From: Solirubrobacterales bacterium | Lineage (GTDB): Bacteria; Actinomycetota; Thermoleophilia; Solirubrobacterales; Solirubrobacteraceae | Direction: 5' to 3' | Assembly: GCA_027315255.1 (NCBI GenBank) | Contig: DAHUYL010000196.1 | Location: forward strand, 1 to 54,741 | DNA: 54,741 nt | Shown: positions 1 through 54,741 of the stretch, piece after piece | Layout of the letters: each line of letters begins with the position of its first letter | How positions within the stretch are numbered: the stretch's first letter is position 1 | Made by a program: the position numbers and the translations under genes | The notes under the pieces: model-generated | What the model saw: the letters and a program-made list of their open reading frames with translations, nothing else | What the model was told of the DNA's origin: nothing | Database searches by the model: none

Positions 1-486
1 CGCTCGCACCACCCTCCGACGACGATGCAGCAGCGCCGGCCCGGGCCGACCGCACGTTCCGAGCCAGATGACCAGTCCAGACGGGCGGCCTCGCCAACGC
101 GCTCGCCTGGACAAAACATCACTTCTTCAGGGGTCTTCTAGATCCCTCATTCCGCTGGATACGCGTGGCTGCCTTGGCGGGCTCGAGCCTCGTTGGATAA
201 GCACGGTGACCCCTGCAGCTGCAGCGGTTCTCGCGTCAGCTCCGTTTCCGGCAACAGCACAGTCGCGTCGGAGGTTGCTCTGGCGATCGCGTTCGTCATC
301 GGGGCGGAGAAGAACCGCGTCATCGCAATGGCGACACGCTGATGACCGGGGTCGGCGGCGCCAGCGTGAGCCTCGTCGATGAGGGCCGTTACGAGCATGC
401 GGTGGTAGCGCTGGGTGTCTGCAGCGAGGAGCGAGGAAACGAGCTTGCCGCAGGCGGAGTACATCCGGACGCGGCGCGAGTTGAGC
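1..486. other. no supported gene
   Basis: Open frames exist on both strands, but none shows the strong third-position GC bias, ribosome-binding site or recognisable motif seen in real genes here. I see no RNA gene or repeat in it. Confidence 0.4.
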
Positions 487-841
487 TCAACCGAGCGCGG
501 ACGATCCCGGGTCAATCGAGATTCGACCCGACGCCACCTGGGCGATGACGTCTGGGAAATCGGTCACGGGGTAGACCTCGACGCCGACCGTTGCCCCCGG
601 CGCGACCTGGTCGCGCTGCGTGGCCTCGCCTATCGGCACGCAAATCGCCGCCAAGGACGCGCAACCGCTGACATCGGAACAGGCGTCTCGCCACGGAGGA
701 AGCATGCGCCGCACCGCGACCCAGTGCGATCAATGCAGCGAGCGCGACCCACGCCACGACAGGTCCGACGATCCCGCTCGAATATCGAGAGCCGCTTCCC
801 ATACGGGCCATCATCTCAAACCCGTCGGGTAACCCGTTCAA
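487..841 (-). pseudogene. possible frameshifted small membrane-anchored protein
   Basis: Two minus-strand frames overlap. The first, from 841, encodes a hydrophobic segment (GIVGPVVAWVALAALIALG) that looks like a signal anchor. A second frame, open to 487, gives a plausible soluble continuation (ATVGVEVYPVTDFPDVIAQV). The change of frame would lie near position 700. I recognise no family. The call rests on composition only, and the two halves could be unrelated open frames. Confidence 0.22.
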
Positions 842-1203
842 CCTGACCAGCTCGAGTCTGTCGGCCTAAGGCGTGCTCCAGCGGCCTGGCCGCGGCGTTC
901 GTTGACGATCCCTTTCGTCTTCCCGTGCGCCCAGGGGCGCGCGAGTCCATCGGCGACGTTCCGCCGCCCCGCCTCGACCGGCACTTGGCCATCGCATCCA
1001 TCGCGTGAGCGCCGCCATCGTCGCGTTCGCGTCATAAGGCGATGGCGTTGGTCCGGTCACGGTGCCGATCCGGTGCGCGCTCGACGTGCGCCGCGACGAG
1101 TCAAGACCTGTGAGGCCCCGAACAAGACTGCCCACATGCACGAGTGTGGCGGTGTGGGTTGTAGGATCGCCCGCTTGGCCCGCGACGAAGGAGTGGATCG
1201 ATC
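842..1203. other. no supported gene; upstream region of the 1204 gene
   Basis: No gene is supported. AAGGAG at about 1187-1192 serves as the ribosome-binding site for the next gene. Confidence 0.4.
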
Positions 1204-1812
1204 GTGCAGATCGTGATCGATCAGCTGCGTGAACAGATCCAGAGGCGCCTCGATGAGCTGGCTCACGAAGCGGAGCAGTTGCGTGGGGCGCTTGCCGCCC
1301 TCGGGCGGGCTCCGGTCCAGGCGGCCGGGCCGGTGAGGCGGCGAGCGTCGCGTGCTGCGGGCGCCACTCGCCGCCGTGCCGTTTCGGTCGTAGCCCAGGC
1401 TCCCGCTGTACGACGTGTTCGCACACGGAAGCCGGCCGCTGCGACGGGGTCCGCGAAGCCGGTGCGCCAGCGGGCGCGTGTTGCCGAGGCTCCGGTTGCC
1501 GACTCGTCGGCGACGCCGGGCGCGAGGGCAGTGCGGGCGCGGCGAGCCGCGGCGCCGGCCGCTGAGGGTGTTCGTCGGACGCGTCCGGGTGCGACGAAGG
1601 CGGCGGTGTTGGCGGCGCTTGCTGGTGGTGAGGCGATGACGGCGGGGCAGGTGGCGGCGAAGGCGGGGCTTGAGTCTCGGACGGTGTCGACGACGTTGAA
1701 CAAGCTCAGCAAGAGCGGTGATGTGCAGAAGGCCGAGCGGGGTTACCGGCTTCCGGTCGGCGAGTCGGGCGCATCGTCGAGCGCTGGCGAGTCAGCAGAA
1801 TCGGCTGAGTAG
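1204..1812 (+). CDS. Ala/Arg-rich DNA-binding protein with C-terminal winged helix
   Basis: A protein of 202 residues with three parts. Residues 1-35 are a charged heptad-like helix (IDQLREQIQRRLDELAHEA), probably a coiled coil for oligomerisation. Residues about 40-125 are a low-complexity Ala/Arg/Val linker resembling histone-like tails. Residues about 128-185 form a winged helix-turn-helix with a MarR/GntR-like pattern (MTAGQVAAKAGLESRTVSTT followed by LNKLSKSGDVQK). The start is GTG, chosen because AAGGAG lies 11 bases upstream. A nucleoid-associated or chromatin-like DNA-binding role is inferred from the basic tail and HTH. It stands alone, convergent with the RES/antitoxin operon that ends at 1821. 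No precise family is assigned. Confidence 0.75.
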   Translation: MQIVIDQLREQIQRRLDELAHEAEQLRGALAALGRAPVQAAGPVRRRASRAAGATRRRAVSVVAQAPAVRRVRTRKPAAATGSAKPVRQRARVAEAPVADSSATPGARAVRARRAAAPAAEGVRRTRPGATKAAVLAALAGGEAMTAGQVAAKAGLESRTVSTTLNKLSKSGDVQKAERGYRLPVGESGASSSAGESAESAE

Positions 1813-1820
1813 CCTGCCGG

Positions 1821-2378
1821 CTATGGGCGGGTGACGATCCGGTAGCCGAACCGGTGGGTTGCCTGTTGGATGAGCTGGTCGGGGATCGGGGCTGTGTCGG
1901 TGGTTGCGCTGTCGGGTGGGGTTGAGGTGGCTGCCGGGCCGAACAGGGCGATCCCGTAGAGTCTTTGGGCGGGGTCGTGTCGGGCGAGGTAGCGGATGCC
2001 GTCGAATCCCGCGTCGAGCGCCTGGATCGCGAACTGCTGGCTGGCGGTGTAGTCGTCGCCGCTTGCGAGCGTCGCGGTGATTCCGAACTGAAGTGCCCGT
2101 CGGGAGGTGAGGTCAGCGAGGCGGAGATCGCGGCCGGTGCGTACGCGGGTGAGCGAGCGCTCGAGCAGTTCCTGTTCGTCGAGCACGATCGCGAGGCGGA
2201 ACACTTCGATCCAGGCGCCGAGTGGCTCCTCGGCGAGGTAGCAGGCGCCCTGCTCGCGGTCGATCGGATCGAAGCGGCCGCTGCCGTCGGCGGAGAACCG
2301 CCATGGCGTGCGTCGTGCCCGGTGGATGCGATGCAGCTCGGCGTCGGCCCGCAGCGTGCGCCGCGGGAACCGTCGCAT
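1821..2378 (-). CDS. RES-domain toxin (module 1)
   Basis: About 185 residues. The N-terminal part (LHRIHRARRTPWRFSADGSG, then RFDP and GACYLAEEPLGAWIEVFR) is the conserved core of RES-domain proteins, the toxins of RES/Xre modules that in studied cases degrade NAD+. The Arg and Glu residues expected for this fold (R of RIHRAR, E of YLAEEP) are present. The chosen ATG lies two bases after the antitoxin stop (TGA-CG-ATG); a GTG two codons earlier is an alternative. It is the second gene of a two-gene operon in the usual antitoxin-toxin order. The enzymatic activity is inferred from the family. Confidence 0.85.
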   Translation of the reverse strand: MRRFPRRTLRADAELHRIHRARRTPWRFSADGSGRFDPIDREQGACYLAEEPLGAWIEVFRLAIVLDEQELLERSLTRVRTGRDLRLADLTSRRALQFGITATLASGDDYTASQQFAIQALDAGFDGIRYLARHDPAQRLYGIALFGPAATSTPPDSATTDTAPIPDQLIQQATHRFGYRIVTRP

Positions 2379-2380
2379 CG

Positions 2381-3034
2381 TCACTGTGCGAGGCGGGCGG
2401 CGTCGTGGGTCGCGACGCGGATCAGCCGGTCGATGTCGCCCCGCGCGTTGACCCATTCGCGCGCCGACTTGCGGTCGAGTTGTGGGTCGGGTGTGAGCAG
2501 CCAGGATGCTGCTGTCCAGGCGCTGGCTGCAGCGTCGGCGATGATCCAGAACGCTTTGACGAGCGGCTCGATCGGCCCGTCATGGCTGAACTGGAACAGT
2601 GGGTAGCTCCATCGTGCGGAGCTGTCGCGCAGGGCGATCAGCCGCCGTGCTTTGAGCAGCTCGTCGACGCGTTGGCGTGAGACGCCGCCGAGCAGCTCGC
2701 GGACCTGAGCGGTGGACAGCAGCGGCCCGAGCTCGTTCTCCCAGACGGTGCGGGCGGCGGCGAGCATCCCGGCTCGGCGTGCGTCGGCGACGTCAAGCTC
2801 CCTGCCGGCGAGCAGCTCGCCCGCCGTTTGCACGAACGCCAGCACCGCCTCCTCGGAGACTCCGGAGCGCTCGACGCACGCCTGCAGACCGTCCGGATCG
2901 ACGCGATAGTGCTCGCGCTCTGCGAGCGAGGCCCGGATCTGCGCGAGGCTGTTCTCCAGCTCTTTGACCGTCGCCTGGATCTCGTCCAACGCGGCGAGCT
3001 CATCACCTTGAGCCTTGACAGCCATGACAATCAT
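2381..3034 (-). CDS. antitoxin of RES module 1 (MbcA/ParS-like C-terminus)
   Basis: A protein of 217 residues. The N-terminal third is helical and charged (LAALDEIQATVKELENSLAQ), probably a coiled coil. A central segment (LLSTAQVRELLGGVSRQRVD) reads as a helix-turn-helix. The C-terminal region (PLFQFSHDGPIEPLVKAFWI and the following helices) matches the toxin-binding domain of MbcA/ParS/Xre antitoxins that pair with RES toxins. It precedes the RES gene by two bases. The start is the first ATG; an ATG at 3025 is possible if the transcript is leaderless. Autoregulation through the palindrome just upstream is inferred. Confidence 0.8.
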   Translation of the reverse strand: MIVMAVKAQGDELAALDEIQATVKELENSLAQIRASLAEREHYRVDPDGLQACVERSGVSEEAVLAFVQTAGELLAGRELDVADARRAGMLAAARTVWENELGPLLSTAQVRELLGGVSRQRVDELLKARRLIALRDSSARWSYPLFQFSHDGPIEPLVKAFWIIADAAASAWTAASWLLTPDPQLDRKSAREWVNARGDIDRLIRVATHDAARLAQ

Positions 3035-3069
3035 ATTATCGACGTCTCCGTTCGTGCGACAAGCTTGTC
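3035..3069 (-). promoter_or_regulatory. candidate promoter and operator of RES module 1
   Basis: A perfect 12-bp palindrome, GACAAGCTTGTC, lies at 3058-3069. It overlaps a possible -35 (TTGTCG, 3062-3057), followed after 16 bases by GATAAT (3040-3035) as a possible -10. Such a promoter would start transcription near 3028, favouring a leaderless message from the ATG at 3025. Antitoxins of this class usually repress their own promoter, which fits a dyad over the -35. The assignment is by eye. Confidence 0.45.
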
Positions 3070-3243
3070 AGGGGATCGGGTTTGACTTCATCGGCCGGTC
3101 AACTGTCGCGGCCGCCCGCCCGTCCCAGGTCGTGCTTCGATCGCTCGTGGTGAACGAGCCCTCCTGAAGAGCACGCACCTCGTGGAACGGCCAAGCGCGT
3201 GCTTGTCCGCTCCCGCGTGCTCAACCACCCAGAAGGAGGCCTC

Positions 3244-3489
3244 ATGTATTCAGATGATCACCGTGATCTGAGCGCCGCGTGCGTGGAGTTCACGTTCCGC
3301 GTGCACTCTGATGGCCGTCGCGAGCGGTTGGCGGTCGTGCTCGTGCGCGGCGCCGACGGGATCTACCGGCCGGGTCCGCGGCGCCCGTCGGGCGATCTCG
3401 CCAGGTTCGTGTCCAGGGCGATCGGCGAGGCGATGGAGGAGCTCTCGCCACGCCGGCGGATCAACCGCCGCCAGGCGATCGCCGACTGA
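3244..3489 (+). CDS. small hypothetical protein
   Basis: A protein of 81 residues from ATG, with an excellent ribosome-binding site (AGAAGGAGG ending five bases before the start). It has a beta-rich central part (FTFRVHSDGRRERLAVVLVR) and a basic C-terminus (SPRRRINRRQAIAD). I do not recognise a family. It stands alone between the RES operon and the minus-strand cluster below. A larger frame opens upstream, but the Shine-Dalgarno sequence decides for this start. Confidence 0.65.
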   Translation: MYSDDHRDLSAACVEFTFRVHSDGRRERLAVVLVRGADGIYRPGPRRPSGDLARFVSRAIGEAMEELSPRRRINRRQAIAD

Positions 3490-3573
3490 CCGAGCTCGGG
3501 CGCGACACCCAGGTCCGGGAACGTTCCGGGCCTGGGCTGTCGGCCTGGTGCCGGTGTCGGGTTCGGCGCGCGC

Positions 3574-3974
3574 CTATTGGTCGGGGTAGCGGCCGTGCAG
3601 GCGCTTGTGCGCGCGCTGGTAGACGCTTCGGGTCCCCGGCCGCGGGTGGCGCTCGCCGACAGCGACGAGCCTGAGGTATGGGTCGGCACCGACGCCGACC
3701 GGCGCGAACACGAACGCGAACGGTCGCTGCGACGGTGGCGCGTCGCGGATCGGCACGTACGCCTTGTAGAGACCCGTGAGTCGGTGCGGTCATTGCCGTC
3801 GGGGCGGCAGGCGCGCAGCTGGGCTATCTCGATGCCGTGGGCTTCGAGACCGGCGGGCTCGCGCTCGGCGGCGATCCTCGTTAGCGCGCCCTGTCTGAAG
3901 CGCTCGACCTCTTGCAGCCACACCTCGGGGCTGATGCGGACCGCAACTCGAGCGCGGCCCGGCAAGGCGTTCAC
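3574..3974 (-). pseudogene. frameshifted toxin-like gene next to an antitoxin-like gene
   Basis: The N-terminal half reads MNALPGRARVAVRISPEVWL up to about RPDGND. The natural continuation (LTGLYKAYVPIRDAPPSQRP, then FAFVFAPVGVGADPYLRL and ending RAHKRLHGRYPDQ) is in another frame. The shift lies near 3785, and the total length (401 bases) is one short of a multiple of three, consistent with a one-base deletion or an assembly error. Restored, it would be about 133 residues with a RelE-like flavour near the C-terminus. It follows a short antitoxin-like gene by three bases, so I infer the toxin half of a toxin-antitoxin pair. The family is not certain. Confidence 0.5.
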
Positions 3975-3977
3975 CGC

Positions 3978-4208
3978 CTACCCCTCGTCGTCTGAGGGGA
4001 TCGGCCCGAACCGGGCCTCAAACTCCTCGCGTGACAGCATCCGCTCCCCACGCTCGGCCAGCATCTCAGCGACCGTAAAATGTGATCGCAGGCTCGAGCG
4101 CGACGCCCCCCGCTCGTCGGCGACGACGTCGTACTTGCGGCCTTCGATCTCGACCAGGTCGCCGATCTTGACGTCGAGCTTCCTAGCTGTGAGCGCCATC
4201 GAGCTCAT
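3978..4208 (-). CDS. antitoxin-like small protein
   Basis: A protein of 76 residues. The N-terminus (ARKLDVKIGDLVEIEGRKYD) has the short beta-hairpin character of AbrB/SpoVT-like or small SH3-like antitoxins. The acidic C-terminus (REEFEARFGPIPSDDEG) resembles the tail that antitoxins lay on their toxin. Its ATG overlaps the stop of the HNH gene by four bases, and it precedes the broken toxin-like gene by three bases. An internal ATG at 4199 is an alternative start. The antitoxin role is inferred from size, tail and position. Confidence 0.6.
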   Translation of the reverse strand: MSSMALTARKLDVKIGDLVEIEGRKYDVVADERGASRSSLRSHFTVAEMLAERGERMLSREEFEARFGPIPSDDEG

Positions 4209-4603
4209 GGTAATCCGCCGGCCGTGTCGTCGCCTCGTGTGCCGCTGATTCGTCTGAGCGCGCCGATCAGTCCGATGTGTCCGACGGCGTGCGCGAGTTG
4301 TGGGCGCCAGGCGGGTTCGAGGTGGGGGAGCAGGTCGAGCTCGCCGCGGTCATACGCGCGGTGGTGCAGACGGCACAGCGGTACGACGCAGAGCGCGTGG
4401 CCGCAGCCACCGAGCGAGCGGGGGATCAGATGCGCAGGGTCGATTCGGCGGTCGGTGTGGCAGACGATGCAGGCTCGTCCGGTGACCGCGGCTCGTTGGG
4501 TGTCGGTTGCGGCGAGTGACCGCGATCGTGCCGGCTGTGTGCTTCGCCGTAGCTGGGTGCGGGCGCGCAGCTTGGCGCGCCGGCGAAGCGGGGTGCGCTT
4601 CAC
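4205..4603 (-). CDS. HNH nuclease-like protein
   Basis: A protein of 132 residues with a strongly basic N-terminus (residues 1-30) and a zinc-type HNH core: C45 and C48 (ACIVCHT), DPAHLIPRSLGG with H58, then VPLCRLHHRAYD with C77 and the H80/H81 pair. This order matches phage and mobile-element HNH proteins. The start is GTG with GAAGGAG upstream. It is the first gene of a minus-strand operon with the antitoxin-like and toxin-like genes. It could nick or cut DNA. Whether it works with that pair or is only co-transcribed cannot be told. Confidence 0.7.
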   Translation of the reverse strand: MKRTPLRRRAKLRARTQLRRSTQPARSRSLAATDTQRAAVTGRACIVCHTDRRIDPAHLIPRSLGGCGHALCVVPLCRLHHRAYDRGELDLLPHLEPAWRPQLAHAVGHIGLIGALRRISGTRGDDTAGGLP

Positions 4604-4792
4604 GTGGTCTCCTTCGGTTCGTCAGTGGGATGAGGTGCTCAGACCCGCCAGCCGCCTGGAGGCGGCGGCCTGCGAGCTGTCGCTCGCGGACGGCAGTGAG
4701 CTGCTCTGCGGGCTGCGGGAACGCGTGTTCGGCGCATGGTCGTTCGCGCCGAAGGTGCGGCGTGCGCCCGGCTGGGCCGGTGGTGCTCTACC

Positions 4793-5158
4793 TCAGGGCA
4801 GAGCTGTTATCCGGTTGCGCAGCGCCGCGTCGTCGGGATGGGTGAGCAGCAGCGATTCGAGCGCGCCGACCCAGGCGGTCAGGTTCGCGCGGGCGCGTGG
4901 CAGCGTCGCGTCGAACGTGAACACGAGCCCGTAGTGCTCGCCCCCTTGGGCCAGCAGTCGGTCGTGGATCACGCGGAAGTCGGCGACGTCGTTGGTCACC
5001 ATCGCTCGCTGCTCGCTCGCCATCCGTGCCACGAGCTCCTGATCGGACAGGCCTTCGAGCTCGGGCCGGTCGCGCTTGATCGCCTCGACATAGTGACCGC
5101 GTGCGCGCAGCTCGCGCGCGACCTGAGGCGAGATCATCTCGTCGAGCAGCAGCTTCAC
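4793..5158 (-). CDS. PIN-like DUF5615 toxin
   Basis: A protein of 121 residues. It opens with KLLLDEMISPQVARELRARG, the typical start of the DUF5615/Mut7-C-like PIN fold, with the acidic pair at residues 6-7. It continues with GLSDQELVARMASEQRAMVT followed by NDVADF, which supplies further conserved Asp residues. Family members are the toxin partners of DUF433 antitoxins and are presumed ribonucleases. The ATG overlaps the antitoxin stop by four bases. The active-site residues look intact. Confidence 0.8.
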   Translation of the reverse strand: MKLLLDEMISPQVARELRARGHYVEAIKRDRPELEGLSDQELVARMASEQRAMVTNDVADFRVIHDRLLAQGGEHYGLVFTFDATLPRARANLTAWVGALESLLLTHPDDAALRNRITALP

Positions 5159-5574
5159 CGAAGCGCTGCGCGGCGTCGGTCAAGCGCGTCGCGCTCGCGG
5201 GCTGCGGCAGCGTCGGAGCGCGCGATCCACGCGTCGATCTCCTGCGGGTAGTCGGCGTAGTAGGCGAGCGCCGCCTCGACATGCTCGAGCGGGATCTCGA
5301 GGTAGCCGGCGGACTGCTCGAGCGAGTTGCCGTTCTGGCGGATCGTGGTGATCACGTCCGCGACTGACAGCCGTGATCCGAGCAGCACCGCTCGGCGTCC
5401 GGCGGCGCCGTCGCGGAAGCTGATCAGCGGATGCTCGTCCTGGCGAAGCCCCTCGGCGATGTAGCGCTCGGCAAGCTCGGTCTGAGCGGTGCGCGTCTCG
5501 CGTGCGCGACGGCGCAGGTGCTCGACCAGGTCGGGGTCGAACCGGAACGCCACGCTCTGCTTCGATCGATCCAT
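5155..5574 (-). CDS. DUF433 antitoxin with ribbon-helix-helix N-terminus
   Basis: A protein of 139 residues. Residues 1-45 (SVAFRFDPDLVEHLRRRARE and following) look like a ribbon-helix-helix DNA-binding domain. Residues about 50-115 (LLGSRLSVADVITTIRQNGN, then LEIPLEHVEAALAYYADYP) match DUF433, the usual partner of DUF5615 toxins. The charged C-terminal helix probably contacts the toxin. Its start lies one base after the stop of the upstream gene (TGA-G-ATG), and its end overlaps the toxin start, so the three genes form one operon. Confidence 0.82.
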   Translation of the reverse strand: MDRSKQSVAFRFDPDLVEHLRRRARETRTAQTELAERYIAEGLRQDEHPLISFRDGAAGRRAVLLGSRLSVADVITTIRQNGNSLEQSAGYLEIPLEHVEAALAYYADYPQEIDAWIARSDAAAARERDALDRRRAALR

Positions 5575-5575
5575 C

Positions 5576-5851
5576 TCACACCTCTGTATAGCGCTGTATT
5601 GCCAATGCTAGCAGCGACCCGTCCCGCCGACGCGATTGCGTTGGCGGGAGGGTCGGTGCTCCGCCGCTGAGATGAGCGAGGCCCCGCGCGTCGAGCAGCA
5701 GCGAGCGCCGCTCGTGCCGCGCGCGCAGTCGAGCGAGCTCAGCCTCCCGGCGCGTGCGTTCCGCTGCGAGCAGCTGCTCGGTCACCTCGGCGAGCGCTTG
5801 GGCGTAGCCGAACCGCTGCTCCTCCTCGATGTTGATCTCTGGTGTCTGCAT
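5576..5851 (-). CDS. small coiled-coil protein leading the DUF433/DUF5615 operon
   Basis: A protein of 91 residues. Residues 8-52 are a long charged helix (FGYAQALAEVTEQLLAAERT and onward), probably a coiled coil. The rest is Pro/Arg-rich. I recognise no family. Its stop is one base from the start of the DUF433 antitoxin, so it is cotranscribed and probably translationally coupled. It could be an accessory subunit of the module or an unrelated passenger. Confidence 0.6.
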   Translation of the reverse strand: MQTPEINIEEEQRFGYAQALAEVTEQLLAAERTRREAELARLRARHERRSLLLDARGLAHLSGGAPTLPPTQSRRRDGSLLALAIQRYTEV

Positions 5852-5953
5852 CTCGGTTGCTCCGTTCGTTGTCTCATCAGCGGCACGCGGCCGCAGCGGG
5901 CTCTCCGGGTCGCGAGTCCGGGCGGTTTCTCTGGACGTGACCCGGAACGCGAA

Positions 5954-5988
5954 GAGGCCCCGGTCCGCTCGTCGGCGGCCGGGGCCTC
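5954..5988 (-). terminator. strong GC hairpin, candidate intrinsic terminator
   Basis: Two perfect 10-base arms, GAGGCCCCGG (5954-5963) and CCGGGGCCTC (5979-5988), enclose a 15-base loop. It lies 35 bases past the stop of the gene ending at 6023 and upstream of the 5851 gene, so it would separate these minus-strand units. The plus-strand flank (TGTGTTTGCT) is mildly T-rich, so it may also act in the other direction. Confidence 0.6.
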
Positions 5989-6022
5989 TGTGTTTGCTGC
6001 TTCGGCGTGCGCGGCTTGTAGG

Positions 6023-6340
6023 TCAGGTCAGGTCGAAGCCCCAGCCGTCGGGGAACACGACCAGCTCGAACGTGGTCCCCGGCAGGTTCGGGTGGTCCTT
6101 GGTCAGCAGCAGCCCGTGACGGCCGAACTGGCGCTCCATCCGCTCGGGCAGCATCTCGGGCATCCAGTTGACGGTGCGATCGAGCAGGTAGGAGCGCGGG
6201 TCATGGCCGTCGAACCCGGCCATCCACCGAACCTGCCGGACCGTCGGGACGTGCACCAACCGCTTGCGCGCGCGCCACAGGCGGGCGAGCGCGACCACGA
6301 TTCGTTTGCCGCGCTCAAGCGCGCTAGGCTCACGGTACAT
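6023..6340 (-). CDS. hypothetical protein
   Basis: A protein of 105 residues starting MYREPSALERGKRIVVALAR, with AAGGAGG well placed before the ATG. The N-terminal helix is basic, and the middle reads HVPTVRQVRWMAGFDGHDPR. The C-terminus is rich in Phe/Leu/Pro. No family is recognised. The open frame continues 16 codons upstream, but the Shine-Dalgarno sequence fixes this start. It is followed by a hairpin terminator. Confidence 0.6.
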   Translation of the reverse strand: MYREPSALERGKRIVVALARLWRARKRLVHVPTVRQVRWMAGFDGHDPRSYLLDRTVNWMPEMLPERMERQFGRHGLLLTKDHPNLPGTTFELVVFPDGWGFDLT

Positions 6341-6579
6341 CGATCGGTCCTCCTTCCGAGGATCGTCTTGATCGGCTCCGAGCTGCAATCTCGAGGCCGA
6401 TCACGTTTACGGGGACGTTGAGGTCTCCGGCGTGTGCCGGGTCGCAGGTCAGGGCACGCGTGTCCTTTCGTTGCACGAGTCGGGGGAAGCTGCGGGTCGC
6501 GCTCGGTGCGCTCGCTGGCTGTGGACGAGACGCGTCGCTGTCGCTTCGTCGGGGCTTGTGGTGTGGAACGATCCTGCCG

Positions 6580-7406
6580 ATGCCAGCGCCGGATGATCTT
6601 CCGGTTGTGAGGTTGGTTGCGGTGCCGGCCCGGGGTGGCAGGATGACGGGCAGCGTGGAGGGCGATGTTGAGGAGCTGATGAGCTCACTCGCGTGGGCTT
6701 GGCGTGAGATCCGCGCCCGCCACCAGGAGGTTCCCTCGGTTGTCCTCGCGATCGGGCCTGGCTCTCGGTGCGGTGCGCGTAGGGTGACGCTCGGGCACTT
6801 CGCTGTTGGTCGATGGTGGCCGATCCTCGAGGTCCCCCGGCCGAGGTCACGGCCGCGTCGGAGGCGTTCGAGGACGCGCTCGATCAGGGGATCTGAGCGC
6901 GGCGCTTGCCGCGTCAGCGATCAGGTTCTTCTGGCGCGCTGTGCAGCTCTCGCGGGATGCGGCGGCTACGCGCGATGAGGTGTTGATCACCGCCGCGGGG
7001 CTCTCGCGCTCGGCTGTCGGTGTTCTCGAGATTCTGCTGCACGAAGCCGCGCACGCGGTCGCGGACCGGCGCGGTGTGAAGGACACGAGCCGGCAGGGGG
7101 CGTTACCACAACGGCCGCTTCAAGACGGTCGCCGAGGACCTCAGACTGCAGGTGCACCGCGATCCCGAACACGGATGGTGCCAAACGACTATGCCCGCGA
7201 CCACAGCCACCGCCTACGCCGGCAGTCTCGACAGGATCGCGCACGCGCTCGACACCGTCGGGAAGCCGCCCAACCGTCTGCGTGACCACAAGCCGAGGCG
7301 CGCGACAGTGCTTTGCGGTTGCGGGCATCACACGCGGAGCGCCAGATACCCGGTGAACGCCGCAGCGTGCAGCGTATGCGCGATCGACGGCCAGACCAGC
7401 AGCTGA
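6580..7406 (+). pseudogene. SprT-like metallopeptidase, frameshifted
   Basis: Three consecutive plus-strand frames together spell one protein. The first runs from ATG 6580 (LMSSLAWAWREIRARHQEVP, then AIGPGSRCGARRVTLGHFAV). The second carries the zinc motif HEAAH in LEILLHEAAHAVADRRGVKD followed by TSRQG. The third (GRYHNGRFKTVAEDLRLQVH to the Cys-containing end CGCGHHTRSARY...CSVC) ends at 7406. The second switch, near 7098, is a single extra G in a run of five. The first, near 6815, is less exact and one intermediate frame has a stop. Restored, it matches actinobacterial SprT-like proteins of about 250-275 residues with an HExxH site and C-terminal Cys pairs. A genuine pseudogene or assembly errors are both possible. 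Confidence 0.65.
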
Positions 7407-7537
7407 TGCCCGTGCGGGCGACGGCGCACCATCTTTGCTTCCTCCGCCGGTCCAGTCAGGCTGCGGCCGCTCCCCAGCTCAGCCGCGGCGGGTTCGCCGC
7501 CAGTGGTCGTTTGCCTGGCGCCTGCCGCGTCGGTGGC

Positions 7538-8050
7538 TCAGGTGCGCAGCCCGCGCGGTGGCGGTGGGGGTGAGAGCACGCGGACGGGTTCAGACGCGAC
7601 GGTCAGTCGCGGCAGGCCGGCTGCGAACACGCACAGGCAGCGGGCACGGGTGCGGGCGGCTGAGCTGTACACGATCGCGTGTGCGCCTTCGGCCGCGAGC
7701 CGCTCGCCGACTGCCTGGAACGACGGCCACTGCAGGCTGGTTTGCCGCAAGCGCGGTAGGCCGAGCGCTCGGCGGGCGGTCTCAGCGGTCAGGTCCACGA
7801 CTCGCTCGAGGTCGACGCTGACGTGGTGCAGATCGCGTGGGAAAACGTCGCCTGGCGCGATCCGTCGCTCGGCGAGGCCTCGGTAGAGCTCGGCCCACGC
7901 CGTCTGCTCGTTGTCGGCGAGGTAGACGGCCGGCGTTCCGGCGCGCTGCCACCTTGCGTCATACGTGATCGCCTCGTCGGCCGCGATCTGCGGACGGGTC
8001 TGTCTGACCCAGATGCCGGCTACGGGCACCCAGGCCGGATCGCGTGGCAT
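7538..8050 (-). CDS. RES-domain toxin (module 2)
   Basis: A protein of 170 residues. The segment AGTPAVYLADNEQTAWAELY is a clear RES core, followed by PRDLHHVSVDLERVVDLTAE and WPSFQAVGERLAAEGAHAIV, the usual order in RES toxins. It starts four bases after the stop of the upstream antitoxin-like gene. Sequence and length differ clearly from module 1, so this is a separate lineage and not a recent copy. It is the last gene of a four-gene minus-strand operon beginning near 9162. Activity on NAD+ is inferred from the family. Confidence 0.8.
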   Translation of the reverse strand: MPRDPAWVPVAGIWVRQTRPQIAADEAITYDARWQRAGTPAVYLADNEQTAWAELYRGLAERRIAPGDVFPRDLHHVSVDLERVVDLTAETARRALGLPRLRQTSLQWPSFQAVGERLAAEGAHAIVYSSAARTRARCLCVFAAGLPRLTVASEPVRVLSPPPPPRGLRT

Positions 8051-8054
8051 CGGG

Positions 8055-8453
8055 CTAGGTGAAGCCGCCGGTCGACAGCCACTGCGCGATGTCCATCACG
8101 CGCTGATAGCCGCCTGACGCGATCACATCCGCCGGCACCCCGCCGTCAAGCGCCGGCACCTCGCTTGCTAGCCAGCGCGCGATCCCGTCAGGCTTGACGT
8201 TCAGCGCCAACTCCTCGACGACCGCAATCAGCTCCGCCAGCCGGTTGGCGTGCATGCCAACCGGTGCGGCCTTGCGCTCGATCCACTCACGTGCCGTCGC
8301 CGGCTCCACGCCGGTAGCACGCGCGACGTCAGCGTCGGACAGCGGCACGCGAGCGCGCAGATGGTTGAGCTGGTCAGCCAGCGCGATCGTTCCGATGGTG
8401 GTCGCCGTCGAGCTCGCCATCACCGCCACTTTAGCGCCGCTGCTTACCTGCAT
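8055..8453 (-). CDS. Xre-like antitoxin of RES module 2
   Basis: A protein of 132 residues starting MQVSSGAKVAVMASSTATTI, with AAGGAG close upstream. The middle part (RVPLSDADVARATGVEPATA then REWIERK) is a helix-turn-helix of the Xre type. The C-terminal part (GIARWLASEVPALDGGVPAD, then ASGGYQRVMDIAQWL) is the likely toxin-binding region. It lies four bases upstream of the RES toxin. Repression of its own operon is inferred from the HTH and the family habit. Confidence 0.72.
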   Translation of the reverse strand: MQVSSGAKVAVMASSTATTIGTIALADQLNHLRARVPLSDADVARATGVEPATAREWIERKAAPVGMHANRLAELIAVVEELALNVKPDGIARWLASEVPALDGGVPADVIASGGYQRVMDIAQWLSTGGFT

Positions 8454-8469
8454 CTGTGCTCCTTCCTCG

Positions 8470-8745
8470 TTATCTGGTCGTCTCGGAACTGTGATCGTTC
8501 GGCGGCTGCCGCCGCTGGTGGCGCCAACTGCTGACCGGATGACCTGAGATCGGGCTGAGAGCTCCGGTGGCGTGCTTGACGCAGCCGAGGAACCGTCCGT
8601 GCTTGAACACCTCGACGTCGTAGCCCCGGGCGAGCAGCTCTCGCCCGGCATCCACCGCGAGCAGCTGATCGTCGCCGTCCCACCGCTCGACGACCGTCCC
8701 GCCCGAGTACGCGACGACGCGATACCTCGGCTCGCTACCGGCCAT
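8470..8745 (-). CDS. hypothetical protein in the RES module 2 operon
   Basis: A protein of 91 residues with a compact beta/alpha N-terminal domain: RYRVVAYSGGTVVERWDGDD, then LLAVDAGRELLARGYDVEVF and KHGRFLGCVK. The C-terminal 30 residues are polar and probably disordered. The ATG shares one base with the TGA of the upstream HTH gene. No family is recognised. It sits directly before the antitoxin (16-base gap), so it is cotranscribed with module 2. Confidence 0.6.
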   Translation of the reverse strand: MAGSEPRYRVVAYSGGTVVERWDGDDQLLAVDAGRELLARGYDVEVFKHGRFLGCVKHATGALSPISGHPVSSWRHQRRQPPNDHSSETTR

Positions 8746-9162
8746 CACACACCACGAACGCGCGAGCTCTGGTGGTCGGCCGCCGCGGCGAGTTCATGGA
8801 TGCGGGCGAGGTACCCCTCGTTGGCGCGCATCGCCCTGCCCCACGCCAGATCGGCTTGGCGGATCTGCTCGCTGGCCCGCCGGCCTGAGACCATCGGCTT
8901 GCGCATGCCCGGGTAGCTGACCGGGGGCCTCGACTCGGGCGCAGCGGCGCGACTTTCCTGAACGGCCGGGGGAGGGGTGCTCGCACGCGCCGCCCACCGT
9001 CTGGCGCCCCGGCGGCGAGCTGGTGAGGAACTGCTCGAGGTCTGCGCGGCGCACCCGCCTACGACCTTGAACGCGGTCGGCCGGGAGCTCCTGGCTGGTG
9101 ATCCACCAGCGGACGGTCGCGGTCGTGACGTCGAGCTCGTGCGCGATCTGCGTCGGGGTCAT
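8745..9162 (-). pseudogene. MerR/excisionase-like HTH gene, frameshifted
   Basis: The N-terminal frame starts MTPTQIAHELDVTTATVRWW and continues ITSQELPADRVQGRRRVRRA then DLEQFL, a helix-turn-helix of the excisionase/MerR kind. The C-terminal part with strong third-position GC (MRKPMVSGRRASEQIRQADL, then WGRAMRANEGYLARIHEL) is in another frame, ending at the TGA that overlaps the next gene. The switch is probably in the C-rich run near 8985. The span of 418 bases is one more than a multiple of three. Alternatively these are two genes, the second starting near 8905. It leads the RES module 2 operon. Confidence 0.5.
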
Positions 9163-9210
9163 GAGAGGGTCGCCGATCGTTCGGCCGACGCTCGGCCTAG
9201 GCTGTTCGCA

Positions 9211-9624
9211 GTGAGGTTGCTGGCCAACATCATCTGGTTCGTGTTCGCCGGGGTGTGGCTGTTCATCGGCTACCTGTTCGCCGCGCTGCTCTGCTTCCTG
9301 TTGATCGTGACGATCCCGTTCGGCGTCGCCGCGCTGCGGATCGCGTTCTTCGGCGTCTGGCCATTCGGACGCGCGGTCGTCGCGCAGCCCGGCAAGGGGA
9401 TCGGCTCGACGCTCGGAAACGTCCTGTGGTTCCTGCTCGGCGGCTGGTATCTGGCGCTGATGCACCTCCTCACCGGCGTGTTTCTGTGCCTGACGATCAT
9501 CGGCATCCCGTTCGGGCTGGCGAACTTCAAGCTGATCAACGTGTCGCTACGACCGTTCGGGCGCGAGATCGTCTCAGTCGCCGAGGCCCGCCGCCGCGGC
9601 CTGAACACGATCGCGTCGTTCTGA
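9211..9624 (+). CDS. yccF: YccF-family inner membrane protein
   Basis: A protein of 137 residues from GTG. It has two long hydrophobic stretches (LLANIIWFVFAGVWLFIGYL and LGNVLWFLLGGWYLALMHLL), each followed by a repeated signature (LIVTIPFGVAALRIAFFGVW and LTIIGIPFGLANFKLINVSL). The two IPFG motifs are diagnostic of the YccF domain, present twice in the family. The function of YccF is unknown; it is a membrane protein of enteric and actinobacterial genomes. It stands alone, divergent from the HTH/RES operon, with 48 bases between the two starts. Confidence 0.88.
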   Translation: MRLLANIIWFVFAGVWLFIGYLFAALLCFLLIVTIPFGVAALRIAFFGVWPFGRAVVAQPGKGIGSTLGNVLWFLLGGWYLALMHLLTGVFLCLTIIGIPFGLANFKLINVSLRPFGREIVSVAEARRRGLNTIASF

Positions 9625-9674
9625 GCGGCGAGCTGCCCGAGACGCGCGATCCGTGCTGCTCGCCCGCTGCGTGC

Positions 9675-9884
9675 TCAGGCTGCTGGCGGCTGGTCGCCGG
9701 CGGCTGGGGCGAGCTGCGCGCCGATGATCTGGTTGCACAGCCCCACGCACTCGTCGCAGATCGCGACCCCCGGCGTCTGCCCGCACACCATCACGCGCGC
9801 CTCGGAGCGCTTGCGACCGCAGAACGAGCAGCGCTGCCGATCGGATTTGGGCCGCGACCGCTGCCGTGTGGGGGTGGGTGGCAC
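9675..9884 (-). CDS. stand-alone ClpX-type C4 zinc finger
   Basis: A protein of 69 residues. The core [20 protein letters not shown] followed by [16 protein letters not shown] is the N-terminal zinc-binding domain of ClpX, with C-x2-C and C-x2-C ligands. There is no AAA+ domain after it. In ClpX this domain dimerises and binds adaptors and substrates. A free copy could act as an adaptor, decoy or anti-adaptor for ClpXP; this is inference. It lies just downstream of antitoxin genes, which are often ClpP substrates. Confidence 0.75.
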
Positions 9885-9902
9885 GATCGCGATGCGGGTC
9901 GC

Positions 9903-10016
9903 TCAGGCGTCGTTGCCGAGCATCGTGCGCCGCAGCCGCTGATTCGGATCGGCGGGCGCGTCCAGCCGCTCGCTGAGGTCGTCGTATGCGTCGTCGCTGT
10001 CGACGAGCGACGCGCT
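9903..10016 (-). pseudogene. partial duplicate of the antitoxin tail at 10079
   Basis: The last 37 codons (SDDAYDDLSERLDAPADPNQ then RLRRTMLGNDA) closely parallel the C-terminus of the next gene upstream (PDDAYDALLDRLEAPANPNQ then RLRKTM). Nucleotide similarity also continues through the segment. No convincing start or N-terminal domain precedes it. It looks like a tandem partial duplication that left only the toxin-binding tail. Confidence 0.55.
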
Positions 10017-10078
10017 CAGGACCGGCTCAGCTTGCGACCCCGATGCGGCGCGAGCGGTGCCACAAGCATCTGGGGGGC

Positions 10079-10366
10079 TCACTCGTCGGACTCGACCAAC
10101 TCGAAGTAAGCGGCCATCGTCTTGCGAAGCCGCTGATTCGGATTCGCCGGCGCCTCGAGGCGGTCGAGCAGCGCGTCGTAGGCGTCGTCGGGGACAACCA
10201 ACGACGCGCTCGGATGCGCCCCATCCAGCGGCTCGGACGGCGACACCCGTCCTCTGCGCCCGGCGGACTCGGCCGCCAGTTCGTTGACCGCGTCGATCAC
10301 CTCGCCGAGACTCACGTCGATCGACAGCGTCGGGCCGGTGTTCTCGGTGGTAGCCATCGTCGGCAT
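10079..10366 (-). CDS. antitoxin with DUF1778/TacA-like C-terminal tail
   Basis: A protein of 95 residues. The N-terminal half (LSIDVSLGEVIDAVNELAAE) is helical. The C-terminal half (PDDAYDALLDRLEAPANPNQ then RLRKTMAAYFEL) matches the tail of DUF1778 (TacA) antitoxins, whose Pro-Asn-containing helix neutralises GNAT toxins. The usual ribbon-helix-helix N-terminus is not obvious. No GNAT gene is adjacent; the nearest is at 13678 and on the other strand. It follows the broken RelE-like toxin on the same strand. ATG at 10366 or 10357 are both possible starts. Confidence 0.6.
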   Translation of the reverse strand: MPTMATTENTGPTLSIDVSLGEVIDAVNELAAESAGRRGRVSPSEPLDGAHPSASLVVPDDAYDALLDRLEAPANPNQRLRKTMAAYFELVESDE

Positions 10367-10437
10367 CGTAGTTCGTCGTCGGGTTGCCCCTGTCGTCCTT
10401 GGGCTGCTCGTCTGCAGCGCACGCCATCCGCCGGATC

Positions 10438-10744
10438 TCAGTACTCGCGGGAGTAGTCATCGTGGGTGCCGATGAGCTCCCACACGATGTGCGCGTGCCC
10501 GGGGCGCTGGCGCTGGCCAAGGCGAAACACCGCTCGATACTGGCCGGCCGAAGCTGATCGACCACACGCTGTCGCCCTGAAGCTTGTGCAAACGCAGTGC
10601 TGGCCGAACGGCGGTTGGGTCGAAACCGCGATCACCCAGATCGGTTGCAAGCGCGAGCGCCGCGTCGATGAACGCGGCGCGGACGTTCGCCGGCAACTTG
10701 TTGAACTGACACAGGAACCGCGCCACCTCTTCGTGGGTTGGCAC
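10438..10744 (-). pseudogene. RelE/HigB-like toxin, one-base frameshift
   Basis: The gene starts at GTG 10744, two bases after the antitoxin stop. The first part (PTHEEVARFLCQFNKLPANV ... LRLHKLQGDSVWSISFGR) and the second part (QYRAVFRLGQRQRPGHAHIV then WELIGTHDDY) together give a standard RelE/HigB-like mRNA interferase of about 101 residues. The two parts are in different frames, joined at GGCCGGCCAG near 10550, where one extra C breaks the gene. As it stands, the C-terminal catalytic half is lost. Confidence 0.7.
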
Positions 10745-10746
10745 GT

Positions 10747-10950
10747 CTATGCCGTGCCGGGCGCGCGGCGTAGGTGAGCGACGAACTCCTCGGTCGAGAG
10801 CACGCGCCCCTCGCCCTCGGCGATCCACTCCTCTTCCCCGTAGCGGCGGATCTCGACGACCGCCTGCTCGCCCGGCTTGACTCCCGCCTGCGCGAGCTGC
10901 TCGGCTGTGAGCCGTGCGCCGCCTTCGTCGGTGCTCACCACATGTCCCAT
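10747..10950 (-). CDS. AbrB-like antitoxin
   Basis: A protein of 67 residues from ATG. RLTAEQLAQAGVKPGEQAVV followed by EIRRYGEEEWIAEG has the swapped-hairpin AbrB/MazE pattern. The C-terminal segment VLSTEEFVAHLRRAPGTA is the likely toxin-binding tail. It is followed after two bases by the frameshifted RelE-like toxin. The coding sequence lies within a 219-bp segment duplicated 2,000 bases away, where the antitoxin stands alone. Confidence 0.75.
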   Translation of the reverse strand: MGHVVSTDEGGARLTAEQLAQAGVKPGEQAVVEIRRYGEEEWIAEGEGRVLSTEEFVAHLRRAPGTA

Positions 10951-10971
10951 GCCGCTACTCAGCGTAGTCCT
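10753..10971. repeat. 219-bp direct repeat, copy 1
   Basis: It matches 12753-12971 without gaps, with about 13 differences by eye (roughly 94%). It covers nearly the whole AbrB-like antitoxin gene plus about 20 bases before the start, and ends within the last antitoxin codons. Confidence 0.9.
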
Positions 10972-11161
10972 GCCCGCCGCCGGCGGCTTTGGCTCGCGGC
11001 CAGCACATCGCCGTACCGTAGGTGGGGGCTCATTCACCGAGCGAACCTGGGTGCGCTCTGTCCGCCTTGCCGCCCGGCGAGGCCACGCTCACGTTTGCGC
11101 GGCCGGCTGGCAGCTCGGCGTCACGTTGGCGGCTGCCCGACGGCGGCCGAGCCGTAGGGCG

Positions 11162-12244
11162 TCAGCCAGTGCTGCTCGCCGAGACGATCGCCGAGAACGT
11201 CTCCTGCACGAATCCGGCGAGCTGCTCGGCTTGTGACTCGACCCGTGTGAGGGAGAGGATGTCCTTGAGCTTGCGCTTCTTCCCGATCCACACGGCGTCG
11301 CGGGACTCGTCGTCTGTTTCCCATCTGTGCGAGGCCTCACAGCGATCGAGCAGCGTGATCCGCCATTCGTCGTCCGCCCTCGGCCGGACGGCACCCCCTG
11401 CATCCAGCTTGAAATACACGCCGGCGAACGCGACTGCCCCCTCGATTCCCCATGACAGCTCGGCACCTGACCGTGGGTTCGCGGCCTCGCCGCGTCTCCT
11501 CGCCCGGTACGTGTACTCCCACTCGTCCAGCTCGGGCTTGGGCACCTGTGAGGCAAGCGTCCAGTCGGCGTCGAGCTTCATGCGTGCGTGGCTCAGGACC
11601 GTCGTCAGCGCCGCGACTGCTTCGTCGTAGTCATGGAGTGCGTTGAGGTGGCGGGGCTTGAGCTCGGTCGGCTTCAGTCCCTCGGCTTTCATGTACGCCA
11701 ACACCTCCGTGAGTAGCCAACGAACGTGTGCCGGCTCTGACCGTCGCGGCGCGGCGGCGAGCAGGCCGTAGAGATCCTGCCAGCTGGTAAAGAACGGACC
11801 AATGTGCTGATCGCGGCGGCGCGCGAGGTCGGGGTATTCCTCGAACACGGCACGCCGCTGCGCCGGTGCGAGCAGCAGTACGAGCCGCTCCGTGGCGCCG
11901 ACGTCGAGCGATCCCAACCGCGTGCGGTACTTCTCCAGCTGGTTGTCGCCGCTGAGGCGATGGCCAAGCTTGACCTCGACCCATACGATCCTGGGCCGCG
12001 ACGCGCCGATCTTCAGCTGCAGGTCGACCCAGCCGACGTTGCCGCCGACCGGCCGCTGGACACGGATATCGACCGGACCGTCCAACGATTCGTCACCGAG
12101 CCACGCGCGCGCGACGGCGAGCCCGACCCCACGGCTTCCGGCGAGGAGTGCAGCGACAGCCGCCGTCAGCCGGTTTTCGCGCGGGTCGTTGTGCGCCCCA
12201 ACGTGGTAGCGGGTCAGCAGCCGGATCGTCTCGCCAGCCTGCAC
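11162..12244 (-). CDS. PD-(D/E)XK family nuclease-like protein
   Basis: A protein of 360 residues. The N-terminal domain has an early Glu (E23 in RENRLTAAVAALL), then WVDLQLKIG with D74 and IVWVEVKLG with E90 and K92. QLEKY at about 102-106 fits the Q-x3-Y motif of the RecB-like subgroup. Together these form the active site of the PD-(D/E)XK fold. The C-terminal 200 residues are mixed alpha/beta with no recognised domain. The start is GTG. It stands between the two copies of the antitoxin repeat and has no obvious partner. A defence or repair role is possible but unproven. Confidence 0.65.
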   Translation of the reverse strand: MQAGETIRLLTRYHVGAHNDPRENRLTAAVAALLAGSRGVGLAVARAWLGDESLDGPVDIRVQRPVGGNVGWVDLQLKIGASRPRIVWVEVKLGHRLSGDNQLEKYRTRLGSLDVGATERLVLLLAPAQRRAVFEEYPDLARRRDQHIGPFFTSWQDLYGLLAAAPRRSEPAHVRWLLTEVLAYMKAEGLKPTELKPRHLNALHDYDEAVAALTTVLSHARMKLDADWTLASQVPKPELDEWEYTYRARRRGEAANPRSGAELSWGIEGAVAFAGVYFKLDAGGAVRPRADDEWRITLLDRCEASHRWETDDESRDAVWIGKKRKLKDILSLTRVESQAEQLAGFVQETFSAIVSASSTG

Positions 12245-12369
12245 GTCGCGATCCTAACCGCGGCGCGCGCTACGGCGTCGCCGTGAGCTGGGCGTCGATG
12301 CGCACCCCGCGCGCTCGTAGCCGAAGGGGCTGACGCAACCATGGTCGCCAGCCCAGTAGCGGTGAGCGT

Positions 12370-12561
12370 TCAGCGCCCGCGGACCTTCTTGACGACCTGG
12401 CGTTTTGCAGCCCGCTTGGCGGCACCAACCGGGTGGGTGGCATTCACGGCGGTCATCTTCGCCCGCTTGACGGGGCGCGGAGTGACCAAGCTGACGGGAT
12501 GCATCGCCCGCCTCGCCATCTTGAGTCCCTTCGGCGCGAACATCCTGAACAACATCCCCAT
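12370..12561 (-). CDS. small basic protein
   Basis: A protein of 63 residues from MGMLFRMFAPKGLKMARRAM. It carries two related segments (HPVSLVTPRPVKRAKMTAVN and HPVGAAKRAAKRQVVKKVRG). The net charge is strongly positive, suggesting nucleic-acid or membrane-surface binding. The open frame extends 12 codons upstream; the start chosen is the first well-placed ATG of the basic protein. No family is assigned. Confidence 0.5.
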   Translation of the reverse strand: MGMLFRMFAPKGLKMARRAMHPVSLVTPRPVKRAKMTAVNATHPVGAAKRAAKRQVVKKVRGR

Positions 12562-12734
12562 GACAGCCTCCGACTCTTGTGTGTTCGGCAAGTCCACTCT
12601 ACGCCGTTCAAGCCTGACATTTCAACCCAGGGCAAGGCGCTCGCGGTGCCTCCGTGCACCGGAAGAACCCACTGAGCCGCTCGACGGAGTGCGCGCCGTT
12701 CGATTGGCACGCTCGCGAGGGCCAGCACAGAGGG

Positions 12735-12950
12735 TCAGGCTGACGGCCTACTCGTGCCGGGCGCGCGGCGCAGGTGAGCGACGAACTCCTTGGTCGAGAG
12801 CACGCGCCCCTCGCCCTCGGCGATCCAGTCCTCTTCCCCGTAGCGGCGGATCTCGACGACCGCCTGCTCGCTCGGCTTGACTCCCGCCTGGGCGAGCTGC
12901 TTGGCCGTGAGCCGTGCGCCGCTTTCATCGGTGCGCACCACATGTCGCAT
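12735..12950 (-). CDS. orphan AbrB-like antitoxin (duplicate)
   Basis: A protein of 71 residues, nearly the same as the product at 10747-10950 (RLTAKQLAQAGVKPSEQAVV, EIRRYGEEDWIAEG, VLSTKEFVAHLRRAPGTS), with a five-residue longer tail. No toxin follows: the duplicated segment ends inside the last codons and the next DNA is unrelated. An antitoxin without a toxin can protect against a related toxin elsewhere (anti-addiction); that is inference here. Confidence 0.7.
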   Translation of the reverse strand: MRHVVRTDESGARLTAKQLAQAGVKPSEQAVVEIRRYGEEDWIAEGEGRVLSTKEFVAHLRRAPGTSRPSA

Positions 12951-12971
12951 GCCGCTGCCCAGCGTAGTCCT
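12753..12971. repeat. 219-bp direct repeat, copy 2
   Basis: Partner of 10753-10971, same orientation, exactly 2,000 bases away and without gaps. It duplicates the AbrB-like antitoxin but not its toxin. Confidence 0.9.
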
Positions 12972-13056
12972 CCTCAGGGCTGATCGACCCTGGTCCGGCG
13001 CCCGGGCGAGCGTCGCCCCGCACGATGTCGTCGACCCGGCTCGGCTCCCGCCAGGC

Positions 13057-13329
13057 TCACGCACGGTGGTTCTCGTCGAGCAGCGCCCACCCGCCGGGTG
13101 TCGGCCGCCACCGCTCCTCGCCATCGTCGCCGCGGTTGCGCGGTCCGTTGCGGATCAGCCCCTCGGCTTGCGCCCGCTGCCACGCTCCCTCGACTCTTCG
13201 CTGCTCGACCTCGAGCTCCCACGCGACCTCCTCAAGGTTGGCGCCGCCGCTTCGGTCAAATCGCCCCAAGACTTCCAGCAGGCGTTCCAGGCCGACATCG
13301 TGGTCCCGCATCCCGTCCCGACGATACAC
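13057..13329 (-). CDS. small winged-helix-like hypothetical protein
   Basis: A protein of 90 residues. LERLLEVLGRFDRSGGANLE followed by EVAWELEVEQRRVEGAWQRA and EGLIR reads as a winged helix-turn-helix. The end (ERWRPTPGGWALLDENHRA) is typical of a small wing closing with TPxGxxLL, as in MarR/PadR-like proteins. No partner gene is adjacent. A DNA-binding role is inferred. Confidence 0.6.
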   Translation of the reverse strand: MYRRDGMRDHDVGLERLLEVLGRFDRSGGANLEEVAWELEVEQRRVEGAWQRAQAEGLIRNGPRNRGDDGEERWRPTPGGWALLDENHRA

Positions 13330-13677
13330 ACGCGTTCACCCGCGCGGGCAGAGCCCCGGGTGAGGTCAGGCCGACCAGCGAGCTCTCCAGCTTGGGGCGC
13401 CGCGTCCCGGGGCGGTCGAGGCTATGTGCGAACTCCAAGGTCCTCGTCTGTGTGCGAGGAGGTCGCTCTACCGGAGCAGACCATCAATCAAGCGCGCGCA
13501 ACATACCGTCGTGGTCCACGGATCTCGCCGGCTGGGAGGGTTTATCGACAGCCTCGGTGCGGCAGGTGACCGTCGAACCTCGTCGTGCTGGCGATAACGC
13601 GTGATCCCGGTCGTCCGGGCGAGGCAGGCGCTCGTGTTCACGCGGGAGCTCGGGGCGGTTCGCGACAATCGGTGCTG

Positions 13678-14304
13678 ATGCGCTTTCCGTTGACCAGCCA
13701 GCTGTTGTGGCGCCTTCCCCGTCATCCGGATTGGCGCTACGAGCTGGATGCTGGCGAGGTGATCCTCTCGCATCGACCGCGTTCGCTGCGTCTGTGCCGC
13801 CCGACCGCGCTGCCGGTCGTGCCGTCGCGGGCGGTAGGCGAGGTGCGCGAGCTGGATCTGGTCTGCGACCGGAGGGCGGTCGCGAGGCTGCTGCTGGAGG
13901 CGTGGTCGGTCGAGGATCCCTACCGCACGCTGGGCGATGAGCTGCTCGGCTCCCAGATCGAGCAGGGCCTTGGCACGGCCGAGACAGGCGCCGTGGCCGT
14001 GGATCTCGAAACCGGCGCAGTGTGCGCGGCTGCGCTCGTGCACGGCGATCGTCGTGGGCCGCCGATGCTGGGCTGGCTGACGGTTGCGCGCGAGGCTCGT
14101 GAGCGCGGGCTGGCGACCGAGCTGCTGCGGCTGATCGTGACGGTGCTTCGTGCTCGTGGGGTAGGTGAGCTCGCGAGCGGCGCCTCGGCGGCCAATGTTC
14201 CGAGCCTTCGCTGGCACTTCAGTCGCGGCTTTCGGCTCGCCGAGGACCCGCTGCGCGCCGCGGTCGCGGAGTCCCGGGCGAGCATCGGCGACAGGCTCGG
14301 CTGA
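13678..14304 (+). CDS. GNAT-family N-acetyltransferase
   Basis: A protein of 208 residues. The C-terminal domain has the GNAT core: a beta strand with MLGWLTVAREARERGLATEL followed by LRLIVTVLRARGVGELA. The R-x-x-G-x-A part binds acetyl-CoA, and VPSLRWHFSRGFRLAED is the usual end of the fold. The N-terminal 60 residues are a separate basic region. The start is the ATG at 13678; the open frame runs on upstream without a better signal. The substrate is unknown. It is longer than TacT-type toxins and not next to a DUF1778 gene. Confidence 0.75.
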   Translation: MRFPLTSQLLWRLPRHPDWRYELDAGEVILSHRPRSLRLCRPTALPVVPSRAVGEVRELDLVCDRRAVARLLLEAWSVEDPYRTLGDELLGSQIEQGLGTAETGAVAVDLETGAVCAAALVHGDRRGPPMLGWLTVAREARERGLATELLRLIVTVLRARGVGELASGASAANVPSLRWHFSRGFRLAEDPLRAAVAESRASIGDRLG

Positions 14305-14567
14305 GCGCGGGACTCGCTGACCTCCTAGCGGTGCCGGGAACGCCAGGCGATGTCGTGAGGGTCTTCGGTCAGGGTCGAGCAGCTCGTCGACGCGCAGCTG
14401 TGGAGCCCAGCGGTACAGGCCGGCGGCGACCGCCGGCAGCGCGACCGGCCGCGTCCCTCGCTGTTGCATGCTTCGCCGGTGGGGGGACGCGATCGATTCG
14501 TGGGCGGCGACCCTGAGTATCTCCGGGCGGTGGGTGCAGCTAAGGACCTGCGACGCGGCTGGCCGGC

Positions 14568-14816
14568 CTACGCTCCGACGAGTGTCTCGAACGGGTCAGC
14601 CGCCGACTCGCTGAAGTAGTGCGCGTGCGTCGACCTGATCGTCTCGAGCGAGTCGGCGCCGACGAGCACGATCTCGATCCCCTTCTGCTCCCGGTACTTC
14701 TGTTCAAGCTCGCCGTACGTCGCGGCGGCGGCGGTGCCGCGACTACCGAAGTCGAGCGTCTCGACCAGCTTCTGCTGGGCGTGGTCGTAGATCAGGATGA
14801 AGTGCGTGAGGGACAC
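14568..14816 (-). CDS. small partner of the RelA/SpoT-domain protein
   Basis: A protein of 82 residues from GTG. It reads SLTHFILIYDHAQQKLVETL, then YGELEQKYREQKGIEIVLVG and ADSLETIRSTHAHYF, a compact alpha/beta protein with a conserved-looking end. It starts 17 bases after the stop of the RelA/SpoT-domain gene on the same strand. I recognise no named family. Position suggests an antitoxin, regulator or cofactor of the synthetase. Confidence 0.6.
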   Translation of the reverse strand: MSLTHFILIYDHAQQKLVETLDFGSRGTAAAATYGELEQKYREQKGIEIVLVGADSLETIRSTHAHYFSESAADPFETLVGA

Positions 14817-14833
14817 GGCTTGAACCCTAGCGG

Positions 14834-15607
14834 CTATCGATCCTTCGATCGACGGCGACCCCTCGTCGGGCGTCGGTCGGGAACGAAGTAATGGGCCACC
14901 TGACGACGCAGCTCGGTCAGGCGATCCACGAGCTCGTCCTCGACCGCGACCTGGTTGTCCTGTCGCCCGATGATGTGGGACGCAACCGCGAAGTACTCGA
15001 CGAGCTCAGGCGGCCCGAACCCGTCCTTGAGCGCGAACCCCAGTCGACTCGAGGTGCTCTCGACGATTTCCGCCCAGTTGTGCTGCTGGGCGGTTCGTAG
15101 CTGGATCTCGACGAGCCGTTCTCGGCGGAGCACCACGATATGCAGGCTGCGATAGCCGGTGAGCGGCTTGCCTTCGCTGCGGTAGTCGCTCTCGGCGCGA
15201 ACGTCCCATTTGCGTCGGATCCGGTACGCGACTGCGTCGACCTCAGCCGGGCTATGTAGCACGGCACGGCATCCCGCGATGTCCTCCATCTGCGCGAGAC
15301 GCATGGTCGGCATCCGCACGAGCTTTTCGATGATCCGCTCCATCCGTTTCAGCCGCTGACCTACGATCAGTGGCCCTGCGGTCTCCTGGCTGACCCAGTT
15401 CCGCACACCAGGGGTGACCAGCGCGAGCGGGTATGCGTGCGTCCGGCGCCAGAGGTCGATCTCCCGCAGCGCCGCGCCGACCTGAAGGGCTTCCTCGTCT
15501 TCTTCGAAAGGGTCGACGTCGTGCAGCTCCGCCTCGATCCATTCACGCATGAACGATCCCGCGGCGGTTGCCCGAGACTTCGAGATCGCGAGGTTGGGCT
15601 GCGGCAC
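14834..15607 (-). CDS. RelA/SpoT-domain nucleotide pyrophosphokinase (SAS-like)
   Basis: A protein of 257 residues. The synthetase motifs are in order: VGQRLKRMERIIEKLVR (basic ATP-binding helix, about 82-98), MEDIAGCR (107-114), GYRSLHIVV (151-159, the G-loop Tyr) and EIQLRT (167-172). No HD hydrolase, TGS or ACT domain is present, so it is a monofunctional small alarmone synthetase-like enzyme. Some such proteins are toxins (toxSAS) that make (p)ppApp or pyrophosphorylate tRNA. An internal ATG at codon 20 could be the true start. It is followed by a small gene in the same operon. The product nucleotide cannot be told. Confidence 0.75.
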   Translation of the reverse strand: MPQPNLAISKSRATAAGSFMREWIEAELHDVDPFEEDEEALQVGAALREIDLWRRTHAYPLALVTPGVRNWVSQETAGPLIVGQRLKRMERIIEKLVRMPTMRLAQMEDIAGCRAVLHSPAEVDAVAYRIRRKWDVRAESDYRSEGKPLTGYRSLHIVVLRRERLVEIQLRTAQQHNWAEIVESTSSRLGFALKDGFGPPELVEYFAVASHIIGRQDNQVAVEDELVDRLTELRRQVAHYFVPDRRPTRGRRRSKDR

Positions 15608-15862
15608 ATGTCGATTATGCGACCGGCCGGCGGCCTGGCAGGACCGAGTTCCTTGGCCGAGCGAGGCATCGTCAGCTTGCCGGTGCGAGCGCGTTCCGCT
15701 GAGCCAGGGCGAGGACGCCGATAGCTACCGGGAAGCCGACGGTGGGGGGTGCCTCCTCCGTGCTGTCGGTTTGAGGGAGAGCGAGCGTGGTGGTTCTCGT
15801 GCGCGGGCGCCCGGTGGGGGGCCGCCGAGCGGGGTCAGCCCAGAAGATCCCGATGGGTCGAT

Positions 15863-16040
15863 CTAGTCGGGCAGCGCCGCGATCTCTGTGGTGGGTTCCG
15901 TGTACGGGTAGCGGTGCCAGCCGTGGTTGCGTTGGCGCCAGAAGAGCGTCCACTCGCGGCTGGTACAGGGCGTGGGGTGGGACGCGCTGCTCGCAGTAGG
16001 CGATCACGCCGGCGATGTCCAGCGCTGGCGGGGTGGCCAT
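15863..16040 (-). pseudogene. DUF3024-like protein, frameshifted
   Basis: The N-terminal frame (MATPPALDIAGVIAYCEQRV then PPHALYQ) leads into a second frame (REWTLFWRQRNHGWHRYPYT then EPTTEIAAL). The WTLFWRxxNxxWHRY signature is that of DUF3024-type proteins. The switch lies near 15950, and the span is one base over a multiple of three. Even restored it is short (about 58 residues) compared with the family's usual 100 or so. Its function is unknown. Confidence 0.55.
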
Positions 16041-16131
16041 CGGCGCATCGAAGCATCGTCTGCGGCGGCGCGCGCGGCTCCGGCGTCGCCAGTCGTGGTT
16101 CTCGCCGCTGGCCTACGATCCCGGGCTGCGG

Positions 16132-16422
16132 ATGGGACAGGACCTCGACGAGATCGTCGCCGCGATCGAGCAGCGGATCGCTGCCGCCTTGACGGAGATC
16201 GCGGCGCTCGAGGTGCCACGGTCGGTGCTCGTCGGGGTTGGCGTCTTGGCGGACAAGCATCTCGCCGAGGGTCACCCGACCTCCACTCGTGCGCGGCTGG
16301 CCGAGCGCGAGCTTGTCGGCGAGGTTCGCTCGCCGAGCCAACGACGCGGCGCTCACTCGCCTTCCGTGACCGGCGAGGACCAGAACGCGCAGCGCGCCGC
16401 CGAGCCGGGTCGACGAGCGTGA
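16132..16422 (+). CDS. hypothetical helical protein
   Basis: A protein of 96 residues from ATG. The N-terminal half is an amphipathic helix (MGQDLDEIVAAIEQRIAAAL, then TEIAALEVPRSVLVG). The second half is Arg-rich. It is followed after 10 bases by another helical protein on the same strand. No family is recognised. An open frame on the other strand overlaps, but the plus-strand composition is more protein-like. Confidence 0.45.
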   Translation: MGQDLDEIVAAIEQRIAAALTEIAALEVPRSVLVGVGVLADKHLAEGHPTSTRARLAERELVGEVRSPSQRRGAHSPSVTGEDQNAQRAAEPGRRA

Positions 16423-16432
16423 TCGTGGCGCG

Positions 16433-16981
16433 ATGACCGGGTCCGATTGGAAGCCGGGCGATCCGGACCGCGGGCGCCGCGCGCGCGAGGTGCTCGGCGA
16501 GGTCCTCGACGGCCTCCTGACGGTCGACGGTATCGAGTTGGACGAGCCCCCGAGCGAGTCTGGTGGCGGGACGACGGGCGCGTGGGATGAGGTCCTGCGC
16601 GAAACGGTCGACGCCGCCGCGATGCTTGCTCGCTACTCGGAGCTCGCGCGCGGGTCGACCGTGTCGGATCGTGAACGGCTCGCTGCGTTGGCGACGCGTG
16701 CTGAGCAGGCGATCGCACGGTTGGTCAGCCTGATCGTGGTCGAGCTGGGGATGCGGGTCGACCGTCCGGCGGTCGTCGAGGAGGCCTCGCAGCTGCTCGA
16801 CGAGGTCGACCAGGAGGATGACGGCTTATGGCATGCCCGTGATGCGATCGGCAGCCTGCTGCAGGCGCGGCTGATCTGCGCCGAAGAACGGATCGAGCTC
16901 GCGGAGGCTGAGCTTGAGCGGGCGTCCGTCGCGATCCTGGCGCCGCTGCTCGCGCAGGCGGCTTGTCTGCGCTGGCCGTAG
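16433..16981 (+). CDS. hypothetical helical protein
   Basis: A protein of 182 residues, almost entirely helical and acidic: EVLGEVLDGLLTVDGIELDE, DEVLRETVDAAAMLARYSEL, RAEQAIARLVSLIVVELGMR and EERIELAEAELERASVAILA. There is no signal peptide or membrane segment. Codon use is typical of real genes here. It is probably cotranscribed with the 16132 gene. No family is recognised. Confidence 0.6.
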   Translation: MTGSDWKPGDPDRGRRAREVLGEVLDGLLTVDGIELDEPPSESGGGTTGAWDEVLRETVDAAAMLARYSELARGSTVSDRERLAALATRAEQAIARLVSLIVVELGMRVDRPAVVEEASQLLDEVDQEDDGLWHARDAIGSLLQARLICAEERIELAEAELERASVAILAPLLAQAACLRWP

Positions 16982-18229
16982 GCCCGCACGACCGCCTTCT
17001 CGCGAGGCTGCGGCCGGCTGCCGACGATCGTCGGGGCGACGCACGCTGGTACCTGCCTCCTTCGCTGCCTCGGCTGAGTGGCCCGTCCCGCACCAGAGTG
17101 TCCGGAGTGCCGGCCGCGTGCGACCGCTCCTACGCGCGCGCGTGAGAACAACCTGATCAGCGAGGCTCTGGCGCTGTACGCAGACCCCGGCGCTGGTGCG
17201 CCGGCGCGGGGAGCGCCGCGCTTGCAGTGGGGTGCTTGTTGAGTTTCGACGGGCCGGGCTACGACGACGCCGTCGTCGTCGTCCGGGCGCTCGCTGAAAG
17301 CTGCCGCGCTCGGCGCCCGCGTCCGCACACAAGCCGTTCTCGCCGGAACAGACCGCGGTGACGCTCGACGCGACGTGTGCTGCGAGGTCGCTCGATCGCC
17401 GCTCTGCCCCTGAGCCGAGAGGCAGCGCGAGCCCCACGCTCAGCGGCTTCCGCTTCGCCCGAACTCGAGTCCGCATGCCGTCATGCGAGCGACACAGCGT
17501 CCCTTGCCGTGTTCACCTGGAGGCTCGCCGGCTTCTCTCCCGATTCGTGCTTCGTCCGGGATCTGTGCCCCAGTCGCTCCGTGTCCCTCGTCACCACGTG
17601 AGGAGGTTCGCTGTGCGGGAGCGAGTCATCGGTTCGAGTGTGAGCACGATACGCCCGGCCAGGCCGCGGTCTTTCAGGGGGTTGCCGGCGCTATCGACTC
17701 CCGGCCCGCCGGGCGGGCGCCGGGCGTCGGGGCGCCGTCCACGGGCCGGTGCCTCTGTCGGCGCCGTTGGCCGGACCACGACCGTCCCCGCTGCCCGATG
17801 CCCGACGCGGGGAGTCGTGATGGATGGTCGATGCCGATAGTCGCCGGCAGGGGTGAGAATGCGTTGGTACCCAAGTCACCGGCCGTACGGGGGTGCGTAG
17901 TCCGCTGTTGGTCGCGGAAACTCCCTGCATCTCCGCATATGGCGGAGTTCCGCGCGGCCGCTGCGGACCGCGCTTGGAGCGACCTAGCGAGGCACCGGCG
18001 CCGGAACACCGCAAAAGGTCGTTCAGCGCCGTGGGTGTTGGGGATTCGCCGGTTGCCGGCGGTGACTTACGGCGGTGTTTGAGGGACCTAATGCGGTGCT
18101 CGTGCGGGACCGCGCGGGCGGTCGTGATGGGCGCCAGGCGACAAGCCGGCGCCTCGGCGCTCAGCCACGGCGATCGCAGCGGGATCGGAGCGCCGGACGG
18201 CGAGACCGCAGGAATGCCGTCGATTACCG
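16982..18229. other. gene-poor stretch
   Basis: About 1.25 kb with several long but uneven open frames on both strands. None has a ribosome-binding site, motif or consistent codon bias. Together with the decayed TraG tail that follows, it looks like degenerating DNA. I see no RNA gene. Confidence 0.5.
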
Positions 18230-18400
18230 CGCGCGCGGCGGCGCCGACGGTTGCGGGGAGCAGTTCCACCTCGGCGAGCGCGGCCACGCTTGTGGGAGCC
18301 GGTGAGCCGGCCTCGCCGCCCGGACGGGGTGTGGGGTGGGGGCGCAAGCGTGTCGAGCCGGCCGTCGACGATGTCTGGCCCGAGCGCCGAGTAGGAGGTC
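18230..18400 (-). pseudogene. decayed C-terminal tail of a TraG/replication-relaxation protein
   Basis: Two minus-strand frames match the end of the 19446-22226 protein. One reads DGRLDTLAPPPHTPSG...GRLTGS against HQHLDALALPPHPP...ERLTGS. The other reads SVAALAEVELLPATVGAAAR against RELALTRVQLLPPTVVAAAR. The DNA also aligns over about 130 bases. The frame changes once near 18300, and nothing similar is seen further upstream. It is a remnant of a second, related gene. Confidence 0.6.
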
Positions 18401-18658
18401 ATCGCGGCCTGCGCAGCGCAGGTGCCGTGCGCGGGTGCTGAACGGGTCGGTTTGCCTGCACTTGTTGGCGCTTGGTCGATTGGCGCACGCGATCGCGAGC
18501 GTGGCGATGGTCGCGTTGTGGCCGAGGTTCGCGGGGCCTGGCGTGCTGGTCGCGCGCGTCGCGTCCGGGTGAGTAATGGTCAGTGGCTGCTTTGACGTGC
18601 GCGCGGTTGCGGCTCAGTGTTCGCCGCGGACCGGAGATTCGATTGGAAGGAGCGCTGG

Positions 18659-19138
18659 ATGGCTGGTGTGCAGGTTGGTAAGTCGCAGCTCTCGCCGGAG
18701 TTGGAGGCGATCGCGCAGGCCGCGGCTGAGCGGTTGCGGGCGCAGACGCGCGAGGACGCGAAGGCTGTTGTTGAGGCGCAGGCAGCGGTGGTGGAGGCGG
18801 CGGGTGCTGCGATCGCTGCGGGGGCGGCGCTCGGTGCGGTCGCGGAGGCGGAGCGGCTGGGTGAGCTGCGGGCTCGTGCTGGCATGGGTCCGGAGGTGCT
18901 CGAGCGGGTGAAGCGCGCGGCTGTGCGTCAGCGTGAGGCTGACGCGGAGTATGGGGTGGCGGTCCGCCAGGCGGGGCGGCTTGGGCTCTCGCATCGTGAG
19001 ATCGCGGCGGCGGCGCAGGTCACGCACGCGACCGTGCGCGCGATCCTCTCCCGCGGCATCCAGGGTGACGACGGGGACGTTGGTGCTGTCGCCGGGGTCC
19101 GTGACGTCGCCCGGGTTGAGGAGCGCGCGGCCGCGTGA
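18659..19138 (+). CDS. helical DNA-binding protein with C-terminal HTH
   Basis: A protein of 159 residues. The ATG follows AAGGAG by six bases. Residues about 10-75 are a long Ala/Glu-rich helix (LSPELEAIAQAAAERLRAQT and onward), probably a coiled coil. Residues about 115-140 (GLSHREIAAAAQVTHATVRA then ILSRG) are a sigma70-region-4 or MerR-like helix-turn-helix. It is convergent with the TraG fusion gene. It may regulate transfer or replication genes, inferred only from position. Confidence 0.65.
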   Translation: MAGVQVGKSQLSPELEAIAQAAAERLRAQTREDAKAVVEAQAAVVEAAGAAIAAGAALGAVAEAERLGELRARAGMGPEVLERVKRAAVRQREADAEYGVAVRQAGRLGLSHREIAAAAQVTHATVRAILSRGIQGDDGDVGAVAGVRDVARVEERAAA

Positions 19139-19445
19139 GTCGACGGTGAGGTGGGGTGGACGCGCATGTTGTACGGGTGCGTCGCGTTGCTCGGCGCACC
19201 CGCGCGTCCCGGTCATGCCGTCGAGCATCGCGTCGGCGAGGTGGCGGGATCCGGCAGTTCGTGCTTGTCGCCGTGAGGCACTCACTGACAGCACGAGCAC
19301 GACGCGAGCATGGGCGGCTCGCGAGGATGACAGTCACGAGAAGCAAAGACGCTGAACCGGCCGCTTGCGTCTGGTCGCCCGGTTCTGTCGGCGAGCTTCG
19401 TGATCAGCGGCCGCGCGGGCACCGCTCCTGCTCGACCGTGGGCGG
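19139..19445. other. intergenic region between convergent genes
   Basis: About 300 bases between two convergent genes. I see no gene and no clear terminator hairpin with a T-run. Confidence 0.4.
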
Positions 19446-22226
19446 CTATTGCTCGCGGGCGGCGGCGACGACGGTGGGTGGGAGCAGCTGTACGCGTGTG
19501 AGTGCGAGCTCGCGGGAGCCGGTGAGCCGTTCGCGCAACGCGGGTGGGTGGGGTGGGAGCGCGAGCGCGTCGAGGTGCTGGTGGTGGATGTCTGTCTCTT
19601 GCGCGAAGAAGAGGTGGTCGCGGCCGGCGTAGTACCAGTGCTCGGCGGGGGTGCTCATCACGCCGATCCTGCCGGTCATCGCCTCGTCGGCGGCCCGGGC
19701 GAGAGCGAGCATGGTGTGCGGGTCGCGGCAGGCGAACACGACGGTGGGGCGGGTTTGTTGTTCGCGGTAGCGGGGGTGCGCGAGCGCCCAGCCGCAAAGG
19801 AACGCGTCGTAGGCGAGGAACTTGTCGTGGTTGTAGGAGGGGCGGTTGGTGAGGTCGAGCTCGACGAGCAGGTCGAAGGTCAGCTTGATCGTCTCGATCC
19901 GCAGCTCGAGTGAGAGGTCGGGCTTGATCTCAGTGAACGTCTTCTGCTGGACGTCGATGATCGCGTGGCCGTCGGGAACGGGAATCTCGTTGATCTGCAG
20001 CGGGTGGCGGCGCTGCCCGCTGCCGGTTTGGGGGACGGGGTAGCGGCCGGTGGCGTAGCGGGCGGTGCGCCAGCGGTCGGTCGCGAGCTTGCCGACCGCA
20101 CGGTGCAAAGCGATCGCCCAGCCGGCGGCGTGCAGGTCGTGCGCGAGCCTGGCGGCGCGTGACTGGTCGAGCTCGCGCCACTCGCGGCGGGGTGAGATCA
20201 CGGGCGCTGGCTGGCGTTGCTGGCCGGTTTCGAGCCCGCGTTTCGTGATCGCGTACAGCAGGGGTGGTTTGCCGTCCTCGCGGGTGTGTTCGCGCAGCCC
20301 GGTTTGGTAGCGGGCGATCAGCCCGTGGCGGTAGAGCTTCACCAGCCGATCGGACATGGTGCGGGCCGCGCGGTCGGGTTGGACGGCGCGGCGGATCAGG
20401 GTGGCGGGTGCGAGGCCGATCCGGTCGAGCAGCATCAGCACGGCGTGGTCCTCGTCGTAGAGGCGGGGGAGCTCTCGGGCGCCGGGGAGCGTGTCGGGCT
20501 TGCCGATCTCGTTGACCCGGTCCATGAACGCCAGCTCCCGCAGACTCTCGGGCGCCGGCGCATCCTCGTTTCGCTCGCGGTCGCTGGTGGTGGGGCGCCC
20601 GACGATCCTGCGCACCGGGCTTGTGGCGATCGCTGGTTTGCGGTCTGGTCGTTCGATCTCGACCCTGACCTCCCGTCGCTCGCTCGCCGGCGCGCGGTCA
20701 GCGGCCTTTGGTTCGCCGGCAGGACCTGTGCTGTCGGCGGAACGGCGCTGTGCACGCGGCTTACGCGCAGCCACCTCAGGCTCGGCCCCATTTCGCTGGA
20801 CGTCGCCTGCATCGCTCCCGCTGCTTCGAGCTGGACGCTGGTCGAGGGTGGAGGCGAGCTGATCGGGGTAGGGGTCGACGCGTTCGGCGAGCGCGGCGAG
20901 ATGCTGCCGCGCCCACACGTCCGAGTGCGGTGGCCAGGGGTAGGTGGCGCCGATGAAGCTGGGGATCCGGGTGCCGCCGGCGATCCACGAGGCGAGGCAG
21001 TGGAAGTTGGGGAAGTTGAGCGCCTGCTCGGGGGTGACGCGCAATCTCGCGCGGGAGTCGGGGTCGTCGCGGATCATCGTCGAGTAGACGGCCATCGCGA
21101 TCCTGGTTGCTTCCTCGGCGTCGCGGGGGTCGCCCATCCGGAACAGGAGCCGGCTCTGCAGCAGGTTGATGACCCCCTTGCGGATCTTCTCCTCATGCTG
21201 TGAGCCGGACCCGAGCTGCGCGAAGTACTGAAGGCCGAGTGAGACCTCCAGGCCGGCGGCGCGGTGGGTCGCGATCTGGTCGACGAAGTTCTCGGTGCCG
21301 GCGAGGTAGTGCGCCTCATCGACGATCAAGGGAACGCGTGGCCGGTCGGTCTCGGGCAGGCGGACTTGGCGTTGGAGTTGGGTGTGGAGCATGCGCAGAA
21401 TGAAGTGCATGCACGCGCGGCTGTTCTCGGTCCCGATCGCGCCCATGTTCGCGTCGACGATCAGGATGTCGCGCGCCTGGATGATCTCGGAGATGGGCAC
21501 GTCGGTCGGATGGTTGAAGAACCGCCTGAGCGGCGGGACGCCGGTCAGTCCGGAGATCTTGTTGCGCGGCGCGTCCAACCGCTGCGCGACGGAGCTGGTC
21601 GCGATCTGAAGATCGTCGGGCAGCTCTGAGCGGAAGAACTCGGCGGTCTGATCAAGGTCGGCCTGATCGGCGCACGCCTCCGCCGCGGCTTGGCGGAAGT
21701 CGTCCTTCTTGGGGCGAAGCAGCGTGTACACGTCCTCGAGCCGGGGGCGGCGCCCGTGGCGGTTTGAGAGCGCGAGCGCGCCGATCACCGCGTGATACAG
21801 GTAGCGGCGTGAGGACTGAAAGATCTGGTTCTCGTTGATGTCCAGCAGCGCGGCGACGATGTTCTCAGCGACCGCCGCCGCCTCGACCGCCAACGCCCCC
21901 TCACCCCGCCGACGCAACGGACTCATCCCAAACGCCGGACGCCCCAGGTCGAGAAACCAGACGCGCTTGCCGCAATCAGGGGGGGTGAGCGCGAGGCACA
22001 GGCGCGAGAGCTCGCTCTTGGGATCGATCACGATCGGCGCCGCGTGCTGGTCACGGATGTCGTTCAAGTACATCCGCAAGAGCGCGGCGCTCTTGCCGCT
22101 GCCCATGCTCCCGACGAGCAGCGCTCCGTATTTGCGGTCGTCCGGGTGGATCAGTACCTCCGCGTTGTCCGCTCTGAGCGTCGGCAGCACCCGGTAGCCC
22201 AGCGGCGGGTGCGCGAGCGCGCTCAC
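19446..22226 (-). CDS. VirD4/TraG-like ATPase fused to a replication-relaxation domain
   Basis: A protein of 926 residues. Residues about 30-420 are a conjugative coupling-protein/AAA-like ATPase: Walker A GSMGSGKS (39-46), VIDPKSELSRLCL (65-79) and Walker B PLIVDEAH (299-306). Residues about 420-590 are a charged linker. Residues about 590-900 match the replication-relaxation family: a winged helix (MLLDRIGLAPATLIRRAVQP ...), then the nuclease-like part IKPDLSLELRIETI...VELDLTNRPSYNHDKFLAYD. The GTG start overlaps the stop of the membrane-protein gene by four bases (GTGA). It probably couples DNA processing with transport through a type IV-like channel; this role is inferred. Fusion of the two domains is notable. 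Confidence 0.8.
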   Translation of the reverse strand: MSALAHPPLGYRVLPTLRADNAEVLIHPDDRKYGALLVGSMGSGKSAALLRMYLNDIRDQHAAPIVIDPKSELSRLCLALTPPDCGKRVWFLDLGRPAFGMSPLRRRGEGALAVEAAAVAENIVAALLDINENQIFQSSRRYLYHAVIGALALSNRHGRRPRLEDVYTLLRPKKDDFRQAAAEACADQADLDQTAEFFRSELPDDLQIATSSVAQRLDAPRNKISGLTGVPPLRRFFNHPTDVPISEIIQARDILIVDANMGAIGTENSRACMHFILRMLHTQLQRQVRLPETDRPRVPLIVDEAHYLAGTENFVDQIATHRAAGLEVSLGLQYFAQLGSGSQHEEKIRKGVINLLQSRLLFRMGDPRDAEEATRIAMAVYSTMIRDDPDSRARLRVTPEQALNFPNFHCLASWIAGGTRIPSFIGATYPWPPHSDVWARQHLAALAERVDPYPDQLASTLDQRPARSSGSDAGDVQRNGAEPEVAARKPRAQRRSADSTGPAGEPKAADRAPASERREVRVEIERPDRKPAIATSPVRRIVGRPTTSDRERNEDAPAPESLRELAFMDRVNEIGKPDTLPGARELPRLYDEDHAVLMLLDRIGLAPATLIRRAVQPDRAARTMSDRLVKLYRHGLIARYQTGLREHTREDGKPPLLYAITKRGLETGQQRQPAPVISPRREWRELDQSRAARLAHDLHAAGWAIALHRAVGKLATDRWRTARYATGRYPVPQTGSGQRRHPLQINEIPVPDGHAIIDVQQKTFTEIKPDLSLELRIETIKLTFDLLVELDLTNRPSYNHDKFLAYDAFLCGWALAHPRYREQQTRPTVVFACRDPHTMLALARAADEAMTGRIGVMSTPAEHWYYAGRDHLFFAQETDIHHQHLDALALPPHPPALRERLTGSRELALTRVQLLPPTVVAAAREQ

Positions 22227-23656
22227 CGACGATCCGCCGCGGAAGCCGGCGCCTTCGCGACCTCGGCTGCTGGGGGTGTCGCGATCGTCGCGTTGTCGGT
22301 CGCGCGCATCACCTGCGGCGGCGCCGGGATCCTCGGCACAGTCATCCGCCTGACCGGAACGCCCTTCATCCGCGCGGACGGGAGCGCGAGCAGATGCGCC
22401 ACCTCCGCCGCGGACACAAGCGCCCGCGGCGAGGGGATCAGCGGCCTCACCGCCGACGGGAACCTGCGGCGCTGGGCCCCGGTCGTACCGACGATCCGCC
22501 GCAGCCGGTTCTCACCGCGCCGGGCTTGCACGGCGGCGCCGATCTGCCTGCACGTCGCCTGGTCGTCGGCGGCGACGGACGCCTCGAGCCAGAACATGCT
22601 GCGGTTCTGCGCGCGTCCGGCGCTTGCCATCTCGACCCGGTCAAGCGTCGACAGTGGCTGCCCGGGACGGGCACCGAGGTGCCGGGCGCCGACGAGATGC
22701 CGCTCGTGGCGGCGGTAGCGGCCGCGCGCGAGCCCGTCGAAGAACAGCGGCGTCGGGGTCAGCTGAAACCGCACGACCGACGGGCCGCCCGCGCTGATCT
22801 GTGCCAGCGCGATCTGCTCGATCGGCGGCGAGGCCAACAGCTCCTCGGCTGCCAACAACGGATACACGAAGCTCCGCTCCTTCCGAAACCGCAACAGCAC
22901 CGCCGGCGTGCGCAACCGTCCAGCCCGCGGCCGCGGCGGCTGGCCGTGCGCCCGACCCAACCTCACGTCCGGATACGCCGCCGCCAGCGCCCCATCCAAC
23001 GCCGCGACGCTGGCCGGCTGGCAGCGGACGTTCAGCGACCACTCCATCTCGGTCTGTGTTGCCTTCTCGGTCGTGTCGTCGAGTTGGTCGCAGATCAGCT
23101 CAAACGCGAACGACGGCTGCCCGCGCCAGATCCGTTCGACCGGCCAGGCGCGCACGACGTTCGCGATCGCCTCGACCATGTCCTCGAGATCCTGCGGCTT
23201 GGCGTGATCGTGAGTCGACAGATGCAGCTCATACAGCGCGTAGCGGCGATCAGCTCGCAGCCACAAACCACGCGCCAGCAGCCCAACAACCCCCGCCAGT
23301 GTGGTCGCGGCCAGCCCGGCGAGCACCTCGAGCGCGACCATCAACCGCCCCAGCCGCCGCGCGAGCGACGGCCGTCGGCTAGCAGCACCGCGACTCGCGG
23401 ACCGTCGCCGCCTACGCACAGCGCGGTGGCTATCAGGGCGGCGCGGCCTCGGAGAGCGACCCTGTTCGGCCTGGGCGCCGGGACGGGTCGTCAGCGATGG
23501 TGGGTGGGCGGCGACCTCGAGAATCAGCAAGCCGCCCGCGAGGACCGCACAGATCGCCACGACGCCAAGCGCCAGACGCACCTCAACACCAGAAAAGCGT
23601 CTCGTGGGGTCGTCGATCCGGCGAAACAGCAGTAGCCCGATCGACCACGGCGTCAC
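22223..23656 (-). CDS. membrane protein paired with the TraG fusion
   Basis: A protein of 477 residues. It has two membrane spans near the N-terminus (VRLALGVVAICAVLAGGLLI at about 27-46, and LEVLAGLAATTLAGVVGLLA at about 109-128) separated by an Arg-rich loop. The rest is a large soluble domain, including ELHLSTHDHAKPQDLEDMVE and RMKGVPVRRMTV. This resembles the membrane partner encoded beside VirD4-like ATPases in actinobacterial mobile elements. The GTG start is the first of the frame. The four-base overlap with the ATPase gene argues for a complex. No sequence-level family is claimed. Confidence 0.6.
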   Translation of the reverse strand: MTPWSIGLLLFRRIDDPTRRFSGVEVRLALGVVAICAVLAGGLLILEVAAHPPSLTTRPGAQAEQGRSPRPRRPDSHRAVRRRRRSASRGAASRRPSLARRLGRLMVALEVLAGLAATTLAGVVGLLARGLWLRADRRYALYELHLSTHDHAKPQDLEDMVEAIANVVRAWPVERIWRGQPSFAFELICDQLDDTTEKATQTEMEWSLNVRCQPASVAALDGALAAAYPDVRLGRAHGQPPRPRAGRLRTPAVLLRFRKERSFVYPLLAAEELLASPPIEQIALAQISAGGPSVVRFQLTPTPLFFDGLARGRYRRHERHLVGARHLGARPGQPLSTLDRVEMASAGRAQNRSMFWLEASVAADDQATCRQIGAAVQARRGENRLRRIVGTTGAQRRRFPSAVRPLIPSPRALVSAAEVAHLLALPSARMKGVPVRRMTVPRIPAPPQVMRATDNATIATPPAAEVAKAPASAADRR

Positions 23657-23859
23657 TCCCGAGCAGCAGCGAACGCATCGCCCCAGCCTAGGCGCACCGC
23701 TCCTGCGACCTGGGTGATATGGACAATTCCTGGTGACCTGGTCAGCGGACTCGGGCCGTCGCTCGGGCAGGATCGCTCAGCACGTAAGCGGTTGCGACGG
23801 CGTTACGCGATCCGTAGGCGCGTGACCGGATCGGCCGGTCTGCCTGTCAGGATGGTCGG

Positions 23860-25932
23860 GTGGCGATCTCGACGGCAAGCTTCACCGCGACCGCTCGTGA
23901 GCGGCTGCGAACGCTGACGGCGGCCGCGGATGCCGAGTTTCGCCCCGGTCAGCTCGACGCGATTCGCGATCTCGTGCTCGACCGCGCCCGCGTGCTGTGC
24001 GTGCAGCGCACGGGCTGGGGCAAATCGGCCGTGTATTTCGTGGCGAGCGCGATGCTGCGCGAGGAAGGGTCAGGCCCGACGCTGATCATCAGCCCGCTGC
24101 TGGCACTGATGCGCGACCAGATCGCCGCCGCGAAGCGACTCGGGCTCAAAGCCCACACCGTCAACTCGACCAACCACGACGAATGGGACCACGTTGAGGC
24201 CGAGCTTGCCGACAACGCGTTGGACCTGCTGCTGATCAGCCCCGAGCGGCTGAACAATCCGCTGTTCGCTGAGCGGATGCTGCCGCTGTTCGCGTCGGCG
24301 ACAGGGTTGCTGGTGATCGATGAGGCGCACTGCATCTCTGATTGGGGTCACGATTTCCGCCCCGATTACCGCCGCGTCCGCCAGGTGCTCAGCGCGCTCG
24401 CTCCGGATGCTGCCGTGCTCGGCACGACCGCGACCGCGAACGACCGGGTCGTCGAGGATGTGCTCGAGCAGCTCGGCGGCCGGACGGAGCCGATGCGGAT
24501 CTACCGTGGAGCGTTGGCGCGTGAAAGCCTGCGGCTCGAGGTCGTTGAGCTGCCGCGCGCGGCTGAGCGGCTGGCGTGGCTGGTCGAGCATCTCCCGACG
24601 TTCGCGGGGTCCGGGATCGTCTACACGCTGACCAAGCGCGACGCCGATCAGCTCGCCGCGTTCCTCACCGCCCACGGGATCGCCGCGGTCAGCTACACCG
24701 GCGAGCAGGACAGCCAGGAGCGCGTCGCGACCGAACAGCGCCTGCGCAGCAACGCGGTGAAGGCGGTTGTGGCCACGAGCGCGCTGGGAATGGGGTACGA
24801 CAAACCAGATCTGACGTTCGTCGTTCACTACCAGGCGCCCGGGTCGGTGATCGCCTACTACCAGCAGGTCGGTCGCGCCGGCCGCGCGGTCAAGCACGCC
24901 GATGTCGTGCTGTTGCGCGGCGAGGAGGACCGCCGCATCCAGGACTTCTTCATCGAGCAGGCGTTCCCCTCGCGCGAGCGGACCATGGCTGTGCTCGACG
25001 AGCTCGAGCAGGCCGGGGAGATCGGGCGCACGACCCGTGAGCTGATGGCCGTGGTCAACCTCGGCATCAGCCGCATCGAGGCGATGCTGAAGATCCTCGA
25101 TGTCGAAGGCGCTGTGCGCCGCGACGGCACCCGCTGGCAGCGAATCTCGGGGTCGAGCTGGGTCTATGACGCCGAGCGCTACCAGCAGGTGACCGAACTA
25201 CGCCGCCGCGAGCAGCAAGCGATGGCAGCCTACGGAGCCGACGGACGCTGCCTCATGCGCGCTCTGCAAGAGGAGCTGGATGACCCCAACGCCGGCGATT
25301 GCGGCCGCTGCTCGGTATGCACCAGCCCACGGTTTCAGCGTCGGCCGGACCCGGCGCTGGTCGAGGAGGCCTGGCGGTATCTGCGCTCCCGACCGGTCGA
25401 GATCGAAGTCAAGAAGATGGCGCCTGACCCGAGCACCGGCCAGATGCGCAAGATCCCCGACCATGTCCGCACCGACCCCGGGCTCGCGCTCGCGCGGTTC
25501 GGCGACGGCGGCTGGTGGCCCGCGATCCAGCGATCACTCGCCGCCGGCCACTTCGACCCAGAAATCGTCAGCGCACTCGCCGAACTCGCAACCCCACACG
25601 CACCAGCCTGGCTCACCTACATACCATCAACCACGATCACCGAAGCGCTCACCGCGCTCGCCCACGACCTCGCCGCGGCGCTCGAGATCCCTTGCCTCGC
25701 GCTGATCGCCCGCCTCCAACCGCGACCACCGCAACGCGAAATGAGCAACGCCGTCCAACAGGTAGCCAACGTCCGCGGCGCCTTCACCCTCACAAGCAGA
25801 CCACCGTCAGGCACCGGGCTCCTGCTCGACGACCGCCGCCACTCCGGCTGGACGCTCGCGATGGTCGGCGGACAACTCCGCAACGCCGGCGCTACCCGCA
25901 TCATCCCGATCGCGCTCGCCACCATCGGCTAA
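23860..25932 (+). CDS. recQ: RecQ-family ATP-dependent DNA helicase
   Basis: A protein of 690 residues from GTG. Motif 0 (FRPGQLDAIRDLVLDRARVL), Walker A TGWGKSA (51-57), DEAHCISDWGHDFRPDYR (154-171, with the RecQ aromatic loop), GTTATAN, QVGRAGRAVK (motif VI) and the four-Cys zinc site (RCLMRAL...DCGRCSVC) are all present in order. The C-terminal region beyond the zinc domain is about 200 residues of winged-helix and unassigned sequence. 3'-5' unwinding in repair or restart is known for the family. It is divergent from the TraG pair, with about 200 bases between. Near 25930 the codons become more A/C-rich at third positions. Confidence 0.93.
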   Translation: MAISTASFTATARERLRTLTAAADAEFRPGQLDAIRDLVLDRARVLCVQRTGWGKSAVYFVASAMLREEGSGPTLIISPLLALMRDQIAAAKRLGLKAHTVNSTNHDEWDHVEAELADNALDLLLISPERLNNPLFAERMLPLFASATGLLVIDEAHCISDWGHDFRPDYRRVRQVLSALAPDAAVLGTTATANDRVVEDVLEQLGGRTEPMRIYRGALARESLRLEVVELPRAAERLAWLVEHLPTFAGSGIVYTLTKRDADQLAAFLTAHGIAAVSYTGEQDSQERVATEQRLRSNAVKAVVATSALGMGYDKPDLTFVVHYQAPGSVIAYYQQVGRAGRAVKHADVVLLRGEEDRRIQDFFIEQAFPSRERTMAVLDELEQAGEIGRTTRELMAVVNLGISRIEAMLKILDVEGAVRRDGTRWQRISGSSWVYDAERYQQVTELRRREQQAMAAYGADGRCLMRALQEELDDPNAGDCGRCSVCTSPRFQRRPDPALVEEAWRYLRSRPVEIEVKKMAPDPSTGQMRKIPDHVRTDPGLALARFGDGGWWPAIQRSLAAGHFDPEIVSALAELATPHAPAWLTYIPSTTITEALTALAHDLAAALEIPCLALIARLQPRPPQREMSNAVQQVANVRGAFTLTSRPPSGTGLLLDDRRHSGWTLAMVGGQLRNAGATRIIPIALATIG

Positions 25933-26401
25933 CACGCCCCCTCCGGGCACATCTCCCGGCGCCAGACCAATCAGCAGCTCCCATCCAGTCCAGGCGCGAT
26001 CCTAGGACCGCCAGCAAGGCCCCGGAACACCACTGCGGCAAAGCGCGCCAACGCCGTCCAACCAGCCAGTAGATCGCCCGGCAATCCAGCCCACGATTGA
26101 CACCAAGCGATCACCGAAGCGGGCAGCATGGCGTCATCGCATGCGTGGCTTTGCGCTCGTGAGCGTTGTCAACGCGGGATGATCGCTTGCTCCGCGAGTC
26201 GACCTCGGCTCGGCGACGGCGCGACGACCGTCAGCGCCGCGGGGCACGTGGATCCGTCCGGAATCGAGCCGGACAGCGGCCTACTCCGCCTTGCCCGCGT
26301 GCCTGCGCGACGGGATCGGGGGAAGCCCGGCGGCGCTGATCGGCCGCCAGCTGGCTTCTGGATCACCGTGACAGCAGCCCAGGCGCGGCGCATCGTAGCT
26401 C
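25933..26401. other. no supported gene
   Basis: Open frames run through, but without start signals or motifs. This begins a stretch of gene debris that continues to about 27.1 kb. Confidence 0.4.
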
Positions 26402-26587
26402 TCACCCGGGCAAACCCTCTGCAGCCCGACCCCGACCGGGCGCGGCCGTGCACAGAGACGCCGACGGGCACGACAGCGCGTCTAGCTCGCCGCTGCCGTC
26501 GCCCGCTACCTGCACCCAGCCCGCACCGGCCGTCCCGCCGTAGGTGAACAACGTTGCCCCGAGTAGTAGGCAGCGGCGCACAACCAC
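26402..26587 (-). pseudogene. truncated secreted protein fragment
   Basis: A possible signal peptide (RRCLLLGATLFTYGGTAGA) is followed by GWVQVAGDGSGELDALSCPS and ASLCTA. The SCPSASLC motif is typical of repeated beta-propeller-like secreted proteins of actinobacteria. The frame stops after 61 codons, and the further repeats are absent. It is best read as the 5' end of a lost gene. Confidence 0.35.
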
Positions 26588-26736
26588 GTCAGCCGCGCAC
26601 GAGACGCCGGTCAGTGACCGGACCCCGTTTGTCGGTCCACCGCGAGTGAGAGGGTGGTGGATGTGACGGGCGGAGAATCCTTGGACTCGCAGCCCGCGCG
26701 GGAGCGTCGGTACCGGGCCGAGCGCACGAGCGACCT

Positions 26737-26850
26737 TGGGGAATCTACTCCGGCTACTTCAGCGATCCCGACGGACACCTGTGGGAGATCGTCTACTTCC
26801 CGGGCACGGACGCACCCACGGGCGAGAGCCCGCAGGCAGTTATCACGTAA
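26737..26850 (+). pseudogene. C-terminal fragment of a glyoxalase/VOC protein
   Basis: In one frame the DNA reads WGIYSGYFSDPDGHLWEIVY followed by FPGTDAPTGES and a stop. This is the last beta strand and metal-binding Glu motif (DPDGHLWE) of VOC-superfamily proteins. Nothing upstream matches the rest of the domain. It is a remnant. Confidence 0.6.
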
Positions 26851-26960
26851 CCGGCGCACTTCCGCGCAGCGGGGGGCGGAGGCGCACGTAGCCCGTCACA
26901 TGCACGAGTCAGAAGAAGAGCACGTCTTCACGCCAGCAGCGGTCACGACCCTGCTCATGG

Positions 26961-27024
26961 CCACGAGCGCGATCACCGAGATCGGCGGCTGACGGCGAGG
27001 TGCGGGACGTCTTGCTCGCCGCGC
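26961..27024 (+). repeat. 64-bp hairpin-bearing repeat, copy 1
   Basis: Identical over 64 bases to 28834-28897, and two bases different from 33539-33602. It contains the inverted arms CGGCGAG (26993-26999) and CTCGCCG (27015-27021). It lies upstream of the AhpD/ECF41 cassette. Confidence 0.9.
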
Positions 27025-27172
27025 AAGGGAGGTCTTGTAACGCGTCCGTGTCGTGTGGATGCGCGTCCTGGGAACGAAGCACGTCAAACCGATGCCGAGG
27101 TGCGTGCGGTGTGGATCGCTGGATTCCGGCGGAGTGTTTCCGGACCGTGCGCGCGGCGCGTCGGACCGTTTG

Positions 27173-27796
27173 CTAAGCAATCCTCGTCAGCGTGGGGTTG
27201 GTGGTGGGGCGGTCTGGCGGCACGCAGACCATGCCCTCGCTGAACCCGGCTGAGCCGATCCCAAAGGCCGCGTTGAAACGGTCGAGGTTGACGAGGGTCA
27301 GCAGCGCGGTGATCTCGACGAGTTGCTCGTCGGTGAAGTGCTCCTTGACCCGGGCGAATAGCTCATCGGTGACCTCGACTGGCGTGCGCATCACAGCGAC
27401 CGTGTAGTCGAGCGCCAGCTTCTCACGGTCGGTGAACAGGTCGCCCTGGTTGTAGCGCGGCAGTGCCAGCAGCTCCTCGTCGGAGAAGCCGGAGTTGCGG
27501 CAGATCTGCGAGCCGAGGTCGACGCAGTACTCGCACCCGATCATCTGGGCGCCCTTCAGCTCGACCAGGTTCTTGAGCCGCTCCTCGATGGACTTCCCCT
27601 TGCGGATCGCCCCGTTGTACTTGCCCATGGCCATCATCATCTTCGGCTGGTAGGCCCAGATCTCCATCGGCTCGAGCCCGCTGCCGGTCTGTGGCTCGCG
27701 GCCGGTCAGCTTCTTCATCATTCTCGGTCCTAGCCGGTAGACGAGCCTGACCATCGGGCCGGCCTTGCTCTTCGATACTCCCTGGATGCGTGCCAT
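27173..27796 (-). CDS. AhpD-like carboxymuconolactone decarboxylase family protein
   Basis: A protein of 207 residues, ATG with AGGAGG six bases upstream. The CMD/AhpD fold is seen from about 60 to 150: RLKNLVELKGAQMIGCEYCV (the C-x-x-C redox pair CEYC), then DLGSQICRNSGFSDEELLAL and LALDYTVAVMRTPVEVTDEL. Genes of this family are one of the standard targets of ECF41 sigma factors. The divergent neighbour is exactly such a sigma factor, and an ECF41-type promoter stands in front. The likely role is peroxide or quinone-related redox chemistry; the substrate is unknown. Confidence 0.85.
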   Translation of the reverse strand: MARIQGVSKSKAGPMVRLVYRLGPRMMKKLTGREPQTGSGLEPMEIWAYQPKMMMAMGKYNGAIRKGKSIEERLKNLVELKGAQMIGCEYCVDLGSQICRNSGFSDEELLALPRYNQGDLFTDREKLALDYTVAVMRTPVEVTDELFARVKEHFTDEQLVEITALLTLVNLDRFNAAFGIGSAGFSEGMVCVPPDRPTTNPTLTRIA

Positions 27797-27807
27797 CCGG
27801 CACCTCC

Positions 27808-27834
27808 TGTCACATTGGTTGGCGTTCGGGGGTC
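27808..27834 (+). promoter_or_regulatory. ECF41-type promoter of the sigma gene
   Basis: TGTCACA (27808-27814), 16 bases, then GGTC (27831-27834). The described ECF41 promoter is TGTCACA-N16-CGTC, so this fits with one change in the -10. Transcription would start near 27840, leaving a leader of about 35 bases before the sigma ATG. It implies autoregulation. Confidence 0.7.
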
Positions 27835-27844
27835 TATCCACCAT

Positions 27845-27871
27845 GACCCGCGAGACCCCGGTGGTGTGACA
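27845..27871 (-). promoter_or_regulatory. ECF41-type promoter of the AhpD-like gene
   Basis: On the minus strand TGTCACA (27871-27865), 16 bases, then GGTC (27848-27845). Spacing and -10 are the same as in the facing promoter. Transcription would start near 27839, with a leader of about 43 bases. Confidence 0.7.
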
Positions 27872-27874
27872 GGC

Positions 27875-28750
27875 ATGAAAGAACTCGAGCTGGCGAACAG
27901 ATTCGACGGCCAGCGGCCCCAGCTGCGCGCGGTCGCGTATCGCATTCTCGGCTCGGTAAGCGAGGCCGATGACGCGGTCCAGGACGCGTGGCTGCGGCTG
28001 CGGCGGACCGATGCCGAGGAGATTGACAGCCTGGAGCGGTGGCTGACGACGGTCGTCGCTCGGATCTGTCTGAACATGCTCCGGTCCCGCCGAACCCGCG
28101 GCGAGCAACCGCTCGAAAGCTTGCGGCCGGAGCCGATCATCGACAACCCGGCGATCGGGACCGATCCCGAGCACGAGGCGTTGCTGGCGGACTCGGTCGG
28201 GATCGCGCTGCAGGTCGTGCTGGACACGCTCAGACCGGCGGAGCGGCTCGCGTTCGTGCTGCACGACATGTTTGCCGTGCCGTTCGACGAGATCGCGGCG
28301 ATGCTCGACCGCTCACCCGGGGCGACACGCCAGCTCGCCAGCCGCGCCCGCCGCCGTGTGCAAGGGACAGCCCCGGCACCGAACCCAGACTTGACCTGCC
28401 AGCAGGCGGTCGTTGACGCCTACTTCGCCGCCGCCCGGGAGGGCGACCTCGAGGCTCTGGTTACGGTGCTCGACCCGGACGTCGTGCTCCGCGCCCACCG
28501 CCGCGATGGCGACCCGCTCGAGCTGCGCGGCGCCAACACGGTCGCGCAAGGGGCGATGGCAGCCCGGCGGTTCGCTCCGTACGTTCGCCCGGCACTGGTC
28601 AACGGCGCCGCGGGCGTGGTTGCGTTCGACGGCGAGCAGCCGTTCGCCGTGCTGGCGTTCACAGTCGTCGACGAACGCGCGGTCGCGATCGACGTGTTCA
28701 ACGACCCTGAGCTAGTCGCCAAGCTCGACATCCGCGGCATCACGGCGTGA
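27875..28750 (+). CDS. ECF41-type (SigJ family) RNA polymerase sigma factor
   Basis: A protein of 291 residues. Sigma-2 is seen at about 5-75 (RPQLRAVAYRILGSVSEADD then AVQDAWLRL), and a linker LRPEPI stands where ECF41 proteins have LPEP. Sigma-4 is at about 115-165 (LRPAERLAFVLHDMFAVPFD, EIAAMLDRSPGATRQLASRA). The C-terminal SnoaL-like extension starts at VVDAYFAAAREGDLEALVTV. ECF41 factors have no anti-sigma gene; the extension regulates them. The ATG at 27875 was chosen because it follows the predicted promoter; the frame is open further upstream. Confidence 0.9.
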   Translation: MKELELANRFDGQRPQLRAVAYRILGSVSEADDAVQDAWLRLRRTDAEEIDSLERWLTTVVARICLNMLRSRRTRGEQPLESLRPEPIIDNPAIGTDPEHEALLADSVGIALQVVLDTLRPAERLAFVLHDMFAVPFDEIAAMLDRSPGATRQLASRARRRVQGTAPAPNPDLTCQQAVVDAYFAAAREGDLEALVTVLDPDVVLRAHRRDGDPLELRGANTVAQGAMAARRFAPYVRPALVNGAAGVVAFDGEQPFAVLAFTVVDERAVAIDVFNDPELVAKLDIRGITA

Positions 28751-28833
28751 GCGACACGGCCACGAGATACCGGCACCCAGCGAGCACGAATGCAGGTCTC
28801 CGACCCAGTCGGCAGAACAAGACCTCCTCCTCG

Positions 28834-28897
28834 CCACGAGCGCGATCACCGAGATCGGCGGCTGACGGCGAGGTGCGGGACGTCTTGCTCGCCGCGC
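28834..28897 (+). repeat. 64-bp hairpin-bearing repeat, copy 2
   Basis: Identical to 26961-27024. It lies 83 bases after the sigma-factor stop and before the HTH/Clp_N cassette, so it separates two gene blocks. Confidence 0.9.
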
Positions 28898-29091
28898 GGA
28901 GCGAGACCGCCGGTCTGTGTGCCCACAGGCGCGTCCCAGCGTCAAAGCGGGTCCAGACAGCTGGCGGAGACCCTGCGTGTCGCCCGACTTGACGCGGGCG
29001 CACGCGTCAAGTCCACACCCGCGCGAGAGCGACCCGCGATGCACTGGGACTGGATACCGATGGCCCGGAGACCACGCGGCGTCAGTTTGGG

Positions 29092-29123
29092 TTGACAAGC
29101 GTCGGTTGTCAGTCTAGACTGAC
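29092..29123 (+). promoter_or_regulatory. promoter with overlapping palindromic operator
   Basis: TTGACA (29092-29097), 17 bases, then TAGACT (29115-29120) makes a good sigma70-type promoter. A perfect 16-bp palindrome, GTCAGTCTAGACTGAC (29108-29123), covers the -10. The predicted start coincides with the ATG at 29127, so the message is probably leaderless. The HTH protein encoded first is a natural candidate for the repressor. Confidence 0.72.
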
Positions 29124-29126
29124 GGC

Positions 29127-29336
29127 ATGAACGTTGAAGACGTCGCCTCCGCGATCGCGTCCAACGACCCGTCGGTGGGGCTGCGCGCCTCGTTGGCGCT
29201 CCATCGCCTGGCTGAGCGGGTCGAAGCGGATCACGTCGCGTCGGCCCGGGCAAAGGGCTGGTCGTGGCAGCAGATCGGTGATGCGTTGGGGGTCACCCGC
29301 CAATCCGTGCACACCAAATACAACAAGGAGTCGTGA
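29127..29336 (+). CDS. small HTH regulator
   Basis: A protein of 69 residues. LALHRLAERVEADHVASARA followed by KGWSWQQIGDALGVTRQSVH and TKYNKES is a helix-turn-helix with its recognition helix near the C-terminus. Such short HTH proteins commonly precede Clp_N-domain genes in actinobacteria. It is first in an operon, coupled to the next gene (its TGA shares a base with the next ATG). It probably represses this operon through the palindrome upstream. Confidence 0.8.
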   Translation: MNVEDVASAIASNDPSVGLRASLALHRLAERVEADHVASARAKGWSWQQIGDALGVTRQSVHTKYNKES

Positions 29337-29869
29337 TGACGACCGAACCTGCCGTGCCAGAGGCGCTTCACGCCTGGGCCGTCTATCTGCGGGCCAGTGA
29401 GGAGGCTCGTCGCCGAGGTGATCGCCGGACCGGCACCGATCACATCCTGCTCGCGTTGTTCGAGGATCCATCGGTCGAAGCCGTGTTGGGCGTGAGCCTC
29501 CAGCAAGCTCGCGAGGCCCTTGAGTCGCTCGATCGCGAAGCCCTGGGCGCCCTGGGCCTGGGGTCCGGCGCCGACGCTCCGCCACTGCCGATGCGCGCCG
29601 TGCCGAAGAAGCCGACGATCAGAGTCGTCGTCGAAAAGAATCGCCCTCGCCTGACGCCCGCGGCAAAGAAAGTGCTCCAGGATGCGGTCAAGCCCAATCG
29701 CCGCAAGACCCAGGTCACGGCCCAGCAGGTGCTGGCCCAGATCCTCACTCTTCAGCCGCCAGATCCTGCGGCGGTGCTGTTGGGCGCTCTCGGCGTGAAC
29801 ACGTCGGACGCGCTGCACGAGCTCGCATCTGCGCTCGCTCAACCTGACCAGACCCGGGGCCGCAGGTGA
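29336..29869 (+). CDS. Clp N-terminal (Clp_N) domain protein
   Basis: A protein of 177 residues with two Clp_N-like repeats and no ATPase. The first is at about 8-65 (ALHAWAVYLRASEEARRRGD, then TGTDHILLALFEDPSVEAVL). The second is at about 100-165 (RLTPAAKKVLQDAVKPNRRK, then VTAQQVLAQILTLQPPDPAA). These repeats bind substrates or adaptors in ClpA/ClpC. A free version next to an HTH regulator may sense or deliver substrates. Its stop overlaps the following ABC gene by four bases. Confidence 0.78.
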   Translation: MTTEPAVPEALHAWAVYLRASEEARRRGDRRTGTDHILLALFEDPSVEAVLGVSLQQAREALESLDREALGALGLGSGADAPPLPMRAVPKKPTIRVVVEKNRPRLTPAAKKVLQDAVKPNRRKTQVTAQQVLAQILTLQPPDPAAVLLGALGVNTSDALHELASALAQPDQTRGRR

Positions 29870-30784
29870 CGGCGGTCGTCAAGGCCGAATCGCTGACCAA
29901 GCGCTTCGGCGAGGTTATGGCGGTCACGGATCTGTAGTTCGTGTTGGAAGCGGGGACGATCACGGGCTTCCTTGGACCAAACGGCGCCGGTAAGACGACG
30001 ACGCTTCGGATGGTCCTGGGCCTGGCGTCGCCGACGAGCGGGCGCGCGCTCGTGTTCGACCGCCCCTACGCTGAGCTTCAGCGTCCCGCATTGCGAGTCG
30101 CATCCCGCATTGCGCGTCGGCGCTGTCTTGGAGGCGACCGATTTTCATCCCGGCCGCTCGGGTCGCGATCACTTGCGGATGCTCGGACGGGCTGTTGATG
30201 TTCCAGACTCGCGGGCGGATCAGGTGCTGCGCTTGGTGGAGCTCGGTGACTCGGCACGCCGGCGTGCGAAGGGGTATTCGCTGGGGATGCGTCAGCGACT
30301 CGGGCTCGCGGCGGCGCTGCTCGGCGACCCGGAACTCTTGATCCTTGACGAGCCGGCCAACGGTCTTGACCCGGAGGGCGTTCGCTGGCTGCGCGACTTC
30401 CTGCGCCGGCTGGCCTCAGAGGGGCGCACGGTGCTCGTCTCAAGCCACGTGCTGGCGGAGGTCGCGCAAACGGTCGACCAGGTGATAATCATCAGCCGCG
30501 GACGGCTGGTGATCGAGTCCCCGCTGGCAGAGTTGACCGCCCGCGCTGGCGGCGCAGTCCGCGTCCGCAGCCCCGACCCGCAGCGGCTCACGGCCGCACT
30601 GCACAGCAACGACCTACCGGTCACCACCGGTGCCGACCATTCGCTGCTCGTGCAAGGAGCATCGAGCGAGCGGGTCGGCGAGATCGCATACGCCGCCGGC
30701 GTCCCGGTCCACGAGCTGGTGACCGACGGCGGCTCGCTGGAGGAGATATTCCTGGAACTGACGACAGAGGCGGCGCCGGCATGA
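29866..30784 (+). pseudogene. ABC transporter ATPase, broken by a stop and a 19-bp duplication
   Basis: From GTG the frame reads TAVVKAESLTKRFGEVMAVT then DL, hits TAG at 29935-29937 (codon 24), and continues in frame with [20 protein letters not shown] (Walker A GPNGAGKT). A 19-bp tandem duplication at 30084-30121 then shifts the frame. The rest is intact in the new frame: [15 protein letters not shown], signature YSLGMRQRLGLAAALLG, Walker B LLILDEPANGLDPEG and the H-loop SSHVLAE. It belongs to the ABC-2/CcmA-type exporter class. Both lesions would have to be undone for function. The four-base overlaps with neighbours show it was part of this operon. Confidence 0.8.
30084..30121 (+). repeat. 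19-bp tandem duplication inside the ABC ATPase gene
   Basis: Two adjacent 19-base units start with TCCCGCATTGCG at 30084 and 30103, with only a few differences near their 3' ends. Removing one unit restores the reading frame of the ABC ATPase. Confidence 0.8.
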
Positions 30785-31504
30785 TCGCGCAGACCAGAGC
30801 CGAGCTGCTCAAGATCCGCAGCACCCGAACCACGACCGGGCTGCTGCTCGGGGTGATCGCCCTGACCCTGCTGTTCACGCTGCTGACCGGGTTGCTCAGC
30901 CATCCGAGCGGACTGGCGAGCGAGGAGGACCAGCGCGAACTGTTCAGCGTGGGCAGTTCCGCAGGCGTGTTCTCGGCGCTCGCTGGCGTGCTGCTCGTGA
31001 CCACCGAGTACCGCTACGGCACGATCCGCCCGACCGTCCTATTCAACCCGGCGCGCTCGCACGTCCTCGGTGCCAAGGTGATCGCCGGCGCGCTGGCGGG
31101 AATCGCGTTCGGGGTGATCGGCGCGGCGATCGGTTACACGATCCTCGACGGACGTGGCATCACTGTCGTGCTCACCAGCAGCGATGTCCTGCTGCTCACG
31201 CTCGGAGGCCTCGCGGGCGTGGCAGTATTGGGAGCCATCGGGACTGGCCTCGGCGCGATCATTCACAACCAGGTCGGTGCCGTCATCACCCTCCTCGCCT
31301 GGGGTCTCGTCGTCGACACCCTCCTAACCGGCCTCGCGCCTTTCGTTGGGCGGTTCATGCCGACACGCGCCGCTGACGCGATGATGGGCCTCAAAGCCAA
31401 TCACCTACTCTCGCCCGCCGCCGGCGCCGTCAACCCTGATCGCCTGGGCCGCCGCACTCGCCGCCGTCGGCATCGCCCTAACCGCCAGGCGCGACATCAA
31501 CTAA
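30781..31504 (+). pseudogene. ABC-2 type permease with a late frameshift
   Basis: The ATG overlaps the ATPase stop by four bases. It encodes six hydrophobic segments typical of ABC-2 permeases (TTGLLLGVIALTLLFTLLTG, GAKVIAGALAGIAFGVIGAA, LLTLGGLAGVAVLGAIGTGL and others) and the soluble start MIAQTRAELLKIRSTRTTTG. One extra A at about 31432 shifts the frame. The expected last span (TLIAWAAALAAVGIALTARR then DIN) follows in the next frame and ends at TAA 31502-31504. Without that correction the last span is replaced by an Arg-rich tail. Confidence 0.7.
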
Positions 31505-31741
31505 CACCGACACCCGCCTGATCTCAGAATCGGCGAACAGGCCGATGCCGTTGGCGACCCGACCCGGTCGGCCGCCGTCAGCAGCGAACACCCGCATGAA
31601 CCAACGCAGGTGTTGGCCCGCACCTCGCAAGAGTCGCGGTTGTCGCCACGAGCGCAACGGACGTCGTGGCCGCTGGAGGCGCCGGCGTCCCCCGCCCTGC
31701 AGTCCGCGCGTTGCAGGGACGGTCAGGATCAGAAGTAAGAC

Positions 31742-32335
31742 ATGCTTCCTGACACGGAAGCGGGTCCGCTGCCGTACGGGACCGTGGTTGTGGCTGACTG
31801 CGGCAGGCCCGCTGGCCGAGAGGGCTCCACGCGATCGATCAGCGTCGTCCTTGCGAGCGTCGCACATTTTTGCGATCATCGCAATGTGGACGACTTCGAG
31901 GTTCTCGCGGAAATCTTGCTGGGCACTGCATCATCCGGGCTGTTGGAGCACGGATCGCCGTCAGACAGACGCATCGCTGCCGGGTCGGAGACGCAAGCAG
32001 CCGAACCGCGGGCGCTCGTCGCTGACAGGTTGCGGGGGACAGCAGCGGTCGTGGGGTTCTACGGACACGATCCGCTGCTGACGACTCTTGCCGGGATACG
32101 GCGACAACGCCACGACCTCGACGCGGCGATGCGCCGGCTGCTTGCCTACGGGCGAGAGTTCACGCGGCCACGGCCGTACAAGCTCGCTGACCTAGCGGAC
32201 GCGGCGGGAATGTCAATCTCGGGGGTTCGCACGGCATACGACGCCGACGACATCGCGGAGGTCGCCGCAGCGACCGGGCTCAAACCCGCGGCTAGCCATT
32301 CGACCACGGACCCACAGACTGGCTCAGCGCAATGA
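31742..32335 (+). CDS. hypothetical protein with C-terminal HTH
   Basis: An open frame of 197 codons. The reliable part starts around residue 45 (VDDFEVLAEILLGTASSGLL). The C-terminal segment (PYKLADLADAAGMSISGVRT then AYDADDIAEVAAATG) looks like a helix-turn-helix. The N-terminus before it is poor in coding signals, so the true start may be a GTG near 31886. Its stop overlaps the VOC gene by four bases, so the two are coupled. A regulator of the following genes is plausible. Confidence 0.5.
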   Translation: MLPDTEAGPLPYGTVVVADCGRPAGREGSTRSISVVLASVAHFCDHRNVDDFEVLAEILLGTASSGLLEHGSPSDRRIAAGSETQAAEPRALVADRLRGTAAVVGFYGHDPLLTTLAGIRRQRHDLDAAMRRLLAYGREFTRPRPYKLADLADAAGMSISGVRTAYDADDIAEVAAATGLKPAASHSTTDPQTGSAQ

Positions 32336-32691
32336 TTCGGGTCGATCACGTCGGTGTTCCAGCGCGCACCAGGCTCGACGCTGCTGGCTTCCTGGCGGGC
32401 CTCTTCGGTCTTGACCGCGGGATGCTTGACGACGGCCGATTCGCGCCGGTACGAGTCAGTCCCGAGTTCACGATCGTGTTCTACGACTCCGAGCAGGTTC
32501 AACCAATGCACATCGCGTTCGTTGTCGATGATGACGCTTTCGATGCGATCCTCGGGCGGTTGAAATCCCAGGGAGTCGCGTACGGCAGCCAGCCAAACGA
32601 CCCGGCGAACGGTCGGATCGATCACCCGCTGTCCGAGCGCGGCCTGTTCTTCCAAATGCCCGACGGACACCTGTTCGAGCTCATGGCGTGA
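32332..32691 (+). CDS. VOC (glyoxalase/dioxygenase) superfamily protein
   Basis: A protein of 119 residues. It opens with MIRVDHVGVPARTRLDAAGF (metal-ligand position His6), has MHIAFVVDDDAFDAILGRL in the middle and ends GLFFQMPDGHLFELMA with the family's Glu. It is a single complete VOC domain of two beta-alpha-beta3 modules. Substrates in the family range from methylglyoxal to antibiotics. It overlaps both neighbours by four bases. Confidence 0.82.
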   Translation: MIRVDHVGVPARTRLDAAGFLAGLFGLDRGMLDDGRFAPVRVSPEFTIVFYDSEQVQPMHIAFVVDDDAFDAILGRLKSQGVAYGSQPNDPANGRIDHPLSERGLFFQMPDGHLFELMA

Positions 32692-33383
32692 AATCCAGGG
32701 GAAGCATGACGTCGGCGGTCATCGTCGAGCCGCTGAAGCCCTTAAGCGACGGACTGCTTTGCGCCGGGGCTGCCGCAGGGCCGCTGTTCGTCACCGTGTT
32801 CGTTCTCGAGGGCGCGCGGCGCCCCGACTACAAGCCACTGCGCCACCCGGTCAGCTCGCTCGCGCTCGGACCCCGAGCATGGGTGCAACGGACGAACTTC
32901 GCTGCGGCCGGGGCGTTGTACCTCGCAGGCGCGGCTGGACTCAGACGCGCCCGCGACCCGCTCCTGGGCGCCCGACTCGGCCCGGCACTATTCGCCGGGG
33001 TCGGCCTCGGTCTGCTGGGCTCGGCCGCGTTCTGCACCGATCCCGTCAGCGGCTACCCACCAGGAACGCCCGACATACCGACGGAGCAGACCACGAACAT
33101 GACCGTGCACGGCATCGCCGCGCTGCCGATATTCCTCGGGATCCCGGCGGCAACGTTCGCGTACGCACGACGATTTCACCGATCCGGTAACCCAGCCTGG
33201 GCGCTCTACTCAGCGGCTACCGGCGTGCCAATGCTCGCCACCATGGGGCTCGCCGGCGCAGGCTTCAATCAAGCACCAAGGCTCGTCAACCTCGCCGGAC
33301 TCCTCCAACGCGCCGCGATCGTGACGGGATTCGGCTGGCTCACAGCGCTATCAGCACGAGCACTCCGACGCTCGCCCGGCTGA
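32688..33383 (+). CDS. DUF998-family membrane protein
   Basis: A protein of 231 residues from GTG, or 225 from the ATG at 32706, which has AGGGGA just upstream. Six hydrophobic segments (AGAAAGPLFVTVFVLEGARR, FAAAGALYLAGAAGL, FAGVGLGLLGSAAFC and others) and the conserved YKPLRHPVSSLALGP and DPVSGYPPGTP motifs place it in DUF998. The function is unknown. It is the last gene of the coupled block HTH-VOC-DUF998. Confidence 0.75.
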   Translation: MKSRGSMTSAVIVEPLKPLSDGLLCAGAAAGPLFVTVFVLEGARRPDYKPLRHPVSSLALGPRAWVQRTNFAAAGALYLAGAAGLRRARDPLLGARLGPALFAGVGLGLLGSAAFCTDPVSGYPPGTPDIPTEQTTNMTVHGIAALPIFLGIPAATFAYARRFHRSGNPAWALYSAATGVPMLATMGLAGAGFNQAPRLVNLAGLLQRAAIVTGFGWLTALSARALRRSPG

Positions 33384-33982
33384 GCGAGCGCTCAGCGAAC
33401 CTGATCGCCGCTTCCTGCGTACGGTCTCCAGTACATCCGCTGCGCTCCCAGCTTGGGCCGAGACGGCCGCCCGTCACGAGACCCGAGGTGCAACAGGAGC
33501 AGGTCTACCCGCCCCAGCTGAGACGAACCCGCGATTCGCTACGAGCGCGATCACCGAGATCGGCGGCTGACGGCGAGGTGTGGGACGTCTTGCTCGCCGC
33601 GCATACGGGGCCTCCCAGGTTAGGCACGCGAGTTAGCGCCCGTGAGTGAAGGGGGGTCTCCAGGATCGACGACCCGAAGCAAGTTTTCTGCGTCCGCCTG
33701 GAGATGGAGGCATCCGCCGACGACCAGCCGGCACTCATTCTGCTCCTCCCAAGCGAAACCAGAAGTGTGCGCTTCTGCTTCGGCGCGGACGAGCAGCAGT
33801 GTTGTCGTGCTTCCGGTTTGCCTGCTCAAGGAGCGCGTGTCGGAGGCCGGTCGAGAAGTCGAGTGGTCCACTTTCAACCGGCCTTGACGTCTGGTGTAAC
33901 GTCTGGATTGCGCCAGCAGTGTGGGGCCTTGGCCGGCGCAGCTGCAATCGAGCCCTTCACATAGATCGGCAGGGAGGGGCGG
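33384..33982. other. intergenic region containing a 64-bp repeat copy
   Basis: About 600 bases without a supported gene. It contains repeat copy 3 (33539-33602). I see no terminator or RNA gene. Confidence 0.5.
33539..33602 (+). repeat. 64-bp hairpin-bearing repeat, copy 3
   Basis: Differs from copies 1 and 2 at two positions. The hairpin arms CGGCGAG/CTCGCCG are conserved. It stands between the DUF998 gene and the large secreted protein. Confidence 0.88.
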
Positions 33983-36394
33983 ATGCGAGGGCGGACGGTC
34001 GGGGGCAGAAGGCTGGAGTTGCGCGTCGTGCTAATGGCTGCGGCGGTGGCGGTGAGGGCGTGCATCGGTGTGGCGCGCCAGGGACCGGCGGTGATCAGCC
34101 TCACGAGGGTGGGGCGCGTCCGGCTGGTCGTCGTGATGCTGGCCGGGGGGTTGGTCGCGGCGGTTGTTCCTGCGAGCGCCAGCGCATCGGTTCGCATGAC
34201 CGCGCTCGTGTATGGGCCGGCGTTGGACTCCTCGCCCTCGTGCTCGTCGTCGAGCCCGTATCCCAGCTCGTGTGGCGAGGTGCAGTACCTCGAGGCTCAG
34301 GGCTGGACCGTCACGGTCACGGACCAGGGCGGTAATCCTGCTTGGAACTCGGGCTCATACGACTTTGCGAGATACCAGTTGCTGGTATTCCCGGACCCGA
34401 ACTGCGACGCAGAAGGTTCGGATACCACGCTGAACGAGGCCGTGAGCAACGAGTCCACGTGGGCGCCGACGGTGAACGGGAGCGTGATTATTATCGGGAC
34501 CGACCCGATCTATCACGAAGCGTCCTCGGCGGGCGCGGCCACGCTGATCTACCACGGTCTCGCGTATGCCGGTGGCCAGTCGGGCAAAACCGGGCTCTAC
34601 CTAGACCTAAGCTGCTACTACAACACCCACACGACTAGCCCGCAGGACTCCCAGATCCTTGATGGCCTCACGAGCGCTCTGGGCGACTCTCCGGGGTTCT
34701 CGGTCTATTCGGCCAACAACTGCGCGAGCAGCGTTCATGTGGTTGCCACGGCGCCGGAGCTGGTGGGCGTGACCGACGCCGACCTTTCGAATTGGGCGTG
34801 TTCAGTCCATGAATACTTCGGTCAATGGCCGTCGGACTTCGTGCCCTACACCCTGTACACAAACGTGGTCGGCAGTCAGGGGAGCGATCCCTGCCCGAAC
34901 CTGTACCGCCCCCCCGACGGGACTGCTCCGGGATGTCCTTACATTCTCGCGCGCGGGGGCGGTGTCTCGCCCGGCAGCGTCAGCCTGACCGGGCCGTCGA
35001 CCAGCGGGGCCGTGGGCAGCAACCAGACGCTGACCGCGTCGGTTGAGATCGACGGCTCTCCTACGGCAGTAGTCGTCACCTTCACGTGTCAAAGCGGCCC
35101 GTGTAGCACCAGCTCCGGCACGGGCACGTCCGACCCGTCGAGCGGTACCGCGACGTTCACCTACAACGGCGCTGCTACTGGAACCGATACGTGGGTCGCT
35201 AGCATCGCGACTCTGTGGGGGACCTACACGAGTGTCCCGGCGGCGGTCGTGTGGACGAAGGCGTCGACGTCGTTTAGTGCGGGCGCGTCGCCGACGTCGA
35301 CCAGCTATGGCAATGCGGTGACGCTGTCGGCCTCGGGGTTGCCGTCAGGCGCGACGGGCAGTGTGACGTTTAGCTCGGGTACGAGCACGCTGTGCACGGC
35401 GTCAGTGTCCAGCGGGCCGGCGTCGTGCTCGACTGGCGTATTGGCTCCGGGGACGTACTCGGTGATCGCCAGCTATGGAGGGGATAACAACTATCAGCGG
35501 TCGACCGCAGGGACGAGCTTCACGATCAGCGCGGCGTCTCCGTCGATTGCGACGTCTGCGCAGCCGTCGTCGGCGACGGTGGGCAGCTCGATCGCCGATC
35601 AGGCGACGGTCTCGGGCGGGGATAGCCCGACTGGGATGGTGACGTTCAGCTTGTACAACAATCCAAACGGGACCGGGACGCCGCTGTTTACCGACGCGAA
35701 CGAGCCGCTGTCGAGCGGGGTCGCGACCTCGAAGGGGTACACGGCGACCGCGACCGGCACCGATTATTGGGTCGCGACCTACAACGGCGACTCGAACAAC
35801 AACTCTGTGTCCTCGGGTGCTGCGAGTGAGCCGGTGAGCATCACCGCGGCTTCGAAGCTCGCCGATCTGGGCATCGCGATCAGCGGGCCGTCCAGCGCCG
35901 CGGACCGGAGCAGCTTCACGGAGAAGGTGACGGTCAGTAATGCCGGTCCGGCAAGCGCCGGTGATGTGCTCACCGCCGTCCTCGTGCCCCGTGGGCTGGC
36001 CATCACGAATACCGGCGGCGGCGACCAGGCGTTTGGCACCGTCCGTTGGACGGCGAGCCAGATCGCTGCCGGCGGCAACGTCACCTACACGATTACGCTC
36101 AGGGTGCAGCCGCACGTGAGCGGCCGCGTATTGATCCCTGCCGCGACCGTCTCGTTCGCCAACCCCGATCCCAACTACGCCAACAACGTCGCCGCGACGA
36201 CGGTCGTGCTAGGGCACGACAGGCGGCACGCGAGCCGCGCCAGCGCGCTACGCAACCCGTTCCCCTCCGACCGACGCCTCGCCGCCTACCTGCTCAGACT
36301 CACCCGCCCGGACCACGCCACACCTCCTCAGCATCACGGCAAGCCGGTGGCCACGGCGCGGGCCGGCCGCCAGCGCGACCACAACCGACAGTAG
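33983..36394 (+). CDS. large secreted Ig-like repeat protein
   Basis: A protein of 803 residues. A long N-terminal region ends with a signal-like segment (RLVVVMLAGGLVAAVVPASA then SAS, about 48-70). Residues about 72-260 form an alpha/beta domain reminiscent of class I amidotransferase-like folds (CGEVQYLEAQGWTVTVTDQG, YDFARYQLLVFPDP, NGSVIIIGTDPIYHEASSAG). From about 330 there are at least three Ig-like repeats (SYGNAVTLSASGLPSGATGS, GTYSVIASYGGDNNYQRSTA, GTDYWVATYNGDSNNNSVSS). Residues about 645-745 match DUF11 (LADLGIAISGPSSAADRSSF). The basic tail has no LPXTG motif. It is probably a surface or matrix protein. The true start could be further in than 33983. Confidence 0.75.
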   Translation: MRGRTVGGRRLELRVVLMAAAVAVRACIGVARQGPAVISLTRVGRVRLVVVMLAGGLVAAVVPASASASVRMTALVYGPALDSSPSCSSSSPYPSSCGEVQYLEAQGWTVTVTDQGGNPAWNSGSYDFARYQLLVFPDPNCDAEGSDTTLNEAVSNESTWAPTVNGSVIIIGTDPIYHEASSAGAATLIYHGLAYAGGQSGKTGLYLDLSCYYNTHTTSPQDSQILDGLTSALGDSPGFSVYSANNCASSVHVVATAPELVGVTDADLSNWACSVHEYFGQWPSDFVPYTLYTNVVGSQGSDPCPNLYRPPDGTAPGCPYILARGGGVSPGSVSLTGPSTSGAVGSNQTLTASVEIDGSPTAVVVTFTCQSGPCSTSSGTGTSDPSSGTATFTYNGAATGTDTWVASIATLWGTYTSVPAAVVWTKASTSFSAGASPTSTSYGNAVTLSASGLPSGATGSVTFSSGTSTLCTASVSSGPASCSTGVLAPGTYSVIASYGGDNNYQRSTAGTSFTISAASPSIATSAQPSSATVGSSIADQATVSGGDSPTGMVTFSLYNNPNGTGTPLFTDANEPLSSGVATSKGYTATATGTDYWVATYNGDSNNNSVSSGAASEPVSITAASKLADLGIAISGPSSAADRSSFTEKVTVSNAGPASAGDVLTAVLVPRGLAITNTGGGDQAFGTVRWTASQIAAGGNVTYTITLRVQPHVSGRVLIPAATVSFANPDPNYANNVAATTVVLGHDRRHASRASALRNPFPSDRRLAAYLLRLTRPDHATPPQHHGKPVATARAGRQRDHNRQ

Positions 36395-37113
36395 ACGCGA
36401 GCCCGCCTGCGACATCGCCGCACCAGGGAATCGCCCATCCGAAGCCGTCGCCGACAGCTCCGTTGGGTACTGCTGTTCTCCACGCTGAGAGCCCACGATC
36501 CGAGCGCCGCTACCGGTCTACACGCGTGACCGCTCCCGGACAACGAGCAGCCACGCCCAGCCACATCGCCGCGAATACCCGTGCGAAGACGAAAGCAGGG
36601 CTGGCCGCCCGCGCGGCAAGAGACCGCGTATTCGCCAATCCCGGGACGCGCCGCGCCGTCGGAGCTCCGGTCGCGTTCGCCGGTCAGCACAGACTCGCGC
36701 TTTGGCATGAACCCAGGTCCAGCCAGCGCCGACGCCAGCCAGCACTCGCGACGGCGCTTGCTGACCGCCTACCTCGCGCTGGCCCAGCAAGCGCCTGAGC
36801 GCTGTCGCAATCGTTCACATCCAGGCGTCTCGGGCCTGGGCGCGCCATCGCTGCTTCCGCTCGTGTGGCTGCTCGGCCCTCGCTATGCCTTTGCTGCGAT
36901 CTCAATGACGGCGCTCAGGCTGGCGGGACAATCGCTTTGACGGTGCGTGCAGGTCCGTGATCGTCCCCGGCGAGGTCTTGATCGAGCGCGCCCACCGACG
37001 GGCGCGCGTGCGCCGTGGGCGGTTGTGTGATCGCGCGACACCTGATCGGTCGGACGAGTGCTGTGCTCGGGCGAGTCGTTGGTTCGCTTGGGGACGAGGA
37101 CGTCGTGAGCTGC
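36395..37113. other. no supported gene
   Basis: About 720 bases between convergent genes. Open frames exist but show no start signals or motifs. A hairpin at 36986-37007 is listed separately. Confidence 0.45.
36986..37007 (-). terminator. perfect GC hairpin downstream of the NERD/subtilase operon
   Basis: The arms GCGCGCCC (36986-36993) and GGGCGCGC (37000-37007) enclose a six-base loop, about 105 bases after the last gene of the minus-strand operon. It lacks a T-run, so termination is only a suggestion. Confidence 0.4.
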
Positions 37114-37857
37114 TCAGCTGGCGCGGCGCATCGGGCGCATGGCGGCGTGCTGGCGGTTGGTCGTGAGCTGCTGGAGTGTGGGGAGGAGGCGGTCGAGCGA
37201 GATGACGATCACGGTCCCGTACCAGTGCTGGAGCCCTCGGCTTCGCACGACGCACAGGACGGGCAGCACGCCGAGTGGAAACCGTCGAGAGCGTGCGAGC
37301 CAGCCGGCGGTGTTGAGTGTTCGGACGAGGTGGCGCTCCTCGAAACCGCGCGTCTTGGTCTCGATCGCGAACCCGAGACCGTTGGGCGCTCGTGCGAGGT
37401 GGTCGATGTCGCCGCCGGGCCAGTTGACGGCGTGGCGGATCTCCCAGCCTTGGCGTGCCAGCTGGTTGAGCGCCTGGCGAACGGCGTCTTCGGAGTCTGC
37501 GCCGATCCGGTTGCGGTGTGCCAGGTGCAGCGATTTGCGGGATCCGATTGTGGCGCCGGTACCGGCGAGGAGGAGCAGGCCGCCGGGCGTGATCGCGCCG
37601 GCTGCGAGTGCGGCGAGCCCGATCATGAGGGTGAGCAGCGCCGCGATCGCAAGTGCGATAAAGCCCAGGAGATGCCGGTATTGGAGTGTGCGGGGGTGGC
37701 TCACGCTGATTCTGCGGAGAGCATGGCCGATGGGGTGGACGTCGCTGGCAGCATCGCCCTGGAATCGGGCGTTCGCGGCGTCGTTCTCAGCCTCGTCGCC
37801 GTGATTCGAAGCGATACTCAAGCTCGCACGAGTGTGCGGCGGCGACGCCCCGAGCAC
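37114..37857 (-). CDS. membrane-anchored NERD-domain protein
   Basis: A protein of 247 residues. Two hydrophobic segments (LLGFIALAIAALLTLMIGLA and LAAGAITPGGLLLLAGTGAT) are at about 63-100. A NERD domain follows at about 112-215: NRIGADSEDAVRQALNQLAR, WPGGDIDHLARAPNGLGFAI, then ETKTRG with the Asp and Glu-x-Lys typical of this nuclease-related fold. NERD proteins are presumed nucleases or DNA-binding proteins of mobile elements. It starts 19 bases after the HTH gene on the same strand, so it is probably the sixth gene of the operon. The start codon is uncertain. Confidence 0.7.
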   Translation of the reverse strand: MLGASPPHTRASLSIASNHGDEAENDAANARFQGDAASDVHPIGHALRRISVSHPRTLQYRHLLGFIALAIAALLTLMIGLAALAAGAITPGGLLLLAGTGATIGSRKSLHLAHRNRIGADSEDAVRQALNQLARQGWEIRHAVNWPGGDIDHLARAPNGLGFAIETKTRGFEERHLVRTLNTAGWLARSRRFPLGVLPVLCVVRSRGLQHWYGTVIVISLDRLLPTLQQLTTNRQHAAMRPMRRAS

Positions 37858-37876
37858 CTGAGGTCAACCGGCGCGG

Positions 37877-38173
37877 CTATGCGAGGTGGTCGGCGGGGAG
37901 TTGCACGCCGTCCCAGAACGCTTGCGCGTTGTAGGTCGTGTGCGTGGGCTTGTCGTTGGTGGCTTCGGAGTTGATCAGCGCTTGGAAGTCGTGGCGGCGG
38001 ATGCGGACCCGGCGTCCGACGCGCAGCGCGGGCAGCGATCCGTCGGCGATCCAGTTGCGGACCGTTTGCTCGTTGAGCTTGAGGATCTTTGCGACTTCGG
38101 CGACGGTCAGAAAGTCGTCGATCGCGGCGAGATCACGACTGGACACCCCGAGTTCCGTCGGCGTTTGGCTCAA
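37877..38173 (-). CDS. excisionase-like HTH_17 protein
   Basis: A protein of 98 residues. DFLTVAEVAKILKLNEQTVR followed by NWIADGSLPALRVGRRVRIR is a full MerR/excisionase-type helix-turn-helix and wing. The C-terminal 30 residues are unassigned. Its ATG overlaps the stop of the secreted-protein gene by four bases. A DNA-binding protein in the middle of an operon of secreted proteins is odd. It may regulate the operon or act in excision or recombination. Confidence 0.8.
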   Translation of the reverse strand: MSQTPTELGVSSRDLAAIDDFLTVAEVAKILKLNEQTVRNWIADGSLPALRVGRRVRIRRHDFQALINSEATNDKPTHTTYNAQAFWDGVQLPADHLA

Positions 38174-39876
38174 GCTGCTGGGCGGATCGTCTTCGCCGCG
38201 CCGACCGGGTGGGAGTCGCGGACGGCGACGAGTACGGTCCGTGTCGGGCGCCTTGTCTTGATCTTCGCGACGTCGTGGCTGACCCGCACCGTGATCGTCC
38301 GTGGCTTCGCTCGCCTGTAGTACAGCCGGACCGCGAGCCGGTCCCCGTGGGGGAACCGCGCGAGCTCGACTGTCAGCCAGCCGTCAGACCATGTCGCTGA
38401 ACGCACCCTGACCCGCACACAATGCCGAATGGCGCACCGCGGATGCCTCTTGCCGGGGCACGCCCTGCAGGACGCGCTCGTCGGGACCTTCACCGGCGTT
38501 GTGGCCGGCATCGTCGGCATGGTGGTGGTGGTGGTGGTGGGCGTGGTGGTGGTCGTTGCGGTGGGCGTGGTCGTGGTGGTTGTGGTCGTGGTGGTTGTCT
38601 GGGTGCTGGTGGCGGCGGGGACCGTGACGTTCGTGGTCGCGATGTTGCTCTGCCCGCCCTGCCCGGCGGTGTCGGTCAGCCACAGCCGGACGGTGTAGCT
38701 GCCTGCCGCCGGCGCGGTCACTTGCGCGGCCCCGCTGGTGCTGACTTGGACGGGGCTGGCACAGGTGGCTTGGCAGAGCTCGAGGTAGGCGGCGGCGATC
38801 GGCTGTGGCGAGTTGGCAGGGTTCGACCACGCTAGATCGATCACATCAGAGGTGGCGCTGGCCGCGGTTGCGGTCAGCTGCGACGGGGCTGGGGGACCGT
38901 TGTTGTCGATCGCGATCGTGGGGCCTTGCACGACGGTCGTGTCGCCAGCCGCGTTGGTCAGCACCAGCTGAATGTTCTGAGCGCCGTCCTGCAGCGCGCT
39001 CGTGTTGATCTGCACCTGCCCGGAGGGCAGCTCCTGGCACGCCTGCACCTGTGTGTAGGTGCAGCTCTGCTGCTGGTTGAGTAGCGTGGCGCCGGTGTCG
39101 CTGAGGACTTGAACGTCGGCGATCCCGGACGGGTCGCTCGCGTTGAACGACAGCGGGACGCTTCCCGTCACGACTCCGCTACCCCATAGCGGCCCGCCCT
39201 CGCTTTGCACGATCGGGCCGCCGGTTCGCTGAAGCGTGACCTGCGCCGAATACAGTGCGGCCTCAACGTCATGCGATCCCCCGACGCTAGGAAGGCACGT
39301 TTGTCCGCCTTCGACCTGTGCGCATTGGACTCCGAAGAACACGCTGCTGGCATCAAGCCCGGTCTCGACTTGCGGTGCCTGGTTGTTGTAGTAGGCACAG
39401 GGCGTGGTGTGCAGGAGGTTGCGCTGGCAGTCGCTGCTCTGCGGAGTTCCGTCGACCTGTAGCCCGGAGAGCCAGCCGTCCATGCTGGCCTCATAAGAGC
39501 TGTAGTAGCTGATCGCGGTGATCTGGATTCCGGCTGGGACGTTCAACTCCCATCCGGCGTGCGACCCGGTCGGCACGGGTGTTGTCGAGCCGATCTGGTC
39601 CTCGGCGAACAGCGCGCCGGTTGTCGAGATCGCTTGCGTGGCCGCGTCATCGGGCCCGAAAGCGGGCACGCCACCACATAGGTTGCTCGTCGTCAGCGAT
39701 GTTGTCGCCTGGTCGGTCGAGGTCCACGCGCCTGAGGAGCTGCCTGGGCTGCACGCGGTGATCGTGTAGCTGCCCGGGGTCGGTGTTGCGGACGCGGTCG
39801 GGCTGCCAGGCACCGCGACCGCCGCCGCCACCCCCGCCGTGGCGGCGAGCAGGCCGCTGACGATCCTGCGGGTCAT
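38170..39876 (-). CDS. secreted beta-rich protein with poly-Thr linker
   Basis: A protein of 568 residues. Its signal peptide reads TRRIVSGLLAATAGVAAAVA. Residues about 30-430 are beta-rich with paired Cys residues and Ig/Big-like stretches (SVPLSFNASDPSGIADVQVL, GSYTVRLWLTDTAGQGGQSN). A Thr-rich linker occupies about 440-480. The C-terminal module of about 85 residues (WSDGWLTVELARFPHGDRLA then VRLYYRRAKPRTITV) resembles the end of the neighbouring subtilase. The ATG overlaps the subtilase stop by four bases. The frame remains open far upstream, but only this start has a signal peptide. Function unknown. Confidence 0.75.
   Translation of the reverse strand: MTRRIVSGLLAATAGVAAAVAVPGSPTASATPTPGSYTITACSPGSSSGAWTSTDQATTSLTTSNLCGGVPAFGPDDAATQAISTTGALFAEDQIGSTTPVPTGSHAGWELNVPAGIQITAISYYSSYEASMDGWLSGLQVDGTPQSSDCQRNLLHTTPCAYYNNQAPQVETGLDASSVFFGVQCAQVEGGQTCLPSVGGSHDVEAALYSAQVTLQRTGGPIVQSEGGPLWGSGVVTGSVPLSFNASDPSGIADVQVLSDTGATLLNQQQSCTYTQVQACQELPSGQVQINTSALQDGAQNIQLVLTNAAGDTTVVQGPTIAIDNNGPPAPSQLTATAASATSDVIDLAWSNPANSPQPIAAAYLELCQATCASPVQVSTSGAAQVTAPAAGSYTVRLWLTDTAGQGGQSNIATTNVTVPAATSTQTTTTTTTTTTTPTATTTTTPTTTTTTMPTMPATTPVKVPTSASCRACPGKRHPRCAIRHCVRVRVRSATWSDGWLTVELARFPHGDRLAVRLYYRRAKPRTITVRVSHDVAKIKTRRPTRTVLVAVRDSHPVGAAKTIRPAA
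38521..38600. repeat. GGT-type trinucleotide-rich tract encoding a poly-Thr linker
   Basis: Seven or more GGT units in a row, then mixed GGT/CGT/GTG repeats; on the coding strand these are ACC/ACG/ACA Thr codons. Slippage here would change linker length without changing the frame. Confidence 0.8.
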
Positions 39877-41246
39877 AGGGAGACGGGCGTTGGGGCGCTG
39901 AGTGCCCGGTTGGCGGCGAACACTTCTACCGACGCGCTCACGGGCCGGCGGGTTCGGATCATCAGGGTCCGCGTTCGGCGCTTGATCGGCTGAGCCAGGC
40001 GTCGTGTGCGGTGCTTGAAGTGCAGCGTCAGGTCCACCGTCGCGCGGCCGTGGCGTCCCGTCAGCTGGATCCGGATCCGCCCGTGGCGCCAGACCGCCTG
40101 TACATGCAGCGGGTAGGTCGGGCTCGACGCAGCAGCGGGCGGTGTGGGGGTCGGAGTCACGGTGGTCGTCGTGGGGGGTGCGGCTGGCGGTGGTGGCGTG
40201 GTCGTGGTCGACGGCGTCGTCGTGGTGGTGGTCGTGGCTGTGGTGGGGGGCGGGGCTGGGGGTTGGGGAGTGTTCGCGTTGCCGGCGGCGACGATCGCTC
40301 CGAGTCCGTCGGCCTGGAACGCGGCGGCGACGTCGAGGTTCCCGTTGCTGGCGCTCTGCACAAGCAGGGTTTCCGCCTTGGTGTAGGTGAGCGATGGGTC
40401 GTAGCTCATCAACGCCGCGAGCACTGCGGCGGTGAAGGCTGAGGCTTCGGAGGTCCCGTCCTGGCAGCACATCGCCTGGTCGGTGAACGGGTTCGCGGCA
40501 TCGAGCCCGCACCCTGGTGCCATGATCCCGACCCCGGTGGTCGGACTGAAGTTGCATGGCGAGCCGACCGGCGTGTTACTCAAGGAGCCGGGCTGCGCGG
40601 TCGTCGCGCCGACGGAGAACACGTTGGGCTCAGCGCCCGGCTCTTGGACGGTCCCAGGGCTGTTCCCGGCGGCGGCCACTACGGCGACGTTTTGCGCTTC
40701 CAACTCGTCGACTGCCTTGGCAAACACGGCTGCCTGGTCGGGTGTTGGTGGAATCGGTGACGCTAGAGCCAGGTCCACGACCTTGACCTGATCGGCTGCA
40801 TTGGCGTTGAAGCAGTAGCCCATTGCGTCGGAGTAGTTGTCGAACTCGTAGGTGGGGGTTTGGCCGGGGCTGGGGGCGTTGGTCGCGCGGACGCTCACGA
40901 TCTTCAGCTGTGGCCAAGCGCCGATCATTCCGTTCCCGGTGGCGCCGGCGATCATCGCCATCAGCGTCCCGTGCCCTTGCGGGTCGACATCGCTGGTCGT
41001 GGCGCCATCGATCGCGTATGAGCCGATCAACCCGGCCGTGGTGTCGGGGTTTGAGTTCACGCCGGTATCGACCAGGCACAGCGCACCCGCTCCGCCCGCG
41101 GGCGGTGGGGCGTACGCCAGGAACGCGGCGTCAGCCTGTTGCGCCTGTGCGCTCACCGCCGGACTCGCGCCACTCGCAACCGGCGAGGCCGCCAACAGGC
41201 CCGTGAGTGCGCCTGCGAGCAGCCCTGCGGCGAGTGGTGCTCTCAT
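39873..41246 (-). CDS. secreted subtilisin-like serine protease (S8)
   Basis: A protein of 457 residues. Its signal peptide reads APLAAGLLAGALTGLLAASP. The catalytic residues are in order: Asp60 in LCLVDTGVN, His92 in DPQGHGTLMAMIAG, oxyanion Asn195 in VAAAGNS and Ser266 in DGTSEASAFTAAV. No long pro-domain is visible between the signal and the catalytic Asp, which is unusual. A Pro/Thr linker (about 340-380) leads to a C-terminal module (WRHGRIRIQLTGRHGRATVD then LTLHFKHRTRRLAQP) related to that of the next gene. Both ends overlap neighbours by four bases (ATGA). It may process or degrade surface proteins made by this operon. Confidence 0.88.
   Translation of the reverse strand: MRAPLAAGLLAGALTGLLAASPVASGASPAVSAQAQQADAAFLAYAPPPAGGAGALCLVDTGVNSNPDTTAGLIGSYAIDGATTSDVDPQGHGTLMAMIAGATGNGMIGAWPQLKIVSVRATNAPSPGQTPTYEFDNYSDAMGYCFNANAADQVKVVDLALASPIPPTPDQAAVFAKAVDELEAQNVAVVAAAGNSPGTVQEPGAEPNVFSVGATTAQPGSLSNTPVGSPCNFSPTTGVGIMAPGCGLDAANPFTDQAMCCQDGTSEASAFTAAVLAALMSYDPSLTYTKAETLLVQSASNGNLDVAAAFQADGLGAIVAAGNANTPQPPAPPPTTATTTTTTTPSTTTTPPPPAAPPTTTTVTPTPTPPAAASSPTYPLHVQAVWRHGRIRIQLTGRHGRATVDLTLHFKHRTRRLAQPIKRRTRTLMIRTRRPVSASVEVFAANRALSAPTPVSL
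40161..40250. repeat. Thr/Pro-codon tract in the subtilase gene
   Basis: A GGT/CGT/GGG-rich stretch encoding the Thr/Pro linker between protease and C-terminal module. It parallels the tracts at 38521 and 41912. Confidence 0.65.
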
Positions 41247-43168
41247 GGTTTGACCTTGACGGTCTGGACGGTGCTGGTGGCGGTCTGCCACAGCGCGGTC
41301 GCGGGGGTGCTGGCGCGTAGGTAGAACGTCTGCCCGGCCGCTTTCGGAGAGGCGCTGAGCAGGTAGCGGTAGCGGCCGTGGCGGTTGGTCTGGACGGTCG
41401 TGAGCGTCTGCCAGCCCGAGGACAGGTGATCGGACATCACGACGATCGGCGCTGGAGCGCCGGCCCGTGCGATCGCGACCCGACCGGTGAACAGCAGCCG
41501 CTCCCGCCCGAGCGCGCGAACGCTCAACGTGACGTTCGGGCGGACCTGCTGGGTGAACGCAACCGAGTGGTCTCCGACCAGCAGCTGCACCCGGCGCGAA
41601 TCACCACGCGGGAGATTGATCTGGAAGTGGCCGGCGGCGTCGGTGCTCGCCGATGCGACAGTCCGGTATCCCGCTCCGGCGAGCGAGCCGACCTGTGCTG
41701 TGACGTGCACGCCGGCGGCTGGGACGGCAGCCTGGGTCAGGACGGTTCCCGACAGCCGAAGCGCGGAGCGCAGATAGCCGCGCTGGATGCTCGCGCCGAT
41801 CAGCTCCGCGGTCGCCGGGTCGAGGCGCAGCGCATACGTCAGCGGGGTCGCCGGACCGGTAGCCGGCGAACCGGAGGCCGGGGCGGGCGGCGCGGGGGCT
41901 GACGGGGAGCCGGTCGTGGTGGTCGTGGTGGTCGTGGTGGTCGTTGTGGTTGGAGTTTGTGTCTCGGTCGTGGTCGATGCGACGCTTACCCGGTTGAGGC
42001 TGGTGAATTGCTGATCGAGCACGGTCGCGAGGTTCCCGTCCGCTGACTCGACCGAAACCTGCACATCGTGGTCGCCATCGGGTAGGGTGCTGGTCTGGAT
42101 CGGGATGTCGAGCTGTACACTTGTCGGGCACGGCTGCTGGTAGTCGAAGATCATCCCGCCGCTGCTCGGATCGGCGCCGACCGGGACGCACTCACCTCCG
42201 TTCGCGTTCGGTGTCGCTGAGTAGACAGTGTTACCGTCGACCTTCACCGTGACGACGTACACGCCTGGTCCTGCCAGGTCGCTGGCGGTGAGTGTCAGCG
42301 TTGCGGTTCCGTGCACGGTTCCGGGTGCGAGCAGCGAGCCGCCGAACCCGGAGCCGGTTGGCTGGTTGTTGTCGCTCAGCACGATCTCGGCCCAGCTGAA
42401 CCCCGCCTCCATCGTCATGTAGTAGCCCGACTGCGGGTTGTACGAGCAGGGATCGGTGTTCGCGGTCGAGCACGCAGCGGTGAGGAACAGCTGCGTCCCG
42501 CCCGGATGAGCGATCGTCGCGACCAGCGGTGGTGGAGGCGGGCCGCCAAGGCTCGCGATCGCCAGCGACGATGAAGCGAACAGCGACCTGGGCGTGGGAG
42601 CTGTGTTCGCGTACGGGTCGATGTCGCACGCCGCGCCGCCGCTCTGAAACCCGGCGGGCGCCGTCGAGCAATCCGCAATCAGATCGGCCGTGTCCGCCTG
42701 GTCGCCCGGCGAGGAGATCCACGCGTCAAAATCCGACATCGACGCGCCGTAGGTCCACTGCTCGGCGGCAACCCCTGTCACGCTTCCCCCAACGATCGTC
42801 GAACCGGTCGGCGCCGTGTACGTCCACGTCCCGACCGTCGGTACCGAGGAGTCCTCCACGATCCGCGCCCACACGCCGCCGACGCCAGGCACGCCACTCT
42901 CGAACGCCGGAACCGTCCCGTTCAGCCCCCCAGGGCAACTCGTGCCGCCCTGCGCGCCGACGTTCACGCCCGCGTTCTGCGCGCTGAACACCAGCCCATC
43001 GACCGGCGCCGGCGACAGATCCGGGTTCTGGCACAGCGGGCGGACCCAGGTGCCCGCGACCGCAACCGTCGCGCCGAACGCAACGACTGCCAGCCCGACG
43101 GACAGCAGCAGCACAGCCGCGCGCAGCAGCGACCGCGACGCGCCTTGGAATCTCACGCCGGTCGTCAT
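41243..43168 (-). CDS. secreted beta-rich protein with poly-Thr linker and carboxypeptidase-like repeats
   Basis: A protein of 641 residues from MTTGVRFQGASRSLLRAAVL; the signal segment is AVLLLSVGLAVVAFGATVAV. Residues about 40-390 are beta-rich, with W and Cys patterns similar to the 38170 protein (WTYTAPTGSTIVGGSVTGVA, SYNPQSGYYMTMEAGFSWAE). A Thr tract lies at about 405-425. The C-terminal 190 residues contain CnaB/carboxypeptidase-regulatory-like units (VLTQAAVPAAGVHVTAQVGS, ASTDAAGHFQINLPRGDSRR, VQTNRHGRYRYLLSASPKAA). It overlaps both neighbours by four bases. Probably a surface adhesin or scaffold. Confidence 0.75.
   Translation of the reverse strand: MTTGVRFQGASRSLLRAAVLLLSVGLAVVAFGATVAVAGTWVRPLCQNPDLSPAPVDGLVFSAQNAGVNVGAQGGTSCPGGLNGTVPAFESGVPGVGGVWARIVEDSSVPTVGTWTYTAPTGSTIVGGSVTGVAAEQWTYGASMSDFDAWISSPGDQADTADLIADCSTAPAGFQSGGAACDIDPYANTAPTPRSLFASSSLAIASLGGPPPPPLVATIAHPGGTQLFLTAACSTANTDPCSYNPQSGYYMTMEAGFSWAEIVLSDNNQPTGSGFGGSLLAPGTVHGTATLTLTASDLAGPGVYVVTVKVDGNTVYSATPNANGGECVPVGADPSSGGMIFDYQQPCPTSVQLDIPIQTSTLPDGDHDVQVSVESADGNLATVLDQQFTSLNRVSVASTTTETQTPTTTTTTTTTTTTTGSPSAPAPPAPASGSPATGPATPLTYALRLDPATAELIGASIQRGYLRSALRLSGTVLTQAAVPAAGVHVTAQVGSLAGAGYRTVASASTDAAGHFQINLPRGDSRRVQLLVGDHSVAFTQQVRPNVTLSVRALGRERLLFTGRVAIARAGAPAPIVVMSDHLSSGWQTLTTVQTNRHGRYRYLLSASPKAAGQTFYLRASTPATALWQTATSTVQTVKVKP
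41912..41951. repeat. 9-bp tandem repeats encoding poly-Thr
   Basis: Four copies of GGTCGTGGT or near variants encode the Thr linker of the secreted protein. Unit length keeps the frame. Confidence 0.75.
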
Positions 43169-44214
43169 GGTGGCGTTGACCTCCCGGCCTGACAACCGAG
43201 CTCGTTCAGTCCGATGCACTGCGACCGGTTCGAGTTCTGCGTCGAAGGCGTGCTCGTCGCGTGAGACCCGCTCGACCTCGCGGCGGTCGTGTTCGTGCTC
43301 GTTGGCGTGGTCGTCGGCGCCAACGACTTCGGCGGCGTGCTGTTGTGCGTGCTCGTGCCCGTCGTCGTTGACGGCCGGTTCGCCGTCGAGCTCGACGCGG
43401 CGGTCGTCGTGGTTGAACGCGTGTGCGAGCCCGCGGTCGAGTCGGGTGTCGCGGTCCGGGTGTAGGACGGCGTTGAGGTGGGGGTGTAGGACGGCGCTAC
43501 GGACCCGGCGACCTGGCCTGAGCTCGACCCGGACCCGCCGACCTGGCCTGAGCTCGACCCGGACGCCGCCGAGGTCTCCGGCGCCTGTACCGGCGCGGCC
43601 GAACTTGGCTTGCCATGCGGCCCCTTTCTGGGCCGGGGTGCGTGCCGATGATGATGCGATCGCTGCCGGTGACGCGCGCGGTGCTTCGCTGAGGGCGCCG
43701 AGCGGTGCGTCGAGGCGCGAGCCGGGCTGCGGTCAAACGCGCTCGCGTGCAGCCGGTCCAGGGCGATCAACGCCGCCGCCGGCAGGCTGCCCAGGCCGGT
43801 TCTCGCGGCGCGCGTGGAACGCTTGCCCGGCAGCTGGCGAGCGCCGAGCAGCGATCCCACCACCGCCACGCCGACCACCACGCCCACAATCACGCTCGCG
43901 AGCAGCACGACACGCGCCCGAGAAGGTCTTGCGCGCCGCCGCTCGCCACGGACGACGGGTTCCCGGGTGGCGTCGTCCAGCAGCAGGCTGCTGCGAGCGG
44001 AGTAGACGGGGTCGCGCAGGTCCGCGAGCGTCACGATCTGAGCCGGCTCAAGCTCAGGCTCCTTTTCGGTCGGCGTCAGCGGCGCGATCTCCTCGTCGCG
44101 GTACATCGACAGGATGACGCCGCTACCGTCGTCCGAAGGCCCGTCACTCGACCCCGTGCGCCTACTCACCACGCTCTCGCTTGTGCGTTCTCCCGAGGAC
44201 TTTGTATCATACAT
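43165..44214 (-). CDS. membrane-anchored Ser/Thr-rich protein
   Basis: A protein of 349 residues. The cytoplasmic N-terminal 100 residues are charged. One membrane span follows (RARVVLLASVIVGVVVGVAV, about 98-120). About 225 residues outside start basic (His/Arg-rich) and become Ser/Thr/Pro-rich, mucin-like. The end is CIGLNELGCQAG, with two Cys residues. It contains the repeat GSGSSSGQV. It is the first gene of the operon; its ATG lies 47 bases from a divergent HTH gene. Likely an anchor or sensor across the membrane. No family is recognised. Confidence 0.65.
   Translation of the reverse strand: MYDTKSSGERTSESVVSRRTGSSDGPSDDGSGVILSMYRDEEIAPLTPTEKEPELEPAQIVTLADLRDPVYSARSSLLLDDATREPVVRGERRRARPSRARVVLLASVIVGVVVGVAVVGSLLGARQLPGKRSTRAARTGLGSLPAAALIALDRLHASAFDRSPARASTHRSAPSAKHRARHRQRSHHHRHAPRPRKGPHGKPSSAAPVQAPETSAASGSSSGQVGGSGSSSGQVAGSVAPSYTPTSTPSYTRTATPDSTAGSHTRSTTTTAASSSTANRPSTTTGTSTHNSTPPKSLAPTTTPTSTNTTAARSSGSHATSTPSTQNSNRSQCIGLNELGCQAGRSTPP
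43510..43569. repeat. 30-bp tandem repeat in the Ser/Thr-rich protein gene
   Basis: Two adjacent 30-base units begin GACCTGGCCTGAGCTCGACC. They encode a duplicated GSSSGQV segment. Confidence 0.8.
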
Positions 44215-44261
44215 TGCATGAGCTACGATGCTTATGACCGCTATGTGGAATCGAGCGGGCG

Positions 44262-44522
44262 GTGGGTGTAGGACGCCAAGGCGCGTCGGACTTCCTCAGC
44301 ATCGAGGAGGTCGCGACCCGTCTGAACGTCTCCGGGGAGACGATCCGCCGCTGGGTACGCGAAGGGCGGTTGCAAGGCACCCGCGTCGGGCGCCAATGGC
44401 GGATCTACCCGCACGACCTCGAACGGTTCCTCACCCGCGCCGGCCGCCCCGACGCCAGCAACGCCAGCATCTGGGAGCCCAACAACCGCTCGCTCGTCAG
44501 CGACGATCAACAACAGTCCTGA
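44262..44522 (+). CDS. second excisionase-like HTH protein, divergent from the operon
   Basis: A protein of 86 residues. DFLSIEEVATRLNVSGETIR followed by RWVREGRLQGTRVGRQWRIY is again a HTH_17/excisionase-type fold, related to but distinct from the protein at 37877. The C-terminal end is polar. The 47-base gap to the divergent operon start suggests shared regulation. It is cotranscribed with the next gene (one base between stop and ATG). Confidence 0.78.
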   Translation: MGVGRQGASDFLSIEEVATRLNVSGETIRRWVREGRLQGTRVGRQWRIYPHDLERFLTRAGRPDASNASIWEPNNRSLVSDDQQQS

Positions 44523-44523
44523 G

Positions 44524-44988
44524 ATGCCCGACAAGATCGACCTAGCGGCCGCCAAGGCCAGGACCATCTCCGCGTTCACCTCAGCCGACGCGATCTGGGG
44601 ACAAGCGATGCGCGCCCACCAACTCGCCCCACCCGACCTCGGCTTCGCCGACCGACTCCGCCTCCTCGCCGACGCCGCCGCCCGCAAAGCCCACGCCGCC
44701 CGGATCGGCAACCTCGCCGGCCTCAAATGGGTACCCGTCCCCGGCGCGCTCGACGCCCAAGTCCCCTACGAACTCCGCCCCGGCACCGGCCGCCGCGGAC
44801 CCCGCGAACTCTGGCAACACTTCGACAGCGCCGTCACCGCCTACAACGCCGCCAACGCCGACACCGACCTCGCCCGCCTCGCCGACGCCGCCGACGAACT
44901 CAGCGAAGCCGCCTCAGCCCTCGCCACCGCCGTCGAACAACAAGACCGCGAAGCGATCACCGCGCTCGCCCGAACCGGCGCCCGCTAA
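44524..44988 (+). CDS. small helical hypothetical protein
   Basis: A protein of 154 residues, mostly helical and Ala-rich: AAKARTISAFTSADAIWGQA, RLRLLADAAARKAHAARIGN, DSAVTAYNAANADTDLARLA. A short loop with WVPVPGALDAQVPYELRPG lies in the middle. There is no signal peptide. Codons are markedly C-ending with CAA/GAA. It is coupled to the HTH gene. Function unknown. Confidence 0.6.
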   Translation: MPDKIDLAAAKARTISAFTSADAIWGQAMRAHQLAPPDLGFADRLRLLADAAARKAHAARIGNLAGLKWVPVPGALDAQVPYELRPGTGRRGPRELWQHFDSAVTAYNAANADTDLARLADAADELSEAASALATAVEQQDREAITALARTGAR

Positions 44989-45992
44989 CCAGCTCCCAAC
45001 ACGCAACCGCCCGTACGCGTGCGCTACCGAAGTACTGCTCCTCGGTGCCGACGCGTCGCTCGCCGATCAGCAGCTCGCCTCACCGCGAGCCTCCCAGATG
45101 CGCAGGCGATCCCCGGAACGGCGCGTCGGCCACGACGGCCAAAGGGGATCCTATGCCCGAACCACCGACGCACTCACCCGCCCTGAACGCCCACTTGCAC
45201 GCAGCTTCGCGGTGCTGATCTCCACACATTGCGATGGCGCGCATTACGGAAGCGCGGGCCGTGGGATTCACGGAGATAGCGCGGCTGCCGGCCGGCGGTC
45301 CGCGCCATCGAGACTCGCCATTGCGAAGGCGCAGTTCTCGTTGGTGCCCCGGGCAAGTACGACGGTGCGCAGGGGCCGTCGGCCGGCCGCGCTTCTCGCC
45401 GGAGCCAGGGCGGGCGTCGTCGACGTCGCTGCCTACGCAAAATCCCAGATCTGCACGCTGTGTTGGACCACTCCAACGTCGCCGAAGCGCCGGTTCGTCG
45501 CCCGTCCGCATGGGGACGAAGGCGCTGGTTCGCGGATACCCGTTCCGAACCGGCTCCTCGTCGCCAATCCGCATGCCCGCTGACGTGAACCCGAAGGACA
45601 AAAGCGCGAGTGCCGGCTGCCGCGGCGACGGTGCAGCCGAACGTACTGCGGGTCCCCCGTGGAGCCGATGCCGCCATCCCGCTCGGCGGCACGATTGCTC
45701 TCAGGGAATGGAATCGTCTCGGTCAGATCATCGGCGTCGCTGCTCGCGTGGCCAAGAGATGACGCCGGATTTTGCCCCGGCGCGACCGCATTCGTTTGAC
45801 CGGATCGCCGCCGCAGACGCATTCGGCGGTCGCGGTCGAGTGCGCTGTGGGTGCCATCCTAACGACACCGGGGCGAGTTCCGGTCCTGGCGAGCCGTGCA
45901 CGTGTGATGGCGACGGTCGCCAGGGAACGGGGGCGGCCCACGATGCGGGCCGCGTGTTGAGGAATGGTTGCGGGTTGGGGTCGGGGTGGCGC
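44989..45992. other. gene-poor stretch with one arm of an inverted repeat
   Basis: About 1 kb with long overlapping open frames but no convincing gene. The left arm of an 85-bp inverted repeat (45680-45764) lies in it. Confidence 0.5.
45680..45764 (+). repeat. 85-bp inverted repeat, left arm
   Basis: The reverse complement matches 52173-52257 at about 79 of 85 positions by eye, without gaps. The two arms enclose the efflux operon, the secreted CMRSHGVP protein and the two-component genes. Confidence 0.85.
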
Positions 45993-47231
45993 TCAGGTGG
46001 TTCGGAGTGCTTCGCTGGGTGAGAGGCGGGCGGCGCGGATTGCGGGGAGTAGGCCGGCGATCGCGCCGATCGCGATCGCGGCGGCGGTGCCGCCCGTCCA
46101 GGCGAGGGTGGGGATTACGGTGTCCCAATGCTTGGCGTGGGCGTAGATCGTGGTCGCGAGCGCGCCGGTGGCAATTCCGGTGGCGCCGCCGAGGAGTGCG
46201 AGCAGGATCGCTTCGGTGAGGAATTGGGTGCGGATCTGGCCTCTGGTAGCGCCGAGCGCGCGCCGCAGCCCGATTTCGGCGCGGCGTTCGAGCACTGAGA
46301 TGATCATGATGTTGGCGACGCCGATCGCGCCGACTAGCAGCGCGATCGCGCCGAGGCCGAGGAACAGGCCGTTGAACGCGGCTTTGGCATCGGCTTCGGC
46401 GACCAGCGCATCGGATGGTTGGCTGACGGTGACCGCGCTGGGGTTCTCGGGGTTGGCCGTTGGTGCGAGCAGTTTGTCGACGGTGCTGACCTGGTTGGTG
46501 TGGGCGCGGAGGTAGATCTCGGTCGCGTTACCGACGGCCGTGTGGTTATGACTGACGCTGCTGTAGTTGAGGTAGGTATGCGCGGCGGGGAAGCCGATCA
46601 GGATGGAGCCGTCGATCTCGGGGGCGAGCACGGCCGGGTTGAGGATGCCGACGAGGTAGAACCAGGTGCCGCCAACCCAGATCCGCTCGCCTGGGAAGAT
46701 GCGGTCGATCCCGAGTCGTTGCGCGGCGGCGGCGCCGAGCACGCAAACGGGTTGGGTCGCGGTCGCGGGGTTGAGATAGCGGCCGTGCGCGATGGTGGTT
46801 CCGATCGCGCCGGGCAGGTTGAGGCTTGTGGCTTGGATGCTGAGTGCGTTGGTGTTGATCGGCGGGATGAGGGGGCTGCGGTAGACATTGAGGTTGGAGA
46901 GCGTTGCGGTGTAGGCGACGTCGTAGACGTCGCTGATCCGGGCGATCATCCCGGGCGCGGTGAGCGGGAGCGGTACGGGCTGGTTGCTGAGGTTCTGGCC
47001 GGTCGTGACGGTGAGGAGGTTGGTACCGAGCTGGTTGATCTCAGTGAGCAGTCCGGCTTGGGATGACGCGGAGAGGCCGAGCACGGCGACGATCGCGGCG
47101 ACCCCGATCGCGATCCCGAGTGCCGAGAGCGCGGCGCGCAGTCGGCGGGTGCGTATCCCGATGCTTGCCAGCCGCGCCAAATCCACGGGCCGCAAGGGCG
47201 CCGGCGTGAGGGTCATAGGGGCGGTGCTCAT
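45993..47231 (-). CDS. MacB-type ABC transporter permease
   Basis: A protein of 412 residues. It has one N-terminal span (ALSALGIAIGVAAIVAVLGL, about 35-55), a periplasmic MacB_PCD-like domain (about 60-285) and three C-terminal spans with the FtsX motif (LGLGAIALLVGAIGVANIMI then SVLERRAEIGLRRALGATRG). The end AIRAARLSPSEALR is the usual MacB C-terminus. It acts with the ATPase encoded upstream, 113 bases away. MacB-type pumps work as mechanotransmitters and export peptides, lipids or antibiotics. Confidence 0.9.
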   Translation of the reverse strand: MSTAPMTLTPAPLRPVDLARLASIGIRTRRLRAALSALGIAIGVAAIVAVLGLSASSQAGLLTEINQLGTNLLTVTTGQNLSNQPVPLPLTAPGMIARISDVYDVAYTATLSNLNVYRSPLIPPINTNALSIQATSLNLPGAIGTTIAHGRYLNPATATQPVCVLGAAAAQRLGIDRIFPGERIWVGGTWFYLVGILNPAVLAPEIDGSILIGFPAAHTYLNYSSVSHNHTAVGNATEIYLRAHTNQVSTVDKLLAPTANPENPSAVTVSQPSDALVAEADAKAAFNGLFLGLGAIALLVGAIGVANIMIISVLERRAEIGLRRALGATRGQIRTQFLTEAILLALLGGATGIATGALATTIYAHAKHWDTVIPTLAWTGGTAAAIAIGAIAGLLPAIRAARLSPSEALRTT

Positions 47232-47344
47232 CTATCTCTGGGGGACTGTGGCTGCGCGTCGGTGTGCTGACTGCCGCCCCGCCAGAACGCTGTTCGCTGC
47301 AGTGGGCGTGCACGGCACGGTGATCGTTGGCGGTCGCCTGCGGA

Positions 47345-48166
47345 TCATGCTGGCTCCGTGACCACTGCGCCGAGCTCCCCGGTCGGAAGGTTGTTGGACC
47401 GATCGCCGATGGTTGTCGCGGTCGTGTCGGCAACGATCTGCCCGTCCAGCATCTCGATCTGGCGCGGGAGGCGGGCGGCGAGCTGGTGGTCGTGGGTGAT
47501 GACCACGATCGTCGCGCCAGCGGCATGCAACTCGCTCAGCAGCGCAAAGATCGCTACACCGTTGGCTGAGTCCAGGTTGCCGGTCGGCTCGTCGGCGAGC
47601 ACGATCGCGGGCTCTCCAACCAGCGCTCGTGCGATCGCCACGCGCTGGCGCTCACCGCCCGAGAGCTTCGTTGGATGGAAGCTGCGGCGGTGCGCGAGCC
47701 CCACGCGCTCGAGCGCATCCGCCGCGAGCGCGCGCCGCTGGCGGGCTGGCACACCGGCGTAGAGGACGCCGTCCGCGACGTTGTCAAGGACGGTCTGATG
47801 CTCGGCCAAGAAGAACTGCTGAAAGACGAATCCGATCCGCTGCGCGCGCAGCACCGAGAGCTGGCGGTCATCCAGCCCTGCGAGGTCCCGGCCGGTGATC
47901 CGAACCGCGCCGGAGGTTGGTTGCTCGAGCGTGCCGATGACGTGCAACAGCGTCGACTTGCCCGACCCCGACGGACCGACGATCGCGACCAGCTCACCCC
48001 GTTGCACACGGAAGCTGACCGAATGCAGCGCGGTCACGGGCGGCGCCGCTGGATATGTCTTGGTGACTTGTTCGAGTTCGAGCACGGTCTCGGTGCTGTT
48101 CTCGGACGCGCTTGGCAGGTCGGGACGTGGTCCCTCTGCCGCTGACTTGCTCGCCCGGGGATTCAT
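47345..48166 (-). CDS. MacB/LolD-type ABC transporter ATPase
   Basis: A protein of 273 residues. Walker A GPSGSGKS (about 64-71), Q-loop VFQQF, signature [15 protein letters not shown], Walker [15 protein letters not shown] and the switch His in VITHDHQ are all present. The 25-residue N-terminal extension is polar. The ATG overlaps the stop of the membrane-fusion gene by four bases. All residues for ATP hydrolysis are intact. Confidence 0.93.
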
Positions 48167-49392
48167 GTGCCTGGGACCACCACGCGCTGGCCGGCCGCGA
48201 GTCCTTGGCCGCTGACTTGTACGAGCCCGTCGGCGTCGTCGAACAGGCCTGTTGTGCCCGCTACGAGATGATGGTGGCGACCGGCGCTGATCTCCTCTAC
48301 CGCGTAGCCGCCGCCCGGTCGCGCGAGCAGCGCATTCACCGGTACCACCAGCACGTTGCTGGCCGTCGCGGTCGTGATCGCGACGCTCACCGGCGCCTGA
48401 TCAAGGCCGTGCGTTGCCCAGGGATTCGTTGGGACGGCGTCAACTTCGATCGCCGCGCCGCTCTGGCCCGGCGAGGCGACCGGGCTCACATAGGTGATCC
48501 GTCCCGGGGTCGTCCGGTTATCGGGCAGCGTGATCGTGACCGGGTCACCGACTTTGACCTGCCCCTCGAGCGCCGGATCGAGCCGCATGGATACCTGCGG
48601 TGAGGTCGACGACACGGCCAGCACCCGGCCCGCGGTGGCATGCGAGCCGACCGCAACCGGCGGCAACACTGCCAGCACGCGCAACGCGCCGCGCTCGAAC
48701 ACGACCGCGCCGAGCAGCAGCTGTCCTGTCGCCGGCTCGTGATGCTCTATCTGTAGCCGGCGGATCCCCGCCGCGGTTGCCGAGGTGAACGCGTCCGCGG
48801 CCAGTCCGTGCGCGTAGCCGAGCGCATCGAGGTTCGCGTTCAGCTCAGCAACGTCCACGCCGGGCGACATCCCCGCCACAAAGGCGCGCATCGCGACCGA
48901 TCGCCCGTACATCAGCAGCACCGGCGAGCCATCGATCGAGAACAGCTCCTGGCCGCGACGCACGATCGTGCCTGGCGATGGCAGCGTCGTGAACATCGAG
49001 TACGGCCCGTAGAATGTCGCGTGCGCGAGCTGGCTCGCAAGCATGCTCTGGGACCTGCTCGTCTGCGGCGTGTCGATTGCCATCGCCCGTGTGTTCCCGA
49101 ACGGCAGCTGGATCGTCATCGCACTGGCGTATCCCACCGTCGCGCTCACCTGCGTCTGCTGTGAGATCGACTCGCGCCGGATGGTCTGCGTCGCGATCGG
49201 ATAGGCGGTGTCGCTGGAACCGCCCGCGGGGCCGCTACCGCCGGAGAATGGGTCTGTTGCGGCTAGCAACACGACCGCTGCCACGATCACGATCACCACG
49301 GCCGCGAGCCGATGCTGACGGCTACGCGACGGCCGCGCCGCCTTGCCGTCAATCTCGGTGCCAGCGGTCCCGCCGACCGCGCCGTCCGCCAT
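48163..49392 (-). CDS. membrane-fusion-like protein with peptidoglycan-binding domain
   Basis: A protein of 409 residues from ATG 49392. An upstream TTG at 49443 is a weaker option that would overlap the gene before. It has one N-terminal span ([20 protein letters not shown]). There is a PG_binding_1-like motif ([20 protein letters not shown] then [15 protein letters not shown]) and a HlyD-like beta-barrel part ([40 protein letters not shown]). This is the standard accessory protein of gram-positive MacAB-like exporters. It links the permease to the cell wall. Confidence 0.85.
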
Positions 49393-49435
49393 GACGCCTA
49401 CCGCAGGTCGAGAATCGCGTTGGGTCGCCCGGTCG

Positions 49436-50038
49436 TTAGCCAACGGGAGTGCCTCCGAGCGCGCGGGGCAGCAGGTACTGGCATTGGTTCATCGTGTGCG
49501 TGATCCGCGACAGATGCCAGTAGCTCCGGCTCGTGCCAGGTACATGCGATAGCGGGAACATCGGCCGCCCTTCGGCATCGGTGGTCGGGTCGGGCCAATT
49601 CGGTACTCCGTGGGAGCGCATGCACTGGCTGAACCTGAGCATTCCGATCAGAAGCTGCTGGACCTCCCCCGGCGGGAACATGTCGTTGCTGCCGGGCGGC
49701 AGCAGGTTCTGGCAGTCCTTCTCGGCCCGCTGGAACTGGGGGCGACGAAGTTGTTGCGGGCTGATCTTCGGGATCTCGCCGCTGCTGTTGGGGTCAGGGA
49801 AGGTCGGCACGCCGTGCGAGCGCATACAGCGCGAGTAGGCAAGCGCCTGCTGCACGTTCGTTGACCCGGAGTGCGCTGACTCCCGCGCGTTCAACCCGAC
49901 GCCCGCAATGGCGGATGCCGCGCTGCCACACGCCAACGCCACCGCCGCTAACGCGGCGGTGGCGGTGATCGCAGCGGTCGTTCGAGCCGACGGCCAGCTG
50001 CACCGGGAACGGCGGCTGGCGCCGATATCGAGTTTCAT
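49436..50038 (-). CDS. secreted protein with duplicated CMRSHGVP motif
   Basis: A protein of 200 residues with a signal segment (AITATAALAAVALACGSAAS) that may be a lipoprotein site at Cys37. Two repeats follow: YSRCMRSHGVPTFPDPNSSG and FSQCMRSHGVPNWPDPTTDA, each with one Cys, a His and FPDP/WPDP. This family is commonly encoded beside MacAB-like exporters of actinobacteria. The duplicated Cys/His motif could bind a metal or heme-like ligand. It is the first gene of the efflux operon. Confidence 0.75.
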   Translation of the reverse strand: MKLDIGASRRSRCSWPSARTTAAITATAALAAVALACGSAASAIAGVGLNARESAHSGSTNVQQALAYSRCMRSHGVPTFPDPNSSGEIPKISPQQLRRPQFQRAEKDCQNLLPPGSNDMFPPGEVQQLLIGMLRFSQCMRSHGVPNWPDPTTDAEGRPMFPLSHVPGTSRSYWHLSRITHTMNQCQYLLPRALGGTPVG

Positions 50039-50229
50039 GATGCCCTCCTGCTCTGGTGGGTTCTACGATCCTGCTGGTCGCCCCGGTCAGCCCCATCGGC
50101 CTTCACTTCGCAGGGCAACAGCCTTGAGCCGCTCACCGCGAGAGCCGCTAATCACCCCGGGCCGTCGACCCAACCGCGACCGCGTACGACGTGCGGACTG
50201 CTGTGTAGCCCGAGTTCTACGCCCACAGC

Positions 50230-50270
50230 GATGACATCACCGCAACACGAGATGTAGGACGGATGTCATC
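50230..50270. promoter_or_regulatory. inverted repeat upstream of the response regulator
   Basis: GATGACATC (50230-50238) and its reverse complement GATGTCATC (50262-50270) are separated by 23 bases, between the divergent efflux and two-component operons. A binding site for the OmpR-type regulator encoded next is likely. Confidence 0.5.
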
Positions 50271-50292
50271 TCGCCCAACGCATACTGTTCGG

Positions 50293-50937
50293 ATGCGCGT
50301 GCTGGTGGCCGAGGATCATGCGACGCTCGCCGCCCGGATCGCCCAGGGGCTGCGTCAAGCCGGAATCGCCGTCGACGTCGTCCATGACGGCGCTGCAGCA
50401 CTGAATGCCGTGGACCAGGCGCCCTACGACGTGATCGTGCTGGACCGCGATCTGCCGAGCGTGCACGGCGACCAGGTGTGCCGCACGATCGCCGGCTCGG
50501 GTCCGCGGATCCTGATGCTCACTGCCGCCGTCGACGTCGAGGAGCGAGTCGACGGGCTGGAACTCGGCGCCGATGACTATCTCGGCAAGCCGTTCGCGTT
50601 CGCTGAGCTTGTTGCGCGCGTGCGTGCCCTGTCGCGCCGCGCACCATCAGCACCACCGGTGCTGCGGCGCGGAGATCTCACCGTGGACCGCGCACGGCAC
50701 CGCGCCAGCCGCGAATCGCGATCGCTGTCGTTGACACGCAAAGAGTTCGGGATCCTCGAGATGCTGCTGGCCGCCGACGGCGCCCTGGTCAGCGCCGAGG
50801 AACTGCTGGAGCACGTCTGGGACGCCAACACCGACCCGTTCAGCAACATCGTCTCGGTGACGATCGCGCGGCTGCGACGCAAGCTCGGCGACCCGCCCCT
50901 GATCGAAACCGTCGTCGGCAAGGGATACCGGATGTGA
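50293..50937 (+). CDS. OmpR/PhoB-family response regulator
   Basis: A protein of 214 residues from MRVLVAEDHATLAARIAQGL. The receiver has acidic residues E7/D8, phosphoacceptor D51 (VIVLDRDLPS), a Thr switch (LMLTAAVD) and a Lys (LGKPFAF). The winged-helix output domain is at about 125-212 (SLTRKEFGILEMLLAADGAL, VSVTIARLRRKLGDP then IETVVGKGYRM). The ATG at 50293 was preferred over an open frame upstream because it begins the receiver. It overlaps the kinase gene by four bases. It probably controls the divergent efflux operon. Confidence 0.92.
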   Translation: MRVLVAEDHATLAARIAQGLRQAGIAVDVVHDGAAALNAVDQAPYDVIVLDRDLPSVHGDQVCRTIAGSGPRILMLTAAVDVEERVDGLELGADDYLGKPFAFAELVARVRALSRRAPSAPPVLRRGDLTVDRARHRASRESRSLSLTRKEFGILEMLLAADGALVSAEELLEHVWDANTDPFSNIVSVTIARLRRKLGDPPLIETVVGKGYRM

Positions 50938-52166
50938 GTCGCCCGCGACCGACCGTCCGGACGCGGCTGACCCTGCTCTACATCGGCCTCTTCGCCATCT
51001 GCGGAGCGATCGTGGTCGCAGTCAGCTACATCCTCGTGGCACAACTCGGAGCCCCCGAGCTGGGCCAGCGGCCTGCGTCTCGCAGCGGTATTCCCGCGAG
51101 CATCGGCGCGCTCTGCCGCTCCGAACAGACCGCCCCCCACCCAAACAAAGCCTTGATGGCACAGTGCGTCTTCCAGCTCCTAGGCGCACAACACCAGCGC
51201 GATCTGACGCTCTCGCACCTCCTGCGCTACTCGCTGATCACCCTCGGGGCAGTCATCGCCCTGGCCGCAATCCTCGGCTGGATCGCTGCCGGACGGGCGC
51301 TGCGCCCAATACACCGAATCACCGCCCTCGCCCACGCCGCCTCGGCAAGCAACCTATCCGCACGAGTTGCGCTGGCCGGCCCCCGCGACGAACTCCACCA
51401 ACTCGCAAGCACATTCGACGAAATGCTCGACCGCCTGCAAGCCACCTTCGAAAGCCAGCAACGGTTCATCGCCAACGCCGCCCACGAACTACGGACCCCA
51501 CTAGCCGTCATGCACACCACCCTCGACGTGGTGCTCGACAACCCGAACCGCACCCCAGCCGACCTGCCCAGCATGGTCGCCGACATCCGCACCGCCGTCG
51601 ACCACGCCGAACACCTCATCGACTCACTACTCATCCTCGCCCGCAACGAACGCGGACTCACCACCAACGACGAGATCGACCTCGCCACCGTCGCCGAAGA
51701 CATCCTCGACACCACCGACCACGGCAACCTGCAGCTACATCGAACGCTCGAACCCGCCGTGATCACAGGCGACCCCGTACTAGCCGAACGCCTCCTCGCG
51801 AACCTCATCGACAACGCAGTCCGATACAACCACCCCGGCGGTCAAATCTGGATCAACATCCGCACGACAAACAGGACCAGCCAACTCACCATCGCCAACA
51901 CCGGCCCACCCATCAGCTCGGCAGACATCGACCGCATCTTCCAACCCTTCCAACGACTCAACGACCGCATCTCACAAAACGGCTTCGGCCTCGGCCTGAC
52001 CATCGTCTCCTCCATCACCGCGATCCACAACGGCACCGTCACCGCCCAACCCCGCGCAGGCGGCGGCCTGACCGTAACCATCACCATCCCCACCACCGAC
52101 ACCCCCGCCCCCCGCGAAGACCTGCGCCAACGCTCACTCCCGCAAAAGCCATCACCCGAGCCCTGA
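50934..52166 (+). CDS. sensor histidine kinase
   Basis: A protein of 410 residues from GTG. Two spans (LYIGLFAICGAIVVAVSYIL and LITLGAVIALAAILGWIAAG) flank an extracellular sensor of about 60 residues with two Cys (C61, C78). HAMP is at about 120-170 and HisKA has H184 (FIANAAHELRTPLAV). The HATPase has N-box LIDNAVRYNHPGG, G1 IANTGPPIS and G2 NGFGLGLTIV. It forms the pair with the response regulator (GTGA overlap). The second half shows unusually A/C-ending codons compared with the first. Confidence 0.92.
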   Translation: MSRPRPTVRTRLTLLYIGLFAICGAIVVAVSYILVAQLGAPELGQRPASRSGIPASIGALCRSEQTAPHPNKALMAQCVFQLLGAQHQRDLTLSHLLRYSLITLGAVIALAAILGWIAAGRALRPIHRITALAHAASASNLSARVALAGPRDELHQLASTFDEMLDRLQATFESQQRFIANAAHELRTPLAVMHTTLDVVLDNPNRTPADLPSMVADIRTAVDHAEHLIDSLLILARNERGLTTNDEIDLATVAEDILDTTDHGNLQLHRTLEPAVITGDPVLAERLLANLIDNAVRYNHPGGQIWINIRTTNRTSQLTIANTGPPISSADIDRIFQPFQRLNDRISQNGFGLGLTIVSSITAIHNGTVTAQPRAGGGLTVTITIPTTDTPAPREDLRQRSLPQKPSPEP

Positions 52167-52172
52167 ACCCGC

Positions 52173-52257
52173 CGTCATTCCTTGGCCACGCGAGCAGCGA
52201 CGCCGACGATCTGACCGAGACGATTGCATCCCCTGAGAGCGATCGTGCCGCCGAGCG
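52173..52257 (-). repeat. 85-bp inverted repeat, right arm
   Basis: Reverse complement of 45680-45764 with about six differences. It begins six bases after the kinase stop codon. Confidence 0.85.
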
Positions 52258-52392
52258 GGGCGCGGGCCAAGCCGATGGCGACGTGTCGCGCTCTCGGGTC
52301 CAATCGGTGCAAGGCAGCTGAAGCTCGTGCGGCTGGCGCGGCGTAGGTGGCCGCGGATGTGGGCGGCCACCTACGTTCGCTGGCGCTGAGGC

Positions 52393-53100
52393 TCAACTGC
52401 GAGGTGCGATTCGCGGGTCCGCAGGGATCATCGGCGCGGGGCGCTCGTGGACGGCGGCGATGATCTCGGTGTTGTCGATCCCGCGCAAATATCGGGACGT
52501 GATCGCCAGGTCGGCATGCCCGAGTTGGCGCTGGATCACGAGCAGCGAGATCCCTTCACGCGACATCTCGACCGCGTGCGCATGCCTGAGCTGGTGCGGC
52601 GCGAACCGGCGCCGGACACCGGCCATCTCGGCTGTCTGGTGCAACTGGGCGCGGATCCCTGCTGATGCGCACGCCCGTCCTCTTGTTGGACCGCGGACGA
52701 TGCAGAACAGCCGGCCGACGGGGAGCTCCTTCCTGAGCTCCAGCCAGGGTGCAAGGTGCGCCCAGGCCCACCTGTCCATTCCGACCTCGCGGCGCTTGTC
52801 GCCCTTGCCGTGACGGACAAGCAGCGAGCCGCGGTCGGGGTCGAGGTCGGTCTCGTTGAGCGCGAGCGCTTCGCTGATCCGTAGGCCGGCGCGCCACAGC
52901 ACGACGATGATGCCGCGCAACCGTACGCCGTCGGGACGCTCGCCCGTGGCACGCATGACCGCGATGATCTCCTCGACGGTCGGCGGGTCCGGTGGGTACC
53001 GCAGACCCTTGTTGCGAGGCGGCAGCGCTTGGTGGAAGCTGGACGCTGTCGCCGGCGACCGACGTCGTCCGGCGCAATCCAGCAGCGAGTTGGACTCCAT
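52393..53100 (-). CDS. tyrosine recombinase/integrase
   Basis: A protein of 235 residues, ATG preceded by AAAGGAGG. The catalytic set is R74 (RAGLRISEALAL), K99 (GKGDKRREV), H169 and R172 (HQLRHAHAVEM), H195 (LGHADLAITSRYL) and Y204. The N-terminal SAM-like DNA-binding domain is short compared with XerD (about 300 residues). Such short forms are found on mobile elements. It stands just outside the inverted repeat and may mobilise the element, or act as a dimer-resolution enzyme. No attachment site is recognised. Confidence 0.88.
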   Translation of the reverse strand: MESNSLLDCAGRRRSPATASSFHQALPPRNKGLRYPPDPPTVEEIIAVMRATGERPDGVRLRGIIVVLWRAGLRISEALALNETDLDPDRGSLLVRHGKGDKRREVGMDRWAWAHLAPWLELRKELPVGRLFCIVRGPTRGRACASAGIRAQLHQTAEMAGVRRRFAPHQLRHAHAVEMSREGISLLVIQRQLGHADLAITSRYLRGIDNTEIIAAVHERPAPMIPADPRIAPRS

Positions 53101-53348
53101 GACGTCCTCCTTTGGGACGAGGAACGACTACTTCGCCATCGTCTCGCGTCAGCGTCAGCTTCTCGTCTGATCGCCAAGCGCCAGAGCCGACCTGATGAGC
53201 CCTGCGGCGTTAGCGAAGGGCTCCCACATCGCTCGTCGCAGCGGATTCCGTTACGGCCCAGCTAACGCCGTCGGTGTCTTTCCGACTTCTCGGGCTCGCC
53301 GGCGCCGGGCATGCACGCCATCGCACGCTTGAGATCATTTCGTGAGAG

Positions 53349-53678
53349 ATGGCGGAATACGGCGAATGGACCCGCAAGGGAGCGACTCTGAGCGACGTCA
53401 CTGCCCGGAAGGAGTACGGCGTCGACTCGGACTTCATCGTCAGGGGCATCAACGCCGGCAAGCTCGAGTACCGCGAAGGGGCGATCCACGGCAACCCGTA
53501 CATTCGAGTGCTGAGACGCCAGCTCGAGCTGTACATAGCCGAGGAGCTCGGCGACGATCATCTGCATAGCTGGCAAGACAAGACCGAGCTGCGGCAAATC
53601 ACGCAGGAGATCACTCAGCTGCGCAAACGGCTGGGTGAGCTCGAGGCAAGAAGAGCGCAGATCAAGGCGCGGCATTGA
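53349..53678 (+). CDS. hypothetical protein with C-terminal coiled coil
   Basis: A protein of 109 residues from ATG. The N-terminal half (ATLSDVTARKEYGVDSDFIV then RGINAGKLEYREGAIHGNPY) looks like a small helix-turn-helix with a wing. The C-terminal part (ELRQITQEITQLRKRLGELE) is a heptad coiled coil. No family is recognised; it could bind DNA. It is divergent from the integrase, with about 250 bases between. Confidence 0.6.
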   Translation: MAEYGEWTRKGATLSDVTARKEYGVDSDFIVRGINAGKLEYREGAIHGNPYIRVLRRQLELYIAEELGDDHLHSWQDKTELRQITQEITQLRKRLGELEARRAQIKARH

Positions 53679-53839
53679 CGGTTACCCGGACCGCTGCACG
53701 AGGACGTAGGCGCTCGCGGGTCGACGACATCGGGTCACTTCTCGAGCTAGCCTGGCCGCGACCGTGCGCGACCAAGTGAACGCCGGTCAAGCACGACAAC
53801 CCGACACGACGATTGTCGGCTCCTCGCAGAGACCGCCGA

Positions 53840-53845
53840 TAGAAT
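53840..53845 (+). promoter_or_regulatory. candidate -10 of the terminal toxin-antitoxin pair
   Basis: TAGAAT ends eight bases before the GTG start at 53854, so the message would be leaderless. I could not place a convincing -35. Confidence 0.35.
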
Positions 53846-53853
53846 CCCGGGTC

Positions 53854-54102
53854 GTGACTGCTCGGGAGCGTCTGCACCAACTCGTCGACGAGCTCTCCGA
53901 TCAGGAGGCCGATGATGCGCTGCGATACATCGTGCAGCGGCGCGAGGATCCGATCATCGCGGCATTCCGCGATGCGCCTGAGGACGATGAGCCGTTCACG
54001 GCTGCCGATGAGGCTGCACTCGCTAAGGTGCAGGCCGACCGGACCGCTGGTGTGCCGCGGATCTCGTACGCGGAGATCATGCGCAAGCACGGCAATTTGT
54101 GA
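53854..54102 (+). CDS. RelB/Phd-like antitoxin
   Basis: A protein of 82 residues from GTG. The N-terminus (TARERLHQLVDELSDQEADD then ALRYI) is helical. The C-terminus (PFTAADEAALAKVQADRTAG followed by VPRISYAEIMRKHGNL) is typical of antitoxins that pair with RelE/ParE toxins. The GTG follows a TAGAAT box, which supports it over the longer open frame upstream. Its stop overlaps the toxin start by four bases. Confidence 0.78.
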   Translation: MTARERLHQLVDELSDQEADDALRYIVQRREDPIIAAFRDAPEDDEPFTAADEAALAKVQADRTAGVPRISYAEIMRKHGNL

Positions 54103-54365
54103 CCGCCGAGCGGTGGGCCGTCGAGTTCGAACGGCGTGCTGAGAAGGATCTCGAACGACTCGACCCGCAGGTCAAGCAGCGGGTACTCAGCGCGATCGCG
54201 CGACTCGCCGAAAACCCCCGAAGCGCCGACCTGCGAAGGCTGAAGGGCCGCCCGGAGTCTCGCCTGCGGGTCGGCGATTGGCGCGTGATCGTGGGGCTCG
54301 ACGTCGCCGCGCGTGCGATCGTCGTCCAGCGCATCCTGCCCCGCGGACGTGCCTACGAGCGCTGA
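54099..54365 (+). CDS. RelE/ParE-family toxin
   Basis: A protein of 88 residues from GTG. WAVEFERRAEKDLERLDPQV, then NPRSADLRRLKGRPESRLRV and GDWRVIVGLDVAARAIVVQR with RILPRGRAYER form a complete RelE/ParE fold. The basic C-terminal residues needed for mRNA cleavage in RelE-type enzymes (R near RVGDWR, R-x-x-x-R at the end) are present. Unlike the toxins in the left part of the window, this one is intact. Confidence 0.85.
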   Translation: MTAERWAVEFERRAEKDLERLDPQVKQRVLSAIARLAENPRSADLRRLKGRPESRLRVGDWRVIVGLDVAARAIVVQRILPRGRAYER

Positions 54366-54667
54366 CGGCGTCCAAGGCGACGACACGCGAGCGCAGGCGG
54401 TCGGCCATCGTGCAAGCACTTTCAGCGAGGTCGGAGTCTCGGCCGCTACGCCAGCCCGGGCGAGCGCTTTCGTCATTGGCCTTCGTCGTGCCCGGCGAGC
54501 GCTTCGGCGACGGAGCAGCGGTTCGAGGCTAGCCCGGAAGTGATAAGCGTGGCCATTGCATCCGAAGCTCGGCTCATGAACGCCCCCAGCCCGGTTCGAA
54601 CGGGGTGACCTATTGAGCGGACTGCTTGTCTGGACGCCCATGAAGCGCGCAAGTCTAGAAACGTGCC
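54366..54667. other. no supported gene
   Basis: About 300 bases between the toxin and the partial gene at the window end. I see no gene, tRNA or clear terminator. A TTCGAA motif at about 54595-54600 is not part of a tRNA fold. Confidence 0.45.
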
Positions 54668-54741
54668 CTAGGACGCCCCCAAGTCCTGCTGGCCCATTCG
54701 GACCTCGAAGGCCTCCGCCACCAAACGCGCGTCCTCCTCAT
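54668..54741 (-). CDS. 3' end of a gene continuing beyond the window
   Basis: The last 23 codons before TAG read EEDARLVAEAFEVRMGQQDL then GAS, with consistent GC-ending codons. The start lies outside the window. No family can be assigned. Confidence 0.4.
   Translation of the reverse strand, partial: EEDARLVAEAFEVRMGQQDLGAS

What the first reader, a model, noticed from the sequence alone, without database searches (positions are those of the whole stretch)
19446..23656. VirD4/TraG ATPase fused to a replication-relaxation domain
One 926-residue protein joins a coupling-protein-like ATPase (GSMGSGKS, IVDEAH) to a winged-helix plus nuclease-like replication-relaxation domain. It is coupled by a GTGA overlap to a two-span membrane protein. 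Relaxation and coupling in one chain would let the same molecule nick or open DNA and feed it to the channel.
Basis: partly seen in the sequence, partly recalled or inferred. Interest (0 to 1): 0.6.

Follow-up and report, generated by a model that had tools for sequence, protein, structure and literature searches.

The report
DNA pump fused to relaxase domain
One soil-bacterium protein joins the motor that feeds DNA into a conjugation channel to a domain of the kind that nicks the DNA to be sent, two jobs normally done by separate proteins, which suggests that in this lineage the nicking enzyme stays at the channel instead of travelling with the DNA.

Summary
Window 19446-22226(-) is an intact 926-aa ORF with a TrwB/VirD4-like ATPase (Walker A and B present) and a C-terminal Replic_Relax domain (PF13814), joined by a GTGA overlap to a 477-aa two-span membrane protein. 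It is not an assembly accident: ATPase and relaxase-type domain share one ORF in 17 of 35 stretches examined, from 17 Solirubrobacterales genomes; in 11 of these the membrane protein is in the same chain too. PF13814 is the domain of MOBC relaxases (CloDF13 MobC, whose coupling protein MobB is itself needed for relaxation). The modelled domain has a MarR-like winged helix plus a strand order and motif placement that fit PD-(D/E)XK; the active-site set is complete in the window and in 12 of 17 fused copies. The membrane partner folds like the VirB4 N-terminal domain. In Solirubrobacter soli and G063 the pair ends an operon with VirB6-, PrgI- and VirB4-like genes; in the window those are absent and a PsyrT-like helicase lies upstream. 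Best reading: a membrane-anchored coupling protein with a built-in MOBC-type relaxase. Nicking is untested; the window copy is either a mobilisation module that borrows a channel or a stranded remnant.

The parts
19446..22226 (-). 926-aa fusion: TrwB/VirD4-like coupling ATPase + linker + Replic_Relax (MOBC-type) domain
22089..22112 (-). Walker A GSMGSGKS
   Evidence: sequence
21309..21329 (-). Walker B LIVDEAH
   Evidence: sequence
20202..20468 (-). MarR-like winged helix of the relaxase-type domain (model residues 7-95)
   Evidence: AF2 model pLDDT 92; VIA-align Z about 11 over 76-82 residues to MarR-family chains
19659..20156 (-). PD-(D/E)XK-like half (model residues 111-276)
   Evidence: DSSP order; motif columns
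19917..19922 (-). PD dipeptide of the presumed active site
   Evidence: P in 29 of 29 and D in 25 of 29 rows
19854..19862 (-). E-L-D motif of the presumed active site
   Evidence: E in 27 of 29, D or E in 28 of 29 rows
19821..19823 (-). lysine in the following helix
   Evidence: K in 23 of 29, R in 4 of 29 rows
22223..22226 (-). GTGA start/stop overlap that couples the two genes
   Evidence: sequence
22223..23656 (-). 477-aa membrane partner: two spans + VirB4-N-terminal-domain-like cytosolic domain
22337..23263 (-). VirB4-NTD-like domain (residues 132-440)
   Evidence: VIA-align Z 13.6, 253 aligned, 4.7 A, to TrwK/VirB4 7o42_E residues 35-432

Best explanation
The two genes encode one membrane machine: a type IV coupling protein (two spans and a VirB4-N-domain-like base in the 477-aa subunit; TrwB-like ATPase at the start of the 926-aa subunit) with a MOBC-type relaxase domain fused to the C-terminus of the ATPase. 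Proposed working: the winged helix binds the origin of transfer, the PD-(D/E)XK-like half nicks one strand, and the attached ATPase ring, held at the channel entrance by the membrane subunit, takes up the strand without a separate relaxosome-to-coupling-protein hand-over. Shown: gene structure, fusion, family membership, conserved motifs, predicted folds, operon with VirB6/PrgI/VirB4-like genes in the closest relatives. Inferred: nicking, oriT binding, hexamer formation, docking, DNA export. In the window itself the channel genes are not next to the pair, so this copy would need a channel in trans, as CloDF13 does.
For: Both domains over Pfam cut-off in one ORF, likewise in S. soli and in L035. 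Fusion in 17 of 35 stretches, with M in the same chain in 11. ATPase profile against PDB sequences: only TrwB, E 1.3e-7. PF13814 equals MOBC in a published table (PMC5357655, passage); a CloDF13-type plasmid typed MOBC has mobB and mobC overlapping, its MobC hits PF13814 at 1.2e-21 and aligns to the RR profile with PD on PD and E on E (hhalign E 2.6e-4); MobB aligns to the ATPase profile (E 6.1e-6). Desulfosporosinus plasmid pDESACI.01 has membrane+ATPase and RR as two adjacent genes. A standalone RR gene lies next to an ATPase gene in 7 of 20 phylum-sample loci. VirB4-like gene beside the fusion in 7 of 17 fused loci (L007, L032, L035, L088, L089, L090; L034). MobB of CloDF13 acts both in relaxation and as coupling protein (PMC7431656, passage).
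Against: No VirB4- or VirB6-like gene beside the window pair, and the S. soli VirB4 finds nothing in the window genome (genome 92% complete, 231 contigs, no positive control in that call). 5 of 17 fused copies have an altered active site. The nuclease fold rests on strand order; the PDB searches are filled by the winged helix, with only a weak FokI row (E 0.018). The same fold occurs in Bacillus phage proteins, where conjugation is not expected, so PF13814 alone does not prove a relaxase. The hhalign probability to MobC is only 42%. The ATPase profile also aligns to VirB4 (E 4e-4), so coupling-protein identity rests on relative scores. No oriT was identified.
Confidence: 0.62

Rival explanations
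1. The RR domain is a DNA-binding adaptor only: the winged helix recognises the transfer origin and recruits it to the pump, while nicking is done by another enzyme or not at all (dsDNA pumping).
For: 5 of 17 fused copies have altered catalytic positions, L045 and L091 badly so, while invariant columns outside the motif persist. MOBC relaxases show no covalent intermediate (PMC12857230, passage).
Against: The full D, E, D/E, K set is kept in 22 of 29 rows and 12 of 17 fused rows including the window. No other relaxase was found among the 10 S. soli proteins scanned.
Confidence: 0.2
2. In the window the pair has been turned into a defence system: a membrane-anchored DNA translocase with a nuclease.
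For: The divergent neighbour 23860-25932 is PsyrT-like (PADLOC 774 bits over nearly the whole model), and the fusion weakly hits mad8 (32.6 bits). No channel genes beside the pair. S. soli has PLD-nuclease and SNF2-helicase genes with PADLOC hits downstream.
Against: Nearest relatives (62% identity) sit in VirB6/PrgI/VirB4 operons. Defence genes are common cargo of mobile elements (general knowledge). The mad8 match is weak and covers the ATPase part.
Confidence: 0.1
3. The window copy is a stranded remnant of a conjugative element, no longer used. This concerns the window copy only and can be true together with the best explanation for the family.
For: Operon genes upstream of the 477-aa gene are replaced by RecQ/PsyrT within 204 bp; the one integrase domain found among the window proteins scanned, 235 aa, lies 30 kb away.
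Against: The ORF is intact and dN/dS to relatives is 0.29-0.40; these values average over both lineages and cannot date a recent loss.
Confidence: 0.3

Closest known systems
CloDF13 MobB-MobC (MOBC relaxase with its own coupling protein)
   Same: VirD4-type ATPase gene directly followed by a PF13814 gene with overlapping stop/start; the coupling protein takes part in relaxation; the plasmid borrows a channel.
   Different: Two proteins in CloDF13-type plasmids, one chain here; MobB shows no similarity to the 477-aa subunit; the candidate lysine sits 6 residues after the first E in MobC and 13 after it here (own count).
Desulfosporosinus acidiphilus pDESACI.01 FtsK-annotated protein + replication-relaxation protein
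   Same: Same membrane domain and ATPase in one 1046-aa chain (hhalign 2.2e-15 and 3.5e-37), RR gene 8 nt downstream.
   Different: RR is a separate gene.
TrwB/VirD4 coupling proteins (R388)
   Same: ATPase sequence profile and Pfam TrwB_AAD_bind.
   Different: Membrane base resembles the VirB4 N-domain, is a separate protein in the window, and a relaxase-type domain is fused at the C-terminus.
pAD1 TraX (MOBC, restriction-endonuclease-like relaxase)
   Same: Winged helix plus PD-(D/E)XK-type catalytic part (from review passages in PMC12857230).
   Different: TraX itself was not compared here; the primary paper was not held.

Membership tests
MOBC relaxase | PF13814 (Replic_Relax) domain | tested here: met
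   40.1 bits against cut-off 25.3; PF13814 = MobC in PMC5357655 Table 1
MOBC relaxase | N-terminal winged helix | tested here: met
MOBC relaxase | PD-(D/E)XK-type active-site residues | tested here: met
   window has PD, E, D, K; complete in 22 of 29 rows, 12 of 17 fused
MOBC relaxase | restriction-endonuclease fold of the catalytic half | tested here: inconclusive
   strand/helix order and motif placement fit; structural searches filled by the winged helix
MOBC relaxase | site- and strand-specific nicking at oriT | not testable with these tools
   needs biochemistry
VirD4/TrwB coupling protein | Walker A and B in a TrwB-like ATPase | tested here: met
   NCBIfam VirD4-like CD1115 31.3 and SXT TraD 28.6 bits against VirB4-like 19.6, all below the curated cut-offs
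VirD4/TrwB coupling protein | N-terminal membrane domain in the same chain | tested here: not met
   in the window it is the separate 477-aa protein; same chain in 11 of 17 fused loci
complete conjugative element | VirB4 ATPase next to the module | tested here: not met
   none in the window; present in 7 of 17 fused loci
TrsD (orphan MPF-FATA protein with remote VirB4-N-terminal homology) | sequence similarity to pGO1 TrsD | tested here: inconclusive
   hhalign of the membrane-protein profile against TrsD E 0.57; structures not compared
MADS defence (mad8) | mad8 match and mad gene neighbours | tested here: inconclusive
   weak match 32.6 bits; mad neighbours were not looked for beyond the proteins

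The most novel reading that the evidence does not exclude
A conjugation machine whose relaxase is a built-in, non-exported part of the coupling protein: it nicks DNA at the channel mouth and stays in the donor, so DNA leaves without a covalent pilot protein. Together with the membrane base in the same chain in 11 of 17 loci, it would be an all-in-one dock, pump and nickase, and would explain why MOBC relaxases show no covalent DNA intermediate.
Probability: 0.3. Interest if true: 0.8.

Novelty: new variant of a known kind. Interest (0 to 1): 0.6.

Why it matters
Relaxases are thought to ride with the DNA into the recipient. For MOBC relaxases no covalent intermediate has been seen, and a recent review leaves open how their DNA is recruited, transferred and religated (PMC12857230, passages). 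A natural chain in which a MOBC-type relaxase domain is welded to the coupling ATPase, and often to the membrane, says the two act in contact and suggests that the enzyme stays behind. That is directly testable, since a protein so anchored should not appear in recipients. It also gives a VirB4-N-domain-like membrane protein a probable role as the base of a coupling protein.

Tried and rejected
Rejected: assembly or gene-calling artefact (fused in 17 of 35 stretches from 17 genomes). Chance ORF (GC3 0.88; over Pfam cut-offs). Generic unknown membrane partner (VirB4-NTD-like).

Led nowhere: the full-length protein in the genome search failed twice. Plasmid and phage tblastn of the fusion gave 1 plasmid and 0 phage records. 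The L041 RR in plasmids gave 0. Repeat search beside the pair gave nothing that I could call an oriT. Promoter and terminator scans were at the level of shuffles. No tRNA in the window. TrsD sequence comparison negative. The A3 profile found no PDB sequence and no match in S. soli VirB4. (PF13814 across the phylum) did not ring for the window's own locus at its E limit, so it cannot show that the fusion is absent elsewhere; one search is the better control. The alignment searches scored only a few candidates per genome, so their counts are lower bounds; G058, G067 and G100, positive, are not among the matches listed.

Rows dropped: L028 and L029 (short contigs) and the duplicate genome-search loci were not given; L044, L073, L074 and L026 were left out of alignment A2 although they carry RR matches. 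Start codons of the homologues were chosen by eye.

Full report
What is there. The two ORFs are as described: 22223-23656(-), 477 aa, and 19446-22226(-), 926 aa, overlapping by GTGA. Pfam finds TrwB_AAD_bind (42.6 bits) and Replic_Relax (40.1 bits) in the 926-aa protein, both over cut-off, and no family over cut-off in the 477-aa protein. The window is a whole contig (C91) of a 4.3-Mb, 231-contig genome, 92% complete. Its closest named relative by this protein is Solirubrobacter soli, 62% identical.

Is the fusion conserved? HMMs for the membrane part (M), ATPase and RR were run on the six-frame ORFs of 35 stretches (33 chosen for an RR match or as the window, 2 own-genome stretches chosen for VirB4-type ATPase hits). 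ATPase and RR lie in one ORF in 17 of 35, each from a different genome. In 11 of the 17, M is in the same ORF as well (one of these, L033, is cut by its contig end). In 6 (window, L007, L032, L035, L089, L090) M is a separate upstream gene. In 3 further stretches (L041, L063, L071) the ATPase and RR genes are adjacent but separate. In a tree of 29 RR domains the six split copies and two ATPase-less copies (L036, L082) fall on one side of a branch with support 100/99; the tree is unrooted, so the order of fusion and splitting is not settled. RR matches were found in 16 of 101 genomes of the order, 28 of 299 of the class and 9 of 396 of the phylum; outside the class only G568 was strong, and none of those matches lay in a frame over 707 aa. 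A PF13814 survey found matches in 48 of 396 genomes with no frame over 725 aa, but that run did not ring for the window's own locus, so it is weak evidence of absence.

What the relaxase-type domain is. PF13814 is the domain of MOBC relaxases in a published table (PMC5357655, passages). A CloDF13-type plasmid typed MOBC by PLSDB has a coupling-protein gene overlapping mobC; that MobC hits PF13814 at 1.2e-21 and aligns to our RR profile over the winged helix and the PD...E region (hhalign E 2.6e-4, probability 42%). MobB aligns with the ATPase profile (E 6.1e-6). The RR model (pLDDT 92) is a winged helix (residues 11-89) followed by helix 111-134, strand 135-140, strands 191-197 and 202-211, helix 216-233 and strand 248-253. 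PD (189-190) comes just before the strand at 191, E209 and D211 end the strand 202-211, and K222 is in the next helix; that is the order expected of a PD-(D/E)XK enzyme with its lysine moved to the helix (expectation recalled, not from a call). Winged-helix matches fill the PDB lists, so the nuclease fold itself is not confirmed by search. Tally over 29 rows: P 29, D 25, E 27, D or E 28, K 23 with R in 4; the full set is present in 22 of 29 and in 12 of 17 fused rows. The five altered fused copies are L034, L045, L088, L091 and L093.

What the membrane partner is. Its model (pLDDT 76) has two spans and a cytosolic alpha/beta domain. All 13 Foldseek PDB matches at E 0.001 or better are chains of R388 T4SS entries, among them the TrwK/VirB4 entries 7o42 and 7o43; the next row is at 0.042. 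VIA-align gives Z 13.6 over 253 residues at 4.7 A to TrwK residues 35-432, with ESX-3 chains next at 8.8. So it looks like a VirB4 N-terminal domain on a membrane anchor. Sequence comparison with TrsD of pGO1, an orphan protein said to share remote homology with the VirB4 N-terminus (PMC12102498, passages), was negative.

Context. In S. soli the order is HTH, TrbL/VirB6-like, PrgI-like, VirB4 (TraG P-loop 52.6 bits), MinD/ParA-like, SpoIIM-like, M, fusion, from VirB6 on with overlapping genes; the TrbL, PrgI, ParA and SpoIIM matches are below the Pfam cut-offs. G063 has the same order. A VirB4-like gene is found beside 7 of 17 fused loci. In the window it is missing: 204 bp upstream of M, divergently, lies a 690-aa RecQ-like helicase that is a near-full-length PsyrT match. 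S. soli VirB4 found nothing in the window genome, but contig C220 carries a VirB4-like ORF and a VirD4-like ORF (the VirD4 label is my reading of its sequence), so a channel could exist in trans. The fusion evolves under constraint (dN 0.31 with dS 0.77 to L007 and 1.06 to L032).

Unfused counterparts. Desulfosporosinus plasmid pDESACI.01 encodes M and ATPase in a 1046-aa protein annotated FtsK, and 8 nt later a replication-relaxation protein; PLSDB types its mating-pair system MPF_T but the plasmid as non-mobilizable. In 7 of 20 phylum-sample PF13814 loci, with about 1.5 kb of flank, an ATPase of this profile is encoded next to the RR gene. A conserved pair of neighbours that is fused in one lineage is the classical sign of partners that act together.

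Mechanism and its weak points. The best-supported account is a coupling protein with a built-in MOBC-type relaxase. CloDF13 MobB already has a dual role as accessory relaxation protein and coupling protein (PMC7431656, passage), and MOBC relaxases show no covalent DNA intermediate, which leaves open how their DNA is recruited, transferred and religated (PMC12857230, passages). A fusion that is also membrane-bound could hardly travel to the recipient. What is not shown: nicking, oriT, transfer, and that the chain is not processed. The fold is also found in Bacillus phage proteins, so the domain has uses outside conjugation.

Novelty. No report of a coupling protein fused to a relaxase was seen in the listings of paper searches and 115 of an open-access library; subscription papers are not covered. 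Passages only, not whole papers, were read of PMC5357655, PMC11104534, PMC12857230, PMC5365140, PMC7431656, PMC11389934, PMC12102498 and PMC6868719. I class it as a new variant of a known kind.

Noticed in passing
window 23860-25932(+): 690-aa RecQ-like helicase that matches the PADLOC PsyrT model at 774 bits over nearly its whole length, divergent from the fusion operon.
   Followed up: partly
L088:3976-7302 (G268): A second membrane+ATPase protein without the RR domain, with Walker A and B both lost, upstream of an intact three-part protein: perhaps a dead partner subunit.
   Followed up: partly
L036:964-3066 and L082:127-2247: RR domains with a long N-terminal extension and no ATPase; L036 starts with a membrane-like stretch.
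   Followed up: no
L045:12422-15670 (G048): Three-part fusion whose RR active site is lost (PD to PA, E to T, no K) while the Walker motifs remain.
   Followed up: partly
L007:12734-18839 (S. soli): PLD-type nuclease and SNF2-type helicase genes with defence-model hits (ZacB, PDC-M27C, DrmD) directly downstream of the fusion operon.
   Followed up: partly
window 4793-5574(-), 7538-8050(-): DUF5615/PIN-like plus DUF433/BrnA-like pair and a RES-domain gene, toxin-antitoxin-like.
   Followed up: no
window 52393-53100(-), 37877-38173(-), 44262-44522(+): Integrase catalytic domain of 235 aa and excisionase-like HTH genes on the same contig, 15-30 kb from the pair (37877-38173 judged from its sequence only).
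   Followed up: no
L040, L041 (L043, L046 by similarity): Unfused RR genes lie next to tyrosine integrase genes, as in integrative elements (Pfam tested for L040 and L041).
   Followed up: partly
L037, L039, L045, L091-L093: Three-part fusions of this group share a downstream gene for a further TrwB/HerA-like ATPase (Pfam tested for L037 and L091) instead of an upstream S. soli-type VirB4.
   Followed up: partly
L050 (CloDF13 record NC_002119): The reference CloDF13 record reads mobC in broken frames; PLSDB types it non-mobilizable.
   Followed up: no

Follow-up and report, generated by a model that had tools for sequence, protein, structure and literature searches.

What holds together a run of six closely spaced genes for surface proteins, a protease, a DNA-binding protein and a membrane protein, and what does such a run do? 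The genes lie on the minus strand of the window, the whole 54,741-nucleotide stretch of DNA analysed here (Solirubrobacterales bacterium, GCA_027315255.1, DAHUYL010000196.1:1-54741). In order of transcription they are g1 (43165..44214), g2 (41243..43168), g3 (39873..41246), g4 (38170..39876), g5 (37877..38173) and g6 (37114..37857, with a GTG start at 37857). The junctions g1/g2, g2/g3 and g3/g4, read directly on the minus strand, are ATGA overlaps of four bases each. The g4/g5 overlap is TTGA, since g5 begins with TTG, and 19 bases separate g5 from g6. The coupled geometry reported in a preliminary description of this DNA is thus real, with three of its four ATGA-type junctions standing and the fourth corrected to TTGA. 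The gene caller picked an alternative g5 start, GTG at 38146. That caller was a home-made one based on codon usage, which missed some starts and a few genes elsewhere (for example g1 in L003 and the HTH gene in L147), so ORF lists were used.

On the plus strand, a small gene, d1 (44262..44522, GTG start at 44262), begins 47 bases from the start of g1 and runs in the opposite direction, as had been described. The divergent promoter region between them, read from the sequence, occupies 44215..44261. One base after d1 begins d2 (44524..44988, plus strand), which the title of the preliminary description omits. Four-base gene overlaps are common in such genomes, and for that reason the overlaps by themselves are weak evidence of unity.

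The product of g1 has a cytosolic N-terminus, a single transmembrane (TM) helix at about residues 102-120, and a Ser/Thr-rich outer stalk ending in the tip CIGLNELGCQ. Both g2 and g4 are secreted proteins with poly-Thr linkers. g2 is a multi-domain beta protein in which the linker is accompanied by two C-terminal carboxypeptidase-regulatory-like sandwiches. g4 combines an N-terminal beta domain, an Ig-like domain that gave a profile match to the adhesin SiiE (PDB 2yn3), an FnIII-like domain, the linker and a basic C-terminal domain. Foldseek comparisons of g2 with Ig-chain adhesins and receptors gave low TM scores on a model of low confidence (pLDDT 52.8), and were discounted as evidence of homology. 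Between these two genes, g3 encodes a secreted S8 (subtilisin-type) protease with a short N-terminal region, a Pro/Thr linker and a basic C-terminal domain. It matches PF00082 at 1.2e-24 (87.5 bits, cut-off 21.8) and has every element of Peptidase S8 that was sought, with the catalytic triad D60/H92/S266 and the oxyanion residue N195 all present. Profile cross-hits suggested a C-terminal domain common to g3 and g4; BLASTP of the two tails yields only IRTRRP, and the suggestion was rejected.

Small proteins with an HTH_17/'excise' domain are encoded by g5 and d1, which score 54.8 and 59.2 bits against the excisionase domain model TIGR01764 (cut-off 28.8); no integrase was seen among the window genes checked. 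The membrane protein g6 has TM segments and a partial match to the NERD domain PF08378 (2.9e-7; 31.4 bits against a cut-off of 22.1; profile positions 2-58 of 111). No curated family scored above its cut-off for g1, g2, g4 or d2. None names the whole gene set, and literature searches for such a combination returned nothing, which agrees with the earlier statement that no named system has this composition.

Comparison with other genomes separates the run into parts. In a profile search covering 232 genomes of the order, 173 had a member of the broad g4 family. The best matches (E<1e-70, n=18) come from nine genera of one family and include the window itself and one near-identical pair. An S8 gene lies immediately upstream of the g4 homologue in 18 of these 18. 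Among the next 12, weaker homologues, an S8 gene is adjacent in only one, where it lies downstream; the other 11 have no adjacent S8 gene. Copies of g2 precede the S8 gene in most cassettes, at times as a tandem array (L175 has four). Of 19 cassette proteases, 18 retain all three triad residues together with the oxyanion Asn; in the exception, L183, Thr replaces the catalytic Ser. Because the S8 gene is upstream in all of the best g4 homologues, g2 is upstream in most, and the triad is kept in all proteases except that one, g2-S8-g4 is a real unit and a conserved cassette. The view that the surface proteins belong with the protease is borne out, and the set is best read as a surface assembly with a co-encoded protease that handles it.

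The NERD gene fares differently. Relatives of g6 were found in 6 further genomes of the genus; within the flanks fetched from these genomes, none lies beside an HTH, d2, g2, S8 or g4 gene. The families g1 to g4 recur together, g6 is rarely found with the module, and the comparison splits what had been taken for a single conserved six-gene unit into the g2-S8-g4 cassette, a head comprising the HTH, d2 and one-span genes, and g6, which lies outside the conserved module and is probably incidental.

The host genome supplies a second example. Besides g2 itself, the 4.3 Mb assembly contains one homologue of it, with 64% identity, on contig C75. There the layout mirrors that of the window: d2 and an HTH gene diverge from a g1-like gene, which is followed by g2, S8 and g4. 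The g1/g2 and S8/g4 junctions overlap by 4 bases, and the gap between g2 and S8 is 2. The g4 gene is cut by the contig end; contig C145 opens with the C-terminal part of a g4 gene, then TatA, from which we infer that the two contigs join. Between the two copies, g2 and S8 are about 63-64% identical and g1 is strongly diverged. Proteins at the g1 position in C75, L033 and L038 nevertheless have tips similar to that of the window g1 (CEGLSQLGCQ, CVPGELGC). The host, a soil actinobacterium, thus has head and cassette in two copies, and since the second keeps the same order, the gene run is more than chance.

Known S8 systems resemble the cassette in part. The best curated match of g3 is to mycosin, the T7SS-associated S8 protease (TIGR03921), with which it has in common secretion, a short N-terminal region and a Pro-rich C-terminal linker. 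Its score, however, is 84 bits against a cut-off of 278.75, and no ESX/T7SS genes were recognised among the named neighbours of the cassettes. Dentilisin PrtP of Treponema denticola is reportedly encoded in a prcB-prcA-prtP locus, an S8 protease together with surface partner proteins. The arrangement is alike, but g3 matches it weakly (19 bits against 300) and the partner proteins are different.

The head has a distribution of its own. Of 28 genomes of the genus, 25 have a d2 gene, as do seven others from three further genera. In 39 of the 49 distinct loci this gene adjoins one for an HTH protein; several of the remainder are contig ends or involve genes missed by the caller. Many members of the genus have a syntenic core locus, with helicase, HAD, d2 and HTH genes on one side and TatA on the other; the HTH gene diverges from that for a one-span protein, and genes for secreted proteins come after it. 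Most genomes of the genus have the head at this locus. In seven loci, the profiles of g2 or g4 recognise the secreted proteins of the core locus with E<1e-15; in the host genome these proteins are g2-S8-g4. A head consisting of HTH and d2 genes divergent from g1 is found in the genus of the window and in a sister genus. Structure prediction gives d2 as a confident, all-helical protein (pLDDT 91.7) of a new family; its central stretch (APPDxGFxxRL ... PPYELRPGTGRRGPxxLWxRFD) is highly conserved. Because its best match in the PDB has E 0.22 and a TM score below 0.4, no structural relatives were recognised and no function is assigned to d2 from its fold.

Other genera often have a different kind of regulator at the head position. 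The gene just upstream of g2 there encodes an ECF-like sigma factor that contains sigma-70 regions 2 and 4 and spans the membrane with one TM helix; its outer stalk, rich in Ser, Thr and Pro, terminates in EF-x-P or a variant, and several of these proteins also have a zf-HC2 domain. The gene often overlaps g2 by four bases. Seven S8 cassettes (L048, L175, L176, L178, L179, L181 and L185) have such a sigma head immediately before g2, and in L182 the head is a split gene. Sigma heads also precede many g2/g4-like genes that have no S8 gene, and many S8 cassettes have no recognisable membrane regulator adjoining them. A search of 61 relatives found TM-sigma proteins to be widespread in the order, many of them ending in EFGP and many adjoining a g2/g4-like gene. 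When the DNA pattern for EFGP followed by a stop was searched in eight genomes, seven of its nine matches were C-termini of such sigma proteins and one was a short ORF.

These heads resemble the TM-fused sigma factors of ECF48, ECF52 and ECF53 (SCO4117) in their sigma regions, single TM helix and Pro/Ser/Thr-rich outer part, and in some cases zf-HC2 (PMC5826349, PMC8999054). For those groups, activation by proteolysis is expected (PMC8999054). The parts of PMC5826349 and PMC8999054 that were consulted mention neither an EF-x-P tip nor a secreted g2-S8-g4 cassette downstream. The window operon differs from these groups in having no sigma factor: g1 has the single TM helix and Ser/Thr/Pro-rich outer part of a TM-fused ECF sigma factor, sigma-70 regions 2 and 4 are absent from the operon, and separate HTH, d2 and g1 genes stand in their place.

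A short motif is common to the two sides of the head. Core-type HTH proteins end in a tail bearing SAEDFWGGEPVG. A similar motif, xAxDFWGG/FWGE, is found on the cytosolic side of the one-span protein encoded divergently, so that HTH tails and g1-type cytosolic tails have a SAxDFWGG-like motif in common. FW is present at the motif site in 18 of 44 HTH proteins and 13 of 22 membrane proteins. The flanks of FW in the membrane proteins fit the profile of the HTH tails better than background FW sites do (Mann-Whitney p 5e-7, a value that ignores relatedness). A direct repeat, AATTGA-N4-AAYTGA, with a period of 10 bases, precedes 14 of 16 core-type HTH genes, the search motif having been derived from the same promoter regions in which it was counted. 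These repeats resemble the operators of BldC, AATTXXXX(C), to whose direct repeats that protein binds head-to-tail (PMC5859096). The likeness to BldC extends to the small MerR-like HTH protein itself (PMC5859096). It is limited by the C-terminal tail with its FW motif, by the score of g5 against NF033787 (28.6 bits, cut-off 77), and by the window promoter. Unlike the core loci, the 47-base promoter of the window has no AATTGA repeat, and the FW motif is absent from g1 and d1. Of the window genes only g5, whose HTH protein is closest to those of the core loci, has an FW tail (NAQAFWDG). The window copy is thus a divergent example of the core locus, whose logic may not apply to it unchanged. The HTH proteins look more like regulators of the BldC/MerR type than like a nucleic-acid-handling component, given that those of the core loci have an operator of direct repeats in the divergent promoter of their own gene.

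A co-conserved cassette present in duplicate, a head that recurs and its swap in other genera together lead us to connect surface and regulator. That the operon is a module for a surface-protein assembly, coupled to a regulator anchored in the membrane, we hold to be about evenly balanced. The main rival is a plain operon for an exported adhesin or matrix, in which Ig-like g2 and g4 are matured by the S8 protease, g1 is only a wall or membrane anchor, and the HTH protein is a local autoregulator with no surface signalling. The Ig/FnIII and SiiE-like matches, the secretion signals and linkers, and the BldC-like repeats at core promoters all suit such an operon, as does the variation of the secreted partners while the head stays; it leaves unexplained why a membrane-spanning sigma factor stands at the g1 position in other genera, and why the g1 cytosolic tail has a motif in common with the HTH tail. 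We regard it as possible, if somewhat doubtful.

In L047, L048 and L178, g2-type cassettes are followed by T4SS-like TraG/VirB4 genes, which suggest another origin, as cargo or surface apparatus of integrated conjugative elements, the surface proteins stabilising mating contact and the HTH proteins deriving from excisionases. A coupling-protein/relaxase gene at 19446-22226 of the window is in keeping with this, as are putative integrase genes near d2/HTH pairs, seen only in the sister genus (L125 and L131) and judged by the start of the sequence. The head nevertheless occupies one syntenic locus in the genus, among helicase, HAD and TatA genes, many cassettes have no T4SS neighbours, and the element in the window is 15 kb away. 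Matches to d2 in phage or plasmid collections, PHROGs among them, are also lacking, and it was rejected as a phage or plasmid protein. This origin seems unlikely to us.

Of the preliminary description's surface apparatus, matured or released by the protease, the protease-linked surface idea stands and the NERD link does not. An apparatus for DNA uptake, phage exclusion or contact-dependent interaction that joins surface proteins to nucleic acid is highly improbable, having in its favour NERD and HTH genes within one run and against it a g6 that is not conserved with the module and the finding of no defence or uptake families. PADLOC gave matches to MAD1 and IetS only at the level of the HTH or, weakly, the S8 domain, the MADS anti-phage system itself was rejected (MAD1 36.5 bits against a cut-off of 80, no partner genes), and PHROGs held no matches for g1, g2, g4, g6 or d2.

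For the module tied to a membrane-anchored regulator, the wiring between surface and transcription would be a signalling one, possibly gated by proteolysis. g2 and g4 would be exported along with the S8 protease, attach to the envelope and be processed by that enzyme. The tip of the g1 stalk, or EF-x-P in the sigma version, might contact the secreted proteins or be a substrate of the protease. The cytosolic tail of g1 would hold or release the HTH regulator, perhaps via d2, and the state of the surface would thereby feed back on transcription of the operon. More tentatively, we propose an undescribed form of surface-to-gene signalling in Solirubrobacterales, in which a one-span regulator with a conserved stalk tip (EFGP-type in the sigma version) is paired with secreted Ig-like proteins and, in one branch only, with a dedicated S8 protease as well. 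In the genus of the window a split system would stand in for the fused sigma factor, its parts being a BldC-like HTH protein, the new helical protein d2 as adaptor, and a one-span protein; the HTH and membrane proteins would have an FW docking motif in common.

Sensing by the membrane-fused sigma factors of actinobacteria is poorly understood. Here the secreted protease and Ig-like partners are encoded directly behind the regulator or its split counterpart, which makes ligand, protease and regulator testable from one operon. A regulator swap at one constant position would, in addition, offer a clean example of how a single surface module is rewired between two types of transcription control.

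The conserved cassette consists of a secreted beta protein (g2), an S8 protease and a secreted Ig-like protein (g4). In L175 (9625-17935, minus strand), four copies of g2 lie in tandem between the sigma-type head, a one-span ECF-like sigma factor gene, and the S8 gene. The cassette S8 homologue of L183 (10732-12081, minus strand) has threonine in place of the catalytic serine.

One-span sigma factors of other genera of Solirubrobacterales commonly end in an extracellular C-terminal EFGP/EF-x-P tip (L201, L203-L205, L213, L216, L217, L220, L226, L231-L233 and L235-L238), and internal copies of the motif are frequent within these tipped proteins. We found no description of the tip in the literature.

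Directly 3' of g2-type or g2-S8-g4 cassettes, three loci carry a T4SS-like cluster: L047 (14353-17046), L048 (18166-18558) and L178 (14424-17470). In L178 the cluster encodes both a small, PrgI-like membrane protein and a TraG P-loop ATPase; L048 has the former, whereas L047 has the ATPase together with an NlpC/P60 protein.

In the window, a gene for a secreted protein of 803 residues with Big_3_5 and DUF11 domains (33983-36394, plus strand) adjoins the operon on the opposite strand. In the left half, a 926-residue product (19446-22226, minus strand) joins a TrwB/TraG-type coupling domain to a Replic_Relax domain, and this pairing suggests an integrated conjugative element. Inside this putative mobile region lies the gene for a RelA_SpoT-domain protein of 257 residues (14834-15607, minus strand), which may act as a small alarmone synthetase or else be a toxin-like relative.
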